From Citreicella sp. C3M06 (lineage in GTDB: Bacteria > Pseudomonadota > Alphaproteobacteria > Rhodobacterales > Rhodobacteraceae), in NCBI RefSeq assembly GCF_018860705.1, contig NZ_JAHKQA010000078.1, positions 1-60,887 on the forward strand: DNA of 60,887 nucleotides, read 5' to 3'. The position numbers were made by a program, and so were the translations under genes. The notes under the pieces were generated by a model. It did no database searches. It was not told the origin of the DNA and worked only from the letters and a program-made list of their open reading frames with translations. Positions 1 to 60,887 of the stretch are shown piece after piece. How positions within the stretch are numbered: the first letter of the stretch is position 1; every line of letters begins with the position of its first letter.

Positions 1-352
1 CAAAGGGCGCACTCCACCGGAGGCGGAATATCCGCCAGCGTCCTTCAGATACCGTTTCAACGCAGCCTCGTTGCGGTTGACTGGCAGAGAGAGGTACTCG
101 GCACCGATCAACACCCGGGTCTCGGCGGCGACGAACTGCACCGGCGTGCCGAAAAAGCGGGAATAGGCGACGGCCCCGGTAGGGGCGTAGTAGCAAAATC
201 GCAACAACGGGATGCGTCGCCGCGCCAAGGATCGCATTGCACAACAGCGCAAAGCCGCCCGGGCGCATCGTATGGCCCGTCATGCCCAGCATTTCGTCGC
301 CCATGTCCTGCGCCAGCGCGAACCAGAGCTGATCATAGCGCTGCAAGGTCAT
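1..352 (-). pseudogene. AraC-family regulator, decayed fragment
   Basis: Reading the minus strand from about 352 gives the ligand-binding (Arabinose_bd-type) region of an AraC regulator, with stretches such as YDQLWFALAQDMGDEM and MRPGGFALLCNAILGA. A second piece at about 1-195, in another frame, reads YSRFFGTPVQFVAAETRVL, which is the later part of the same domain. The 70 or so residues that normally separate the two parts are missing, so the gene has an internal deletion plus a frameshift. The DNA-binding C-terminus would lie left of the window. It probably once controlled the neighbouring acyl-CoA genes, which are also broken. Confidence 0.7.
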
Positions 353-524
353 GGGGCCGTGGCGCTTTCGCTGATTGCCAAGGCAATTCCCGGGCCATCC
401 TGCCCAGCCCGTCGCGCGCAGTGAAACGCCTCATCAATGAACACGGGAGGGGCGGGGGCGGTCAGGTCTGTCATGCGGGATTGATGGCATTATCGAAGGC
501 ACGCCGGTGGGTGACAAGGTGGTG

Positions 525-675
525 CTGGTCAGGGCCGGTGTCACCCCTCCAGACCCTGGCCCGGCTTGGAAAAGCCTTGGAATTTGCCGATCTGATGGTG
601 GCGATTTTTGCCAATCCGACGCAGAACGGCGAGGTCATCCGCCTTGATGGTGCGCTGCGCCTGATGGCGAAATAG
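525..675 (+). pseudogene. SDR (3-hydroxyacyl-CoA dehydrogenase type 2-like), C-terminal remnant
   Basis: Only the last 40 or so residues are recognisable: LGKALEFADLMVAIFANP followed by NGEVIRLDGALRLMAK. This is the typical end of the HSD10-like short-chain dehydrogenases found in fatty-acid catabolic clusters. No Rossmann motif or catalytic Tyr-Lys lies upstream in frame, so the rest is lost. The following thiolase remnant starts 10 bases later, as in an operon. Confidence 0.6.
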
Positions 676-684
676 GGGGGTGGC

Positions 685-1260
685 ATGAGCTATGTACAGA
701 ACTTCGAGGCGGTGTGCACACAGCGCGGACGGGGCAAGGCTTCGGTCGGAGCCTTGGGCGAGTTGAGCCCAGTGGCGCTGGCCAGCGTGCCGCTCAGGGC
801 GCTGAAAAAGCGCGCAAATCTCGATACGTCGGCGGTGGGGAGGTGGTGTTGGGCTGCGTCGACCCGGTGGTCGATCAGGGCACTGACATAGCCCGCACCG
901 CAGCGCTGGAAGCAGGTTATGTCGAGTCTGTGCCGAGGGTGCAGGTCAACCGCTTTTGCGCCTCGGGACTCGAGGCTTGCGCCAACGCGGCAGGCAAAAT
1001 CGCCAGCGGCGAAGCTGGGCTGGCGGCGTCGAAATGATGTGCCGTGTGCCGGTACTGGCCGATCGCGGCATCGCCATCGCGCGCAAATCGGTGCCGCAGG
1101 GGATCTCGACCGATCTGATCGCAATCTTGCGCAGATAAACCCGCGATGATGTGGATGCGCTGGCCGTGGAAAGGCAGAAACCTGCCGGGCGCGCGGGAGA
1201 CGAAGGTCGCTTTGCCCGCAGCATCGTTTCGGTCAGGGATTGCAATATGCCGGTGCCGAT
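685..1260 (+). pseudogene. acetyl-CoA acyltransferase (thiolase), frameshifted remnant
   Basis: Pieces of a thiolase appear in successive frames: a degenerate N-terminus (near TQRGRGK), then VLGCVDPVVDQGTDIARTAALEAGY and VNRFCASGLEACANAA, then DDVDALAVERQK and EGRFARSIVSVRD. The nucleophile Cys of NRFCASGLEA is still visible. At least three frame changes occur, and the C-terminal half with the His and Cys of the second active-site motifs is absent. A functional copy would thiolyse 3-ketoacyl-CoA. Cannot make a working enzyme. Confidence 0.8.
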
Positions 1261-1339
1261 CTGAAGATGGCCGGTGGGTTTTCGACCTGTCGGCAGAGCA
1301 GACGTGGTCCGTCATGGCCGGTGCCATGCTCAGCTTTTA

Positions 1340-1946
1340 GGCACTAGAGAACTGTGGAAAGCCGGTCGCGGCGGCGATCTACGGCCATTGCCTTGGCGGC
1401 GGTTTCTAGATGGCGCTGCCCCTACATGCGCGCTTTGCCGCAAACGATTCGGCCATCAGGATCGGCCTGCCAGAGGCCGGTCTTGGCCTGATACTGGGCT
1501 TTGGCGGCACCTAGCGGATGGTGCGATCGGCCCCGTTGCAAGAGGCCATCGCGGGTCTGCTCGACGGCGCGACCTATGACGGGGCGAGGGCTAAGGCATT
1601 GGGGCTGCTGATCGGGATGGTTCCCGCAGAGGACTTGCACCGCACGGCAACCGACTGGCTGCCTGCCAACGCGGACGTGCAACAGCCATGGATGGCGCGC
1701 GGCTTTCGCGGGCCCGGCGGGACAGCGGGTTTTGAGCGGTTTTTCCACGGTTTGAACGCGCGGTTCACACGCGACCGTGCGGACAAGCGGCCTGAACGGA
1801 GGTTGATCGCCGAGGCTGTCTATCACGAGTTGCAGATGCCAATCGAACCGGCGCTGCATCTGGAGACCCGCCGGTTCATCGAGCTCACGCGGAATCCTAG
1901 CGCCAGGGATGCCATGCAGAAGCGATTTTTCGGTCAGGCCGCCTGA
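1340..1946 (+). pseudogene. FadJ/FadB-like enoyl-CoA hydratase N-terminal remnant
   Basis: The crotonase region reads KPVAAAIYGHCLGGGF, then IRIGLPEAGLGLILGFGGT and AKALGLLIGMVPAEDL, typical of the hydratase half of a multifunctional beta-oxidation protein. In-frame TAG codons fall at 1407-1409 and 1512-1514. The 3-hydroxyacyl-CoA dehydrogenase half (Rossmann fold) is missing; the frame ends at 1946. In the usual gene order it follows thiolase, as here. Confidence 0.75.
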
Positions 1947-2035
1947 AATCGCGACTCCTGTATTGCCGGACAGTAAGTGGCTTCTTAACTTATCGAAATA
2001 GTTACTGTCGACCTAAGGGTTTGAGGACGCCTGAG

Positions 2036-2500
2036 AAAAGACCGCACTGGTCACCGGGGCCTCATCCGGTCTAGGGTATCAATTCGCCCTGACGGGTCGC
2101 ACAAGGGGCCGCCATTGCGGTGGCGGCGCGCAGGGTCGACAAGTTGGCCAATCCGGTGGCCGAGGTCGAAAGCCGTGGGCAGGGCGATGGCGTTCTCCTT
2201 CGATGCGGTCGATCCGGCCGCACCGGACAGTTGGTTCGACGCCGTGGCCGAGCGCATGGGTGTGCCTGCCTTCCTGTTTTACAACGCCGGGATCAGCTTG
2301 CGAGCCCGTGCCCACAAGGCGACTCTCGACGATTTCGAGCAGACCATGGCGGTGAATGTGCGCGCGTTATGGCGGTTGTCGCAGCTTTGCGCCGCACGTT
2401 GGATCAAGGCAGGGACGCAGGACTGTATCGTCAACATCTCGTCGATGCTTTCTGGGAAACCGATCAGGGCTGCGCCGAACCGGCCAAACTGCCGGCCCGG
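2036..2500 (+). pseudogene. short-chain dehydrogenase/reductase, truncated
   Basis: A degraded Rossmann start (KTALVTGASSG, with frame breaks near 2060-2160) leads into VPAFLFYNAGISLRARA and MAVNVRALWRLSQLC, then CIVNISSMLSGKP. These are the NAG and Ser motifs of a classical SDR. The YxxxK catalytic motif and C-terminus are gone: the sequence passes directly into a CoA-transferase remnant near 2500, so a deletion fused two genes. Confidence 0.7.
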
Positions 2501-2960
2501 GCCTGATCTACGCCTCGGTCTAGGGTTACGGCCAGACCGGTCCCGACAGGAGACGCCCGGCGCATGATGTGACCTTTCAGAACCATGGAGGCGCGCTGGG
2601 CGAGCGGATCTGCGGCGCGGCCGATGGCGCGCCCTCCGCCGCGCTGCTTGGCGATACGATGCTGGCGCTTTACATTGCGGTCGGTATCCTTTCGGCCCTC
2701 GTGGCGGGCGACAAAACCGGGACAGGGACCTATATCGACATCGCCATGAGCGATGCGGTTCTGACGCTTCAGACCTCTTTCATCGCTGGCCATGAAACCG
2801 AATACGAGGCCTTGCCGCAACGCGATCCGGGCCATGCGCTGTATGAAACTTCGGATGGCGGCTCGCTGACCACTTCGATCGCGTATGAGGATGCCTACTG
2901 GGATCAGCTCCGCCGTGATGTGCAGCTCGCGAAAGGCATCAGCCTGACGCGGCCACAGCG
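2500..2960 (+). pseudogene. CaiB/BaiF-type CoA-transferase (family III) fragment
   Basis: After a stop at 2521-2523 the reading GYGQTGPDR marks the family III CoA-transferase core. Past another frame change it continues as GDTMLALYIAVGILSALVAG, TGTYIDIAMSDAVLTLQTS and HALYETSDGGSLTTSIAYED. These are central and late parts of CaiB/BaiF proteins. The N-terminal half with the catalytic Asp is missing and the frame drifts after about 2945. Broken. Confidence 0.75.
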
Positions 2961-3086
2961 GCTACTGTGCCTGCCGATTAAGTTCAGGGCTTGCGATACC
3001 CGCCCCGCTGCGCCCTGCGCCCGAGGTGGGGGGCTCAACGGCGAAGGCCTTGAATGATCTTTGCCCGGCCCTGCGCTGGGCGCTTT

Positions 3087-3400
3087 CAATCGTGGAAGGT
3101 CGCGAGCCGGTCCTGCGGTTCGTGCTCGGTGTGGAACCGGTTCGCCGGGTCGGACGTCTCCGTCATGGCCTTAGCGCGAATCACCATGCGGTTGTCGGGC
3201 AGTCCAAGCGGGTCGCGGATCGTTTCATGATAGGCGGCAAAGGCCTGTAGCGGGCAGAGTTCAAGGCTAGAGCCCCGCCCCGTGATCATGATGTTTTGCA
3301 GGAACATGCCGCAATCGAGCCATGCCCTCACCGGCAGGTCGCACTCGATGGAAAAGATCAGCCTGCCGGGCGCGACTAAGAAGGTGAAATTGCGCCTGTG
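3087..3400 (-). pseudogene. nitroreductase-family protein, C-terminal fragment
   Basis: The minus strand encodes RLIFSIECDLPVRAWLDCGM, FLQNIMITGRG, LCPLQAFAAYHETIRDPLGL and PANRFHTEHE, matching the C-terminal half of FMN-dependent nitroreductases. The N-terminal FMN-binding part is not found in frame; sequence further left on this strand switches to an acyl-CoA ligase remnant. Truncated and presumably inactive. Confidence 0.7.
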
Positions 3401-3587
3401 CTGGGCGCGCATCCTGTGTTTTTTGTACCGCCCGATGCCAAGCGCGGCGTAAAGCCCGCAGCCGGTTGCCCGCCTGCGGGCAAGGTCGCGCTCGCGCCAA
3501 GGGGCAGGGCAATACCGATACGCTTTGCGGCCGGGATCCCCGGCATCGAAACGGGCGATGATGGCCGATGTTTGCCGGCCGCAGGCG

Positions 3588-3925
3588 TGACGTCATCCCA
3601 TCCCGGCGCCGCGCCGGCGCTGAGCCGGACCTTGACGTCGCCGGTGATCTTGCCGATCTCGTGCGCCGTCGTCACCGCCGCCACGGCGACGGAATGTTCC
3701 AGCCGGTAGCTCATATCTTCTTTTGGTCAGCATGGTGACGCAGGGGATCGGGATCGCGTCGATCTTGTTGCAGCCGACCATGGCGATCTGCCATTCGGGA
3801 ACACGCGGCAGCCTGATCAGCAGGCGGTCGCCTCTGCGCGCACCTTTGCCGGTCAGGTAATTGGCAAGGCGGTTGGTCCGATCAGCATGTCGGCATAGGT
3901 CAACCGGTGCGTCCATGTCCGAGAT
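3588..3925 (-). pseudogene. AMP-dependent acyl-CoA synthetase, N-terminal fragment
   Basis: Two frames joined by a shift near 3718 read RTNRLANYLTGKGARRGDR, LPRVPEWQIAMVGCNKIDAI and IPCVTMLTK, then SYRLEHSVAVAAVTTAHEIG. This is the N-terminal region of an acyl-CoA ligase. The AMP-binding P-loop and the catalytic Lys domain are absent. It is flanked by acyl-CoA dehydrogenase and nitroreductase remnants on the same strand. Confidence 0.7.
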
Positions 3926-3927
3926 CA

Positions 3928-4425
3928 GCAAGTCGGCCCCCCGGGCTTGTCGCCGTCGGGTTCGACATCGCAGAAGATGATGGTAAAGCCCACGCCCTTG
4001 GCCCCGGTGATCAGCCATTTGACCCCATTGACGATAAACTCATCGCCATCATAGCGCGCCGTGGTCTTCATCTTTCGATGGGTCTGACCTCGCCCCCGAG
4101 GTTCGGTCATCGAAAGACAGGAGCGGAAATCGCCGGCGACGAAGGGCTTGAGCCAACGGCCTCGCTTGCCACGTTGTCGAGCAGGTTCATGTCGCCGCCC
4201 TCGGGCGCGGCGCAATGCATCGCAATTTGGCCAAGCGGCGACGGCCCGCAAGCCTCGAAGGCGATTGCCATGCTGACATGATCCAGCTCTATGCCGCCCC
4301 ACCGTTCGGGCACTTGCGGCGCAAACAGCCCGGCCTCGCGCGCCAGACCATTGAGTTCGATGCGCAAATCCTCGGTCGGGCTGTGCGGGGTGTTGCGCGG
4401 GGCTTTCTCATAAGGTGCGATCATG
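3928..4425 (-). pseudogene. acyl-CoA dehydrogenase, broken
   Basis: The N-terminal ACAD helix region is visible (LNGLAREAGLFAPQVPERWG, LDHVSMAIAFEACGPSPLGQ, then APEGGDMNLLDNVAS), followed after a frame break by KTTARYDGDEFIVNGVKWLI and TGAKGVGFTIIFCDVEPDGD. The C-terminal half with the FAD-binding helices and catalytic Glu is gone. In ACAD10/11-like clusters such a gene pairs with an APH-type kinase gene, which here lies directly upstream. Confidence 0.75.
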
Positions 4426-4506
4426 CGCCATGGCAAAGGTTTCGATGCGCTGGCGCAACGCATCTTGTTCGAGGGCGGATCAAAGGCGATCATGGTACAA
4501 TGTATG

Positions 4507-5470
4507 TCAGACGTGGCGGCCATTGGCGACGTCCATGCCAAAGCGCAGGAGGCCGTGGGCAAGATCGTCGAAATCGGCAAATCCGGGGCCGTCGGTGGCT
4601 CCGGTCTCGATGCGGCGGTAAAACTGCCGGAACACCACGGCGAGACGCAGCGTTGCCAGCATGCGAAAGAACTTGAGGCCCTGCAAATCCCGTCCGCTGA
4701 CCTTGGGATAGAGCGCTGCTGCCGCCTCGCGCGTGGGAAAGCCGTGCCGGGCGGTGGGCATCTGGCACAGCAGGTGCTTGGCCTCGGAGTCCGCCGCCTC
4801 GGTCCGGTAGCTGAGCAGGGCGGCGAGATCGTAGAGCGGCTCGCCCAGCGTGCATATCCCAGTCGATCAGGGTGGGAGGCTCCAGCGGGTCCGGATCAAG
4901 GATGATGCTGTCGAACTTAAAGTCATTGTGGATCAGGTTCGGCGGGTCTGCCGTCACCGGCTGGTGTTTGTCGAGCCACGCCAGCAGCGTGCCTAGTTCG
5001 GCGGGGGGCGATTGCTCCCAACTCACGGTGGCACGCTTGGCCGAGCCGCGCTGGGCGCGCAGGGCAAAGGCCTTGGGCCGCCCAAGCTCGCCAAGACCGG
5101 AGGCCTGCGCATCGCCGCAGTGCAGCTTTGCCAGAACATCCACAATCTTGCCGCCCAGAAACTGCCCGATCAAACCCGGCCCGTCCATTGGTTTGTCGGG
5201 CGTAATTTCCTCTCCGGCCACGAGGCCGGCGCGGTATTCCCTCAGGAAAAACCGTGCTCCGATCACCTTGGGGTCGTCGCAGAACAGCTGGGCTTGGGGC
5301 ACAAGGGGCAGGGTGGGCACGACGACGCGACAGAATACCCAATTCGCGCGCCATATCATTCGCACCCACAGACACCGGATCCGCCGAGGGCCGCCTCAGC
5401 ACCACAAGCTGACCATCGACACCGAGAGGCACCAGACATGGCTGCAAGCGCGCCGGGCGCTTGAGCAAGT
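4507..5470 (-). pseudogene. APH-type phosphotransferase (ACAD10/11-partner type), frameshifted
   Basis: The N-terminal part reads VDGQLVVLRRP in one frame. The middle, in another, has MDGPGLIGQFLGGKIVDVLA, then the kinase motif NLIHNDFKFDSIILDPD and LIDWDMHAGRAAL, the Brenner-type HxDxxxxN and DxD region. The C-terminal part shifts again (REAAAALYPKVSGRDLQGLK, ATLRLAVVFRQFYRRI). All three pieces belong to one protein of about 340 residues, so at least two frameshifts inactivate it. Confidence 0.75.
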
Positions 5471-5536
5471 CGCGGACATTGGCGGCGGCGCGCTTCGATC
5501 AGACGAAGACCCCGAATCCGATTTGCAGATTTGATC

Positions 5537-8500
5537 TCATGGCGAGACCCCGGCAGGGCGCAGCTCAGGCGGGATCGTGCCCGCGAGCGATCTTCTTGGA
5601 AGGAACGGGCGTGCCAGTGCGACAGGGTATGTCGGCGCCTCGTCGTCCGTATTTATTGCGGTGGCGAAAACCGGGAAGAGCTTGCGGAATTCAGTCTGCT
5701 CTGGGTTGGGCATCATCTGGAGTGACATCCTGCCCGGGAAGAAGCTTTCGGTTGCAAGGCCCTCGGAAAAGATGACCTGATGTTCCTCAAACATCAGGTG
5801 GATATAGGTCACGGTTCGCTTTCCACGGGCAATCCGAACGCCTTTCATGGTCTCTGCCAGATGGATCGAGCGGGCGAAGTTGTCCTGCCCGATCAGAACC
5901 CCGTGCTGGCGCGACACGAGCAGGTCGCGCTCTGCCCCCAGAGTCCCGCGCCGGATCAGTACCGGAAGCAATTCCGGACGGGATGTGAGTTCATCATGCG
6001 AAACCTCCCTGCTCCCGATCCAGACAATGCGCTGTGGCCCATTGTCGAGCGTGCAGACAAGGCTCCCCACGCGCAGATCGTCGATTGCCACGTTGCCAGT
6101 GGGCGTCAGGATGGCGGTGCCCGAGGTGAAGCAGACCACACCGGTATTGTCGGCCGAATAGCTCGAGGCAGTCGCCCCCTGCATGGTAAGAGACCCGGTC
6201 CCGAACTGGGTATTGTCCGTGTAATCGACGGCGTTGCCCCGATCGTCCAGCGTGTTCGATTGGTTGAGAATGCCATCGTCTGACTGATCGGCGCGCAACT
6301 GGCTGGGGTTGTCATAAAAGCCCGACAGATCAATGAAATCGTTGTTGGTGCTATCCCCGTCATTCAGGGCGCCGGTATTGCCGTAATTGAAATCGGTGAT
6401 CGTGTCGTTGCCGTCACCGGCGTGGTAGACAAATACATCGTTGCCGTCACCGCCGCTCAGGCTGTCATGGTCAACGCCGCCTTCCAGCGTGTCGTTGCCA
6501 TCGCCGCCCTCGAGCGTGTCGTTGCCGCCAGAGGCGACGAGGCTGTCATCCCCCGCGCCGCCGACAAGGCTGTCATCGCCAGCCGAGTTCATCAGCGTAT
6601 CGTTTCCGTCGCCGCCGACCAGCGTGTCCTGCCCCAGACCCGTGGTCAGGTAGTCGTCGCCAGCGCCGCCGTCGATATAATCATCGCCGTCGCCCCCGGC
6701 GATGGTGTCGTTGCCCGCGCCGCCATCGATGGAATCATTGCCATCGCTGCCATCAATGGAATCGGTCCCAGTGCCGCCGAGTATGGTGTCGAGGCCGGCT
6801 CCGCCCACCAGCGTATCGTCACCGTCACCACCCGACAGGCTGTCGTTGCCGAGATCTCCTGATAGGCTGTCGTCTCCCGCCGCGCCGTCGACGGTGTCGT
6901 TTCCATCCCCGGCTCTGACGGTATCGGCGCCGCTGCCACCAAGCACCGAGTCATCCCCGCCCAGGGCGTCGATCTCGATGCCGAGGCTGTCGGCGGTGGC
7001 GTCGACAAGATCGGCCCAGTCCGTCAGGATCAGATATTCGATGTTATCGAAGGTCAGGGTGCTTGTGCCATCGGTGATGGTTCCAGAGGCATCTCCGGTG
7101 AAGGTCACCGTGACAGGCACGTTCAGCGCGCTCAGATCTATGGTGTCGCGCGCATCTCCGCCGTGAATGGTGTCGGTCCCGAAGCCATTCTGGACGATGA
7201 ACGTGTCGGCGCCGGTGCCGCCATCCAGAATGTCGTTGCCAGCACCGCCGGTCAGCGTGTCATCGCCGGCGCCGCCGGACAGCGTGTCGGCCCCTGCGCC
7301 GCCCAGCAGGCTGTCGCTGCCGTCTTCTCCTTCCAGAACGTCGTTGCCCGCGCCACCGGTCAGCGTGTCGGCCCCGCCGCCTGCCGCGACCGAGGTACCA
7401 GCGCTGTCGGCTGAAGCATAAAGGAAATCGGCCTGTTCGGTCAGCCACAGACGTTCGGTTTCGACGAAACTGGCGGCGCTTGTGCCGTCAGTGATCGTGC
7501 CCGCCTCATCGCCAGAAAAGATGACCGTGGCACCGGCGCTGAGCGCCCTGAGATTGATCAGGTCGGCGTCGGCGCCGCCTTCGCCGCCGGTGATGGTATC
7601 GGCGCCGAACCCGTCCTCCTGAACGATGGTGTCGGCCCCGTCGCCACCGGCAAGGAGATCGCCGCCTGTGCCGCCCAGCAGGCTGTCGTCGCCTGTGCCG
7701 CCCAGCAGGGTATCGGCCCCGGCGCCACCGGCAAGTGTGTCGGCACCATCGCCCCCCTCGAGGGAATCGGCGTCCTCGCCGCCGCCGATGAGATCATTGC
7801 CGATGCCACCGAGGATAGTGTCACTGCCGGCCCCGCCGAGCAGCGTATCGTTGCCATAGCCGCCGTCGATGGAATCGGCGTCCTCGCCGCCATCGATGGA
7901 ATCATTTCCGTCGTCCCCGAGTATGGTGTCGCGGCCGGCTCCGCCGGTCAGCGTATCGTTCCCGTCACCGCCCCGCAGGCTATCGTCTCCGACATCCCCG
8001 GCCAGGCTGTCGTCACCTGCCGCACCGTCGATGGTGTCGTTGCCTTCCCCACCTCTGACTGTATCCGCTCCGCCGCCGCCCAGCACCGAGTCGGCTCCGC
8101 CCATTGCGTCAATCTCGGTGCCGAGGTTGTCGAGGGTCGCGTCGACAAGGTCGGCACCTTCGGACAGGATCAGGTACTCGATGGCCTCGAAGGTCAGCGT
8201 GCTGGTGCCATCGGTGATGGTCCCGGCGGCATCCCCGGTGAACGTCACCGTGACCGCCGCGCTCAGCGCGTTCATGTCGATGGTGTCCCGCCCGTTGCCG
8301 CCGCGAATGGTATCGCTGCTGAAACCGTCGAGGACGATGAAGGTATCGCCCCCCTCGCCACCTTCGAGCAGATCGTTGCCGATGCCGCCGATCAGCGTGT
8401 CGTCGCCTGCGCCGCCAAAAAGAGTGGTGCCGGCGGTGGTCGCACTGGCGTCGAGCCGGTCGGCGCCAGCGGTGCCCTGCACAGCCTCGATCTCGGTGAA

Positions 8501-11200
8501 GGACGCGCTGCCGCTGCTGCCGAAAAAGCTCCCCGTGCCGGCCTCGTCGCCGGTGAACAGAACATCGGCGCCGCTGGACCCGCCGGCGTTTTCGAACGCC
8601 AATGTGTCATCGCCCACCCCGGTTTCCCCGCCGACGATGATGTCGTTGCCATCGCCGCCGCGCATCTGGATGTTGTCGCCGTCGTCCTGGCCAAGGACCG
8701 TGTCGTCACCACCCCCACCGGTCAGGCTGTCCTGGCCGAGGCCGCCATGAATGGTGTCGGACCCATCTCCGCCATCGACCGTATCGCCGCCAGCGCCACC
8801 CAGCACCGAATCCGCGCCGCCCATGGCATCGATGTCGGCGCCAATGCTGTCGGCGCTGGCATCCACCAGATCGGCGTAATTTGTGAGGACGAGATGTTCG
8901 GTCTCTGTAAAGGTGACGGTATTGGTGCCATCCGTGATCGACCCGGCCGAATCGGCGGTATAGGTGGCCGTGACGCTGTGGCTGACGGCGTTTAGATGAA
9001 TGGTGTCGTAATCGACGCCACCCTCGCCGCCGGTCACCGTGTCGGCGCCGAAACTGTTCTCGACCACGAATGTGTCGGAATCGTCGCCGCCGTCGAGGCT
9101 GTCGTTTCCGGTTCCCCCATACAGCGTGTCATCTCCGGCCCCACCCTGAAGGGTGTCGATGCCGTCGCCGCCGTCCAGCACATCCGCGCCGGCACTGCCA
9201 ATCATCGAATCGTCGCCATCCCTGCCTTCGATCCGTTCGACGCCAGTCATCGTATAGCCGGAAAAATCCACCGTATCGTCGCCCGAGGTGGCGATGATAC
9301 GGTCATAGCCGGCACCGCCGTCGATCTCTTCGATGCTGGTCAGGTTGGCGAGGCCGCTTTCGACATAGAGTACATCGCTGCTGGTCGAGCCTTCGATCTT
9401 GTCGTAGCCATCGCCGCCGTCGATCTGATCCAGCCCGCCGCTCGATCCGTAGATCGTGAAGCTGTCGTCGCCGCCGCCGCCGATCAGCGTGTCATTGCCG
9501 CTGTTGCCGTAGATGTAATCGCCGCTGGCGGAGCCGATGATCGAATCGTTGCCGGCGCCGCCGTCGATCTGCTCGATGCTTGTGAGGATCGGACCGCTGG
9601 AGAAATCCAGCGTATCGTCGCCCGAGGTGGCGATGATACGGTCATAGCCGGCACCGCCGTCGATCTCTTCGATGCTGGTCAGGTTGGCGAGGCCGCTTTC
9701 GACAAAGAGTACATCGCTGCTGGTCGAGCCTTCGATCTTGTCGTAGCCATCGCCGCCGTCGATCTGATCCAGCCCACCGCCCGATCCGTAGATCGAGAAG
9801 CTGTCGTCGCCGTCGCCGCCGATCAGCGTGTCATTGCCGCTGTTGCCGTAGATGAAATCGCCGCTGGCGGTGCCGATGATCGAATCGTTGCCCGCGCCGC
9901 CGTCGATCTGCTCGATGCTTGTGAGGATCGGACCGCTGGAGAAATCCAGCGTATCGTCGCCCGAGGTGGCGATGATACGGTCATAGCCCGCACCGCCGTC
10001 GATCTCTTCGATGCTGGTCAGGTTGGCGAGGCCGCTTTCGACATAAAGTACATCGCTGCTGGTTGAGCCTTCGATCTTGTCGTAGCCATCGCCGCCATCG
10101 ATCTGATCCAGCCCACCGCCCGAGCCGTAGATCGAGAAGCTGTCGTCGCCGCCGCCGCCGATTAGCGTGTCATTGCCGCTGTTGCCGTAGATGTAATCGC
10201 CGCTGGCGGTGCCGATGATCGAGTCGTTTCCGGCGCCGCCGTCGATCTGCTCGATGCTTGTGAGGATCGGACCGCTGGAGAAATCCAACGTATCGTCGCC
10301 CGAGGTGGCGATGATACGGTCATAGCCCGCACCGCCGTCGATCTCTTCGATGCTGGTCAAGTTGGCGAGGCCGCTTTCGACGTAGAGTATGTCGTTGCTG
10401 GACCATCCCTCGATCTTGTCATAGCCATCGCCGCCGTCGATCTGATCCAGCCCGCCGCCCGATCCGTAGATCAAGAAGCTGTCGTCGCCGCCGCCGCCGA
10501 TCAGCGTGTCATTGCCGCTGTTGCCGTAGATGAAATCGCCGCTGGCGGAGCCGATGATCGAATCGTTGCCCGAACCGCCGTCGATCAGCTCGATGCTTGT
10601 GAGCGTATACCCCACAGACAGGTCGATCGTGTCATCGCCCGATGTGCCCCGGATCACATCATACCCATCGCCGCCGTCGATCACCTCGACGCTGGTGAGG
10701 TTGCTCAGTCCGCTGCTGACGTTGAAGACATCGTTGCTGGAGGAGCCTTGCCAGGTATCGGTGCCCGCGCCACCGTCGATCTGGTCGAGCCCGGCGCCGC
10801 TGCCGTGAATCGAAAACGTGTCGTTCCCGTCGCCGCCCGTCAGCGTGTCGTCGCCGCCACCGCCGTAGAAACTGTCGTCGCCCTCGCCGCCATCAAAGTC
10901 TTCAGAACCGCCGCTGCCGGTGAAACTGTCGTTGCCGGCACTGCCGATGATGGTGAAATACTCGAACTCCGTCGATGGGCCGAGCTGCGCGTCAAAAGGG
11001 CCGCTGGCGCTGGCGTCGCCAATGACGAAAACCGTTGTCCCGTCGTTGATCGACAGTTTGCCGGTGCTCGCCACAAAGGCGATCTGATGTGTATTCGGCA
11101 GGCCGGAAAGATCGAGACTGTGCCCGCCTGCGGATTCCGCAATCGAGTTCCAGAAGTCGGGGTCATTCCAGTTGGCCAGATCGACCAGATAAACAGTCAT
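5537..11200 (-). CDS. giant RTX calcium-binding repeat protein with C-terminal Hint domain
   Basis: The protein is about 1,887 residues and very acidic, and is packed with RTX nonapeptides of the GGxGxDxLx type (for example GGDGNDTLTGGAGRDTI). These bind Ca2+ as parallel beta-rolls and are typical of type I secreted or surface-anchored proteins. I chose the start MTVYLVDLANWND at 11200; an in-frame codon at 11287 adds residues unlike the family. There is no Sec signal. The last 195 or so residues form a Hint (hedgehog/intein-like) domain beginning CFTSGTAILTPTGNVAIDDL, common at the C-terminus of rhodobacterial RTX proteins and thought to self-process. It ends with about 35 residues rich in Pro and Arg. 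Several long modules are duplicated (about 6.85-7.15 kb and 7.95-8.28 kb encode similar 100-residue stretches). No type I secretion genes are nearby. The role is likely adhesion, biofilm or surface layer; the exact function is unknown. Confidence 0.9.
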   Translation of the reverse strand: MTVYLVDLANWNDPDFWNSIAESAGGHSLDLSGLPNTHQIAFVASTGKLSINDGTTVFVIGDASASGPFDAQLGPSTEFEYFTIIGSAGNDSFTGSGGSEDFDGGEGDDSFYGGGGDDTLTGGDGNDTFSIHGSGAGLDQIDGGAGTDTWQGSSSNDVFNVSSGLSNLTSVEVIDGGDGYDVIRGTSGDDTIDLSVGYTLTSIELIDGGSGNDSIIGSASGDFIYGNSGNDTLIGGGGDDSFLIYGSGGGLDQIDGGDGYDKIEGWSSNDILYVESGLANLTSIEEIDGGAGYDRIIATSGDDTLDFSSGPILTSIEQIDGGAGNDSIIGTASGDYIYGNSGNDTLIGGGGDDSFSIYGSGGGLDQIDGGDGYDKIEGSTSSDVLYVESGLANLTSIEEIDGGAGYDRIIATSGDDTLDFSSGPILTSIEQIDGGAGNDSIIGTASGDFIYGNSGNDTLIGGDGDDSFSIYGSGGGLDQIDGGDGYDKIEGSTSSDVLFVESGLANLTSIEEIDGGAGYDRIIATSGDDTLDFSSGPILTSIEQIDGGAGNDSIIGSASGDYIYGNSGNDTLIGGGGDDSFTIYGSSGGLDQIDGGDGYDKIEGSTSSDVLYVESGLANLTSIEEIDGGAGYDRIIATSGDDTVDFSGYTMTGVERIEGRDGDDSMIGSAGADVLDGGDGIDTLQGGAGDDTLYGGTGNDSLDGGDDSDTFVVENSFGADTVTGGEGGVDYDTIHLNAVSHSVTATYTADSAGSITDGTNTVTFTETEHLVLTNYADLVDASADSIGADIDAMGGADSVLGGAGGDTVDGGDGSDTIHGGLGQDSLTGGGGDDTVLGQDDGDNIQMRGGDGNDIIVGGETGVGDDTLAFENAGGSSGADVLFTGDEAGTGSFFGSSGSASFTEIEAVQGTAGADRLDASATTAGTTLFGGAGDDTLIGGIGNDLLEGGEGGDTFIVLDGFSSDTIRGGNGRDTIDMNALSAAVTVTFTGDAAGTITDGTSTLTFEAIEYLILSEGADLVDATLDNLGTEIDAMGGADSVLGGGGADTVRGGEGNDTIDGAAGDDSLAGDVGDDSLRGGDGNDTLTGGAGRDTILGDDGNDSIDGGEDADSIDGGYGNDTLLGGAGSDTILGGIGNDLIGGGEDADSLEGGDGADTLAGGAGADTLLGGTGDDSLLGGTGGDLLAGGDGADTIVQEDGFGADTITGGEGGADADLINLRALSAGATVIFSGDEAGTITDGTSAASFVETERLWLTEQADFLYASADSAGTSVAAGGGADTLTGGAGNDVLEGEDGSDSLLGGAGADTLSGGAGDDTLTGGAGNDILDGGTGADTFIVQNGFGTDTIHGGDARDTIDLSALNVPVTVTFTGDASGTITDGTSTLTFDNIEYLILTDWADLVDATADSLGIEIDALGGDDSVLGGSGADTVRAGDGNDTVDGAAGDDSLSGDLGNDSLSGGDGDDTLVGGAGLDTILGGTGTDSIDGSDGNDSIDGGAGNDTIAGGDGDDYIDGGAGDDYLTTGLGQDTLVGGDGNDTLMNSAGDDSLVGGAGDDSLVASGGNDTLEGGDGNDTLEGGVDHDSLSGGDGNDVFVYHAGDGNDTITDFNYGNTGALNDGDSTNNDFIDLSGFYDNPSQLRADQSDDGILNQSNTLDDRGNAVDYTDNTQFGTGSLTMQGATASSYSADNTGVVCFTSGTAILTPTGNVAIDDLRVGSLVCTLDNGPQRIVWIGSREVSHDELTSRPELLPVLIRRGTLGAERDLLVSRQHGVLIGQDNFARSIHLAETMKGVRIARGKRTVTYIHLMFEEHQVIFSEGLATESFFPGRMSLQMMPNPEQTEFRKLFPVFATAINTDDEAPTYPVALARPFLPRRSLAGTIPPELRPAGVSP
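9245..10610. repeat. 339-bp tandem repeat inside the RTX gene (four units)
   Basis: The 20-base string cgtatcgtcgcccgaggtgg begins at 9272, 9611, 9950 and 10289, exactly 339 bases (113 codons) apart; the units between are nearly identical in DNA. Each unit encodes two RTX turns plus the segment ESGLANLTSIEEIDGGAGYD. The outer units diverge. The near-identity at DNA level points to recent duplication or gene conversion, and copy number may vary between strains. Confidence 0.9.
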
Positions 11201-11850
11201 GGGCGCATGTCCGAAGTTGCGCCCCAAGGTTATGCCGCCGCCGTAAAGATATGATTGACTTCGAAAACATGAATCTAAGCGTCCCATCCCGGCAGATGGT
11301 ACAAGGGGTCAATGACAGGCTCGGGACCGTGCCGATGCGTCATCGCCTGCAAACCCCTGCTTTCTGCGAGCGGCTGATCGCGGCAGCGCGGGGGGCGGAC
11401 ATGGCGCCGCCGCGCCGTCTTCGATTCCTTGCATCGGCCCCATTGAAATATCGCTGATCGAGACGCTGTAACAGCTTGCGCCGCCTGCAGGTCGTGCAGC
11501 AGGTACCTGCGAAAGATCTGCGCGCAGCGACGTCCGGGTTCAGAGACTGCCCGCCGCAGTCCGCATATGCGGTTCCGGTACAGTCCTGGCAAGGATGAGG
11601 CGGGTCAGTGTCAGCCGGATGCGTCATGGACGCTGCGCCCTTTGTTGCCTGTCGGACATCAGATCGTAGACAGGGTCCGAAAAGCGCACGAATAGGGGGG
11701 CGTGGGATCACAGACAGGCGCGAGGCGACATCTACGTCGACGATTTTATCGAAAATCGCCCGCTGATCGCCCGGGCCTGCGTTCGAGGAAGGATCCGGTG
11801 TAAGACATCGCTAGGCGCGGCTGGCGAAGGATCACGGTCAGCCGTCAGTT
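11201..11850. other. no confident gene
   Basis: Between the RTX start and the serine-hydrolase remnant there are only short open frames without family resemblance or consistent codon bias. One minus-strand frame (11340-11711) is Cys/Arg-rich and looks non-coding. The promoter of the RTX gene should lie just right of 11200, but I cannot point to clear -35/-10 boxes. Confidence 0.5.
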
Positions 11851-11854
11851 GTCA

Positions 11855-12235
11855 CTGCCTTGCGTACGGCGATCCATACACTGCAACTGTTCGATCCGGG
11901 CGAGGCATGGGAATACGGCACCGGCATCGAGTGGGTGAGGCAGGTGGTCGAAGACATCCGGGGCAAGCACCTTGGCATGGTGATGCGCGCGGATCTTCGA
12001 TCCTCTGGCCATGGACAAGATCGCCTTCACTCGCACCGAGGCGATGAAGCAGCGCACAGCCACCAATCACGCCCGCCGAGAGGACGGCGCGCTGACGCCG
12101 CTGGACGGAGCCGCCTTGCCGGACACGCCCGAAATCGACATGGGCGGGCACCGGCTTTACGCCACGGCGCCCGAATACATGAAGATCACCCGCATGTGGT
12201 TAAACGATGGTGACGGTCCTCGAGGGCGGGTTCTG
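11855..12235 (+). pseudogene. beta-lactamase-related serine hydrolase, fragment
   Basis: The readings [20 protein letters not shown] and [12 protein letters not shown], then (after a frame shift near 12000) [20 protein letters not shown] and [20 protein letters not shown], correspond to the middle of a class C beta-lactamase/EstB-like esterase. The Y-x-N-like motif region is the WEYGTG box. The N-terminal SxxK part and the C-terminus are absent; sequence after 12240 is IS-related. Probably truncated by the IS insertions to its right. Confidence 0.65.
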
Positions 12236-12284
12236 AGGGGCTTTGTTGTGTGGTTCACTGCGTGAAAACAGAATGATAGCTAGG

Positions 12285-12640
12285 TATTTAGACCCGGCAG
12301 TTGGTGGATCGGATCGAGAATGAAACGATCTGACTCTGATGTCCGGATTTTGCAGACGTATTCGTAAGGCGCGAGCCTGTTGAGGGTCTTGAACTTGCGG
12401 GCAAAAATAAACGCCGCCATGACGTCGGTGAGGTGCGTGCGCGGCAGGTCGAGGCTGGCGTGGTGATATCGTTTAACGGTCGCGATCCTTGATCGTGCGG
12501 TTCATCCGCTCAACCTGGCCGCCCCTCGGGCAAACAGTCCCCCGGACTGTTTCCTGTTCTTCGCGGCTCCAAGGATGGTTCTGCTTGGTGAGCCGATGCT
12601 CGATCCCGTTCGCCTCGCAGATCATAGCAAACCGCAGCTG
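12285..12640 (-). pseudogene. IS481-family transposase, C-terminal remnant
   Basis: The minus strand reads FAMICEANGIEHRLTKQNHP, GQVERMNRTIKD and, after a frame shift, HASLDLPRTHLTDVMAAFIF, LNRLAPYEYVCKI and DRFILDPIHQLPGLNT. This is the conserved end of IS481 (rve integrase-fold) transposases, including the last catalytic Glu region (VERMNRT). Most of the catalytic core is missing. About 14 extra codons interrupt it at the palindrome noted separately. Confidence 0.8.
12532..12552. repeat. perfect palindrome inserted in the IS481 remnant
   Basis: The sequence aaacagtcc-ccc-ggactgttt has 9-base arms and a 3-base loop. It sits between the codons for NHPW and GQVERM, where IS481 transposases normally have two residues; here 16 codons occupy the gap without breaking the frame. 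This looks like a small palindromic insertion element. Confidence 0.7.
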
Positions 12641-12814
12641 CCTGGATGATGCGTGTTCCGATTGCGGGGCTGCTCGGCGAATTGGATGTCGTTATCCATT
12701 GTCCGGCAGTTGATTGGTATCCCTCCGGCGGGGGCCGCCTGACGGGGCGCTGGAGGCGATGATAAGTCCGACGTTATGGTCGACCTTACGTTCACACCGC
12801 AGATCGCGATCCTG

Positions 12815-13166
12815 TCCGCCAAGGATGCCCCGCGTCGTCGGCACTGGAGCGATGCCGACAAGATCAGGGTTGTCTAGGAAAGCCATCGGGGTCATCGGCA
12901 GGTCTCAGCGACAGCGCGGCGGCATGGCATCTGCCGTTCGCTGCTGACCGTCTGGCGGGGACAATATCAGGACGGCGAGCTCGCGAACGCAAGCGGCCCT
13001 GCTTTCGTGCCGGTGAAGATGGCGCCGGACATTGATACCCAGTCGTCGCGGCAGCCGGCTTCCGACGTCCAGCTCGAGATCGTTCTGAGGAGCGGGCGGC
13101 GCCTGCTCGTGCCGGCTTCGGTGGACCCGGACGCATTGGCCCGACTGCTGCCGATCCTCGAGGGCA
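12815..13166 (+). pseudogene. IS66 TnpA (orf1) remnant
   Basis: The plus strand reads RRHWSDADKIRVV, a stop at 12876-12878, then RSLLTVWRGQYQDGEL, GPAFVPVKMAP and VQLEIVLRSGRRLLVPASVD. This is the IS66 accessory protein TnpA (helix-turn-helix, about 130 residues). The in-frame stop and a frame slip make it non-functional. tnpB follows immediately, as in intact IS66 elements. Confidence 0.8.
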
Positions 13167-13167
13167 A

Positions 13168-13505
13168 ATCATCGCCTTCCCGGCGGGGGTGCGCGTTTGG
13201 ATCGCCGGTGGGGTGACCGACATACGGCGCGGCATGAACACGCTGGCGCTGACGGTCCAGCAAGGGCTCGGGCGCGATCCACATGCCGGAGAGATCTTCT
13301 GCTTTCGCGGCCGCAAAGGCGAGCTGGTCAAGCTGCTGTGGCACGACGGCGTGGGCATGTCGCTGTAAAGGCCGGGAAGGTCATCTGGCCGAGCAGCGGC
13401 ACCGGCGAGGCCGTGCAGATCTCGGCAGCCCAACTCGGCTATCTCCTGGAGGGGATAGACTGGCGCAATCCGCGGTGGACACAACGCCCAGCAAAGGCAG
13501 AATAA
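13168..13505 (+). pseudogene. IS66 TnpB (orf2) remnant
   Basis: IAFPAGVRVWIAGGVTDIRR, GMNTLALTVQQGLGRDPHAG and FCFRGRKGELVKLLWHDGVG are the hallmark of the IS66 Orf2 protein. A stop after VGMSL (13366-13368) and a frame shift precede the end GYLLEGIDWRNPRWTQRP. A full protein would be about 115 residues, so nearly all of it is present but split. Confidence 0.85.
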
Positions 13506-13559
13506 TAGTTTGCGAAAGCCCATATTTTGTTGGGCCCACCATCCGCTCGGAGTCTGCTT

Positions 13560-14140
13560 CGGGCGTGTCCGACACCGCTTCAGAGATTGCCCGACTGCGC
13601 GCTGCCCTGGCGGCGTCAGAGGCCCGCGCCGCGGTCGCCGAGAGCGAGCTGGCGCAGGCTCGTGCGGTGGTCTCGACCTTTGAGGCCATGATCAAGCACG
13701 TCAAGCTGGAGATCGCCAAACTCCGGCGCGCCCACTACGGCCACAGCGCCGAACGCCGTGCCCGCCAGATCGATCAGATGGAGATGCAACTCGAGGAACT
13801 CAAGGCCGCCGCCACCGAGGAGAGATCGCCGCCGGGAAGGCGAAGACCTTAGCGCTCGCCGGGTTCGAGCGCCGCCGCCCGCGCGCAAGCCATTCCCCGC
13901 GTACCCGCCACGCGAGCGCGTGGTGATCGGCGCCCTGACGGCTGCTTTTGCTGTGGGTCGGACCGCATCGTGAAGATGGGTTAGGAGTTACCGAGACGCT
14001 CGAGGACATCCCGCGGCAGTGGAAGGTGATCCAGACCGTTCGGGAGAAGTTCACGTGCCGGGCCTGCGAGAAGATCAGCCAGCCGCCAGCGCCCTTCCAT
14101 CCCACGCTGCGGGGATGGGCTGGACCGAATCTGCTGGCAT
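13560..14140 (+). pseudogene. IS66 TnpC transposase, N-terminal part only
   Basis: A coiled-coil N-terminus (AEIARLRAALAAS-like heptads, then FEAMIKHVKLEIAKLRRAHY and GHSAERRARQIDQMEMQLEE) is followed after frame shifts near 13830 and 13970 by the zinc-finger region (KFTCRACEKISQPPAPFHPT, then RGWAGPNLLA). The DDE catalytic core should follow but is replaced by an IS3-family transposase from about 14178. A chimeric junction of two mobile elements. Confidence 0.8.
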
Positions 14141-14177
14141 TCGCCAGCCGGATGCTACGGGGGCTACTGGTGCAAGA

Positions 14178-14815
14178 TGGCTTTAAAATCGGGCGGTTGC
14201 TCGTTGCCACGCTGATGAAGCGGATGGACATCGAAGCGCTCTATCGCGAACCGAACACCTCGAAACCGGCGCCGGGGCACAAAATCTACCCCTATCTGCT
14301 GCGGAAACGGCCCATCACACGGCCCAAGCAGGTCTGTGCGAAGGACATAACCTACATTCCGATGGCGCGCGGGTTCATCTACCTTGCCGCTGTGCTCGAC
14401 TGGTTCACCCGCCCCGTCCTGGCATGGCGCGTGTCGATCACGCTGTAGCGAATTTCTGCATTGAGGCCCACGAGGAGGCGCTTGCACGCCACAGCGCGCC
14501 CGAGATCTTCAACACGGATCAGGGCAGCCAGTTCACATCGCCCGACTTCATCAAGCTCTTGGCGAGCCGGGAGATCAAGATCAGCATGGATGGCAAATGA
14601 GGGTGGCGCGACAACGTCTTCGTGGAGCACCTCTGGAGAACCATCAAATACGAAGAGGTCTACCTGCGGGCTATGCCAGCGTCTCGGAAGCACGCGCCGG
14701 GCTCGGCCGCTATCTCGGCCTCTACAGCAGCCGCCGCCCACATTCATCGCTTGACGGCAAAACCCCCGATCAGGCCAATTTCATCCAGCCGCTGCCCGAA
14801 GCGGCCGCGGTTTAA
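14178..14815 (+). pseudogene. IS3-family OrfB transposase, truncated and interrupted
   Basis: VATLMKRMDIEALYREPNTS, GHKIYPYLLRKRPITRPKQV, DITYIPMARGFIYLAAVLDW, FNTDQGSQF and YSSRRPHSSLDGKTPDQANF identify the rve-type OrfB, with the catalytic Asp residues at DITY and NTDQGS. A stop at 14446-14448, a TGA at 14598-14600 and frame shifts break it; the first 80 or so residues are missing. The element's right end may be near 14870 (tgtacagataatgggggg). Confidence 0.85.
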
Positions 14816-15084
14816 CCAAGGCGGAAATCCACTTAGAAAAAGCCCGGAACCTGTACAGATAATGGGGGGAGCTCACATTGAGTTCCAAGGCCTCCAAGAC
14901 TGTGCGGCACAAGACTTCAGGTTCTCGGAAAACCATCTGACGAGGAGGCGCGGGAGGCCAAGTGCAGGGCTTCGATGCACTGTTCGTCCCGGTCAGGGCA
15001 TTTGGCGTAAGGCTCATCCCCATCGATCACCACATCGGGCATGACCGGCGAGCCCGACGCAGGTTTTGCGGGTCAGGACCGTTC
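14816..15084. other. IS3 right flank and short unassigned sequence
   Basis: The first 55 or so bases look like the non-coding end of the IS3 element. The rest has a short minus-strand open frame (VMPDVVIDGDEPYAKCPD and on) with no family I recognise. No terminator or promoter is evident. Confidence 0.4.
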
Positions 15085-16563
15085 TCAGCTGATAGGCGCA
15101 TAACCGTCAGCGGAGCACGAAATGATGTCAAAGAGGGTGTCGACCGCCCGAACAATCTGCTCTGCATCGAGCGATGAATAGCCCAGCACCAGAGTCCGGT
15201 CGGGAGCGTCCGGGTTAAAATCGTAGGCAGCGCCGCTGGACAGGGCATAGACGCCAACGCCCCGTTCGCGGGCACGCATCTGTATGTCGCGCGCGCAGGG
15301 AAAGTCTGGAGGCAGGTGCCAGACGAGGTGCAGACCGCTTTCCTGACCGGATAGCTGTACATCCCCAAACCGCTTGGTGAGCGCGGCGATAAGGCTATTG
15401 CGACGGGCACGGTAGATTTTGGTCAGCTTTCGCATGTGCCGGTCGAAATGTCCGTCCAGCAGGAATTCCGACAGCGCCCGCTGCTCAAGCCAGGATTGGC
15501 CGTTGCTCATCCGCGCCTTCAGCATGCGTGCCTCGCTCCAGTGGAAGCGGGGAACAACCGCAAAACCGACCCGCAATCCAGCGCCTACGGATTTGGAGAA
15601 TGTGCCGATATAGAACACCCGCCGCCCCTCATCCAGCCCGGCCAGCGCCGTCAGCGGCGGACCATCGTATCGGAAGTCGCTGTCATAATCGTCTTCGATG
15701 ATATAGCTGTCGGTGTCTTCTGCCCATCTGAGCAGCGCCAGCCGACGGCTCAAAGGCAAGGTCGCCCCGGTCGGAAACTGATGCGACGGGGTTACATAGA
15801 TCAGGCTTCGCCCGCTTTCGGGCAGAAGGTCGGTTTGCAGCCCTTCGCCATCCACCGGCACCGCGTCGATTTCCATGTCCCGGGCGCGGAACACCATCGA
15901 GGCACCCACATAGCAAGGCGTCTCGATGGCAAGCCTTTCGGACCGCGTCCGCAGCAATTCAACCACGAGGTTCAGCGCCTCCTGGCCCCCTGACGTGACA
16001 ATGATCTGGTCAGGGCTGGCGATGACACCTCGGCTACGGCCGAGATATTCGGCGATTGCACGGCGCAATTCCGGCAGTCCCGCGGGATCAGAGTAATCGG
16101 TCAAATAGTGCGATTCACGATCCAGCAGCCTCGCGACGATGCGACGCCATATGGGTAAAGGGAAGGCGCTCGCAGCCGAACGACCAACCCAGAAATCCAA
16201 TGCGGGCCGGTCATCTCCGCCCCCCGGTGATCCGGCAAAACACAGCACCGCCTCTGGCGGATCTTCGGGCCTTGGCCCGTTGTCTGGCGCAGGGCGGCTG
16301 CTGATCCGCAGCAGGTCGTCTGGCAGGATCTCAGAGACAAAGAATCCCTTGGTGCTGCGCGACTCGACATAGCCTTCTGCCGCGAGCCGGTCATAGGCGA
16401 TACTCACCGTGTTGCGCGATACACTGTGGCGCATAGCCAGGTTTCGGGTCGGCGGCAGCGCCACCCCCGCCGCCAAGCGACCATCGAGAATCAACTTGCG
16501 GATCTGGTCGAAAATCTGCGCCTGAAGCGGTTTCTCGGCATCAAGATGAAGGATGAGTTCCAT
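15085..16563 (-). CDS. MocR-type GntR regulator with aminotransferase-like domain
   Basis: A 492-residue protein. The N-terminal 75 residues are a winged-helix GntR domain (PLQAQIFDQIRKLILDGRLA, LPPTRNLAMRHSVSRNTVSI). From about residue 110 to the end lies a fold-type I aminotransferase domain, with the PLP-binding features EDDYDSDFRYDG and GTFSKSVGAGLRVGF; the Lys of SKS is the expected Schiff-base residue. MocR proteins bind PLP, often with an amino compound as co-effector, and act at divergent promoters. This gene is divergent from the molybdoenzyme operon (359 bases apart), so it is the probable regulator of that operon. The start at 16563 (MELILHLDAEKPLQ) is natural for the family. The ligand cannot be predicted. 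Confidence 0.92.
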   Translation of the reverse strand: MELILHLDAEKPLQAQIFDQIRKLILDGRLAAGVALPPTRNLAMRHSVSRNTVSIAYDRLAAEGYVESRSTKGFFVSEILPDDLLRISSRPAPDNGPRPEDPPEAVLCFAGSPGGGDDRPALDFWVGRSAASAFPLPIWRRIVARLLDRESHYLTDYSDPAGLPELRRAIAEYLGRSRGVIASPDQIIVTSGGQEALNLVVELLRTRSERLAIETPCYVGASMVFRARDMEIDAVPVDGEGLQTDLLPESGRSLIYVTPSHQFPTGATLPLSRRLALLRWAEDTDSYIIEDDYDSDFRYDGPPLTALAGLDEGRRVFYIGTFSKSVGAGLRVGFAVVPRFHWSEARMLKARMSNGQSWLEQRALSEFLLDGHFDRHMRKLTKIYRARRNSLIAALTKRFGDVQLSGQESGLHLVWHLPPDFPCARDIQMRARERGVGVYALSSGAAYDFNPDAPDRTLVLGYSSLDAEQIVRAVDTLFDIISCSADGYAPIS

Positions 16564-16922
16564 GCAAGCATTCCCTTAGTCACTCGAAACACCCTCGACC
16601 ACGATCAAGAATCCAGTTCAGTTTACGACGGCGTGCCTGAAAAAGCATCATTTCGGATAGGGACGCCGACGGTCTCTAAGGTCCGTGAAATCCAGAAGTT
16701 CACAATCGCCCGACATTTGAGCGAATTTCGGACCCTAAGATCAAATGCTGTACGTCTTGATGTTGGGCGGTGGGGGGAATTCCAGCCAATGACGTTGGCA
16801 CCATTATTTTTGTCATACTTGGCCCTTCGTGCCGCCAAGCCCGGCCACCTATAACTTTCGACAAGCCGCAAACATAGCCTTCCGCGGACCCTACGAAGCG
16901 AACCAGAGCCGGAGACCCCAAG
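16564..16922. promoter_or_regulatory. divergent promoter region of mocR-like gene and molybdoenzyme operon
   Basis: This 359-base region has lower GC than its surroundings and no credible gene. It must hold both promoters and the MocR operator. The Shine-Dalgarno sequence of the molybdoenzyme gene (ccggagacc) is at about 16909-16917. I could not pick out a convincing direct repeat of the kind MocR proteins bind. Confidence 0.6.
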
Positions 16923-19091
16923 ATGAACCAGCCAATCGATAAGCAACATTTTCTCGGTGCCTGCCCTCAAGATTGTCCCGACACATGCGCCATGATCTAT
17001 GAGGTTCAGGACGGCGTTCTGACCAAGGTCAGAGGCAATCCGGAGCATCCGATCACCCGCGGCGGTCTGTGCGTGAAGCTCAAGGATTTCGACAAGCACC
17101 ACTACAACCCCGACCGCCTCATGTACCCGATGCGCCGTACCGGCCCCAAGGGCAGCGGCCAATTCGAGCGCATCACCTGGGACGAGGCTCTGTCTGAAAT
17201 CCGCAACCGCTGGACCGATATCATCGAGGAGTTCGGTGCCGAGGCGATCATGCCCTACAATTATCTGGGCCATGAGGGGACGATCAACGGGCTCTTCGTG
17301 GGGGATGCATTCTTCAACAAGCTTGGCGCTACCGTGGCGGAAAAGACGTTTTGCGCCTCTGGCTCGTCGACGGCGTGGCTGATGACCGTCGGTCCTAGCG
17401 GCGGCGTTGATCCCGAAAGCTTTGCCTACTCGAAATATATCGTGCTGTGGGGGGTCAACACCATGACCACCAACCTGCACCATTGGCCGATCATTCAGGA
17501 GGCCCGCAACAACGGCGCCAAGGTCGTGGTGATCGATCCGGTCTCCACCCGCACGGCCAAGGCCGCTGACCTGCATATCCGGCCGAAACCGGGCACCGAT
17601 GCGGCGCTGGCTCTGGGTATGATGCATGTGATCATCTCCGAAGGCCTGACCGATGATGACTGGATCGCAGAGCATACCCATGGCTTCGAAGAGCTGAAGG
17701 CGCGCGTTCTGGAGGAGTATCCGGTGGAGCGCTGCGCCGAGCTGACCGGTGTGCCTGCCGATATTATCCGCGAGTTTGCCCGCGAATATGCCACGACCAA
17801 AGGGCAGGCCATTCGCCTTGGCGTCGCGTTGGAGCGCAATCGCAACGGTGGTCAGGCAATCCGCGCGATCACCTCGCTCTCCGGGCTTGTCGGTGCCTGG
17901 CGCTATCCCGGTGGCGGCGTTCTGGAAATGCCGTTGTGGGAATTCCCTCTGAACTATGAGCACATCTGCCGCCCGGATTACATCAAGCCCGGTACGCGGG
18001 TGATCAACCTGACACGGATCGGCGAGGCACTGACCGAGCCCAAGGATGGGCGTCCGTTGAAATCGCTGATGGTCTATAATGCCAACCCGATGTCGCAGGC
18101 GCCCGAGCAGAACAAGATCCGCGAAGGGCTGATGCGCGAAGACCTGTTCCTGGTGTGCAGTGAGCTTTTCATGACCGATACGGCGAAATATGCCGACATC
18201 CTGTTGCCCGCCTGTATGCAGGCCGAGCAGGAAGAGCTGATGTTTTCGTGGGGTCACTTCTATTTCACCTATAACCACAAGGCGATCGACGCGCCGGGCG
18301 AGACGGTCCCCAACACCGAGTTGTTCCGCCGTCTGGCCAAGGTGATGGAATTCGAAGGCGATGATTGGCAGCGATCCGACGAAGAGCTGATCCGCGATTT
18401 CGTCAATTGGGACTCGCATCTGATGGAAGGCATCACCCACGATCGCCTGCGCGAGGAAGGATATGTACGGCTCAGCATCGGTGATGTGGCAACCCGGACC
18501 CCGCATGCCAAAGGCGATTTCCCGACACCGACGGGAAAGCTCGAATTCCTGACGACGCAGGCGGATGACGGTAACTTTGTCGCGCTGCCCTGGCGGTCGA
18601 TGTATGCGGACAAGCAACCCGGCGAGCCGGTGGACAAGCTGCCCGGGTATGAGCCGCCCTATGAAAGCGTCCAGTCTACTCCCGAGCTTGCCGAAAAATA
18701 CCCGTTCAGCATCATCTCGCCAAAATCTCACGGCTTTATCAATTCGCAATATGCCAACGAGTCGATGCAGCAACTTCGCCAGGGCGAGCAGGTCGTCATC
18801 TTGAACGAGGATGATGCCCGCGATCTGGGGATCACTGATGGCCAGATGGTCCGCGTCGGCAATGACCGCGGTGAGTTCATCGGCCGTGCCAAGGTTGGCA
18901 CGGATGTGATCCGCGGCGTGGTTTCGGCCTCGCTGGGCTATTGGCCGGGGCTGTCATTGACGGGGACCGCCGTGAATTGCGTCAGTTCGGACCGCAATGC
19001 CAATCTCGGGATGGCGCCGACCTTCTCGGATAACCTTGTTCAGGTCGTTCCGGCCAATCTGGACAACATCTCGCCAGGCCTCGGAGCCTGA
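16923..19091 (+). CDS. molybdopterin oxidoreductase (DMSO reductase family), substrate unknown
   Basis: A 722-residue cytoplasmic-type enzyme with no twin-arginine signal. The N-terminus binds a [4Fe-4S] cluster through Cys14, Cys18, Cys22 and Cys50 (GACPQDCPDTC ... GGLC). The bis-MGD domains follow, with Cys144 in KTFCASGSSTAW as the nearest Mo-ligand candidate, a mid-domain LWGVNTMTTNLHHWP, and the C-terminal dinucleotide-binding domain (ISPKSHGFINSQYAN, then NDRGEFIGRAKVG). Length and order match soluble COG0243 enzymes of the CPHDCPDTC group. It leads an operon with a cupin, a ferredoxin, a ferredoxin reductase and moeA, so electrons probably run between NADPH and this enzyme. Neither formate dehydrogenase nor nitrate reductase signatures are clear; the substrate is unknown. 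Confidence 0.93.
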   Translation: MNQPIDKQHFLGACPQDCPDTCAMIYEVQDGVLTKVRGNPEHPITRGGLCVKLKDFDKHHYNPDRLMYPMRRTGPKGSGQFERITWDEALSEIRNRWTDIIEEFGAEAIMPYNYLGHEGTINGLFVGDAFFNKLGATVAEKTFCASGSSTAWLMTVGPSGGVDPESFAYSKYIVLWGVNTMTTNLHHWPIIQEARNNGAKVVVIDPVSTRTAKAADLHIRPKPGTDAALALGMMHVIISEGLTDDDWIAEHTHGFEELKARVLEEYPVERCAELTGVPADIIREFAREYATTKGQAIRLGVALERNRNGGQAIRAITSLSGLVGAWRYPGGGVLEMPLWEFPLNYEHICRPDYIKPGTRVINLTRIGEALTEPKDGRPLKSLMVYNANPMSQAPEQNKIREGLMREDLFLVCSELFMTDTAKYADILLPACMQAEQEELMFSWGHFYFTYNHKAIDAPGETVPNTELFRRLAKVMEFEGDDWQRSDEELIRDFVNWDSHLMEGITHDRLREEGYVRLSIGDVATRTPHAKGDFPTPTGKLEFLTTQADDGNFVALPWRSMYADKQPGEPVDKLPGYEPPYESVQSTPELAEKYPFSIISPKSHGFINSQYANESMQQLRQGEQVVILNEDDARDLGITDGQMVRVGNDRGEFIGRAKVGTDVIRGVVSASLGYWPGLSLTGTAVNCVSSDRNANLGMAPTFSDNLVQVVPANLDNISPGLGA

Positions 19092-19130
19092 CACCCACGA
19101 CCACCACTCGCCACCACCGATCTTTGATCC

Positions 19131-19153
19131 GTCACGCCTGTTCAGGGCGTGAC
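19131..19153 (+). promoter_or_regulatory. intra-operon hairpin between molybdoenzyme and cupin genes
   Basis: gtcacgcc-tgttcag-ggcgtgac forms an 8-base-pair perfect stem. It lies in the 101-base gap before the cupin gene with no U-tract after it, so it is more likely an RNA-processing or stability element than a terminator. Confidence 0.5.
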
Positions 19154-19192
19154 GGGCAGGATCACTCTACCCTGAAGACCAAGGAAAACACG

Positions 19193-19528
19193 ATGACCGT
19201 TCAAAAATTCGCTGCCGTCACAACTGCCGATCTGCCTTCGCTCGACCTGCCGGGGATCGACGCACTGATGAAGGATTTCGCGACACAGGGGAGCAGCGGC
19301 GCACCGATCACATTCGGGATGTTCCGCATGAGCAGCGGTGAGCCGCTGGCCTATGACTATGAGTTCGATGAGTACAAGCTGGTGCTCGAAGGCGAGATCG
19401 ACGTCAAGGACGAGTCCGGCACGACCACGACCTTTACCGCCGGTGACGTCATCCAGTTCGCCAAGGGCGACAAGGTGGTGTTCTCGAGCGCTTCGAGCGG
19501 GCTCGCCTTCTACGTCGCACAGCGCTGA
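19193..19528 (+). CDS. small cupin protein (EutQ/DUF861-like)
   Basis: The product is 111 residues with a single cupin barrel: FRMSSGEPLAYDYEFDEYKL, LVLEGEIDVKDESGT, FTAGDVIQFAKGDKVVF. Metal-binding His residues of classical cupins are largely replaced by acidic or aromatic ones, as in EutQ/DUF861 proteins. The start is ATG at 19193 behind aaggaaaac. It sits between the molybdoenzyme and ferredoxin genes and 14 bases before the latter. Possible roles are binding or isomerising a substrate or product; no catalytic function can be read from the sequence. Confidence 0.85.
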   Translation: MTVQKFAAVTTADLPSLDLPGIDALMKDFATQGSSGAPITFGMFRMSSGEPLAYDYEFDEYKLVLEGEIDVKDESGTTTTFTAGDVIQFAKGDKVVFSSASSGLAFYVAQR

Positions 19529-19542
19529 ACTGGAGCAGACCG

Positions 19543-19854
19543 ATGACACATGTTGTAACTGAAAACTGCGCCGGCTGCCGCTTCACGGACTGTGTCTCGG
19601 TCTGCCCCGTCAATTGCTTCCACGGGGACGGTGAACGTTTGTACATCGACCCCGTGCTTTGCATCGATTGCGGTGCCTGCATTCCCAAATGTCCGGTCAA
19701 GGCGATCGTCGAGGATATCGATATTCTCGGGTCTCCCATGATCGAGCTGAACGAAGAAAAATCCGCCATCCTGCCGGTGATTACGGCCAAGCAGGAGCCG
19801 CTCCCCGGCGCCGAGGCCCGCCGCGATGCGCTACTTGCAGAGGGTGCGGCATGA
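19543..19854 (+). CDS. seven-iron ferredoxin (FdxA type)
   Basis: A 103-residue ferredoxin. Cys residues in TENCAGCRFTDCVSVCPVNC and CIDCGACIPKCP match FdxA proteins that hold one [3Fe-4S] and one [4Fe-4S] cluster. The start has a good ribosome-binding site (ggag, 9 bases upstream). The stop overlaps the reductase start in ATGA, indicating translational coupling. In this operon it is the likely one-electron carrier between the FprA-like flavoprotein and the molybdoenzyme. Confidence 0.93.
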   Translation: MTHVVTENCAGCRFTDCVSVCPVNCFHGDGERLYIDPVLCIDCGACIPKCPVKAIVEDIDILGSPMIELNEEKSAILPVITAKQEPLPGAEARRDALLAEGAA

Positions 19855-21221
19855 CGGGTTCCATCGCAATCATCGGCAGCGGTCCGGCCGGATTTTATGC
19901 CGCCGAGGCGCTGTTGAATTCCGGGGAGGCGTTGTGTGTCGATATTTTTGAACGCCTGCCAGTGCCCTTCGGTTTGGTCCGCTATGGCGTTGCGCCCGAT
20001 CACCAGAAGCTCAAGCGCGTCACGGCGGTTTTCGAAACGGTCGCAGCGCATCCGGATTTTTCGTTCATCGGCAATGTCACCGCTGGACGCGATGTCTCAT
20101 TCGAGGAATTGGGCGCGGCCTATGACGCGGTCATCCTTGCGACGGGCGCGATTTCGGATCGCAAACTGGGCATCCCCGGCGAGAGTCTGCCGGGAAGCCA
20201 TTCCGCTACAGAATTTGTAAGCTGGTACAACGGCCATCCAGAGTTTCGTGACCATAGCTTTGATCTCTCGCACCCCTGCGCCGCAATCATCGGCAATGGC
20301 AATGTGGCGCTGGATGTCTGCCGGATACTGGCGAAAACGCCCGAAGATCTCGCCTCCAGCGACATCTGTGATCATGCGCTGAAAGTGCTTTCAGACAGCT
20401 GCATCACCGATATCGTGGTGGCCGGACGGCGCGGCCCGCTGCAGGCAAGCTTTTCTATTCGGGAACTACGCGAATTCGCAGCAATTCCCGGTGTGGAAGC
20501 TGTCTTTGACCCGGCCGAAATAGATGAGGCATCAGCCAGCCCCGATGAAATGGACGCCGCAGCCCGCATGTTGACCATTCTGAAGGGATTTTCTCATCCC
20601 GATGAACCACGCAAGGCTGCACGACGGGTGCATTTCCGCTTCCTGCTCTCACCCTCCCGGATCGAAGGCGAGGGTCGCGCCGAACGCGTGGTACTTTCCC
20701 GCTGCAAGCTTGAAGGAGAGGCCTTCGCCCGCCGTGCGGTTGCGACAGAAGCCGAGACAGAACTGTCTGCCGGGCTGGTGCTGCGCAGCGTCGGTTATCG
20801 CGGCACCCCGCTACCGGGTGTGCCCTTCGATGACGCCAAGGGGGTGATCCCATCGCGCGAAGGGCGCGTCATTGATCGCGACGGTGAGACGGTTTCCGGC
20901 CTCTATACCGCTGGCTGGATCCGGCGCGGTCCGAGCGGCATCATCGGAACCAATCGCGAATGTGCCGCGGAAACCGCCGAAGCCGTGCTTGCGGATCTGC
21001 GCGCGGATCGGCTGACCCGTGATCCGTCCCTGCGGTCTCGACTGTTGTCACGGTTGCAAACCGGGGCTGCACAGACAGTGAATCTGGCCGGTTGGCACCG
21101 GATCGACCAGATGGAACAGACGGTCGGCGCGGCCCAAGGCAAGCCGCGCGAAAAGATCACCTCGGTGGCCGAGATGCTGGCCGCCGCAGCTGTGAACATG
21201 CCCGAGCCGGCGCTGCCATGA
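19851..21221 (+). CDS. FprA-type ferredoxin-NADP+ reductase (adrenodoxin-reductase-like)
   Basis: A 456-residue flavoprotein. The N-terminal FAD motif is AIIGSGPAGFYAAEALL, followed by PFGLVRYGVAPDHQ and the NADP-binding IIGNGNVALDVCRIL, with GRRGPLQASFSIREL and the C-terminal GWIRRGPSGIIGTNR, all diagnostic for FprA/adrenodoxin reductase. It moves electrons between NADPH and ferredoxin in the cytoplasm. The start is ATG 19851, overlapping the ferredoxin stop. Placed after fdxA and before moeA, it suggests a dedicated NADPH-ferredoxin-molybdoenzyme chain; no cytochrome P450 is present to explain it otherwise. Confidence 0.92.
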   Translation: MTGSIAIIGSGPAGFYAAEALLNSGEALCVDIFERLPVPFGLVRYGVAPDHQKLKRVTAVFETVAAHPDFSFIGNVTAGRDVSFEELGAAYDAVILATGAISDRKLGIPGESLPGSHSATEFVSWYNGHPEFRDHSFDLSHPCAAIIGNGNVALDVCRILAKTPEDLASSDICDHALKVLSDSCITDIVVAGRRGPLQASFSIRELREFAAIPGVEAVFDPAEIDEASASPDEMDAAARMLTILKGFSHPDEPRKAARRVHFRFLLSPSRIEGEGRAERVVLSRCKLEGEAFARRAVATEAETELSAGLVLRSVGYRGTPLPGVPFDDAKGVIPSREGRVIDRDGETVSGLYTAGWIRRGPSGIIGTNRECAAETAEAVLADLRADRLTRDPSLRSRLLSRLQTGAAQTVNLAGWHRIDQMEQTVGAAQGKPREKITSVAEMLAAAAVNMPEPALP

Positions 21222-21276
21222 CCCTGCGGTAGCGCCTTTCTCTAACCGACCTTCATTGCGAACGCGGAGTTTTGCC

Positions 21277-21423
21277 ATGCCCGATCTTGTCTTGACCGAA
21301 TTGGACCTCGTGATGCCAAAGATTGGCCTGAAGTCGCTCAGGCACCAAGGGACAGTGCAGGCTCCGCGTGGGCCTGCCGCAACAGGCCTCGCTGTCTGTC
21401 TCGCCGCGGAGGCTCAGAAATGA
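21277..21423 (+). CDS. 48-residue ORF coupled to moeA, unknown
   Basis: ATG at 21277 follows a Shine-Dalgarno-like gcggag; the frame ends in ATGA, overlapping the moeA start at 21420. The peptide begins MPDLVLTELDLVMPKIGLKS and is Leu/Ala rich without Cys clusters or a signal. I recognise no family. It may be a leader peptide, a truncated gene remnant or a small accessory protein; codon use is like its neighbours. Confidence 0.45.
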   Translation: MPDLVLTELDLVMPKIGLKSLRHQGTVQAPRGPAATGLAVCLAAEAQK

Positions 21424-22679
21424 GCTTCACATCTCCCATCCTCGCTGGCTGCGCGGTCAGCCATCGTCAAAGCATCAGTGTCGAGCGTGCGCTTGAACTG
21501 GCTACGGCCCATGCCCCCGGCAGGCCGTTGGCGGCAAGGGCGCCGCTGCATTCCCTGCGTGGCCGCATTCTGGCAGAGCCCCTTGTGGCCAACCATCCCG
21601 TGCCGCCCTTCGCAAATGCGGCAATGGATGGCTTTGCCTTGGCACGGGATGACCTTGAGCAGGCGATGACCATCGGTTTGCCACTCGATGCGCCGATCCT
21701 CGCGGGCAGCGCGCCACGGGTGATGCGCAAAGGAATGGCTTGTCCGATCACCACCGGGGCACCGATACCGCAGGGCGCGGATGTCGTGGTCGAGCAAGAA
21801 CGCTGCCATCTGCGCGAAGGGCGTGTGGTTTTACACACCGCGCCTTCGGCAAAGCCCCATATCCGCGGCGTGGGCGAGGATGTCGCCGCAGGTGCGCTGC
21901 TTGCCCCTGCGGGCAGGATCGTGACGCCCCGGCTCGCGGCGGTTGCCTCGGCGAGCGGGACCGCGCAGGCATCGGTTCGCGCGCCGTTGCGCATTGCACT
22001 GGTCTCGACCGGCGATGAAATCGTCACGGCAGGCGCGCCACTGCGTCCGGGTCAGATTCATGACTCTGTCCGCAGTTTCCTTTCCATGGAGCTGCAACAC
22101 CCAAGCCTTCGCCTGATCGACCTCGGTGTGCAACCGGACCAGACAGAAAGGGTGGCCGAGGCCCTGCAGGAAGCCGCCGCCTGCGCCGATTTGGTGTTGA
22201 CCACCGGGGGCGCTTCGGTGGGGCGCGCGGATCCGGTGGGCGCCGCGCTTGGCATCACTGGCGCCGAAGAGATCTTTCAGGGCGTAAAAATGCGCCCGGG
22301 CAAGCCTCTGGGCCTGCATCTGTTGAACGGCGTGCCGGTCGTGACATTGCCGGGCAACCCCTTTGCGGCCGCTGTTGGTTATTATCTTGTGGTGCGCCAC
22401 ATGATCGAAACCGCACTCGGCGCGGCGATCTTCTCATGCGAAACACGTCCCGCCCGGCTATCCGCGAATACCCGGATCAGAAGCGGCAATGCAGAATTCG
22501 TTCCGGTCTCGCTTGCCATGGATCAATCTGGTGGCACGCCTTACGCGACGATCATCAGCCGGGGGAGTTCGGCCAGCCTGTCGCCACTGGCGGCGGCGGA
22601 TGGCATCGCGATGCTTTCAGGACCCGACGCGATGCTGCACGCCGGGGCAGAGATCCCTGTGCTGAAGTTCGGCTCCTGA
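21420..22679 (+). CDS. moeA: molybdopterin molybdenumtransferase MoeA
   Basis: A 419-residue protein with the MoeA order: N-terminal SVERALELATAHAPGRPLA, PPFANAAMDGFAL (domain I), a beta-barrel domain with GADVVVEQE and IRGVGEDVAAGALL, the MPT-binding domain with ALVSTGDEIV and VLTTGGASVGRADPV, and MRPGKPLGLHLLNGVPVVTL with PGNPFAAAVGYY. MoeA inserts molybdate into adenylylated molybdopterin. It is the last gene of the molybdoenzyme operon, so cofactor supply is co-expressed with the enzyme. The start has ggagg 8 bases upstream. It may be a second, locus-specific copy in addition to a housekeeping moeA elsewhere. Confidence 0.95.
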   Translation: MSFTSPILAGCAVSHRQSISVERALELATAHAPGRPLAARAPLHSLRGRILAEPLVANHPVPPFANAAMDGFALARDDLEQAMTIGLPLDAPILAGSAPRVMRKGMACPITTGAPIPQGADVVVEQERCHLREGRVVLHTAPSAKPHIRGVGEDVAAGALLAPAGRIVTPRLAAVASASGTAQASVRAPLRIALVSTGDEIVTAGAPLRPGQIHDSVRSFLSMELQHPSLRLIDLGVQPDQTERVAEALQEAAACADLVLTTGGASVGRADPVGAALGITGAEEIFQGVKMRPGKPLGLHLLNGVPVVTLPGNPFAAAVGYYLVVRHMIETALGAAIFSCETRPARLSANTRIRSGNAEFVPVSLAMDQSGGTPYATIISRGSSASLSPLAAADGIAMLSGPDAMLHAGAEIPVLKFGS

Positions 22680-23076
22680 CGGATTTCGACCCAATTATTC
22701 TGCAAACACGCTCGTCCTGCTTGTTGAAGAAGGGCGCCGGAAAAATGGGAGGTTGTTCCCGGTGCCTGAACGACGGTTTTCGCCATTCTGAGGTATGACC
22801 GGAGCAATTGTAGCGAAATTCCCCTTTCCTGAAGGGTTTTCGATGCGGGCGGTGGCGACCCGCGTCGATGAACCTCGGAAGGGGAAACCGCGGGGGTCTC
22901 GGATCAGGCTATGGGGCAAGTGCGCGCAGGCTTGGGGCAACCAGCAACACGGAAAGGCTGAAAACAAATGCACCCGAGCATTCCAACTGATGATGGCAGG
23001 CGCATACCGGCTTGGGCGGGGCTACGGGGAGCAGCCGGTGTCATTCTGTAAAAGATGGTTGATGGCAGGAGATTGA
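22680..23076. other. intergenic, probably part of an IS91-type element end
   Basis: No credible gene. The stretch from about 22790 to 23070 lies directly beyond the C-terminal end of the IS91 transposase remnant and is probably its non-coding flank. It contains short inverted repeats (for example gcgggcggtggcgacccgc at about 22846-22864) but no clear terminator for the moeA operon. Confidence 0.4.
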
Positions 23077-23750
23077 TCATGCGGCCTGCTCCTTGGCTGG
23101 AGCGCGCGACATCGGTTTTCGCCCACGCCGAGATATCTCGATTATGCGCATGGGGCCGCCGCAGCGGGGATGCGGTGTGCGCAAGGCTCGGCATCGGCGC
23201 TGACCAGGCAGGCGTTTGATATCGCCGTAGAAGGCCAGCTCCCCAGCGTGATATAGGGTCAGCAGCCCGTCGAGGAACAGGCGCGACAGCACTTGCACAT
23301 GCAGGAAGAAGCCGGGTTTGCAGGGGGCCAACCGTGTGCCGTCGGATGACAAACCGCCGCTTGGCACGATCATATGAATATGCGGGTGGTGGGGTCACGC
23401 CATAGGCGTGCTTTCATCACGACGCCGAGCCTCAGCTGTGCAGCGCGCGGGTCATACCCACCCGCGCACCTATGTGTCCGGGGGCTGCCGCGATGGTCGT
23501 CACAGTTTCGGCGGATGCCTTGAATAACAGGCCGTAAATCTCCCGCTTGTTTCAATAGGCGATCTGCGCGATCTCGGCTGGGAGGGTAAAGACCACGTGG
23601 AAATACTCCACCGGGAGAAAGTCCTCGGCACGCGCTTTCTTCCAGTCGCGCGCCGTCGGGCCCTGACACTTGGGGCAGTGCCGGTTCTTGCAAGGGTTAT
23701 AGGCGAGATGATGGTGGATTGCCGCATCGCTGTAAGTCTTCTGGCTGTCG
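23077..23750 (-). pseudogene. IS91-family (Y2/HUH) transposase, decayed
   Basis: From right to left the minus strand reads HLAYNPCKNRHCPKCQ, ARAEDFLPVEYFHVVFTLPA (zinc-binding N-terminus), a TGA, then after frame breaks HMIVPSGGLSSDGTRLAPCK and FFLHVQVLSRLFLDGLLTLY, ending near GPMRIIEI. These are IS91/IS801-type rolling-circle transposase signatures. The middle with the two catalytic Tyr residues is largely deleted. The remnant begins 15 bases from the 3' end of the importer operon. Confidence 0.8.
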
Positions 23751-23764
23751 GCGCCCCCCTCTCG

Positions 23765-24772
23765 TCACGCGGCTTCCTCGCTCGTGCCCCCGTGATGCAA
23801 ATGACAGGCGGATTGTTGCGTCCCAATGTCGCTGAGCATCCGCACCTCAGCGTGACAACGGGGCCCGGCATGGGGACACCGCGGATGAAACGCGCAGCCC
23901 GAGGGCGGGTTGAGTGGCGACGGGATTTCCCCCTTGATAGGATGGAACGCAGCACGCCCGGTGCCCAGAGTCGGGACCGAGGCGAGCAGCGCGCGGGTGT
24001 AGGGATGCTGCGGATTTGCATAAAGCGTCTCGGCGCTTCCCATCTCGACCACGCGGCCAAGATACATGATCGCCACGCGGTCGCAGACATGGCGCACCAC
24101 GCCCAGATCGTGGCTGATGAAGATCGCCGTAAGGCCAAGCCGCTTGCGCAGATCCATGAACAGGTTGAGCACCTGCGCCTGAATGGACACATCCAGCGAG
24201 GCAACGGCTTCGTCCAACACCAGCAGATCGGGCTGCATGGCCAACGCGCGAGCAATGGCGATGCGCTGGCGCTGACCGCCGGAAAACTGGTGGGGCAGGC
24301 GGTCGGCATAAGCGCCCTCTAGGCCCACCTGCTCCAGCAGATCGCGGGTGTTCTGCGCCGCCTCGGATGCGGACCAGAGCCCATGCTGGCGTGGCCCTTC
24401 GGCGATGGTTTCGCCCACGCGCATACGCGGATCGAGGCTGGCGAACGGGTCCTGGTGGATCATCTGCACGCGGGTCGTGGTCTTGGTGACACTGCCGCGA
24501 TGCTCCGTAGCGACGGGTTGCCCATGCAGACGAATATCACCATCCGAGGGCGCGTAGATGCCTGACACCAAACGCCCGAGCGTGGATTTGCCGCAGCCGG
24601 ATTCTCCGACAAGGCCGAGCACCTCGCCTTGGGCCACGCTCAACGACACATCCGACAGCGCGTGAACCGTGCGGCGGCTGTCCTGTCCGGTCAGGCGGTC
24701 GGCAAGGCGGGTGATGGGGCCGGGGGCGTTTTCGAAACGCTTCGATACGCCCGAAACGGTCAGCAGGCTCAT
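23765..24772 (-). CDS. peptide-type ABC importer, ATPase 2 (DppF/OppF-like)
   Basis: A 335-residue ATPase. Walker A is GLVGESGCGKSTLGRL, the signature is QFSGGQRQRIAIARAL and Walker B is LLVLDEAVASLDVS; the C-terminal oligo_HPY segment (CAFHPRCPHAGPRC) carries Cys residues that in some homologues bind an Fe-S cluster. The start is ATG 24772, overlapping the DppD stop in ATGA; a longer in-frame version from 24868 would be overlap artefact. It powers uptake with the DppD subunit. It is the last gene of the five-gene operon; an IS91 remnant follows. Confidence 0.93.
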   Translation of the reverse strand: MSLLTVSGVSKRFENAPGPITRLADRLTGQDSRRTVHALSDVSLSVAQGEVLGLVGESGCGKSTLGRLVSGIYAPSDGDIRLHGQPVATEHRGSVTKTTTRVQMIHQDPFASLDPRMRVGETIAEGPRQHGLWSASEAAQNTRDLLEQVGLEGAYADRLPHQFSGGQRQRIAIARALAMQPDLLVLDEAVASLDVSIQAQVLNLFMDLRKRLGLTAIFISHDLGVVRHVCDRVAIMYLGRVVEMGSAETLYANPQHPYTRALLASVPTLGTGRAAFHPIKGEIPSPLNPPSGCAFHPRCPHAGPRCHAEVRMLSDIGTQQSACHLHHGGTSEEAA

Positions 24773-25737
24773 GTCTGGCTTCCAGTCAGGGGATGGTGAC
24801 ACAGGGCGAAATGCGCCTCGCCCGCTTGGGGCGGTTGCATGGCACAAAGGTCGGTGGCGCGGGGACAACGGGGCCGAAAGGCGCAGCCCTGCGGCAGGTT
24901 GATGAGCTGCGGCGTCGCGCCGGGGATCTGGGGCAGGGGCTGTCCGGGGGCGTGGCGCGCGGGCACGCTGTCGATCAGGCCGCGGGTATAGGGGTGTTTG
25001 GGGGCCGACAGTACCGCTTCGGCGCTGCCGCTTTCGACGATGCGGCCCGCGTACATGACGCAGATATCGTCGGCGAGGCTGCTGACCACGGCCAGGTCAT
25101 GGGTGACCCAGACGATGGCGGTGTCGGTTTCATCTGCAAGGCGGCGCACCTCGGCCAGAATTTGCCCTTGGATCGAAACATCCAGCGCGGTGGTCGGTTC
25201 ATCCGCGATGATCACCGAGGGGCGGTGCAGCAACGCCGTGGCGATGGCGACGCGCTGGCGCATCCCTCCTGACAGCTGATGCGGATAGGCGCGCAGGCGC
25301 TCGGCAGGCGCGGGGATGCCCACGGTTTCCAGCGCCTGCCGAGCGCGATCCCATGCGGCGGATTTGGACACGCGGTCATGCACGCGCACCGCCATCGCCA
25401 TCTGATCGCCCACCCGCAGCACCGGGTTCAGCGTCATCATCGGGTCCTGAAACACCATGGCCACATGCTTGCCCCGCATCCGGCGCAGCGCGTCCGGCGA
25501 GAGGCTGCGCAGGTCGGTGCCATCGACCAGCACCTGACCTTCGGTGATCTGCCCCGGCGCATCAATCAGCCCGAGGATGGAAAAGCCGGTGACGCTTTTG
25601 CCCGATCCGCTTTCGCCCACCAGTCCCATGATGCGCCCCGGTTGGACGCTGAAGCTGACGTCATTGACCGCGGTCACCGGGCCCTTGCGGGTGTCGAACC
25701 GGGTGGTCAGGCCCCGGACATCCAGCGCGGCGCTCAT
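24769..25737 (-). CDS. peptide-type ABC importer, ATPase 1 (DppD/OppD-like)
   Basis: A 322-residue ATPase with Walker A GLVGESGSGKSVTGFS, signature HQLSGGMRQRVAIATAL, Walker B VIIADEPTTALDVSIQ and the oligo_HPY tail (CAFRPRCPRATDLC). It overlaps the upstream permease gene and the downstream ATPase gene by four bases each, so the operon is translationally coupled. The substrate is set by the binding protein, not by this subunit. Confidence 0.93.
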   Translation of the reverse strand: MSAALDVRGLTTRFDTRKGPVTAVNDVSFSVQPGRIMGLVGESGSGKSVTGFSILGLIDAPGQITEGQVLVDGTDLRSLSPDALRRMRGKHVAMVFQDPMMTLNPVLRVGDQMAMAVRVHDRVSKSAAWDRARQALETVGIPAPAERLRAYPHQLSGGMRQRVAIATALLHRPSVIIADEPTTALDVSIQGQILAEVRRLADETDTAIVWVTHDLAVVSSLADDICVMYAGRIVESGSAEAVLSAPKHPYTRGLIDSVPARHAPGQPLPQIPGATPQLINLPQGCAFRPRCPRATDLCAMQPPQAGEAHFALCHHPLTGSQT

Positions 25738-26693
25738 CGTTGGTTCCTTGGGTCAAGCACGTGACGGACCTGGTCCCCGACAAGGTTGATGGCGACGACG
25801 GTGATCATGAGGAACACTCCGGGATAGATCGACAACCACGTCCGGTCGGTGTGGATGTATTTAAAACCATTGGAAATGAGCGAGCCAAGCGAGGGTTCGG
25901 TCAAGGGCAGTCCCACGCCCAGGAACGACAGCGTTGCTTCCAGCGCGATGGCCGAGGCCACCTGAACCGTGGCCACCACGATCAGCGGCGGCAGCACATT
26001 GGGCAACAGGTGGCGAAACACCACGCGGCGGGCGGGCAGGGGGGTCGACCGGGCGGCCTCGATATAATCCTTGCCGCGTTCGACCGTGGCCGCGCCATGG
26101 GTGGTGCGGGCGAAATAGGCGTATTGCGCCACCACCAGCGCAAGGATGATCTGGCCCACGCCTTGCCCCATCATCGCCACCAGAACCAGCGCGAGAAGGA
26201 TCGCGGGCATCGACAGTTGCAGATCGATGATGCGCATCAGCAGGCTTTCAAGCCGCCCGCCGAAATAGGCCGCGCTCAGCCCGACGCAAATCCCCAGCGC
26301 AAGCGCCAGCACCCCGGCGCTCAGCCCGATGACAAAGGACGTGCGCAGCCCGTAAAAGATCGCCGACAGCATGTCGCGCCCGACATTGTCGGTTCCCAGC
26401 CAATGCGTATAGCCTCCGGCGCCGACCGATCCGGGTTTCAGAAACGCATCCATCCAGTCCAGCGAGGCCATGTCATAGGGGTCCTGCGGCGACACCCAGG
26501 GCGCGCCGAACGAAACCACGGCCAACAGGATGATGACGATCAGCGACACCACCGCCACCGGGGCGCGGCAAAAATCGGACCAGAATGCGCGCAGACGGGC
26601 GGCGCGGGTCTGCACCGGCGCGCCCGATGCGGTGGTCGAGGTCGCGCCATCGGGCGACAGCGTGTCATGGTCGATGGAAACGTCGGGCATCAT
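25734..26693 (-). CDS. peptide-type ABC importer permease (DppC-like)
   Basis: The protein is 319 residues. An N-terminal cytoplasmic tail of about 45 residues precedes the first membrane helix (VSLIVIILLAVVSFG). The OppC_N and BPD_transp_1 domains follow, with about six helices and the EAA-type loop (EAARSTPLPARRVVFRHLLP). LGTDNVGRDMLSAIFYGLRT is typical of DppC. It pairs with the DppB-like subunit whose gene overlaps its start. Confidence 0.92.
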   Translation of the reverse strand: MMPDVSIDHDTLSPDGATSTTASGAPVQTRAARLRAFWSDFCRAPVAVVSLIVIILLAVVSFGAPWVSPQDPYDMASLDWMDAFLKPGSVGAGGYTHWLGTDNVGRDMLSAIFYGLRTSFVIGLSAGVLALALGICVGLSAAYFGGRLESLLMRIIDLQLSMPAILLALVLVAMMGQGVGQIILALVVAQYAYFARTTHGAATVERGKDYIEAARSTPLPARRVVFRHLLPNVLPPLIVVATVQVASAIALEATLSFLGVGLPLTEPSLGSLISNGFKYIHTDRTWLSIYPGVFLMITVVAINLVGDQVRHVLDPRNQR

Positions 26694-27664
26694 GCTCCCC
26701 CTTTCAGACGCACGCGCGGATCAAGCCGTGCATAGACCAGATCGACGGTCAGGTTGATGAGCACGAACAGGATCACCACCATCACCAGGTATGTGACCAT
26801 CACCGGGCGGTCCAATTGCAGGATCGAGTCGATGATCAACTTGCCCACGCCGGGCCATGTGAACACGCTTTCGGTGACGACGGCGAAGGCCAGCGTCGAG
26901 CCCAGTTCAAGGCCGAACACGGTGACGATCGGGATCGAGATGTTGCGCAGCACATGGGAGAACACGATCTGGCGGTCGGTCAGTCCCTGCGCGCGGGCGA
27001 ATTTCACGTAATCGGTTCGCATCGCCTCGACCATGCCGGCGCGGGTCAGGCGGATCATCAGGCCCATCTTGAACAGTGACAGGTTCAGCGCGGGCATGAT
27101 CACATGGCTCCACCCGTCCAGCGTCGCAAGCGAGGTGTCGATGCCAAGCACCGTCCCCAGATCCCCGCGCCCGCCCGAGGGCAATACCCCAAGGTTCACC
27201 GCAAAGGTCATGATCAACAGCATCCCGATCCAGAAGGTCGGCACCGAAAAGCCAAGCACCGACAGCGCCATGATCGCCTTTGCCCCATAGCTGTCGGGGC
27301 GATACCCGGCATACAGCCCCGCCGGAATGCCGATGCCGGTGGCGATCACCACCGACACGAACACCAGTTCCAACGTGGCCGGAAGGCGCGAGAACACAAG
27401 GTCGACGACGGGGATGTTATAGACCATCGACGTGCCCATATCGCCCTGTGCCACGTTGACGAGAAAGGTAAGATATTGCCGCCAGAGCGGTTGATCCAGC
27501 CCGTATTGGGCGATCAGCTTGGCCCGGATTTCCTGCGTGGCGCCGGGGTCGATCAGCACGTCGATCGGGTTGCCAATGGCATAGACGCCGACGAAGACGA
27601 TGATCGACATGGCGAAAACCACGACCACAGCTTGCGCCAGTCTTTGCACGAAATATCCAAGCAT
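26690..27664 (-). CDS. peptide-type ABC importer permease (DppB-like)
   Basis: A 324-residue permease. It begins with a signal-anchor helix (QAVVVVFAMSIIVFVGVYAI), then the periplasmic loop GDMGTSMVYNIPVVDLVFSR and the BPD domain with the EAA loop (KFARAQGLTDRQIVFSHVLR). Length and order fit DppB/OppB. It follows the binding-protein gene after a 114-base gap containing a strong hairpin, and overlaps the DppC gene in ATGA. Confidence 0.92.
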   Translation of the reverse strand: MLGYFVQRLAQAVVVVFAMSIIVFVGVYAIGNPIDVLIDPGATQEIRAKLIAQYGLDQPLWRQYLTFLVNVAQGDMGTSMVYNIPVVDLVFSRLPATLELVFVSVVIATGIGIPAGLYAGYRPDSYGAKAIMALSVLGFSVPTFWIGMLLIMTFAVNLGVLPSGGRGDLGTVLGIDTSLATLDGWSHVIMPALNLSLFKMGLMIRLTRAGMVEAMRTDYVKFARAQGLTDRQIVFSHVLRNISIPIVTVFGLELGSTLAFAVVTESVFTWPGVGKLIIDSILQLDRPVMVTYLVMVVILFVLINLTVDLVYARLDPRVRLKGGA

Positions 27665-27687
27665 GGGGGTCCTTTCGGGCGAAAAGC

Positions 27688-27716
27688 ACCGGCACCCATG
27701 GTGTACGGGTGCCGGT
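27688..27716 (-). terminator. attenuator-like hairpin between binding-protein and permease genes
   Basis: accggcaccc and gggtgccggt form a perfect 10-base-pair stem with a 9-base loop. On the transcribed (minus) strand it is followed by GCUUUUCG, a weak U-rich tail. Such hairpins after binding-protein genes often cause partial termination or protect the upstream mRNA, giving more binding protein than permease. Confidence 0.6.
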
Positions 27717-27778
27717 CAGTCGTGCCGGGCCACAGCAACGGCGGCCCGGCTGGTAGATAGATCAGAGAGACGCCGCGA

Positions 27779-29350
27779 TCATTCGACGGGGGTGATCTCG
27801 TAGGCGCGGGTTTCCTGATCGACGCGCGGGGCAAAGCTCAGCGTGCCGGCCTCGGCTCCCCAAACGGTTTGCAGGATCACCGTGGGGATGAGCGCGCGGT
27901 CTTCCATCGCGATGTACGAGGCATCTTCGTAAAGTGCCTTGCGCTTTTCGGGGTCGAGCGTCTGGGCGCCTTCGTCAAAGACCTTGTCGAATTCCGGGTT
28001 GGAATATTCGCCGCGGTTGAAGTTGCCAAAGCCCTTTTCCGCATCCGCGGTGCGCACCATCGCGCCATAGGTATAGGCGGCCTCACCGGTGAGCGTGCCC
28101 CAAGCCGACATTGACATGGAATATTCCTGCCGTGCGGCGGCGGGGAAGAACACGGTGCCGTTCAGCGCCTGTGCGTTGACCTTGAGGCCAAGCCGCGACC
28201 ACATCTGCGCCAGTGCCTCGCACACCACGGCATCGCCGGGCACGCGGTTGTTGGTGCAGGTGAGATCGATTTCGAACCCGTCGGGATAGCCCGCCTCGGC
28301 CAGCAGGGCCTTGGCCTGTTCGATGTCGTATTCCTTGGTGCCGATCTTGTCGGTGTAGCCGAAGAAGCCTTCGGGCATCAGCTGGTTGGCGGGGGTGCCC
28401 AGTCCTTCAAGCACCACGTTCACAAGGATGTCGCGGTTGATGGCAAGGTCCAGTGCCTTGCGCACGCGCAGATCCTGAAGCGGGTTTTCGTCGATCTCGA
28501 CCCCGTTGACCTTCACCTTCTGGGGCAGCTCATCCTCGAAGCTGGGCTGCACGTTCAGGATATAGATCGAATCCGAGATGAAGGTTTCCAGATCGCTGTC
28601 GTTCTTCATTGCGAGGAAATCCGAGGCGGGGACATAGTTGATCAGGTCCACCTCACCCGAGCGCAGCGCGGCAACGCGGGCAGCATCATCGGGAATTTCC
28701 TTGCGGATGACCTTGTCCCAGGCCACGTCGCCGCCCCACCAGCCATCGAATTTCTCGACCACCAGATCGCCCTTGGGCTCCCAGCTGACAAAGGTGAACG
28801 GGCCGGTGCCGATGGCCTTTTCGCCGGAATTGAATTCCTCGTTTCCAGCCTCCATCCCGGTTTCGGACGGCACCACGAACAGGCGGGTGAAATCATTGGG
28901 CAGCGCGGGGGCGATGCCCTTGGTCTTGACGCGCAAGGTGTAGTCATCGACCACTTCGACGCTATCGACGTATTTGGTATAAAGGGTCATCGGCATCGGG
29001 CCGGTGACGACGGGGATACGGTCGATCGAGAACTTGACGTCCTCGGCGGTGAAGTCGGTACCATCGTGGAACTTCACACCCTCGCGCAGCTTGAATTCCC
29101 ACGTGGTGTCGTCGATCGGCTCCCAGGACACGGCAAGGCCGGGTTTGAGCTGGAGCTTGTCATCCACATCGACCAGCGTGTCGTAGATGTGGCGCAGTGC
29201 TTCGGCCTGGCTGCCAAGGGTCGACCAATGCGGGTCGATGGAATCGGGCCCGGCGCGCAGGCCGATGGTCAGATCTGCGGCAGCAAGAGGGGTGGCGGCG
29301 AGCAGCGCAAGGGCGGCAGTGGCACAGCGCAGTCGTTGCATGGTCATCAT
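27779..29350 (-). CDS. family 5 solute-binding protein (peptide/opine-type importer)
   Basis: The product is 523 residues with a Sec signal (LRCATAALALLAATPLAAA), giving a mature start near ADLTIGLRAGPD. The SBP_bac_5 features include DPHWSTLGSQAEALRHIYDT, FKLREGVKFHDGTDFTAEDV, NRDILVNVVLEGLGTPANQL and GYPDGFEIDLTC. It is periplasmic and hands ligand to the permeases. The start could be any of three nearby ATG codons (29350, 29347, 29341). First gene of the minus-strand operon, divergent from the GntR-family regulator. The ligand is probably the substrate of the enzyme cluster to the right: peptide-like, ureide or cyclic amide. Confidence 0.92.
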   Translation of the reverse strand: MMTMQRLRCATAALALLAATPLAAADLTIGLRAGPDSIDPHWSTLGSQAEALRHIYDTLVDVDDKLQLKPGLAVSWEPIDDTTWEFKLREGVKFHDGTDFTAEDVKFSIDRIPVVTGPMPMTLYTKYVDSVEVVDDYTLRVKTKGIAPALPNDFTRLFVVPSETGMEAGNEEFNSGEKAIGTGPFTFVSWEPKGDLVVEKFDGWWGGDVAWDKVIRKEIPDDAARVAALRSGEVDLINYVPASDFLAMKNDSDLETFISDSIYILNVQPSFEDELPQKVKVNGVEIDENPLQDLRVRKALDLAINRDILVNVVLEGLGTPANQLMPEGFFGYTDKIGTKEYDIEQAKALLAEAGYPDGFEIDLTCTNNRVPGDAVVCEALAQMWSRLGLKVNAQALNGTVFFPAAARQEYSMSMSAWGTLTGEAAYTYGAMVRTADAEKGFGNFNRGEYSNPEFDKVFDEGAQTLDPEKRKALYEDASYIAMEDRALIPTVILQTVWGAEAGTLSFAPRVDQETRAYEITPVE

Positions 29351-29362
29351 GGATGGTTCCCT

Positions 29363-29534
29363 GTGTTATATTATGGTGAAACACTAAGGTGGGTTTTTTT
29401 CGATGGTCAAGAGTGTTATGTAACACATCGACGTAACGGGCGGCAGATTAGCTTATTAAATTAGCATTTGATCAGAAAATTTCCGCTTGGCAGGGCGTGA
29501 TATTTGAGCAAGTGTTACAGTATGAATGGTACAC
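29363..29534. promoter_or_regulatory. divergent promoter with repeated GTGTTA/TAACAC operator candidates
   Basis: A perfect palindrome gtgtta-tg-taacac lies at 29413-29426. Related half-sites are GTGTTA at 29363-29368 with GAAACAC at 29378-29384, and GTGTTA at 29512-29517 with GTACAC at 29529-29534. Symmetric sites of this kind suit a GntR-type dimer; the regulator gene begins at the edge of this region. Confidence 0.6.
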
Positions 29535-30523
29535 AGTTGCAAATGGAACAGGCGATCGACCGGATTGCCAAGGCGATCGACCGGACCAGTTCGGTGTCGG
29601 TTTCCACGCAATTGCGGGGGGGCATCGAATTCGGCATCGCCAGCGGCGAATTGCCTGCGCGCGCGCGGTTGCCGTCGGTGCGCGACATGGCAAAGCGGTG
29701 CGGCTTGTCCCCCGTGACGGTCAGCGGCGTCTATGCCGCGCTTCAGGAAGCAGGGCATATCGAGGCGCGCATTGGCTCGGGCACGTTCGTGAGCGGCAAT
29801 GCCCCGGCGCAGGTGGGGCGCGAGCATCTGCGTCTGTTGGATCGCAAGATCGCTGAACTTGTGCGGTTGGGGCGCGACTGCGGCATCGGCCCGGCCGAAC
29901 TTGCCATGCGGCTGACCATGACCCGAACCGACAGCTCCGCGCCGATGTGCTTGTTGCTTGCGGGCAATTTCCACGATGCGACCGAAGCCTATGCCGAGGC
30001 GATCCGCCCAGCCCTGACACAGGGCGATACCCTGCGTGCCATGACGCTGAGCGAGATCGAGCAGGCGCCCCCCGAAGGCATCGACCTGATCATTGCCCCG
30101 CGCACCCTGCGCACGCAGGTACAAGCGCTGTTTCCCGGGCTGCCGGTTCTCGACCTTATGCTGATCCCGAACGAGGCGACGAGGGTCGCGCTGGCCTCGA
30201 TCCCGACCGAGGCGCGGGTGGTCGGCTATACCTATTTCCCCGGTTTCCTTGCGATCATGAAGGCGGGGATTTTGCGATTTGCGCCGCATATCTCGGATCT
30301 GGCGATGGTGGTGCGGGGGGATGCGGAGACCGATGCCACGCTGGCGGCGGCGGATGTGCTGATCTATGCGACCGGGGCGGAATATCTGCTGGATTCGCTG
30401 CACGCGGGGCAGATCGCCTTTGAATACCGTCACACGCCCGACAACCAATCCCTGCGCCGCGATCTATTGCCGGCCATCGAGGCCGCGCGTCTGGCTTTGC
30501 ACGAAAAGGACACCGCATCATGA
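29522..30523 (+). CDS. GntR-family regulator of the importer/enzyme locus
   Basis: About 333 residues. The N-terminal winged helix (GIASGELPARARLPSVRDMA, CGLSPVTVSGVYAALQEAGH, GSGTFVSG) is clearly GntR. The C-terminal 220 residues form an effector domain that looks like an alpha/beta sensor (LLLAGNFHDATEAYAEAI, DLIIAPRTLR, VVGYTYFPGF) and not FCD, UTRA or aminotransferase. I prefer ATG 29522; TTG 29504 and ATG 29543 are alternatives. The stop overlaps the next gene in ATGA, so regulator and enzymes are one transcript, and the importer is divergent. It likely responds to the imported compound. Confidence 0.85.
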   Translation: MNGTQLQMEQAIDRIAKAIDRTSSVSVSTQLRGGIEFGIASGELPARARLPSVRDMAKRCGLSPVTVSGVYAALQEAGHIEARIGSGTFVSGNAPAQVGREHLRLLDRKIAELVRLGRDCGIGPAELAMRLTMTRTDSSAPMCLLLAGNFHDATEAYAEAIRPALTQGDTLRAMTLSEIEQAPPEGIDLIIAPRTLRTQVQALFPGLPVLDLMLIPNEATRVALASIPTEARVVGYTYFPGFLAIMKAGILRFAPHISDLAMVVRGDAETDATLAAADVLIYATGAEYLLDSLHAGQIAFEYRHTPDNQSLRRDLLPAIEAARLALHEKDTAS

Positions 30524-31221
30524 AGATTTCCGACTCCAACTGGTTTGAGGTGGAACGTTACCTTGAAACCGATGATCGCTGCGTGCTGCCGCTGGGCTCG
30601 ACCGAACAGCACGCCTATCTGTCGCTGTCGGTGGATTCGATTTTGTCGGAAAAGGTCGCGGCGGATGCGGCCGAACCGCTGGGTGTGCCGGTGTTCCCGG
30701 CGGTGGCCTATGGGTTGACGCCCTATTTCATGGGCTTTCCGGGCAGCGTGTCGTTGCGGCTGACCACCTATGCGGCGTTGCTGCGCGACATTCTGGATTC
30801 GCTTTACAAAACCGGGTTTCGCCGGGTGCTGATCGTCAACGGTCACGGCGGCAACAGCCCGGTGCAGCCCGTGACGATGGAATGGATGGAAGCGAGCCCC
30901 GGTGCGCGCTGCCGCTTTCACGACTGGTGGCGCGCGCCGAAGACATGGGCCTGCGTGCAGGATATCGACCCGGTGGCGAGCCATGCCAGCTGGATGGAAA
31001 ATTTCCCGTGGACGCGCCTTCCGGGTCGGCAAATGCCCGAGGAACAAAAACCCTTTGTGCCGTTTGATCGGCTGCGCGACCGCGATGCCGCCGGGGTGCG
31101 GGCGCTGATCGGCGATGGCAATTACGGCGGGGTCTATCAAAAGCCTGATGCGGATACGGATCGGCTGTGGTCCGTCGCGGTCGAGGAAACCCGGGCGTTG
31201 CTGGAGGGCGATTGGGCATGA
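30520..31221 (+). CDS. creatininase-family amidohydrolase
   Basis: A 233-residue enzyme. The metal-binding motifs are LGSTEQHAYLSLSVDS (Glu, His, Asp) and VNGHGGNSPVQ (His), with a late acidic segment GDGNYGGVYQKP. Creatininase-family enzymes open cyclic amides (creatinine) or cleave related amide bonds, and also include MftE-type peptidases and FAPy deformylase. The usual HLPLGTD is replaced by YLSLSVD, so it is not a standard creatininase. It is coupled by four-base overlaps to the regulator and to the next oxidoreductase. Cytoplasmic. Confidence 0.85.
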   Translation: MKISDSNWFEVERYLETDDRCVLPLGSTEQHAYLSLSVDSILSEKVAADAAEPLGVPVFPAVAYGLTPYFMGFPGSVSLRLTTYAALLRDILDSLYKTGFRRVLIVNGHGGNSPVQPVTMEWMEASPGARCRFHDWWRAPKTWACVQDIDPVASHASWMENFPWTRLPGRQMPEEQKPFVPFDRLRDRDAAGVRALIGDGNYGGVYQKPDADTDRLWSVAVEETRALLEGDWA

Positions 31222-32228
31222 CGACGCTGATCTGGGGGGCAGGGGCCATCGGCGGCGTGATCGGGGCTTATCTGGCGCGGGCTGGCCATGCGGTCCACAT
31301 GGTGGATATCGAGGCCGATCACGTCGCGGCCATGCGCAACACCGGGCTGCACATCGAAGGCCCGGTCGAGACATTCACCCAGGTTTTGCCCGCTTCAACC
31401 CCGGAGGAGATGAGCGGCACGTTCGATTGCATCATCCTTGCGGTCAAGGCGCATCACACCGAACAGGCGCTGGACCAGCTCTTGCCGCATCTGGCACCGG
31501 GCGGCTACGTGGTGTCAGCGCAGAACGGGCTTAACGAACGGGTTATCGCCGAGCGCATCGGGGCCGAGCGCACCGTGGGCTGTTTCGTGAACTTTGGCGC
31601 GGATTGGATCGCGCCGGGGCGCATCCTTTACGGCAATCGCGCCGCCGTTGCGGTGGGCGAGCTGGACGAGACGATCACGGATCGTGCGCGTGAGGTCCAT
31701 GGGCTTTTGTCCATCGTCGAACCTGACGCGGTGCTGACCGGCAACATCTGGGGCTATTTGTGGGGCAAGATGGGCTATGGCGCGCTGTTGTTCTGTACCG
31801 CGCTGACGCCTGACAGCATGTCCGACGCCATGGCACGCCCCGAACATCGCCTGGTTTACGAAGCACTTGGGCATGAGATCATGACCCTCGCCGCGTCGCA
31901 GGGCGCGCGCCCGATCGGGTTCAACGGGTTTGATCCGGCGGCGTTTCTGGCGCGCGACGCGGCGGGTATGACCCGCGCGATGGATGTGATGATTGCGCAT
32001 AATCGCAAGACCGCCAAAACCCATTCCGGCATCTGGCGCGATCTGGCGGTGCGCAAACGCAAGACCGAGGTCGACGCGCAGATGGGCATCATGGTCTCCC
32101 TCGCCGCAAAGCAAGGCCTGTCCATGCCGGTGCTGGCGGGGATGATCGATCTGATCCACGAGATCGAGGCGGGGCGTTGCGTTCAATCCGCCGAACTGGT
32201 CGATAGGTTGGTACCGCTATGCGCATAG
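31218..32228 (+). CDS. ketopantoate-reductase-family (PanE/ApbA) oxidoreductase
   Basis: A 336-residue protein with the NAD(P) motif LIWGAGAIGGVIGAYLARAG, then DCIILAVKAHHTEQAL, SAQNGLNERVIAERIG, and the C-terminal ApbA_C domain with the Lys of NIWGYLWGKMGYGALLF. PanE-family proteins reduce 2-keto or oxidise 2-hydroxy acids. Given the company it keeps, a catabolic hydroxy- or ketoacid step is likelier than pantothenate synthesis. The start is ATG 31218, overlapping the creatininase stop; the end overlaps the SDR by 10 bases. Confidence 0.87.
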   Translation: MTTLIWGAGAIGGVIGAYLARAGHAVHMVDIEADHVAAMRNTGLHIEGPVETFTQVLPASTPEEMSGTFDCIILAVKAHHTEQALDQLLPHLAPGGYVVSAQNGLNERVIAERIGAERTVGCFVNFGADWIAPGRILYGNRAAVAVGELDETITDRAREVHGLLSIVEPDAVLTGNIWGYLWGKMGYGALLFCTALTPDSMSDAMARPEHRLVYEALGHEIMTLAASQGARPIGFNGFDPAAFLARDAAGMTRAMDVMIAHNRKTAKTHSGIWRDLAVRKRKTEVDAQMGIMVSLAAKQGLSMPVLAGMIDLIHEIEAGRCVQSAELVDRLVPLCA

Positions 32229-32965
32229 ATCTGTCGGGGCAGGTGTTCGCCGTCACCGGGGCGGCGCAGGGGATCGGGGCGGCGATTTGCCGCCAGCTGG
32301 TCGCATCGGGCGCGCGGGTTGCGGCGCTCGACATCGACGGCGGCGGCATGGCTGGGTTGGACGGCATGTCGCATCACGTGGCCGACCTTGGCTCCCGCGA
32401 CGGCGCCCATGCGGCGCTGGTCGAGGTTGCGGCGCAATACGGTCATATCGACGGGCTGGTCTGTTCGGCGGGGGGGGTGCGCGGACAGGTGGGCCGCCCG
32501 ATCGACGAGATCACCGACCCCGATTGGCACGCGATCTTCGCCGCCAATGTCGATGCGGCCATGTGGTGCGCGCAGGCGGTCGCGCCGGGGATGAAGGCGC
32601 GCGGGGCAGGGCGCATCGTCACCATCACTTCGGGGGCGGGGCTACGCCCGTCGCTCACCGGGATACAGGCCTATGCGGCCGCCAAACACGCATTGGTCGG
32701 GCTGACACGTCAATTGGCGCTCGAACTTGGGCCAGAGGGGATCACGGTGAATTCCGTCGCTCCCGGGTTCGTCTTGTCCAACCCGTCGACGGAAAAACAA
32801 TGGGCCGCCTTTGGCCCCGAGAAACAGCAACACGTCCTGAACGGCATCCACGCCCGCCGTCTGGGCAAACCCGACGACATCGCCACGGCGGTCTGCTTCC
32901 TTGTCTCCGCGCAGGCAGGTTGGATCAGCGGGCAGGTGCTGTCGGTTGATGGAGGACACGCATGA
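32219..32965 (+). CDS. short-chain dehydrogenase/reductase
   Basis: A 248-residue classical SDR. Cofactor motif TGAAQGIGAAICRQL, with Asp after beta-2 (ALDIDGGGM) suggesting NAD(H); the SAGG motif; catalytic Ser in ITSGAG, then Tyr and Lys in YAAAKHALV; C-terminus SGQVLSVDGGHA. It overlaps both flanking genes. Probably oxidises an alcohol intermediate of the pathway fed by the importer. Confidence 0.9.
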   Translation: MRIDLSGQVFAVTGAAQGIGAAICRQLVASGARVAALDIDGGGMAGLDGMSHHVADLGSRDGAHAALVEVAAQYGHIDGLVCSAGGVRGQVGRPIDEITDPDWHAIFAANVDAAMWCAQAVAPGMKARGAGRIVTITSGAGLRPSLTGIQAYAAAKHALVGLTRQLALELGPEGITVNSVAPGFVLSNPSTEKQWAAFGPEKQQHVLNGIHARRLGKPDDIATAVCFLVSAQAGWISGQVLSVDGGHA

Positions 32966-33858
32966 CCCAACACCCCTGGCAATGGGATGAACCCACCTGG
33001 CGCACCATGGTCGGCGCCGTACGCGCGGGGCGATCGCTCAAACCCGACCGTTGGCCGGGAGGCGCGCGCTGCGCCGTGGCACTCAGTTTCGACAGCGATC
33101 ATGAAACCAGCGAATTGCGCGATGGCGGCGAGTCTGTCGCGCGGCTTAGCTGGGGGGAATACGGCTCGCGCCAAGGCATCCCGCGCATTCGCCGCGTTCT
33201 GGATCGGCACGGGGCCAAGGCGAGCTTTTTTGTGCCCGCCGTGTCGGCGTTGTTGCATCCCGAGGAACAGGCGTCGCTTGCTGCCGAGGGCCATGAAATC
33301 GGCCTGCACGGGTGGATTCACGAACGCAATACCGAACTTCCCGGCGACGCGGAGCGCGACCTGATGCTGCGCTCGGCCGATGCGCTGGAACGGATCACCG
33401 GCCAGCGCCCGGTGGGGATGCGCACGCCGTCGTGGGATTATTCCGCCGCCACGCTTGGCATCGCGCGCGAGATGGAACTGATCTATGACAGCTCGCTTTT
33501 CGCCGATAACGACCCCTATGAGATCGTACAGGACGGCGAGGACACCGGCATCGTCGAGCTTCCCGTGGAATGGATCCGCGACGACGCGCCCTATTTCATG
33601 ATGAACCGCTTCGGGGCGCAGCGGCCCTATACCCCGCCAGAGGCCGTGCTGGATATCTTTCGCCGCGAATTCGACGGGGCCTATGCCGAGGGTGGGCTGT
33701 TCCTGCTGACCATGCATCCGCATATCACCGGCTATCGCTCGCGGATCTTCATCCTCGAGGAATTGCTGGATCATATCACATCCCAGGGCGATTGCTGGGT
33801 CGCCACCCATGCGGACATCGCCCGTTATTGCGCCGAACAGGCCGGGCTGAAAGGCTAG
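32962..33858 (+). CDS. polysaccharide-deacetylase-fold hydrolase (PuuE/cyclic imidase-like)
   Basis: A 298-residue NodB-homology protein. Metal and catalytic motifs: ALSFDSDHET (Asp, Asp, His), EIGLHGWIHERN (His-x3-His), GMRTPSWDYS and LLTMHPHITGY. The size and DxDHE-type first motif fit the PuuE (metal-independent allantoinase) and cyclic imide hydrolase branch better than chitin or peptidoglycan deacetylases, and there is no signal peptide. A ring-opening amidohydrolase is the likely role. It overlaps the SDR in ATGA and precedes the isoaspartyl peptidase by 3 bases. Confidence 0.85.
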   Translation: MTQHPWQWDEPTWRTMVGAVRAGRSLKPDRWPGGARCAVALSFDSDHETSELRDGGESVARLSWGEYGSRQGIPRIRRVLDRHGAKASFFVPAVSALLHPEEQASLAAEGHEIGLHGWIHERNTELPGDAERDLMLRSADALERITGQRPVGMRTPSWDYSAATLGIAREMELIYDSSLFADNDPYEIVQDGEDTGIVELPVEWIRDDAPYFMMNRFGAQRPYTPPEAVLDIFRREFDGAYAEGGLFLLTMHPHITGYRSRIFILEELLDHITSQGDCWVATHADIARYCAEQAGLKG

Positions 33859-33861
33859 AAC

Positions 33862-34797
33862 ATGACCAACCAACCCTATGCGCTTGCCATTCACGGCGGG
33901 GCCGGCACCATCCTGAAATCTACCATGACCCCCGAACGCGAGGCCGCCTACAAGGCCGGTTTGCACGCCGCATTGAAGGCAGGCGAGGACGTGTTGCGCG
34001 CGGGCGGCTCGGCGGTGGATGCAGTGACCGCCTCGGTTTGCGCGCTCGAGGATGAGCCGCTGTTCAACGCCGGGCGTGGTGCGGTGTTCACCACCGCCGG
34101 GCGCCAAGAGATGGACGCCAGCATCATGGACGGGCGCGACCGCTCCACCGGGGCGGTGGCGGGCGTCTTCGGCCCCAAGAACCCGGTGCTTCTGGCCCGG
34201 CTGGTGATGGAAACCACGCCGCATGTGTGCATGATCGGCGATCATGTGCTGGAGCTGGGGCGCAAGGCGGGGCTGGAATTCCCCGAGGCCGACTATTTCT
34301 TTACCCAGGCGCGGTGGGATGCCTTGCAGGATACGCTCGCGATGCAGGCCAAAGGCGAGGATGACGATGATCCCGCCCGCCGTCACGGCACCGTGGGCGC
34401 GGTGGCCTGTGACCGGCAGGGCAATGTTGCGGCGGCGACCTCGACCGGGGGGTGGACCGGCAAGATGCCCGGGCGCGTTGGTGACACCCCCATGCCGGGG
34501 GCAGGGAACTTCGCAGAAAACGCCACCTGTGCGGTGTCGGGGACGGGGCATGGCGAGGTGTTCATCCGCTACACCGCCGGGGCCGAGATCGCCGCGCGCA
34601 TGCGCCACCGGGGTGAAAGCGTGATCGACGCCGCGCGCCACGTGGTGATGCAGGACCTGGGTCAGAATGACGGCTCGGGGGGGGTGATCGCGGTTGATGC
34701 TAAGGGGGTGCTGACGTTGCCGTTCAATTCCGAAGGGATGTATCGCGGATGGGTGCAAGAAGGCACCGCGCCCGAGGTCGCGATCTACGATGAGTGA
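33862..34797 (+). CDS. isoaspartyl peptidase/L-asparaginase family (Ntn hydrolase)
   Basis: A 311-residue type 2 asparaginase. The nucleophile is Thr177 in RRHGTVGAVACD, where autocleavage would give alpha and beta chains of about 176 and 135 residues. Other family marks are IHGGAGTI, NAGRGAVFTTAGRQEMDASI, GGWTGKMPGRVGDTPMPGAG and SGTGHGEVFIR. Enzymes of this type hydrolyse beta-aspartyl peptides, asparagine and similar amides. Last gene of the operon. Together with an importer and ring-opening hydrolases it suggests catabolism of an aspartimide, beta-aspartyl or similar amide. Confidence 0.92.
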   Translation: MTNQPYALAIHGGAGTILKSTMTPEREAAYKAGLHAALKAGEDVLRAGGSAVDAVTASVCALEDEPLFNAGRGAVFTTAGRQEMDASIMDGRDRSTGAVAGVFGPKNPVLLARLVMETTPHVCMIGDHVLELGRKAGLEFPEADYFFTQARWDALQDTLAMQAKGEDDDDPARRHGTVGAVACDRQGNVAAATSTGGWTGKMPGRVGDTPMPGAGNFAENATCAVSGTGHGEVFIRYTAGAEIAARMRHRGESVIDAARHVVMQDLGQNDGSGGVIAVDAKGVLTLPFNSEGMYRGWVQEGTAPEVAIYDE

Positions 34798-35004
34798 ATG
34801 CGCCCTGCGGCGGAGAAAATACACAAGTCCGCGGATTAGAGGTTGATTGAGAGGGTTTCCCAACCGCGGCGAAGGCAAGGGGCCGCGCCGGTGCGCAATG
34901 CGTCACAAGGGTGAACTTGACGCACCCGGTTCGGAGCTTAACGTGCATGGCCCGCTGCCGGTTTCATGGACACGAAGATAAGATCGTGACTATGGAGTTG
35001 TAGA

Positions 35005-35259
35005 GTGGATATGACGACGCCGAAGTTCCGCCGCGTGTTCAAGCCGAAGGCGGTGAAGCTCGTGACCGTGCGGGATGTGACGGTGGCCCAGACATGCCGT
35101 GATTTGGAACTGGCCGCGAGCGTTCTACGGTGGTGGATGCGTGAAGCGGCGGCACCAGCCGGGGCGTTCTCTGGCAATGGCCAGCAGCGCGCTGATCTTG
35201 TCGAGATCGCAGCCCTGAAGAAAAAGGTCGCCAAGCTCAAGCATCCTGAAAAAGGGTGA
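35005..35259 (+). pseudogene. IS3-family OrfA remnant
   Basis: MTTPKFRRVFKPKAVKLVTV and CRDLELAASVLRWWMREAAA are the helix-turn-helix OrfA of an IS3 element. The C-terminal leucine-zipper part (ALKKKVAKLKHPEKG) runs into a stop. The left end of the element may lie near 34965 (ttcatggacacgaag). Confidence 0.8.
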
Positions 35260-36200
35260 GACCATTTTCCACCATCGGTCCGAGGACAACGGTCGAACGC
35301 CTAATTCGCGCCGGACGCGCCATGATGTTCGCACTCGTTGCGAAGCATCGGCACATCTGGCCAGTGAGTTGGATGTGCGACGCTCTGGGCGTGTCCCAGT
35401 CGGGCATCAACGCCTGGCCCGGGCGAGCTACGAGGCGAAGCTCGTCGTGGAGATCGACAAGAGCTTCAAAGCCAGCGACTGCACCTATGGCGCGGCGTGC
35501 CCAAGGGTGGGCCTGCCTGCGGACTGCACCGGATCGAACGGCTGATGCGCCGGGATACAATGAGGGCGCGGCAGAAGCGACGCGGGAAGCCGCAGGACGA
35601 CGCTGAACGCTCGATCATAGCCGACACCATTCTCGACCGTGATTTCAAGGCCGACCGCCCGAACCAGACGGGGCTTGCCGACGTCACTTGAATCTGGATC
35701 GCGGAGGGCTGGCTCTAGGTCTCGGTCCTGCTCGACCTCTTCTTTCGGCGCGCCGTCGGTTGGTCGATGCAGGCGGACCGGGGCGCCTCGCTGATCATGG
35801 ACTCGCTGACCCCTCTCGAGGCATCTGCAAGGTAGGCGCCCTGCCGGGCAATGGATGGCCGTCTGGCGCCGCGGCAAGGCCGACGCGCTGTTGCAGCATT
35901 CCGATCAGGGATCGCACTACTAATGCTTGCGGCTCGACAACGCCATCACCTGCTCCCCTCTCACACATGCTCCGGATGTGTTGCCGGGCAGCGGATGAGC
36001 CGCGCCGGCAACGTCCGGGACAACTCGGCGATGGAGATCTTCTTCTCATCGATGGAGACCGAACGGAGGACCCGCAAGATCTACCGCACCCGTGATGTCC
36101 TCCGTGCCGACGTGTTCGACCATATTGAGCGCTTCTGCAATCCGAGGCGCCGCTACTCGAAGCTGGGCGACCCAACCCGCTGTCCTCGAAATCGGCAGAA
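35256..36200 (+). pseudogene. IS3-family OrfB transposase, multiply frameshifted
   Basis: Pieces in several frames: AKHRHIWPVSWMCDALGVSQ, CGLHRIERLMRRDTMRARQK, DAERSIIADTILDRDFKADR, VSVLLDLFFRRAVGW, then GNVRDNSAMEIFFSSMETER and RADVFDHIERFCNPRRRYSK with the catalytic Glu helix. Several stops (for example after GLADVT at 35689) inactivate it. With the OrfA remnant it makes one nearly full-length but dead IS3 copy. Confidence 0.8.
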
Positions 36201-36622
36201 GTCCAAGTTCCTGATCTTGTGTTTCGTAGGCGGGCTGCCAGCTATTGCGCTGGATACAAACGGTGAATCCGTCACCTGTTTGTGCATCAATGCCGGATCG
36301 GCCGCAAAGGCGCTGTTAAGGGCGATGATGGATTGGCATATCATCAAGCCAGAGCTGTTAAAGGCGCCGCCATTGCATTTGACCGGATGCGACACATCGG
36401 GTGGCCACGTCAAAAAGGAACACTCAAGGGCGTCTGGCAGATCGCTGCCTAGGGGCTCCTCAAGCAACACCGAGCGCCAGAGTATGGGGCATGGCAAGAT
36501 AAGCTCCGCCCGGAAAACTGAAAATGTCTGTGTAGGCCCTGCGACCAAGTCCCGTTAAGCCGAGAGGGTTGCCGTAGGGGCACAGGGCGTTCGATCAGGC
36601 CGGGACATAGCCCTCGCCGCGC
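36201..36622. other. unassigned stretch after the IS3 remnant
   Basis: A plus-strand open frame of about 120 codons (LPAIALDTNGESVTCLCINA and on) and a minus-strand frame overlap here, neither resembling a family I know. GC is lower than in the flanking genes. It may be a gene fragment carried with the IS element. The 3' end of manD is at its right edge. Confidence 0.35.
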
Positions 36623-37849
36623 TCAGTAGTTCCAGAGCGTTCCATCCTGAAGGCGCACGACGGGGTGGCTGCCGGGCGCATAGCTGTAGCGGGCGGCCTG
36701 TGCCTCGTCAAAATCGACGCCAAGGCCGGGCGCATCGCTGACATGGAACAGCCCATCCTGCATCTGGTGATCCGAGGGGAACAGCGCATCGCATTCCGGG
36801 GTGCCCAGCACCAGATATTCCTGAATGCCGAAATTCGGCGCCCAGGCGTTCAGATGGGCCTGCGCCGCCATGCACAGCGGAGAATGGCTGGGCGCGCCGT
36901 GAAATCCGGTGCGGATGTGGTGCATGCCTGCCAGCTCTACGATACGTTTCACATGGGTGATGCCGCCCGCATAGGTCACCGCGACGCGGATGAAATCGAT
37001 CAGCTCCTGTTCGATCAGATGCTGGCAGTCGTGCAGCGAATTGAACACCTCGCCGATGGCAATGGGGGTGGTGGAATGCTGGCGGATCAGCTTGAGTGCA
37101 GTCTGGTCCTCGGCCGGGGTCGGGTCTTCGAGCCAGAAAAGATTGACCGGCTCCACCGCCTTGGCGAATTGCGCCGCCTCGCGCGGGGTCAGGCGGTGGT
37201 GAACATCATGCAGTAGTTTCAGATCGGGGCCGAACCGCTCACGGATCTCGGCCAGGGCGCCGGGCATGTAGCGCATGTAACAGTCGGTGTCCCAGATCTC
37301 GATCTTGGGCCGGATGCCGCTGAAATCGGTGATGTAATGTTTCGACGCACCCGGCGTTTCCGGCACGGCGTAGCTGGCCGACGGCATGCCGGGGATGCCG
37401 CATTGCACCCGCACCGCCTTGTACCCGGCATCGACGTAATGCGCGATGGACTCCATCAGGTCGGGCAGGTCGGCGCCGGTGGCATGGGCGTAAACCAGCG
37501 CGCCGTCGCGGGATTTGCCGCCAAACAGCTGGTACAGCGGCATGTTGGCCAGTTTGCCCTTGATGTCCCACAGCGCCATGTCGATGGCGCCAAAGGCCGC
37601 CATGGCGATCGGCCCACGGCGGAAATAGGCGCCGCGATAGAAGAACTGCCAGATGTCCTCGGACCGGCGCGGATCCATTCCGATCAGGCAGGGGATCAGA
37701 TAGTCCTGCAAATAGGCTGCCGGCAGGGTTTCACGGTTGTTCAGCGTCGCATCGCCGAGCCCGTAGACGCCCTGATCGGTTTCGATCTTCAGCGTGACGT
37801 AATTCTTGCCGGGGCCGCCGACGAATACCTTGGCATTGGTGATCTTCAT
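36623..37849 (-). CDS. manD: D-mannonate dehydratase, enolase superfamily (ManD/RspA)
   Basis: A 408-residue enzyme. The start ITNAKVFVGGPGKNYVTLKI and GLGDATLNNRE are ManD signatures. Mg2+ ligands are in LLHDVHHRLTP (Asp), LFWLEDPTPAEDQ (Glu) and AIGEVFNSLHDCQHL (Glu); catalytic residues lie in VQCGIPG and TGFHGAPSHSPLCMAA. The C-terminus VRLQDGTLWNY matches the family. It dehydrates D-mannonate to 2-keto-3-deoxygluconate (KDG), the same intermediate made by the alginate genes at 42-51 kb. It lies 7 bases after the Gfo/Idh gene with a shared promoter carrying the CTTGGATACAAG operator. Some homologues also act on D-gluconate or have low activity. Confidence 0.9.
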   Translation of the reverse strand: MKITNAKVFVGGPGKNYVTLKIETDQGVYGLGDATLNNRETLPAAYLQDYLIPCLIGMDPRRSEDIWQFFYRGAYFRRGPIAMAAFGAIDMALWDIKGKLANMPLYQLFGGKSRDGALVYAHATGADLPDLMESIAHYVDAGYKAVRVQCGIPGMPSASYAVPETPGASKHYITDFSGIRPKIEIWDTDCYMRYMPGALAEIRERFGPDLKLLHDVHHRLTPREAAQFAKAVEPVNLFWLEDPTPAEDQTALKLIRQHSTTPIAIGEVFNSLHDCQHLIEQELIDFIRVAVTYAGGITHVKRIVELAGMHHIRTGFHGAPSHSPLCMAAQAHLNAWAPNFGIQEYLVLGTPECDALFPSDHQMQDGLFHVSDAPGLGVDFDEAQAARYSYAPGSHPVVRLQDGTLWNY

Positions 37850-37856
37850 GTCTGGC

Positions 37857-38981
37857 TCACAACTTGGGGGCGGATATCCACGGGGCACCGGCGCGCAGCA
37901 GGTCGATGATCTGCTGGTACTGCGCGCCTTCGCGAAAGGTGGGGTAGGGGGCGGCGGGCTCTCCGCTGAGGTCGCGAACGAAATCGCGCGCAAGGATGTG
38001 CCAGCACAGTTCGGTTTCACCCGCGACCTTTGGCAGGTTCGATACGATGTCATCGGGCAGGGGCAGGGCGCGCCAGTCACGGTCGCCTCCATACAGCGAG
38101 ACCTGCCCGCTGCCGTAATGCCCCTTGAGGTGGATGGCGCCCTTGGTGCCGTAGAACACGATGTGATCGTCGCCGAAGCGCGGCACCAGACCGCCATGTT
38201 TGAACAGCACCGACACGGGCTGCGCCGCCAGTGGGCTGTCGATGCGGGCCAGAACGGTGTAGGACCATTCGACGTTGCTGTCGCCCCAGCCCAGCGCCGG
38301 ATCGGACAGGTCTTCGGGGATGAACTCCCGACGCGTGGCAAAATTGTGGACGCCTTCCACGATGGGCGCGCGGTGCATGTCGTCGCGCAGATCTCCGGTG
38401 ATCTGGGTGATCTGCTCACCCACCACGGCGGTGACGATCGACAGCGTGTGGGTGAAGTTGTTGTTGAGCCGCCCGCCGCCCTGCTCGGCGCGGTGCGACC
38501 AGCCAAAGGGGATGCCGCGTTCGAGGTTGAAATGCGAGATGCACTCGACCTCGGTCGGCTCGCCGATGGCGCCTTCGGCCACCAGCCGGGCGGCGTGCTG
38601 GACGCTGGGGGTGTAGCGAAAGCTGGCGGCGTAGGCGGTTTTGACCCCGGCCCGCGCCGCATGGTCGGCAAGCTCGCGCGCGGATTCGCCGGTGATCGTC
38701 AGCGGCTTGTCGCAAAAGACATGGCAGCCTGCGTCGATGGCTTGGGTGATCTGGAGGTGATGCGCGCCCCCGGGCGTGGCGATGGACGCGATGTCGGGGC
38801 GGCAGGCCTTCAGCGCGCTGGCCCAGTCGGTGCCCGCGTAGGGGATCTCCAGCCGCTGCGCCAGCTCGGCAACCACCGACGGGGTGCGCCCGACGATGCC
38901 GGTGATCTCTGCTCCCGCCGCACGAAAGGCAGCGGCGTGCCCTTCGGCGGCAAAGCCCGTTCCTGCGATCAGCACCTTCAT
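37857..38981 (-). CDS. Gfo/Idh/MocA-family dehydrogenase
   Basis: A 374-residue protein. The Rossmann motif VLIAGTGFAAEGHAAAFRAA, IASIATPGGAHHLQITQAID and the EKP-like motif HVFCDKPLTITGES are typical; the C-terminal alpha/beta domain follows (ISHFNLERGIPFGWSHRAEQ). It probably oxidises or reduces a sugar or uronate with NAD(P). First gene of the pair with manD, so conversion between a uronate (mannuronate or guluronate) and the aldonate used by ManD is a reasonable guess. The start is ATG 38981; an operator lies 72 bases upstream. Confidence 0.87.
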   Translation of the reverse strand: MKVLIAGTGFAAEGHAAAFRAAGAEITGIVGRTPSVVAELAQRLEIPYAGTDWASALKACRPDIASIATPGGAHHLQITQAIDAGCHVFCDKPLTITGESARELADHAARAGVKTAYAASFRYTPSVQHAARLVAEGAIGEPTEVECISHFNLERGIPFGWSHRAEQGGGRLNNNFTHTLSIVTAVVGEQITQITGDLRDDMHRAPIVEGVHNFATRREFIPEDLSDPALGWGDSNVEWSYTVLARIDSPLAAQPVSVLFKHGGLVPRFGDDHIVFYGTKGAIHLKGHYGSGQVSLYGGDRDWRALPLPDDIVSNLPKVAGETELCWHILARDFVRDLSGEPAAPYPTFREGAQYQQIIDLLRAGAPWISAPKL

Positions 38982-39052
38982 GTCGTTCCCCCCGATGATG
39001 ACAGGCGCGTCAGGCGACGCCCGCGCGCTTGGTGATGTAAGAGTGTTTCAAT

Positions 39053-39077
39053 CTTGGATACAAGAAGGGCATCCAAG
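39053..39077. promoter_or_regulatory. operator for the FadR-type regulator (site 1, Gfo/Idh-manD promoter)
   Basis: CTTGGATACAAG at 39053-39064 is an imperfect palindrome (CTTG-N-AT-N-CAAG); a second half-match, gcatccaag, lies at 39069-39077. The same 12-mer is found in front of the alginate importer. TTGNATNCAA-type sites are usual for GntR/FadR-subfamily regulators of uronate genes. Confidence 0.65.
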
Positions 39078-39193
39078 ATGCGCGTCGTGTCGCGCGTTTC
39101 ATGCTGGCTGCCTTGCGCCGGGCACGCAGGCCCTTGGGCAGGCAACGCCAACCGCGCGGGTGCTGGTCTGGCGCGGCCGGGCAGGTGGCGGGC

Positions 39194-40552
39194 TTAGTCC
39201 GGCAACGCATCGCGCCAACGCCCCTTCAGCATGCCCCGATGGAAGGGGATGAATTTGACGAATTCTTCGGCGAGGTTCAGCGCCAGCACCCAGACCACGG
39301 GGGTGTCGAGCCACAAAACCAGCACCGCGCTCAGCGGCACCTTAAAGGCCCATTGCGACCACAAAAAAATGTGCATGACGTAGACCGTCCGCCCCGCCGC
39401 GCGCAGAGTATTGCCGCAGATGGCGTTGGAATTTTTCGGCCAAGGCAAGATCAGCAGCACCGGCAGGAAGGTCGCCAGCGCGGTCAGGGTCTGCGGCGCG
39501 AGCGCGGCGTATAGGCTGTCGGCTTCCAAAATCAGCAGGGCGTAGAACCCCGAGACCAGCACCGACAACCCGGCCGATCCGCGCCAGACCATGCGCAGGA
39601 AGTGATCCATCGCAGCCCGTCCGCCCCCTTGGCCCAGATGCTGCGCCACCGCGATCCCGGCGGCTTGCGCCCATGCCATACCGAGGGTGCCGACGACGTT
39701 GATCCATGGCATGACCAGCGTCAGCGCGGCAAACTGGTAGACGTCATAGGCCGCATAGATCAGCATGCAGACACTGCCTGACGCCTGCGCGCTAAAGAAC
39801 GTCGCGGCAATCGGCAGCGAAAAGGCCAGATGCGCCCGCAGCGCCGGGCGCAGCGGCAAGGAGTCGGCGCGGCGCCAGCTATCGGTGGATCGCCAGACGC
39901 GCCAGACGAGGTAGCCCGCCCGCACCAGCGAGCCCAGCACGCTGCCCACCGCAGCGCCCGCCAGCCCCAGTTGCGGCAAGCCGCCCGCACCATGGATCAG
40001 CGCCCATGACAGGCCGACATTGATCGGTACCGACACGATGTAGCTGAGGAACGGCGCGCGGCTGTCACCGCAGCCATTGAAAAACGCCGACAGGCTTTGC
40101 CCGACCGCTTCGGCCAGCACGACGCCGATGAAGATCAGCAGATACAGCCGGGCCTGCGCCTGAACCTCGGCGCTTTGACCCGACAGGGACAGCAGCGGAT
40201 CGGTGGCCAGCGCCAGCACCGACAGCCCCACCGCGCAGACCGCAAGGTTGATCACCAGCCCGGTGCGGCAGGCGCTGCGCAGCGCCGATGGCGAGGCCGA
40301 TCCCCAAGCCTGCGCCACAAGGATCTGCGCCGCGTTGGCAAAGGCGTTCTGTGCCCCGAGCAGCAGCGCCGCAACAGCACTGGCGAGGCCGATGGCGGCG
40401 ACCGATGCCTCGCCCAGCGGCGCCACCAGCCATGCATCGACCACCACGATACCGTGCAGCATCAGCATCCGCATCGCCATCGGCCATGCCAGAGCGAACA
40501 GCCCGCCGGGGCTGCGCAGGGCGCTCATGCCACCGGCCCCGACGGCGGTCAC
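39194..40552 (-). CDS. MATE-family efflux transporter
   Basis: A 452-residue membrane protein with about 12 helices in two MatE repeats (ALAWPMAMRMLMLHGIVVVD, GLASAVAALLLGAQNAFANA, SAFFNGCGDSRAPFLSYIVS). It starts with GTG 40552, overlapping the stop of a small upstream ORF in GTGA; ATG 40528 is an alternative. MATE proteins export cations, drugs or metabolites with Na+ or H+. Its promoter carries the same operator as the alginate genes, so it may export a pathway intermediate or a toxic uronate. Confidence 0.88.
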   Translation of the reverse strand: MTAVGAGGMSALRSPGGLFALAWPMAMRMLMLHGIVVVDAWLVAPLGEASVAAIGLASAVAALLLGAQNAFANAAQILVAQAWGSASPSALRSACRTGLVINLAVCAVGLSVLALATDPLLSLSGQSAEVQAQARLYLLIFIGVVLAEAVGQSLSAFFNGCGDSRAPFLSYIVSVPINVGLSWALIHGAGGLPQLGLAGAAVGSVLGSLVRAGYLVWRVWRSTDSWRRADSLPLRPALRAHLAFSLPIAATFFSAQASGSVCMLIYAAYDVYQFAALTLVMPWINVVGTLGMAWAQAAGIAVAQHLGQGGGRAAMDHFLRMVWRGSAGLSVLVSGFYALLILEADSLYAALAPQTLTALATFLPVLLILPWPKNSNAICGNTLRAAGRTVYVMHIFLWSQWAFKVPLSAVLVLWLDTPVVWVLALNLAEEFVKFIPFHRGMLKGRWRDALPD

Positions 40553-40725
40553 GGCAACACTTCCGGCAGATAGGCCCCGATGCCAGGCATCCGCAGCATC
40601 GCGCCGGGAGTGTCACCGAGGGCGGTCAGCGCCACCGAGGCGGCGGAGGCAGGGAGCATGTCCTCAGACCGAACGGCGCGCGGCGCCTGTCCGATCCGCG
40701 TGACGAGATGCGGTTGGGGTGTCAT
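40549..40725 (-). CDS. 58-residue ORF coupled to the MATE gene, unknown
   Basis: It begins MTPQPHLVTRIGQAPRAVRS and ends GIGAYLPEVLP. Codon use is strongly GC3-biased like real genes here. It has no strong ribosome-binding site. Its stop overlaps the MATE start. No family recognised; it may be the C-terminal remainder of a larger gene whose start is the next ORF upstream. Confidence 0.4.
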   Translation of the reverse strand: MTPQPHLVTRIGQAPRAVRSEDMLPASAASVALTALGDTPGAMLRMPGIGAYLPEVLP

Positions 40726-40781
40726 GTAAGTAGCTTTCGCGCGGGATGGGGGCCGCCTTCGGGCGATCCCCGACACTGCTG

Positions 40782-41048
40782 TTATCTGGCGTTGCGGATC
40801 ATGTCGGTTTGGCCCCGGTCCGATCCAGGGTGCCTGCAAAGACCTGATCGAGGGCGCCGGGTCGCTTGAATCCTGTTGCCGGTGTTTTCGCTCAGGTTCG
40901 TGGCAAGGCTCTGCTTGGCGATGGCGGCGGGGGCATCCCCCATGTGGATGGCCCGGCCGTGCAACTCTGGAGCCTGCGCGCCGCCGGGAGCCGGTCCAAG
41001 AGCCACCGCGGCGGCAGCGAATCGCTTCGCGAGGATGATATCGGTCAT
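40782..41048 (-). pseudogene. truncated gene start behind a regulated promoter
   Basis: ATG 41048 has a strong Shine-Dalgarno (gggagg) and an operator 76 bases upstream. The first 50 or so residues (MTDIILAKRFAAAAVALGPA, then AIHMGDAPAAIAKQSLATN) look coding, after which composition turns to Arg/Gly-rich noise until the stop at 40782. This suggests a gene with an internal deletion, with the 58-residue ORF before the MATE gene as the other end. It could instead be a small real protein. Confidence 0.4.
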
Positions 41049-41123
41049 GCATTTCCTCCCAGAAGGGCAGGGCGCTTCTCTCCCAGCGCCACGTCCATGG
41101 AAGGCATCATGTTGGTATGCAAT

Positions 41124-41135
41124 CTGGGATACAAG
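41124..41135. promoter_or_regulatory. operator for the FadR-type regulator (site 2, MATE-unit promoter)
   Basis: CTGGGATACAAG differs from sites 1 and 3 by one base. It is followed by an AT-rich run (ttgttttttttg), consistent with a promoter for the minus-strand unit starting at 41048. Confidence 0.6.
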
Positions 41136-41205
41136 TTGTTTTTTTTGCGAGAGGCGGAAAACTTACCCCGATCGCAACGTCCACTATCGCGGGATGCGGC
41201 GTGGC

Positions 41206-41898
41206 TTAGGCGTCATCGGTGAAATAGGCAGCGCTGTTGATCTGGATGGCTGCGATGGTTTCATCCAGTCGCGACAGGTGGCGCATTCCGGCGGCGACCG
41301 CGGCCTCGGCATCATGCGCCTTGATGGCGGCGGCGATGTCCTCGTGATCCTGAATCAGCTGCGGCATCCGGCGTTCCTTTGACAGGCCAAGGATGCACAG
41401 GCGGTCGACCTTTTCCTTTTCCTCTTTGATGATGTCAAAGGCAAAGGGCACCTGACCGATCTCGCAGATCGCCTTGTGAAAGGCGTAGTCCAGTGCGCCA
41501 AATCCGGAATAATCCTCATTGGCCAAAGCTTTGTGTTGCATGGCAATGCGCGAGTCCAATTCGAACCCGCCGGCCTTGTCACACAGCTCTGCCGCCTTGC
41601 GTAGGGCTGCGGCCTCGACCGCGGCGCGCACGAACCGGCTTTTCTCGATGGCGCGCATGGAGAATTTCTTGACCTCGGTCGCCTTCTTGGGGCGTACGAG
41701 GATCAGGTCCATGGTTTCCAGCCGGCGGAAGGCGTCCCGCACCGGCTGGCGCGACACGCCGAACTGCGATGCGATGTCGGTCTCCGAGATCCGCGTGCCG
41801 GGCAGCAGGCGCAGCGACGTGATCTCGCGGTACAGGTGATCGACGATATCGTCGACGCTGTTGCGGCGGCTGGCGGTCAGGCTGGCGGTCTTCGTCAT
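41206..41898 (-). CDS. FadR-subfamily GntR regulator of the alginate/uronate locus
   Basis: A 230-residue regulator. The winged helix is VDDIVDHLYREITSLRLLPG, ISETDIASQFGVSRQPVRDA and FRRLETMDLI; the FCD effector domain follows (KSRFVRAAVEAAALRKAAEL, GALDYAFHKAICEIG, with His in HLSRLDETIAAI as a metal ligand). I chose ATG 41898 behind aaaggggaa, although an upstream in-frame start at 41925 exists. FCD proteins often sense uronates, KDG or other organic acids. It is divergent from the importer operon and flanked by two operator copies, so it probably represses all three units until an alginate-derived ligand binds. Confidence 0.92.
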   Translation of the reverse strand: MTKTASLTASRRNSVDDIVDHLYREITSLRLLPGTRISETDIASQFGVSRQPVRDAFRRLETMDLILVRPKKATEVKKFSMRAIEKSRFVRAAVEAAALRKAAELCDKAGGFELDSRIAMQHKALANEDYSGFGALDYAFHKAICEIGQVPFAFDIIKEEKEKVDRLCILGLSKERRMPQLIQDHEDIAAAIKAHDAEAAVAAGMRHLSRLDETIAAIQINSAAYFTDDA

Positions 41899-42009
41899 AC
41901 GGTTCCCCTTTGAGCGTTCCCCCATAACCGAGGACGCGTTTCAATTCCAGCTTGGGGCGGGAAGGGGCGCCGGACGTGGTGGCGCAGATACGCGTTGATC
42001 CGAAAGTAC

Positions 42010-42032
42010 TGGTATCCCAACTTGGATACAAG
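42010..42032. promoter_or_regulatory. operator for the FadR-type regulator (site 3, importer/regulator divergent promoter)
   Basis: CTTGGATACAAG at 42021-42032, immediately preceded by tggtatcccaa at 42010-42020, whose reverse complement ttgggatacca is a second copy. The double site lies between the regulator start (41898) and the importer operon (42120), so it can serve both promoters. Confidence 0.65.
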
Positions 42033-42119
42033 ACTTGACTTTGTGCCGATTCGCCGCCACCAATCAGGCAGGACCTGCGGCCTCGACCGACCCGAGGCTC
42101 GCTTTTTAGGGAGGAGCAC

Positions 42120-43217
42120 ATGGCCGGAGTCAGCCTCGACGGTATCGTCAAGAGCTATGGCGCGTTGCGCGTTGTTCATGGCATCGAACTCGACGTTGCA
42201 GAGGGCGAATTCGTCGTCCTCGTTGGGCCTTCGGGCTGCGGGAAATCCACCACGCTGCGCATGATCGCAGGGCTGGAGGAGATCAGCGACGGCACGTTGA
42301 CCATCGATGGGCGGCGGGTAAATCGGGTGGCACCAAAAGACCGCGACGTGGCCATGGTGTTCCAGAATTACGCGCTGTACCCGCATCTGAACGTGGCGGA
42401 GAACATCGCCTTCGGCCTGCGCATCCGCAAGGAACCCAAGGACCGGATTGCCGAATCCGTCGACGAGGTCGCGGCCATCCTCGGCCTGACCGATTACCTT
42501 GAACGGCGCCCCGCCGATCTGTCTGGCGGTCAGCGCCAGCGCGTCGCCATGGGCCGCGCCATCGTGCGCCGCCCCAAGGTGTTCCTGTTCGACGAGCCAC
42601 TGTCGAACCTCGACGCCAAGCTGCGCAGCCAGATGCGCGCCGAGATCAAGCGGTTGCACAACCGGCTGGGCGTGACTTCGATCTACGTGACCCATGATCA
42701 GGTCGAGGCGATGACCCTTGCCGACCGCATCGTGGTGATGAGCGAGGGGCGGATCGAGCAGGTCGGCACGCCGATGGATCTGTTCCTGAACCCGGTGAAC
42801 ACCTTTGTCGCGGGGTTCCTTGGTTCGCCGCCGATGAACATGGTGAATGCGGTTGTCGCGGTCAGGGATGGCATGGCCCATGCGGACTTCCATGGCCAGA
42901 GCCTGCCGCTGCCGTCGCTGCCGGGGCTGGAACCGGGGCGCAAGGTGATCCTTGGCATCCGGCCCGAGTTTGCCACGCTGGCCGCCACCGGCGTCGCCGT
43001 CGAGATCGATCTGGTGGAAACGCTGGGCTCGGAGGCGCTGATCCATGCCACGTTGGGCGGCGAGCCATTCGTCATCCGGCACGAGACCATCGGCCATGTG
43101 CCAGCCTCGACCGGACACGCGCATTTCGCCGTGCAACCGGGCCTGCTGCGCGTCTTTGATGCGGAGACCGGCATGGCGCTGCCCGGCCAGACCACGGCGG
43201 TGGAGCAGGCGGCATGA
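42120..43217 (+). CDS. algS: oligosaccharide ABC importer ATPase (AlgS/UgpC/MalK type)
   Basis: A 365-residue ATPase. Walker A VGPSGCGKSTTLRMIAG, Q-loop FQNYALYPHLNVAEN, signature DLSGGQRQRVAMGRA, Walker B VFLFDEPLSNLDAKLR, and a C-terminal TOBE regulatory domain (KVILGIRPEFATLAATGVAV). It energises a sugar importer of the CUT1 type. A strong Shine-Dalgarno (agggaggag) precedes ATG 42120. First gene of the importer-lyase operon; its end overlaps the permease start by four bases. Confidence 0.92.
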   Translation: MAGVSLDGIVKSYGALRVVHGIELDVAEGEFVVLVGPSGCGKSTTLRMIAGLEEISDGTLTIDGRRVNRVAPKDRDVAMVFQNYALYPHLNVAENIAFGLRIRKEPKDRIAESVDEVAAILGLTDYLERRPADLSGGQRQRVAMGRAIVRRPKVFLFDEPLSNLDAKLRSQMRAEIKRLHNRLGVTSIYVTHDQVEAMTLADRIVVMSEGRIEQVGTPMDLFLNPVNTFVAGFLGSPPMNMVNAVVAVRDGMAHADFHGQSLPLPSLPGLEPGRKVILGIRPEFATLAATGVAVEIDLVETLGSEALIHATLGGEPFVIRHETIGHVPASTGHAHFAVQPGLLRVFDAETGMALPGQTTAVEQAA

Positions 43218-44209
43218 CCCATACCCCTGAAATCGAAGGCAACCGCACCGAAGAGCTGGTGCTTCAGGCCCGCGAGGCACAGCGCAACCGCGCAGCCTCG
43301 CGCATCCAGCGTGTCGGCGACCACCTGAAGCGCGAATGGCAGCTGTACCTGCTGCTGCTGCCGACCATCATCTGGCTGCTCGTCTTCCTCTACAAGCCGA
43401 TGTACGGGCTTCAGATCGCGTTCAAGGATTACTCGATCTTTCGGGGCATCGAAGGCAGCCCGTGGGTCGGGCTGGAACATTTCCAGACCCTGTTCGGCAA
43501 TGACCAGTTCCTGCGCGCGCTGAAGAATACCGTCATCATCAGCGCCTACGGGTTGCTGTTCGGCTTCCCGGTTCCGATCCTGCTGGCGCTGATGTTCAAC
43601 GAGGTGCTCAACGCCTGGTTCAAGCGCGTGGCGCAGACCATCGTCTATCTGCCGCATTTCATCAGCTCGGTGATCATCGCGGGCATCGTCATCACGGCGT
43701 TTTCACCATCCGCGGGGATCGTGAACACCATCCTCGGCTGGTTCGGGGTCGATCCGATCTATTTCCTGACAAAGGCCGAATGGTTCCGCCCGATCTTCAT
43801 CGGCACCGGGGTCTGGCAAGAGGCGGGCTTTCAGTCGATCGTCTACCTTGCGGCCATCGCCGGGGTGTCGCCGACGCTGTACGAAAGCGCCGTGGTCGAC
43901 GGGGCCAGCCGCTGGCAGATGATGTGGAAGATCACTGTGCCATGCATCCTGCCGACGATCATCATCATGCTGATCATCCGCATCGGCAACATCCTCGAAG
44001 TCGGATTCGAGATGATCATCCTGCTGTACCAGCCCGCCACCTACGAGACGGCGGATGTGGTGAACACCTTCATCTACCGGCAGGGCATCCAGGGCGGGCA
44101 ATACGACCTTGCCGGCGCGGCGGGCCTGTTCAACGCGGTGGTGGCCTTTGTGCTCGTGATCTCCGCCAACATGATTTCAAAGCGCTTCTCGCGCACATCG
44201 TTGTGGTGA
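43214..44209 (+). CDS. algM1: oligosaccharide importer permease 1 (AlgM1/LplB-like)
   Basis: A 331-residue permease. About 45 cytoplasmic residues, then helices from LYLLLLPTIIWLLVFLYKPM; YKPMYGLQIAFKDYSIFRGI is the hallmark of the LplB/YteP/AlgM1 group that imports acidic oligosaccharides. The EAA loop is LYESAVVDGASRWQMMWKIT. It lies between the ATPase gene and the second permease gene (4-base gap). Confidence 0.92.
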   Translation: MTHTPEIEGNRTEELVLQAREAQRNRAASRIQRVGDHLKREWQLYLLLLPTIIWLLVFLYKPMYGLQIAFKDYSIFRGIEGSPWVGLEHFQTLFGNDQFLRALKNTVIISAYGLLFGFPVPILLALMFNEVLNAWFKRVAQTIVYLPHFISSVIIAGIVITAFSPSAGIVNTILGWFGVDPIYFLTKAEWFRPIFIGTGVWQEAGFQSIVYLAAIAGVSPTLYESAVVDGASRWQMMWKITVPCILPTIIIMLIIRIGNILEVGFEMIILLYQPATYETADVVNTFIYRQGIQGGQYDLAGAAGLFNAVVAFVLVISANMISKRFSRTSLW

Positions 44210-44213
44210 CGCC

Positions 44214-45095
44214 ATGAACAACCTCAATCTCTACTCGCGTGGCGATCGCCTCTTTGTCATCGTCAACATGATCCTGATCGGCCTGTTCGCCCTTTCGACC
44301 CTGTATCCGTTCATCTACATTGCCTCGCTGTCGCTGAGTTCAGGCTTCGAGGCGCGCGCCGGAAACGTCGTGCTGACCCCGGTCGGCTGGACCATCGAGG
44401 CCTACAAGCGGGTGCTGTCCGAACCGATGTTCTGGATCAGCTACAAGAACACCTTTGTCTACACGGTGTTCGGCACGCTGATGAGCCTAGCGTTTATCAT
44501 TCCCGGTGCCTACGCGCTGTCGCGCCCGCAGCTTTACGGGCGGCGGTTCTGGAACCTGATGGTGGCGTTTACCATGTGGTTCCACGCCGGGATGATCCCG
44601 TTCTTCCTGAACATGCGGGACCTTGGCCTGCTCGACAGCTACTTCGGCATCATCATCGGCTTCGCGGTCAGCGGCTTCAACATCATCCTGCTGCGCAACT
44701 TCTTCGAAGGCATTCCGCAAAGCTTCGAAGAGGCGGCGCGGATGGACGGGGCCAGCGAATTTCAGGTGCTGTGGAAGGTCTTTGTTCCGCTGTCGAAACC
44801 GGCCATCGCCACCGTCGCGTTGTTCTGCATCGTGTCGCGCTGGAACGGCTTCTTCTGGGCGATGATCCTGCTTCAGAACGAAGACAAGATCCCGCTTCAG
44901 GTCTACCTGCGCCAGACCATTGCGGAACTGACCGACGATCAGGAATTCGCCTCGACCCTGCTGACCGCGAACTACAGCGTGGAAACGGTCAGCGCCGCGA
45001 TCATCGTCTGCTCGATCATCCCGATCCTGCTTATCTACCCGTTTTTGCAGAAATACTTCAGCAAGGGCATTCTTCTCGGAGGAGTGAAGGAATGA
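44214..45095 (+). CDS. algM2: oligosaccharide importer permease 2 (AlgM2/LplC-like)
   Basis: A 293-residue permease with six helices, starting NMILIGLFALSTLYPFIYIA; the EAA loop is QSFEEAARMDGASEFQVLWK. The C-terminus LQKYFSKGILLGGVKE is typical of LplC/YtcP/AlgM2 proteins. It forms a heterodimer with the preceding permease. The binding-protein gene follows after 29 bases. Confidence 0.92.
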   Translation: MNNLNLYSRGDRLFVIVNMILIGLFALSTLYPFIYIASLSLSSGFEARAGNVVLTPVGWTIEAYKRVLSEPMFWISYKNTFVYTVFGTLMSLAFIIPGAYALSRPQLYGRRFWNLMVAFTMWFHAGMIPFFLNMRDLGLLDSYFGIIIGFAVSGFNIILLRNFFEGIPQSFEEAARMDGASEFQVLWKVFVPLSKPAIATVALFCIVSRWNGFFWAMILLQNEDKIPLQVYLRQTIAELTDDQEFASTLLTANYSVETVSAAIIVCSIIPILLIYPFLQKYFSKGILLGGVKE

Positions 45096-45124
45096 CCTGT
45101 GTACACCCCAAGGGAGGACTTGGA

Positions 45125-46669
45125 ATGCGTATCACCAAACTGACGGCCATGGCTCTGGCCAGCACGATCCTGACCGCGCCGGCATGGGCCGAGGACGATC
45201 TGACCATCGTCAGCGACCCGCTCGAGCTGACCATCCACATGCACTGGCCCCGCAGTCAGGGCTACCAAGAGGATTACCCGGTCGAACTTGCCGCGCGCGA
45301 GATGACCGGCATCCATCTCAAGGACGCCACCTCGGGCAAGAACACCAAGGACAATTACGAGGCGATGAACCTGTTGCTGGCCACGGGCAAGCTGCCGGAC
45401 ATCGTGGGCGGCAACCGCATCCAGCAGCCGGTGAACCAATACGGCCCGGAAGGCGCGTTCCTTGCGCTCGACGATCTGATCGAAGAGCACGCACCGAACA
45501 TCAAGGCGTTCTTCGACGAGCGCCCGGAGTTGCGTCAGGCGATTTCGGCCTTTGACGGCAAGATGTATTACATCCCCTATCTGCCCGATGGCAAATTCGG
45601 CCGGGCCTGGTACATCCGTCAGGATTGGCTCGACAAGCTGGGGCTGGAGCAGCCCGACACCGTCGATGAGCTTTACACGGTGCTGACCGCGTTCCGCAAC
45701 GACGACCCCAATGGCAATGGCAAGAAGGACGAGATCCCCTATTTCGCCCGCGACTGGGAAGAGGTGCTGCGTCTGCTGACGCTGTGGGATGCGCGCTCTT
45801 CTGGGTCCGACACGTATCACGATTTCTACGTCAAGGATGGGAAGGTCGTGCACCCCTACGCGCAGGAGGCCTATCGTGACGGGATCGCCAATATCGCCAA
45901 ATGGTACGCCGAAGGTCTGATCGACCCCGAAGTGTTCACCCGCGGCTCTTCGGCGCGCGAGTATCTTCTGTCTGAAAATCTGGGCGGCGTAACACATGAC
46001 TGGTTCGCCTCGACCTCTGGCTACAATACGGCGCTGGCCGAAAAGATCCCCGGGTTTGATTTTGCGCCGTTCCTGCCGCCGAAATCTGCGGGCGGCGTGC
46101 GCATGGAAGAACACCGTCGCACCCCGATCAAGCCGGATGGCTGGGCGATTTCCTATTCCAACGAACACCCGGTCGAGACCATCAAGTATTTCGACTTCTG
46201 GTTCACCGAAACGGGCCGCCTGCTGTCCAACTTCGGCGTCGAGGGCGAGACATGGAACATGATCGACGGCGAGCCGGTGTTCACCGATGCGGTGCTCAAC
46301 AGCGACACGCCGGTCAACACCCAGATGTACACCGTGGGGGCGCAGATCTATCGCGGCTACTGGATGGATTACCGCTACGAATGGCAGTGGACAGCCCCCG
46401 CCGCCCGCGAAGGCATCGAACTGTATGATGCCAATGATCTGCTGGTCGACCAGTTCCTCGGCGTTGCCTTCGACAAGGGCGAGCAGGCGGTCTTTGACAA
46501 GTACTGGCCGAGCCTTCTGTCTTACATGCTGGAACGTCAGCAGGCCTGGATCCTCGGCTCTGGCGACGTCAAGGCAGACTGGGACGATTACATGTCGACC
46601 CTCGATAAGATGGGGCTGGAAAAGGTTCTGGATGCGATGAATTCGGCCTATGCCCGCCAGTACGGCTGA
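45125..46669 (+). CDS. oligosaccharide-binding protein (AlgQ/LipO-like)
   Basis: A 514-residue protein with a Sec signal (ITKLTAMALASTILTAPAWA, cleaved before EDDLT). An EF-hand-like calcium loop, DDPNGNGKKDEIPYF at about residues 195-210, is a mark of AlgQ1/AlgQ2 alginate-binding proteins. WYIRQDWLDKLGLEQPDTVD and the Trp/Tyr-rich C-terminal half suit acidic oligosaccharide binding. I chose ATG 45125 (aggacttgga upstream); a start at 45092 would add a non-signal prefix. It is periplasmic and is followed by a CCUCCUCCC-loop hairpin and the lyase gene. Confidence 0.9.
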   Translation: MRITKLTAMALASTILTAPAWAEDDLTIVSDPLELTIHMHWPRSQGYQEDYPVELAAREMTGIHLKDATSGKNTKDNYEAMNLLLATGKLPDIVGGNRIQQPVNQYGPEGAFLALDDLIEEHAPNIKAFFDERPELRQAISAFDGKMYYIPYLPDGKFGRAWYIRQDWLDKLGLEQPDTVDELYTVLTAFRNDDPNGNGKKDEIPYFARDWEEVLRLLTLWDARSSGSDTYHDFYVKDGKVVHPYAQEAYRDGIANIAKWYAEGLIDPEVFTRGSSAREYLLSENLGGVTHDWFASTSGYNTALAEKIPGFDFAPFLPPKSAGGVRMEEHRRTPIKPDGWAISYSNEHPVETIKYFDFWFTETGRLLSNFGVEGETWNMIDGEPVFTDAVLNSDTPVNTQMYTVGAQIYRGYWMDYRYEWQWTAPAAREGIELYDANDLLVDQFLGVAFDKGEQAVFDKYWPSLLSYMLERQQAWILGSGDVKADWDDYMSTLDKMGLEKVLDAMNSAYARQYG

Positions 46670-46715
46670 ACGCACAAAGGCCGCTCTTTTGACCATGCGT
46701 CACCAGAGCGGTCCG

Positions 46716-46749
46716 GCGGGCGCGGGACTCCTCCTCCCTCCGCGCCCGC
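46716..46749 (+). promoter_or_regulatory. hairpin with CCUCCUCCC loop inside the alginate operon
   Basis: gcgggcgcgg (46716-46725) pairs perfectly with ccgcgcccgc (46740-46749); the 14-base loop gactcctcctccct shows the anti-Shine-Dalgarno-like CCUCCUCCC motif on the mRNA strand. There is no U-tract. It has the same design as the small-RNA array at the window's right end but on the sense strand of an mRNA, 40 bases before the lyase start. Confidence 0.75.
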
Positions 46750-46788
46750 AGCTTGTCTGACCCACATATCCAATTCGAAAGAACCCCC

Positions 46789-49095
46789 ATGTCCGGCACC
46801 TCTCTTCCCACGCTCGACGAACCCCGCGCCGGTCGGCTGACGATCCATTACGCGCCCGAGGCACATGCCGTGATCGCCGAGAACCCGCCGCGGTTCACCT
46901 GGCTGCCGGTGATCGAGGACGAAGCGCGCTACCTGCTGCGCATCACCCCTGCCGACGGAGCGCCGCAGACCTTCGGCCCGATCCGCTGGAACATGTTCAC
47001 CCCCGATGCGGCGCTGCCGCCGGGCGATTATACTTGGGCCTTTGCCGCCTGTGACGAGGCGGGCAAACAGGCAACGACCTGGTCGCAGGAACGCGCCTTT
47101 TTCCTCGCCGAAGGGCTGCCGGAAACGCCGCTGCCCGCGCGCAAGGATCGCTTTGCAAAGGCCGACATGGCGCACCCGCGCCTGTGGCTCGGCCCCGACC
47201 GGCTGGCCGCGTTCAAGGCGGCGGTGGCGGCGGACCCAAGCCATTGCGGCTGGGATGTCTTCCTGAAGAAATCCGTGCTGCCGTGGATGGACCGCCCGGT
47301 GATGACGGAACCCGCCGGCTACCCCAACCACCAGCGCACCCCGCCGGTCTGGCGCCAGACCTACATCGACCTGCAAGAGGCGTGGTACGCCATCCGCCAT
47401 CTCGCCATCGGCGGCGCAGTGCTGGATGACGCGGCAATGACCAATCGCGCCAAGGAATGGCTGCTGGAGCTGGCCAGCTGGGACCCGATGGGCATGACCA
47501 GCCGCGCCTATACCGACGAATGGGCCTATCGCGTGAACAACGCGCTGGCCTGGGGTTATGACTGGCTGCATGGCGCACTGTCCGAAGACGAGCGCGCCAC
47601 CGTGCGCGGCGCGCTGCTGGCACGCACCCGCGACATCGCCGAACACGCGATGATCAACGCCAAGATCCACCTGTTCCCCTATGACAGCCACGCCGTGCGC
47701 TCGGTCTCGCTGACCATCATTCCGGCCTGCATCGCGCTGCTGGGCGATGACGCCGATGACGAGGCCCGTGAATGGCTCGATTACTGCGTCGAATTCCTGT
47801 TCACCGTCTATTCGCCCTGGGGCGACAGCGACGGCGGCTGGGCCGAGGGCACGAATTACTGGATGATGGGCATCGCCTATCTGATCGACGCGGCCAACCG
47901 GCTGAAATCCTTCAGCGGCATCGATCTTTACAAGCGCCCGTTCTTTCAGAACACCGGGGATTTCCCGCTGTTCTGCAAGGCTCCCGACACCCGCCGCGCC
48001 ACCTTTGGCGATGACAGCACGCAGGGCGAGCTTCCGGGGATCAAGACTGGGCTCAACATGCGCCAGTTTGCCGGGGTCACCGGCAACGGGGCGTACCAGT
48101 GGTATTGCGAGGAAAACCTCAGGCTGAACCCCGGCACCGAAGGCGCGTTCTACAACTGGGGCTGGTGGGACACCAATTTTGACGAAATGGCCTTTCGCAC
48201 CGATTACCCCGAGGTCGAGGCGACCCCGCCCGAAGGCGGTATGCGACACTTTCGCGGCATCGGCTGGGTCGGCGTGCAGCACGCCATGGCGGACCCGGAC
48301 GAGCACATCCAGTTCGTGTTCAAATCCTCGCCCTTTGGCTCGGTCAGCCACAGCCACGGCGATCAGAACGCCTTCTGCCTGTCGGCTTACGGCGAGGATC
48401 TGGCGATCCAGTCGGGCTATTACGTCGCCTTTGGCTCGACCATGCACCGCAACTGGCGGCGCCAGACCCGATCGAAGAACGCCATCCTGATCAACGGCAA
48501 GGGCCAATACGCCGAAAAGGACAAGGCCCGCGCCATGGCCGCCACCGGGCGTATCCTCGCAGCAGAGCAGCACGAGGATCACGTATTCATCCACGGCGAT
48601 GCCACGGCGGCCTATCAAAGCCTGTCGCCCGAGGTGACCCGCGCCGAACGCGAGGTGTATTTCGTTCGCAACAGCTACTTTGTCATCGTCGACAAGGTGG
48701 ATGCTTCGGAGCCGGTCACGGTGGATTGGCTGCTGCACGCCAACAACCGCTATGATCTGGGGCAGACATCGTTCCGCAACACCGGCCAGCGCGCCGGGTT
48801 CTACGGACAGGTCGTCTGGTCCGAGGCCGGCAAGCCCGAGATCACCCAGACCACCGATTTCCCCGATGTCGACCCGAAGGATTACGAAGGGCTGCCCGTC
48901 AGCACCTTCCTGACCGCCCGCTATCCGGCGGCGACGCGGCACCGCATCGCCACCTTGCTGGTGCCTTATCGCCTTGAAGCGCCCAAGCGGATCTTTCACT
49001 TTGTCGACGATCAGGGCTATGACGCCGACCTTTACTTCACAGACGCGGACGAGAACGCCTTCCGGGTGGTTCTCAAAAAGCTGGCCAACACCTGA
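46789..49095 (+). CDS. exo-oligoalginate lyase (PL15-type, heparinase II/III fold)
   Basis: A 768-residue enzyme with no signal peptide, so it acts in the cytoplasm on imported oligosaccharides. The N-terminal 100 residues form a beta domain (PPRFTWLPVIEDEARYLLRI), then an alpha/alpha toroid (AYTDEWAYRVNNALAWGYDW, NAKIHLFPYDSHAVRSVSLT, GGWAEGTNYWMMGIAYLIDA) and a heparinase-type beta sheet (SSPFGSVSHSHGDQNAFCLS). Size and domain order match the Agrobacterium Atu3025 PL15 enzyme, whose catalytic His/Tyr regions correspond to DSHAVRS, EGTNYW and HSHGDQN. It releases unsaturated monomers that become 4-deoxy-L-erythro-5-hexoseulose uronate (DEH). The start is ATG 46789; a TTG at 46753 is less likely. 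Confidence 0.88.
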   Translation: MSGTSLPTLDEPRAGRLTIHYAPEAHAVIAENPPRFTWLPVIEDEARYLLRITPADGAPQTFGPIRWNMFTPDAALPPGDYTWAFAACDEAGKQATTWSQERAFFLAEGLPETPLPARKDRFAKADMAHPRLWLGPDRLAAFKAAVAADPSHCGWDVFLKKSVLPWMDRPVMTEPAGYPNHQRTPPVWRQTYIDLQEAWYAIRHLAIGGAVLDDAAMTNRAKEWLLELASWDPMGMTSRAYTDEWAYRVNNALAWGYDWLHGALSEDERATVRGALLARTRDIAEHAMINAKIHLFPYDSHAVRSVSLTIIPACIALLGDDADDEAREWLDYCVEFLFTVYSPWGDSDGGWAEGTNYWMMGIAYLIDAANRLKSFSGIDLYKRPFFQNTGDFPLFCKAPDTRRATFGDDSTQGELPGIKTGLNMRQFAGVTGNGAYQWYCEENLRLNPGTEGAFYNWGWWDTNFDEMAFRTDYPEVEATPPEGGMRHFRGIGWVGVQHAMADPDEHIQFVFKSSPFGSVSHSHGDQNAFCLSAYGEDLAIQSGYYVAFGSTMHRNWRRQTRSKNAILINGKGQYAEKDKARAMAATGRILAAEQHEDHVFIHGDATAAYQSLSPEVTRAEREVYFVRNSYFVIVDKVDASEPVTVDWLLHANNRYDLGQTSFRNTGQRAGFYGQVVWSEAGKPEITQTTDFPDVDPKDYEGLPVSTFLTARYPAATRHRIATLLVPYRLEAPKRIFHFVDDQGYDADLYFTDADENAFRVVLKKLANT

Positions 49096-49146
49096 GACAA
49101 CGCCGGACCTCTCCGGCAAAACCCAATCTACAAGAAGGAAGATACC

Positions 49147-49890
49147 ATGCGATTCAAGGGACAAACTGCCATCGTGACCGGCGGTGGCCGTGACATCGGC
49201 GCCGCCTGCGCCATCAAGCTGGCGGCCGAGGGCGCAAATGTCGTCATCAACTATTTCTCCTCTGCCGAAGGCGCGCAGAAGGTCGTGGCGCATATCGAGG
49301 CGCAGGGCGGCAAAGCCATCGCCGTGCAAGGCGATCTGAACGATCCGGAGCAGGTGAAAAAGCTGGTACAGACCGCCGTCGACACCTTTGGCGGGCTGCA
49401 TGTACTGGTCAACAACTCGGGCGGTCTGATCGCGCGCAAGACCATCCGCGAGATGGATCTGGAGCATTGGAACAAGGTGATGGAGCTGAACCTGACCAGC
49501 GTCTTCCTGATGACCAAAGCGGCGCTCGAGCATATGGACGAAGGCGCGATCGTCAACCTCGCCAGCCAGGCCGGGCGTGACGGCGGCGGCGCGGGCGCTG
49601 CGGCCTATGCGGCCTCCAAGGGCGCGGTGATGACCCTGACCCGTGGCCTTGCCAAGGAACTGGGGCCGAAAATCCGCGTCAATGCGCTGTGCCCCGGCAT
49701 GATCGACACCGATTTCCACAACATCTTTACCCCCGATCAGGCGCGCCGTGGCTACGAAGCCGCCGCCCCGGCAAAGCGTCAGGGCACCTCCGAAGATGTC
49801 GCCAACGCGGTGGCCTTCCTCGCCTCGTCCGACAGCGCATTCCTGACCGGCGTGAACGTCGACATCAACGGCGGCGTGCTGTTCAGCTAA
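49147..49890 (+). CDS. SDR, probable DEH reductase (A1-R type)
   Basis: A 247-residue classical SDR. Cofactor motif [27 protein letters not shown] after beta-2 favours NADPH; catalytic Ser in [11 protein letters not shown] and Tyr/Lys in [12 protein letters not shown]-terminus [14 protein letters not shown]. It follows the PL15 lyase gene by 51 bases, just as the DEH reductase gene follows Atu3025 in Agrobacterium. The reaction would be DEH to 2-keto-3-deoxy-D-gluconate. The Shine-Dalgarno is aaggaag. Confidence 0.85.
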
Positions 49891-49912
49891 GGCGCGCGCG
49901 TCTTACCTCAAA

Positions 49913-49947
49913 GCCCCGCCCGGTTGCCTCTGGTCGCCGGGCGGGGC
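49913..49947 (+). promoter_or_regulatory. stable hairpin before kdgK
   Basis: gccccgcccgg and ccgggcggggc form an 11-base-pair stem around a 13-base loop in the 77-base gap between the SDR and kinase genes. No U-tract follows, so it is likely an mRNA stabiliser or weak terminator that tunes kdgK. Confidence 0.55.
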
Positions 49948-49967
49948 CCCACCCAGGGATTCACGCA

Positions 49968-50879
49968 ATGCGCTTCATTTCCATTGGCGAATGCATGGTC
50001 GAACTGGCCCCCGATGCCGCCGGGCAGGTGATGCAGGGATTTGCCGGAGACACGTTCAACACGCTCTGGTACCTGCGGCGCCTTCGACCGGATGTGGACT
50101 GCGGCTATCATACCTGCGTCGGGCAGGATGCACTGTCGGGCAGGTTCCTCGATATGCTGCGGGCCGAAGGCATCGACACAGATTACGTGCACCGTCGCAG
50201 CGACCGGACCATGGGCCTCTACATGATCGCGCTGAAAGACGGCGAGCGCAGTTTTTCCTACTGGCGCGAGACATCCGCCGCGCGCAAGCTGGCAGAGAAC
50301 CGGGGCCGCCTGCGCCGCACCATGGCGAGGGCGGACATGGTGTATTTCTCTGGCATCACGCTGGCGATCCTGTCAGAGCCCGCCCGCCTGCGCCTGTTCG
50401 AGGCGATCGACAGCGCCCGCAGGCAGGGAGCGCGGGTTGCCTTTGATCCGAACCTGCGTCCCGCGCTGTGGCGCAGCCCGGCCGAGATGCGGCGCTGGAT
50501 CATGCTGGGCGCGGACCATTCGGACATCGTGCTGCCGTCCTTCGAGGACGAGCAGGACCATTTCGCCGATGCCAGCCCGGCGGCGACGCTGGCGCGCTAT
50601 GCAGAGGCGCGCACGGTGGTGGTCAAGAATGGCCCCGGCGCGATCCATTGGCGCGAGGGCGGCGAGAGCGGGCAGGTGGCGCCCGTGCCAAGCGCGCAGC
50701 CCGTCGACACCACCGCTGCGGGCGACAGTTTCAACGCCGGGTTTTTCGCCACCGACCAGCTGTCCCTGCCGATGGACAGCCGCCTGACCCTCGCGGCACG
50801 TGTGGCGGGCAGGGTGATCGCGCAGCGCGGTGCGCTGGTGCCGGTGACGATGGAAGACATCCTGTCCAGCGCTGCCTGA
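49968..50879 (+). CDS. kdgK: 2-keto-3-deoxygluconate kinase (PfkB family)
   Basis: A 303-residue PfkB kinase. The N-terminal ISIGECMVELAPD and FAGDTFNTLWYLRRL are typical of KdgK; SYWRETSAARKLAEN is a KDG-binding region; the ATP/catalytic motif is VDTTAAGDSFNAGFFATDQ with the base Asp. It makes KDPG, which needs an Eda aldolase encoded elsewhere (none in this window). Last gene of the alginate operon. Confidence 0.92.
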   Translation: MRFISIGECMVELAPDAAGQVMQGFAGDTFNTLWYLRRLRPDVDCGYHTCVGQDALSGRFLDMLRAEGIDTDYVHRRSDRTMGLYMIALKDGERSFSYWRETSAARKLAENRGRLRRTMARADMVYFSGITLAILSEPARLRLFEAIDSARRQGARVAFDPNLRPALWRSPAEMRRWIMLGADHSDIVLPSFEDEQDHFADASPAATLARYAEARTVVVKNGPGAIHWREGGESGQVAPVPSAQPVDTTAAGDSFNAGFFATDQLSLPMDSRLTLAARVAGRVIAQRGALVPVTMEDILSSAA

Positions 50880-50908
50880 CCGGCTTTGGCGTTGGGCGTA
50901 TGCCTGTC

Positions 50909-51502
50909 TCAGGCGGCAGCCGCGCGGCCAATCTCATCGGCGAGGTCATGGCAAAGGTCGCGCATCCGGTCCGGATCCGTCTCGCGCTGCGCCTGTACCT
51001 TCAGCCCGAAGATATAGGTCTGTACCCGCCGCGCCAGCCGCCCGGTGTCGCAGGTTTCGGGCAACGTGCCCTTGCGCTGGGCATCATTCAGGGCGGCGGC
51101 GATCAGCGTCTCGACCCGGTCCAGATGCGCGGTGATGAAATCGCGCAGCTCGTCCTCTTGCGGGGCTTCCAGCAGGGATTTCACAAGCATGCAGGCGGTT
51201 GAGGGCCGATCGCACGGGGCAATCACCGCCAGCGAGCGCAGATGCGTCTGTAGCGCCTCAAGCGGCGTCGGGCTGGCGGCGATCAACGCCTCGAGCTCTG
51301 CGCTCATGCGCGCGGCGTAGCGATCCAGCGTGGCGCGAAACAGCGCCTCCTTGCTTTTGAAGGCGGCGTAGATCGACCCCGGCTTCATCTGCAACCGCGC
51401 CTCCAGATCCTTGAGCGACGTGGCATGATAGCCCTTCGTCCAGAAAAGGTTCATCGCCGTCTCAAGCGCGGCGTTGCGGTCATAGGATGCGGTACGTGCC
51501 AT
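50909..51502 (-). CDS. TetR-family regulator
   Basis: The product is 197 residues. The N-terminal HTH (RNAALETAMNLFWTKGYHAT, LKDLEARLQMKPGSIYAAFK) has TetR form; the C-terminal domain (ACMLVKSLLEAPQEDELRDF) resembles the TetR_C group found in NemR/AcuR-like regulators, with Cys residues that might sense electrophiles. It is divergent from an AhpD-like gene, with two tandem palindromes between them. Confidence 0.9.
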   Translation of the reverse strand: MARTASYDRNAALETAMNLFWTKGYHATSLKDLEARLQMKPGSIYAAFKSKEALFRATLDRYAARMSAELEALIAASPTPLEALQTHLRSLAVIAPCDRPSTACMLVKSLLEAPQEDELRDFITAHLDRVETLIAAALNDAQRKGTLPETCDTGRLARRVQTYIFGLKVQAQRETDPDRMRDLCHDLADEIGRAAAA

Positions 51503-51555
51503 GGCGGCAGATTAGGGGGGATGCGCGGTTCCATGCAATGGCTTCACGATAACGT

Positions 51556-51596
51556 TTGAGCGATCACTCAAGAAAATACTTGAGCAATCGCTCAAG
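51556..51596. promoter_or_regulatory. two tandem TetR operators
   Basis: CTTGAGC-AATC-GCTCAAG at 51579-51596 has perfect 7-base arms; TTGAG-CGATCA-CTCAA at 51556-51571 is a second, weaker copy one spacing (about 24 bases) away. They lie between the TetR start (51502) and the AhpD-like gene (51646), so one dimer pair could control both. Confidence 0.75.
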
Positions 51597-51645
51597 AATG
51601 TACAGGTTGCAGTCATCCGCAAACGCAAACGCAAGGACTGCTTTC

Positions 51646-52209
51646 ATGACCAAGTTCGCAAAGCTCGACGAAACCACCGCTCCCGCCGCCGCCGTGCCGC
51701 TGATCGAAAAATCCAAAGCTGCCTTTGGTCGCCTGCCCGGGCTGCATGCCGTGATGTCGCGCTCGCCGGCGCTGCTTGATGGCTATCAGGTGCTGCACCG
51801 CCTGTTCGCCGAAGGAACCTCGTTTGATGCCGAGGAAAAGACCGTGGTCTGGCAGACCATCAACGTTTACCACGCCTGCCATTACTGCGTGCCCGCCCAT
51901 ACCGGGATCGCCAAGATGATGAAGGTCGATGACGCCATCAGCAACGCCCTGCGCGACGAAACCCCGCTTCCGACCGCCAAGCTCGAGGCGCTGCGGACCT
52001 TCACGCTGGCGATGACCGACAGCCGGGGCAACCTGACGGACGCGCAGCTGGAGGCCTTCTACGCCGCTGGCTACACCGAGCAGAGCGTTCTGGATATCGT
52101 GCTTGGCATCGCCCAGAAGGTGATGAGCAACTACACCAACCACCTCGCGGACACGCCGGTCGATGCGCCGATGCAGCAGTTCGCATGGACCCCCGTGTCA
52201 GAGCGCTGA
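51646..52209 (+). CDS. AhpD-like/carboxymuconolactone decarboxylase family protein
   Basis: A 187-residue protein. The redox motif YHACHYCVPAHTGIAKMM holds the CxxC plus His of AhpD-type proteins, placed between helices as in the CMD fold. Members act as peroxidase-linked disulfide reductases or in detoxifying reactive compounds. Under the divergent TetR with paired operators, an inducible stress role is likely. The start is ATG 51646. Confidence 0.9.
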   Translation: MTKFAKLDETTAPAAAVPLIEKSKAAFGRLPGLHAVMSRSPALLDGYQVLHRLFAEGTSFDAEEKTVVWQTINVYHACHYCVPAHTGIAKMMKVDDAISNALRDETPLPTAKLEALRTFTLAMTDSRGNLTDAQLEAFYAAGYTEQSVLDIVLGIAQKVMSNYTNHLADTPVDAPMQQFAWTPVSER

Positions 52210-52216
52210 GACCTGC

Positions 52217-52238
52217 GGGCGGGGGGCAACCCCCGCCC
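52217..52238 (+). terminator. GCAA-tetraloop hairpin after the AhpD-like gene
   Basis: gggcggggg-gcaa-cccccgccc is a 9-base-pair GC stem with a GNRA tetraloop, 8 bases after the stop codon. No U-run follows, so it is a 3'-end stabiliser or Rho-assisted terminator and not a classical intrinsic one. Confidence 0.5.
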
Positions 52239-52558
52239 ATCGCGGTCAGAACACTGGCCGCACCTGCCTTTGCCATTTGGCGTCTTGCCCTTGCCGCGCT
52301 GCCAAGGCGACGCGCCGCTCGCTGTCCCGGCAGGGTTTGCTGCCTGCGCCGCCAGAGATTGCCGCAGAGCTGCGCAGCCGTAACTCTGGCCGCATTCTGA
52401 TTGTCTCGGCGGCAGCGCATTGTATTCTGATCTGGCCAGTATCGGATACGATTTCTTGGTTATTTGGCGCGTATCGCCGCCATCCGATGCTATTGTCTCC
52501 AGTTGACGGAAGAGTTGTACCCGATATGACGGGGCAGATTTTTACGGGCAGAGCGGAC

Positions 52559-53248
52559 ATGAGCGACAACAAGACCACCCTGACCGACGCAGTGCATGAC
52601 CTGCTGCGCAAGGCAATCATCGAGCAAGCGCTGAAGCCCGGAATGCGCCTGCCCGAAGACACGGTGGGCGAACAGTTCGGCGTCAGCCGCACCATCGTGC
52701 GCCACGCTCTGGTCAGGCTCGAAAATCAGGGCCTCGTTGTGACCCGTCGCAATCGCGGCGCTTTTGTCGCCGAACCCTCGAAGGAAGAGGCGCAGCATGT
52801 CTTTGCCGTGCGCCGTTGCCTCGAGAAGGAAGTTGTTCGCATTCTGTGTCAGGGCATGGCGCAAAGCGGATACGATCAGCTTGAGGCACATCTGCGCCGT
52901 GAGCACAGCGTCAACGGCAAGAACGGCCCGGTCTCCATCCGTCTGGCGGGCGAGTTTCACATGCTTCTGGCAGAGCTTACCGGCAATGACGTGCTGGCGC
53001 GCTTCGTTGGCGATGTGGTCCTGCGCTGTTCTCTCATCATGTCGCTTTATGCCCGAAGCCATTCCTCCGACTGCGCCGTTGACGAACATTCGCAGATCAT
53101 CGAGGCGATCTGGGAGGGCGATGCCCCGCGCGCCATCGAGATCATGGAGCACCATCTTGGCGCCGTCGCGAACAGGGCAGAGCTTTCCTCCAAACCGGAG
53201 AACATCAAGGCGATCCTGTCGCACTACGGCAGGGACCTCGCGCAATAG
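52559..53248 (+). CDS. GntR-family regulator with FCD domain
   Basis: A 229-residue regulator. HTH: TLTDAVHDLLRKAIIEQALK, FGVSRTIVRHALVRLENQGL, RNRGAFVAEP; FCD domain: EEAQHVFAVRRCLEKEVVRI, GEFHMLLAELTGNDVL and IIEAIWEGDAPRAIEIMEHH, with metal-binding Asp/His positions. The start is ATG 52559; ATG 52526 would add 11 residues. The preceding 320 bases (52239-52558) hold no gene and should contain its promoter. No obvious target gene is adjacent. Confidence 0.9.
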   Translation: MSDNKTTLTDAVHDLLRKAIIEQALKPGMRLPEDTVGEQFGVSRTIVRHALVRLENQGLVVTRRNRGAFVAEPSKEEAQHVFAVRRCLEKEVVRILCQGMAQSGYDQLEAHLRREHSVNGKNGPVSIRLAGEFHMLLAELTGNDVLARFVGDVVLRCSLIMSLYARSHSSDCAVDEHSQIIEAIWEGDAPRAIEIMEHHLGAVANRAELSSKPENIKAILSHYGRDLAQ

Positions 53249-53616
53249 CCCCAGACGCCGCCTGCCACGCGTTTGATTTTGCAATGCTCTCGGCGAGCGA
53301 GGCCTGCAAAGTCCTGATCGGGCGAATCCTCAGGCCCTGTCGACGACCGCAGCAGGTTTCGCCCATAGCGTCGGCCAGCTTGAAAAGGCGGGTCGAACAG
53401 CGGCGCCGGGGTCAAATCTCGCCTGCCCGCGCAATGCGCAGATGCTCGCTGCCTTTGAATGTGGCCGCGCCCTTGGCATCTCGATCAGTTCGGCGCGATC
53501 GCTCCAGCCTGGACGCCATCGGGCCAACGCCCATGGCGTGGGAGGTGATCGAGCGCATCGCGCAAGGGGCGTCAGGACCCGCGCGATCTGCAACCCCGGT
53601 CCGGTTGGGGATAGGA
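53249..53616. other. no confident gene
   Basis: A minus-strand frame contains ATFKGSEHLRIARAGEI before a stop, which looks like a short protein C-terminus, but nothing upstream supports a full gene; it may be a fossil. No terminator with a U-tract is visible for either flanking gene. Confidence 0.4.
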
Positions 53617-54063
53617 TCAGACGCTTGACAGGAAAATGCTGGTTTCGCTGTTCAACACCCCCTCGACCACCCGCACTTCGCGCAGCACCCGGTCGAAATC
53701 GGCAAGGCTGTCCACCATGATTTCTGCGATCAGGTCCCATTTGCCGCTGGTTGTGTGCAGGGCGGTCAGTTCGGGCAGGCGGCGCAGCTTGTTGATGACC
53801 TGCGTGGTGTTGCGCCCCGACACCTCGATCATCATCACCGCGCGGATGTGGCTGGTATCGTAATCGTCGCGCACCCGCGCGGTGAACCCCAGCAGCGCGC
53901 CCGAGGCCAACAGCCGGTCAAGCCGGGCCTGCACCGTGCCGCGCGACACCCCCATGATCTCGGCCAGCTTGGACACCGGGGCGCGGCCATCCTGCCGCAA
54001 CAGGCCGATGAGGGTGCGGTCGTGATCGTCGAAGATATGCTTGGCGGCGTTCGGCTTTGACAT
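53617..54063 (-). CDS. Lrp/AsnC-family regulator
   Basis: A 148-residue protein. The N-terminal HTH is LAEIMGVSRGTVQARLDRLL; the RAM ligand-binding domain has RAVMMIEVSGRNTTQVINKL and TTSGKWDLIAEIMVDSLADF. Lrp-type regulators respond to amino acids. Divergent from the ornithine cyclodeaminase gene (131 bases between starts), which it probably activates with ornithine or arginine as effector. Confidence 0.92.
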   Translation of the reverse strand: MSKPNAAKHIFDDHDRTLIGLLRQDGRAPVSKLAEIMGVSRGTVQARLDRLLASGALLGFTARVRDDYDTSHIRAVMMIEVSGRNTTQVINKLRRLPELTALHTTSGKWDLIAEIMVDSLADFDRVLREVRVVEGVLNSETSIFLSSV

Positions 54064-54194
54064 GCTGTTCCTGCAATTTGCGCAATTCTCACTGGCATAT
54101 TGTGTGGTAAATAGGACATTTCACAGCAGTTTCGCCATATTCCTTGCAATCCTTATAGCGGATAATCGCAGACATGTCCCCTGCGAGGTATGCC

Positions 54195-55256
54195 ATGTCC
54201 GCTCCCCAGCCCTCCAAGCTGGCCTTTGTGCCCTTTGTCAGCGTCGCAAACATGCTGCGCCTGATCCATCACATCGGCATCGAAAACATGCTGTCCGGCA
54301 TCGCCGCCTATATCGAAGCCGACTTCCGCCGCTGGGAGCTGTTCGACAAGACGCCGCGCGTGGCCTCGCATTCCGATGTGGGGGTGATCGAGCTGATGCC
54401 GACCTCGGATGGCCATGTCTACGGGTTCAAATATGTCAACGGTCACCCCAAGAACACCGCCGAGGGCCTGCAGACCGTGACCGCCTTTGGCCTGCTGGCC
54501 GAGGTCAGCACCGGCTATCCCGTGCTGTTGTCGGAAATGACCGTGCTGACGGCGCTGCGCACGGCGGCAACCTCGGCTCTGGTGGCGAAATACCTTGCGC
54601 CGAAGGGGGCCGACACCATGGCGCTGATCGGCAACGGCGCGCAGTCGGAATTTCAGGCCACCGCCTTTCGCGCCATCTGCGGCGTGAACAAGCTACGGCT
54701 TTTTGACATTGACCCGGGGGCGACGCGCAAGACCATCGCCAACCTTGCCGATCAGGGCTTCGAGATCACCGCCTGCGCCACTGCGCAAGAGGCGATTCTG
54801 GGGGCGCAGATCATCACGACCTGCACCGCCGACAAGCAATATGCCACGATCCTGACCGACAACATGGTTGGCGCGGGCGTGCACATCAACGCCATTGGTG
54901 GCGACTGCCCGGGCAAGACCGAGCTGCACAAGGATATTCTCAGCCGCGCCGATGTCTTCGTCGAATATCCGCCCCAGACCCGCATCGAAGGCGAGATCCA
55001 GCAGATGCCCGAAGATTTCCCCGTCACCGAGATGTGGCAGGTGATCACCGGCGCGGCGCAGGGCCGTCGCGACGCGCGCCAGATCACTCTGTTCGACGGC
55101 GTCGGCTTTGCAACCGAGGATTTCTCGGCCCTGCGTTATCTGCGCGATCAACTGACCGAGACCGGCTTGTTCGAGCAACTCGACCTGATCGCCGATCCGG
55201 ACGATCCGCGCGACCTGTTCGGCATGGTACGCCGCGCCGCAGCGCCGGGCGCATGA
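54195..55256 (+). CDS. ornithine cyclodeaminase family protein
   Basis: A 353-residue protein of the Ocd/mu-crystallin family. Features: DVGVIELMPTSDGHVYGFKY, the catalytic/ligand region GYPVLLSEMTVLTALRTAAT, the NAD motif MALIGNGAQSEFQATAF and AGVHINAIGGDCPGKTELHK with the catalytic Asp. It deaminates ornithine to proline and ammonia with NAD+. I chose ATG 54195 because gagg lies 7 bases upstream; ATG 54174 is possible. Regulated by the divergent Lrp gene. Confidence 0.92.
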   Translation: MSAPQPSKLAFVPFVSVANMLRLIHHIGIENMLSGIAAYIEADFRRWELFDKTPRVASHSDVGVIELMPTSDGHVYGFKYVNGHPKNTAEGLQTVTAFGLLAEVSTGYPVLLSEMTVLTALRTAATSALVAKYLAPKGADTMALIGNGAQSEFQATAFRAICGVNKLRLFDIDPGATRKTIANLADQGFEITACATAQEAILGAQIITTCTADKQYATILTDNMVGAGVHINAIGGDCPGKTELHKDILSRADVFVEYPPQTRIEGEIQQMPEDFPVTEMWQVITGAAQGRRDARQITLFDGVGFATEDFSALRYLRDQLTETGLFEQLDLIADPDDPRDLFGMVRRAAAPGA

Positions 55257-55393
55257 CCTGTCGCTCTTCGGTACCTTGATTTCACCGTAATCCCCCGCGC
55301 GGCCATTCAACATTTCGGGTTTGGCGTAACATTGGGTTGCACCGGGGTCGAAAACAGGGACAAACGGGCCCCGAACCGAGGGGCGCGGAAACG

Positions 55394-56416
55394 ATGAGCG
55401 AGCTTGTAAAGCCAATGAACGAAGGCAACCTAGACATTGTCCGCGCCGCTCGCCTGAGCGTCGCCCCGATGATGGACTGGACAGACCGCCATTGCCGCTA
55501 TCTGCACCGGCTGCTCAGCGCGCACACGCTGCTCTATACCGAGATGGTGACCGCTCCGGCGCTGGTGCGCGGTGGGGCGCTGCGCCTGCTCGACTTTTCG
55601 CCGCAAGAGCATCCGGTGGCGCTTCAGCTGGGCGGATCGGATCCGGTCGAGCTGGCGCAGGCGGCGCGGTTCGGGGCCGAGGCGGGCTATGATCAGGTTG
55701 ATCTCAATTGCGGCTGCCCGTCCGACCGCGTGCAATCGGGAACTTTCGGCGCCATTCTCATGCGCTCGCCCGGGCTGGTCGCCGATTGCGTCGCCGCGAT
55801 GTGCGCGGCGGTCGATATCGAGGTGACCGTCAAATGCCGCATCGGCGTCGATGATCAGGAACCGCGCGAGGTGCTGCCGGCGTTTCTCGATGCGGTGCGC
55901 GGGGCGGGGTGCCGGCGGGTGGTGATTCACGCCCGAAAGGCATGGCTCAAGGGCCTCAGCCCGAAAGAGAACCGCGATGTGCCGCCGCTCGACTACGATC
56001 TTGTCGTTGCGATGAAGCAAGCGTTTCCTGATTTGCACCTGTCAATCAACGGCGGCATCGACAGCCTCGATACCGCCGAGGCACTGTTGGCGCGGGGGCT
56101 CGATGGGGTGATGATCGGGCGGGCGGCCTATCATCAGCCGTGGGACATTCTTGCCGCCGCCGATGCGCGGATCTTCGGCGCTGAAAGGGCTCCGACCGCG
56201 CCCGAAGACATCGTGCGCCAGATGCTGCCCTATATCGAAGCCCACCTTGCGCAGGGGGGCCGGTTGCATCAGGTGACGCGCCACATGATGGGGCTGTTTG
56301 CCGGGCGTCCCGGCGCGCGCGGCTGGCGGCGCCTGCTGTCCGAAGAGGCAACCCGCGATGGCGCCGGGCCAGAGGTGGTGGAGCGCGCGCTTGAACGGGT
56401 GCCCGCCATCGCCTGA
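55394..56416 (+). CDS. dusA: tRNA-dihydrouridine(20/20a) synthase
   Basis: A 340-residue FMN TIM barrel. SVAPMMDWTDRHCRYLHRLL and YTEMVTAPALVRGG open the domain; VDLNCGCPSDRVQSGTFGAI contains the catalytic Cys; VKCRIGVDD, VIHARKAWLKGLSPKENRD and NGGIDSLDTAEALLARGLDG are DusA hallmarks. It reduces U20/U20a in tRNA D-loops. The start is ATG 55394; MNEGNLDIV at 55415 is an alternative. Confidence 0.95.
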   Translation: MSELVKPMNEGNLDIVRAARLSVAPMMDWTDRHCRYLHRLLSAHTLLYTEMVTAPALVRGGALRLLDFSPQEHPVALQLGGSDPVELAQAARFGAEAGYDQVDLNCGCPSDRVQSGTFGAILMRSPGLVADCVAAMCAAVDIEVTVKCRIGVDDQEPREVLPAFLDAVRGAGCRRVVIHARKAWLKGLSPKENRDVPPLDYDLVVAMKQAFPDLHLSINGGIDSLDTAEALLARGLDGVMIGRAAYHQPWDILAAADARIFGAERAPTAPEDIVRQMLPYIEAHLAQGGRLHQVTRHMMGLFAGRPGARGWRRLLSEEATRDGAGPEVVERALERVPAIA

Positions 56417-56473
56417 GCCTTGCAGCCAGCGGGGCAGGGGTCTAAGCGGCGCTGAACCTACGCGGAGACCCCG

Positions 56474-57295
56474 ATGCCAGACCTTGCCACCCTTGTGCCC
56501 CTCGTGGGGCTTCTTGTTGTCAGTTCGGCCTTTGCAGGGCTGATCGCCGGGCTGCTGGGGGTTGGCGGCGGCATCGTGCTGGTGCCGGCCTTTCTGTTCA
56601 CCTTCGAAACGCTGGGGTTTGCCTCGCCCGAACTGATGCAGATCTGCCTTGCGACGTCGCTCGCGACCATCATCATCACTTCGATGCGCTCGGTTGCGGC
56701 GCATCACCGCAAGGGCGCGGTGGATTGGGACATTCTGAAACGCTGGGCGCCGGGCATCGCCTTTGGCGCCATCGTCGGCGTGCTGACCGTGTCGCAGCTG
56801 GAGGCGGCGTTTCTCAAGGCGATGTTCGGCGTCATCGCCATCTTTATCGGGCTGTATTTCGCCTTTGGCAAACGCGACTGGCGGCTGGCGGCGCAGATGC
56901 CGGGGGCAGGGCTGCGCGAGGCGCTCGCCGCCACCATTGGCTTTCTGTCGGTGCTGATGGGCATTGGCGGTGGCAGCTTTGCGGTGCCGCTGATGACGCT
57001 GTGCTCGGTACCGATGCGCCGGGCGGTGGCGACGGCGGCGGGCTTTGGCCTGTCGATCGCGTTGCCCTCGGCGGTGGCGTTTTTCTTCGTGACCATCCCC
57101 GAGGCCGAGCGCCCGCCGCTGATGCTGGGCTCGGTCAACGTCGGGGCCTTTGTCATCGGCATTTCGATGACATTGATCACCGCACCGATCGGGGCAAAGC
57201 TGGCGCATTCGGTCGAGGAAAATACCCTGCGCCGGGTGTTTGCGGTGTTCATCCTTGCGGTGGCGCTGAACATGCTGCGCAAGTCGTTCTTTTGA
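56474..57295 (+). CDS. TauE/SafE-family sulfite/anion exporter
   Basis: A 273-residue membrane protein with about 8 helices. The two repeats begin FAGLIAGLLGVGGGIVLVPA and TIGFLSVLMGIGGGSFAVPL, the glycine-rich motifs of TauE/SafE permeases. Members move sulfite, sulfoacetate or other organosulfur anions across the inner membrane; the substrate here is unknown. It starts 58 bases after dusA and ends at the terminator shared with valS. Confidence 0.92.
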   Translation: MPDLATLVPLVGLLVVSSAFAGLIAGLLGVGGGIVLVPAFLFTFETLGFASPELMQICLATSLATIIITSMRSVAAHHRKGAVDWDILKRWAPGIAFGAIVGVLTVSQLEAAFLKAMFGVIAIFIGLYFAFGKRDWRLAAQMPGAGLREALAATIGFLSVLMGIGGGSFAVPLMTLCSVPMRRAVATAAGFGLSIALPSAVAFFFVTIPEAERPPLMLGSVNVGAFVIGISMTLITAPIGAKLAHSVEENTLRRVFAVFILAVALNMLRKSFF

Positions 57296-57300
57296 TGTGA

Positions 57301-57326
57301 AAACGCCGCCCCGAGGGGCGGCGTTT
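57301..57326. terminator. bidirectional terminator between tauE-like gene and valS
   Basis: aaacgccgcccc and ggggcggcgttt form an 11 to 12 base-pair stem with A-rich 5' and T-rich 3' flanks, so it works on both strands. It sits 6 bases after the TauE-like stop and 4 bases before the valS stop (convergent genes). Confidence 0.85.
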
Positions 57327-57329
57327 CAG

Positions 57330-60300
57330 TCAGCCGATCTCGGCGAGGCGGGCGAGCGCGTCCTTGAGCTGCGCCTCTTCCTCTTCGCGGGCGCGCAGGT
57401 TCTCCTGCGTTTCCTCGACAACCTCGGGCGGGGCGCTTTGTGCGAACTTGGGGTTCTTGAGCCGCCCGCGCAGCCCGCCCAGTTCCTTGCCAAGCTTGGT
57501 CAGCGCCTTTTCCAGCCGGGCCTTTTCCTCGGCCACGTCGATGATATCGGCCAGCGGCAGACCAAAGGTCGACCCGCCCACCGGAACGCTGATGCAGCCC
57601 TTGGGGAAGGCATCGACCGGGCTGAGGCTTTCCAGCCGCGCCAGTCGCTTGATCAGCGCCTCGTTGCGATCCCATGCGGCCTGCCCGGCGGCGTCCAGAT
57701 CTGTCACCAGCACCGGCACATACAGGCCCACCGGCACATGCATCTGCGCCCGCGCCGAGCGCACGCCGTCGATCAGGGCGATGGCCCATGTCATTTCGGC
57801 GTCGGCATCCGCATCGAGCAGATCGGCGGAGGTGTAGGTCGGCCAGTCGCCATGCACCAGCATCTTGGACCGGGTGCCAAGCGTGGCCCACAGCTCTTCG
57901 GTGATGAAGGGCATGATGGGGTGCAACAGGATCAGGCACTGGTCGATGACCCAGGACATGGTCGCCTGCGTCTCAAGCTTGGCGCTGTCATCCTCGCCCT
58001 GAAGCAGCGGCTTGGAAAATTCCACGTACCAGTCGCAGACCACGCCCCAGACAAAGGCATAAAGCGCCTGCGCCGCGTCGTTGAACCGGTAATCGGCCAG
58101 TGCCGCGTCGACGGCTTCGCGCACCTTGGCGGTTTCGCCAAGGATCCACTTGTTCACGGTGGCCGAGGGCTGCGGCACGCCGCCGCCAAGGCCCACTGCG
58201 CCGTTCATCTCGGCAAAGCGGGCGGCATTCCACAGCTTGGTGCCAAAGTTGCGATAGCCCGCAATGCGCTGCATATCGAGCTTGAGCACACCGCCCAGAG
58301 AGGCCATCGCCGCATTGGTAAAGCGCAGCGCATCGGCACCGTATTCGTCGATGATATCGAGCGGGTCGACCACGTTGCCAAGCGATTTGGACATCTTCTT
58401 GCCCTTGGCGTCACGCACGAGGCCATGCAGGTAGACATCGTGGAACGGGATTTCATCGACCACGGCGAGCTGCATCATCATCATCCGCGCCACCCAGAAG
58501 AACAGGATGTCCTGCCCGGTCACCAGAACGCTGGTGGGGAAGTATTTCTCCAGCTCCGCCGTCTGCTCGGGCCAGCCAAGCGTGCCGATGGGCCAGAGCC
58601 CCGAGCTGAACCATGTATCCAGCACGTCGGGGTCGCGGAAGAACGGGATCGCCTGCGCGCGGCGGCGCTGATCGACGCCGGTGTAATCGGTGCCCTGCGA
58701 GAGCAGATCGGCGAGCATGTCTTCGGCAGCGGCGGCATCTTCGACCAGCAGGAAATCGGCGTCCTCGCCAAAGAAATCGTGCATCTGTGCCAGCGCATCC
58801 GCCTCGCTCGCTGCGCAGAACGAGCGCCATTCGCCGCCCAGACCCGGCGTATGCCAGACCGGAATCTGGTGCCCCCACCACAGCTGGCGGGAAATGCACC
58901 ACGGCTCGATGTTCTCCAGCCAGTGGTAATAGGTCTTTTCGCCGCTTTCCGGCATGATCCGGACCTTGCCGGATTTCACGGCATCCAGCGCCGGGCCAAC
59001 GATCTTGGCGGTGTCGACGAACCACTGGTCGGTCAGCATCGGCTCGATGACCACCTTGGAGCGATCGCCGAAGGGCTGCATGATCAGCTTGGACTCGACC
59101 AGCGGAACCTGTTCGGCCTCGCGGGTCTCGCCGCCTTCTTCCGGGGCCAGCGGCGCCTTGGCGGGCTTGCCCAGACGCGGATCGGTGGCATCGGTCATCA
59201 CCGCCAGATTTTCGGCGGTGATCTCGGCGACCACCGCGGCGCGCGCCTCGGCCCGGTCGAGCCCGCGCAGGTGGTCGGGAACAAGGTTCAGCGCGTCGGC
59301 TTCGGCCTCGCTCAGGGTCAGATCGCCGGCGGCGACCTTCTGCGCGATCTCGGCACATTCGGCATAGGGCTTGCCATCGGCGCGCAGCGCGCCCCGTGTG
59401 TCGAGCAGGCGGTACATCGGGATGCCACCGCGCTTGGCGACCTGATAATCGTTGAAATCATGCGCGCCGGTGATCTTGACCGCGCCCGAGCCAAAGCTGG
59501 GATCGGGGTATTCATCGGTGATGATCGGGATTAGGCGGCGATGCTCTTTCGGCCCCACCGGGATTTCGCACAGCGTGCCGACGATCGCGGCATAGCGCTC
59601 ATCGGACGGATGCACCGCAACCGCACCATCGCCCAGCATGGTTTCGGGGCGGGTGGTGGCGATCGAGATATAATCACGCTCTTCGCGGAAGAGGACGGTG
59701 CCGTCTTCGTCTTTTTCGACGTATTCATAGGTCGCGCCGCCCGCCAGCGGGTATTTGAAATGCCACATGTGGCCGGCAACTTCGATATTCTCGACCTCGA
59801 GATCGGAAATCGCGGTTTCGAAATGCGGGTCCCAGTTCACCAGCCGCTTGCCGCGGTAGATGAGCCCCTTGTTGTACATCTCGACAAAGACCTTGATCAC
59901 CGCGTCGTGGAAATTGCCCTCTTCTCCGGCAGGGGCGCCTGTCGCGCCGCTCATGGTGAAAGCGTTGCGCGACCAGTCGCAGGACGCGCCCAGCCGTTTG
60001 AGCTGGTTGATGATCGTGTCGCCCGATTCCTGTTTCCAGTCCCAGACCTTGGCAAGGAACGCCTCGCGGCCCAGTTCGCGCCGGGACGGTTGATTTTCCT
60101 GCGCCAGCTTGCGCTCGACCACCATCTGCGTGGCGATGCCCGCGTGGTCCTGCCCCGGCTGCCAGAGCGTGTCGAAACCGCGCATCCGGTGCCAGCGGGT
60201 CAGGATATCCTGAAGCGTGTTGTTGAACGCATGCCCCATGTGCAACGAGCCGGTCACGTTTGGTGGCGGGATCATGATGCTGAAGCTCTCGTCGCGCGAC

Positions 60301-60395
60301 GCGTTGGCGCCCGCCTTGAAAGCTCCGGCCTGTTCCCACGCCTCGTAGATCCGCGCCTCGGCGGCGGCTGCATCGAATGTCTTTTCCATCGCCAT
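57330..60395 (-). CDS. valS: valine-tRNA ligase
   Basis: About 1,021 residues. Class I synthetase motifs: HIGH-type [20 protein letters not shown] and KMSKS in [38 protein letters not shown] marks the editing (CP1) domain. It has the C-terminal coiled coil typical of ValRS ([20 protein letters not shown], then [19 protein letters not shown]). The CP1 region carries an insert of about 60 residues compared with E. coli, as in other alphaproteobacteria. The start is MAMEKTF at 60395 or MEKTF at 60389; frames reaching further upstream are not supported. Its leader abuts a small-RNA array. Confidence 0.95.
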
Positions 60396-60535
60396 GGGTC
60401 GTCTTCCCGTGCCTGCATCTGGTGTCCCGCCTCCTCTACGCCAAGGCGGCGTCAGAGGGAAGGCCGCAGACCCCAGGTCGCGGTTTGTGCTGGTGGGCGA
60501 TGGTCCGGGATGCCTGTCCTGCGATGCAGGGCGAT

Positions 60536-60585
60536 GCAGAAAAGCAAACGGCGGCGCCCAGGGAGGAGGAGAGGACGCCGCCGTT
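60536..60585 (-). terminator. intrinsic terminator closing the CCUCCUCCC RNA array
   Basis: On the minus strand AACGGCGGCG (60585-60576) pairs with CGCCGCCGUU (60556-60547), the loop contains CUCCUCCUCCC, and UUUGCUUUUCU follows (60548-60538). A hairpin plus U-rich tail in this orientation should end transcripts coming from the right before they reach valS. Confidence 0.75.
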
Positions 60586-60887
60586 CTATCGAATACCCCA
60601 GGGAGGAGGAGAGGGGCTTCGAGCACGTTGGGCCGCTGAGGCCCGATGTGGGGTTGCGGCGGTTCCTAGGGAGGAGGAGGGGAACCGCCGCGCTATCGAA
60701 GGCCCCAGGGAGGAGGAGAGGGGGCTCCGAATGCGTTGGGCCGCTGAGGCCCGATGTAGGGTTGCGACGGTTCCTAGGGAGGAGGAGGGGAACCGCCGCG
60801 CTATCGAAGGCCCCAGGGAGGAGGAGAGGGGGCTCCGAATGCGTTGGGCCGCTGAGGCCCGATGTAAGGTTGCGGCGGTTCCTAGGG
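60547..60887 (-). ncRNA. tandem array of CCUCCUCCC (cuckoo/CcsR-type) small RNAs
   Basis: Units of 108 bases repeat to the window edge: agggaggaggag-type cores begin at 60561, 60601, 60669, 60708, 60777, 60816 and (cut off) 60885. On the minus strand each unit gives two stem-loops. One has stem GCGGCGGUUCC/GGAACCGYCGC with loop CCUCCUCCUCCCUA; the other has a GCCCC/GGGGC stem around UCUCCUCCUCCCU. This is the layout of the alphaproteobacterial cuckoo RNAs (CcsR1-4 in Rhodobacter sphaeroides): paired hairpins with anti-Shine-Dalgarno-like loops in tandem copies. Three copies are complete here; the promoter, and any DUF1127 (CcaF1-like) gene usually found with them, would lie beyond the right edge. 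The last copy differs and doubles as terminator. Confidence 0.85.

Follow-up and report, generated by a model that had tools for sequence, protein, structure and literature searches.

The DNA analysed here, called the window, is a stretch of 60,887 nucleotides from Citreicella sp. C3M06 that shares its numbering with contig C51 and ends inside a tandem array of hairpins encoded on the minus strand. Directly upstream of the array lies a DUF1127 gene of 72 aa (C51:61223-61438, minus strand), whose product matched Pfam PF06568 with 45.1 bits (E 8.5e-12) and passed the gathering score of 23.3; the original prediction, made from the window alone, had proposed looking for such a gene to the right of 60,887. 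A divergent gene of putative mrp type, named from reading the sequence, follows at C51:61673-62737 (plus strand). On the other side, the next gene downstream of the array is the putative valS, a 1021-aa frame at 57333-60395 (minus strand) that owes its name to the original prediction; it starts at 60395, some 150 bases beyond the array's final hairpin, and is thus as close as had been stated. The suggestion that this neighbourhood is unusual found no support, as valS was present in 20 and the mrp-type gene in 60 of 81 loci, counting that of the window, within 4 kb on each side. Two further weak DUF1127-like matches were seen in the same genome, at C49:190556-190696 (E 0.03) and C41:114490-114639 (E 0.16).

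At the window end, the minus strand carries three full 108-bp units and one cut arm. Tandem Repeats Finder gave a period of 108 with 3.1 copies and 91% matches, and two adjacent inner copies are 98% identical across 108 bp. From sequence and fold, the last (3'-most) motif hairpin was placed at 60546-60585, with CCUCCUCCC in its loop (60561-60569) and UUUGCUUUU behind it, and its 5' partner in the same unit at 60590-60623 (motif 60601-60609). The second unit from the 3' end consists of a 3' hairpin at 60656-60691 (motif 60669-60677) and a 5' hairpin at 60696-60731 (motif 60708-60716), and the third of the corresponding hairpins at 60764-60799 (motif 60777-60785) and 60804-60839 (motif 60816-60824), while only the 3' arm of the fourth unit's hairpin (60872-60887) is present. 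Folding also placed a linker hairpin, GGGCC-UCAGC-GGCCC, between the units at 60630-60644, 60738-60752 and 60846-60860, all on the minus strand. The window holds six full minus-strand copies of CCTCCTCCC (60561, 60601, 60669, 60708, 60777 and 60816), and the whole array on C51, the window's contig, holds 11, from 60561 to 61193. Past the window, motifs start at 60934, 60973, 61041, 61081, 61144 and 61185, the one at C51:61081-61088 having the shorter core CTCCTCCC and marking a twelfth motif hairpin. The array thus comprises at least 12 motif hairpins, that is, six or more units, with its right edge at about C51:61213. Sequence, repeat finding and folding all confirm the predicted minus-strand tandem array with motif-bearing loops behind valS; the predicted number of at least three units holds for the window, where three are full, but is an undercount because motif copies continue to C51:61193.

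The array is interrupted by an assembly gap of 38 N at C51:60888-60925, one base past the window, which is why the window ends at 60887 and why the fourth unit is cut. Across this gap, like hairpins are 49 and not 108 bases apart, which shows the stated gap length to be wrong, and the array around it is probably mis-sized in the assembly.

Local folding left the core motif unpaired at all eight positions in each of the 11 array hairpins that could be folded, the hairpin beside the N gap being the one that could not. The motifs therefore lie in the loops of paired hairpins, as had been predicted, and not in stems. When the window piece was folded, the mean unpaired probability was 1.00 in five of the six loops and 0.68 in the remaining one, where the truncated arm at the edge of the window competes for the stem. 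The 348-nt minus-strand piece folded with a z of -6.84, and none of 100 shuffles was as good. The original prediction also took the last hairpin for an intrinsic terminator, which its UUUGCUUUU tail makes plausible, but a consensus terminator scan, which permits loops of 3-8 while this loop has about 13, found no terminator. Judging from the sequence, the hairpin at 60546-60585 with its U-rich tail is the probable transcript end.

We compared the locus with its relatives, taking the best 80 of 83 loci by similarity to the DUF1127 protein, which has its closest relatives in Salipiger species, and adding the window's locus to make 81. In 68 of the 81 loci, two or more folded hairpins followed one another in a chain, with runs of 2 to 22 hairpins, whereas on the opposite strand none of the 81 had a folded motif hairpin in the 2.5 kb piece taken downstream. 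Motif copies in these comparison sets were located by the eight-base core CTCCTCCC, so the invariance of the core is by construction; independent of the search are the presence of the core within 1.6 kb downstream of the DUF1127 gene in 72 of the 81 loci, which were chosen by their protein, and the conservation of the ninth motif base, outside the search core, in 395 of 430 copies. The arms flanking the motif formed at least eight pairs at 354 of the 430 copies (82%), against 21% when the 3' arms were taken from another locus, and at three of eight motif copies elsewhere in the loci. Among 17 first units from different loci, 13 of 16 consensus stem pairs showed two-sided changes that keep the pair. 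The array stems covary across genera, which is compensatory change. Of 41 genomes, 25 had a pattern of two neighbouring motifs, and so did all 20 of the window's genus, itself included.

Array length differs between relatives. At the same place, 10, 14 and 8 hairpins (five, seven and four units) occur in three genomes that bear the name Salipiger bermudensis; as the collection contains one genome per species, these may be separate species that share a name. In Primorskyibacter flagellatus, the array has at least 22 motif hairpins with a spacing of about 118 bp, an N gap inside it as well, and neighbouring units that are 93-100% identical. With such numbers, the array is a clear natural case of small-RNA copy-number change. 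When the units of nine Salipiger/Alloyangia arrays were compared with each other and with those of four more arrays, leaving out units that touch an N gap, the nearest match of the first unit was the first unit of another array in nine of nine, and that of the last unit was a last unit elsewhere, again in nine of nine. The 27 inner units found their nearest match in their own array (8), in an inner unit elsewhere (18) or in a first unit (1), this lone case probably being a wrongly cut unit. Inner units with 98-100% identity within an array occurred in the window's genome, Salipiger marinus, one S. bermudensis and Primorskyibacter flagellatus. Since end units match end units while inner units match their own array or other inner units, the end units look fixed and those between them seem to multiply; this supports the predicted expansion of copies for the inner units.

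These comparisons also bear on the idea that the array is a tandem or dispersed DNA repeat with no RNA function. The 98% identity of tandem copies and the assembly gap inside the array are what such a repeat would give, but its stem arms covary across genera, its end units match end units between species and its upstream region is strongly conserved, and we regard this explanation as extremely improbable.

Searches with Rfam models point to a known kind of RNA. The CcsR1 model (RF02791) matched six places in the array with 25-43 bits (best 43.5; E 8.6e-9 to 1.8e-3), and the ar14 model (RF02344) matched five with 35-51 bits (best 50.9; E 8.3e-8 to 2.3e-4). The E-values are significant, but all scores stay below the gathering scores of 65.3 for CcsR1 and 58.8 for ar14, as do those of a solitary hairpin pair on contig C36 of the same genome (49.0 and 55.1 bits, respectively). 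At the gathering score, Rfam returned nothing in the window, the continuation of the array, two solitary pairs or four relatives. An ar14 search of 142 genomes of the class matched seven, the window's own included, none above the cut-off, and an ar15 (RF02345) search found no match in the window's genome, but none anywhere else either, controls included. Together with the DUF1127 gene directly upstream, the CcsR1 and ar14 matches support the original reading of the locus as cuckoo/CcsR. The array is a long example of the known DUF1127-CcsR (CIN1/cuckoo) arrangement and not a new kind; the membership we claim is in the cuckoo/CIN1 kind and not in the curated Rfam CcsR1 family.

Upstream of the DUF1127 gene, the pattern TGC[AG]-N6-GCAT was found within 200 bp in 70 of 72 loci, against a mean of 2.05 and a maximum of 6 in 100 shuffles; these are the loci with at least two motifs, which are related and not independent, and the pattern was devised after viewing the sequences. 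The strict form TGCA-N6-GCAT accounts for 64 of the 72. Of nine loci without the motif, four had the box. In 62 of the 64 loci with both elements, the box stands 22-23 bp before a TTGTG, and a TAT follows 17 bases further in 36. In the window's genome, the putative LysR-type site is a one-base variant, TGCG-N6-GCAT, at C51:61531-61544 (minus strand, found by pattern), with the TTGTG but without the TAT; further upstream there is one weak sigma-70-like site, against 0.2 expected. Across the 81 loci, the region before the DUF1127 gene had no sigma-70 type pattern (shuffled 1.65), one CTTG-N14-18-CTA (shuffled 3.1), two CTTG-N15-18-CCAT (shuffled 0.35) and 40 TTG-N17-20-CTA (shuffled 9.0). The TTG and TAT match RpoHI/RpoHII elements given for another DUF1127 gene (PMC10673084). 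A PhaR-type palindrome, at first considered for the upstream block, was rejected, as several loci including the window's break it yet keep TGCR-N6-GCAT.

In S. meliloti, an LsrB box of the sequence TGCA-N6-GCAT, located at -72 to -60, is reported to activate NfeR1 (PMC10746234). The sequence likeness suggests a promoter box common to NfeR1 of Sinorhizobium and the CcsR loci of Rhodobacteraceae, and by analogy a LysR-type protein would bind it. LsrB is headed as unique to Rhizobiales in one paper (PMC11975290), and the piece read beside trxB of the window's genome had no LysR/LsrB gene. A limited literature search found no report linking CcsR to LysR in Rhodobacter sphaeroides, and we do not claim the box as unreported. 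Such a common box would make the upstream regulator of CcsR directly testable.

Besides the array, the window's genome has two solitary hairpin pairs, at C36:45768-45816 (ar14 55.1 bits) and C90:15583-15631 (ar14 50.5 bits). Several genus relatives had up to at least about six dispersed pairs each among the matches listed. TGCR-N6-GCAT is rare before solitary pairs, with six in the 40 pairs among the matches listed (shuffled mean 1.2, maximum 4), and at least two of the six are in another register. A looser form, ATGC[AG]-N8-A, precedes 40 of 42 (shuffled mean 4.7, maximum 12), and a longer pattern occurs in 29 of 42, there always 23 bp from the TTG; both patterns were composed after reading those sequences and counted among the matches listed. 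Most of these listed solitary pairs have by eye an extra short inverted repeat, ACGACGC-N4-7-GCGTC, between the TTG element and the hairpins, which is perhaps a 5' stem of the RNA.

The solitary pairs are of importance for another explanation, in which the array is mainly a sponge whose open C-rich loops titrate the DUF1127 protein or Hfq or act as ribosome decoys. A sponge would fit the large number of similar loops that a single transcript carries right after a gene from a family of RNA-binding proteins, and CcaF1 of R. sphaeroides is reported to bind RNA and to affect CcsR levels (PMC10253847). However, hairpin pairs also occur singly behind similarly arranged promoters and would be ill suited as sponges, the related NfeR1 silences defined mRNAs and is reported to lose this ability when its three motifs are mutated (PMC10746234), and FlhR mRNA has been reported as a target of CcsR1-4 (PMC8307010). 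We therefore think it improbable that the array is mainly a sponge and favour RNAs that act on mRNAs.

If the loops pair with ribosome-binding sites, their targets should carry the complementary sequence. GGGAGGAGR stands 3-9 bases before the ATG of 30 genes in the genome, and the reversed pattern of none. Pfam assigned 11 of the 30 to solute-binding proteins (seven DctP, two TctC, one Peripla_BP_6 and one Peripla_BP_4), 28 having been scanned and frames of 44 and 5 aa left out, compared with two of 79 genes with an ordinary AAGGAGG site (Fisher p 7.5e-6), of which 77 were scanned and frames of 5 and 13 aa left out. Because the families listed for 48 of the ordinary-site genes were the first 25 of 62, we checked this set with phmmer, run uniformly with the binding proteins identified so far as seeds, and added single Pfam scans. 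In a genus relative, six of the first 30 of 46 loop-complementary genes were binding proteins against none of the first 30 of 126 ordinary-site genes (p 0.012); here 28 of the 30 ordinary-site genes were scanned, the families considered were the first 25 of 38 and of 56, and the two samples come from different parts of the genome. Two 5.4 Mb genomes without detected CcsR had only 7 and 14 loop-complementary sites, but among these 21 genes were two (phmmer) to four (Pfam, first 25 of 31 families) binding proteins, which weakens the link of the target signal to CcsR. Judged by their GGGAGGAG ribosome sites, the solute-binding-protein mRNAs of uptake systems are candidate targets; this prediction agrees with reports on NfeR1 and AbcR, and the counts do not show that it depends on CcsR.

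Taken together, the array is very likely the 3' portion of an mRNA that encodes a CcaF1-like DUF1127 protein and continues into a long tandem series of CcsR/cuckoo small RNAs. The gene order, the tandem hairpin pairs with open CCUCCUCCC loops, the compensatory stems and the conserved upstream LysR-type box are direct observations, while the mechanism in the window's organism is taken over from work on R. sphaeroides and NfeR1. In R. sphaeroides, CcsR is reported to be co-transcribed with the DUF1127 gene, and RNase E and CcaF1 to act in its maturation (PMC10253847, PMC8625941); NfeR1 is reported to silence mRNAs through CCUCCUCCC motifs (PMC10746234). By analogy with these studies in R. sphaeroides and Sinorhizobium, a single stress-responsive promoter, whose likely activator would be a LysR-type protein (LsrB/VtlR-like, or OxyR), would give a joint transcript of the DUF1127 gene and the array, RNase E and the DUF1127 protein would cut it into two-hairpin RNAs, and their C-rich loops would block translation by pairing with G-rich ribosome-binding sites. 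All units would supply much the same regulator, one dose each, so that the number of inner copies would set the output from one promoter.

To the known arrangement, our analysis adds the pattern of fixed ends and a moving core, the conservation of a LysR-type box, and predicted targets for which the control gave a mixed result. A wider proposal, which we put forward tentatively and consider rather doubtful as a whole, is that of a dose-tunable regulator: a redox-linked LysR-type box would unite the DUF1127 array and the dispersed CcsR pairs in one Rhodobacteraceae regulon, reaching across orders via the NfeR1 box, inner units would be gained and lost between fixed ends, and the RNAs would restrain solute uptake by masking ribosome sites on the binding-protein mRNAs of TRAP, tripartite tricarboxylate and ABC systems.

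To our knowledge, NfeR1 of Sinorhizobium meliloti has no DUF1127 gene in front of it. It (ar14, RF02344) shares with the present locus the CCUCCUCCC in loops and has upstream the TGCA-N6-GCAT box, of which the window's genome carries the one-base variant TGCG-N6-GCAT, but it is described as a single RNA with three hairpins (PMC10746234), whereas we found a tandem array with ar14 scores of 35-51 bits against 58.8. AbcR1/AbcR2 (ar15, RF02345) are alike as anti-Shine-Dalgarno RNAs that are reported to be controlled by LsrB/VtlR and tied to nutrient uptake (PMC7486931, PMC10746234). With CcsR1-4/ccaF1 of Rhodobacter sphaeroides (the CIN1 locus, cuckoo, RF02791), the array has in common that tandem two-hairpin units with CCUCCUCCC loops come after a DUF1127 gene of like orientation; it differs from the four RNAs there in having at least 12 motif hairpins and a gap (six or more units), with some inner units near-identical, and its matches to RF02791 reach 25-43 bits against 65.3.
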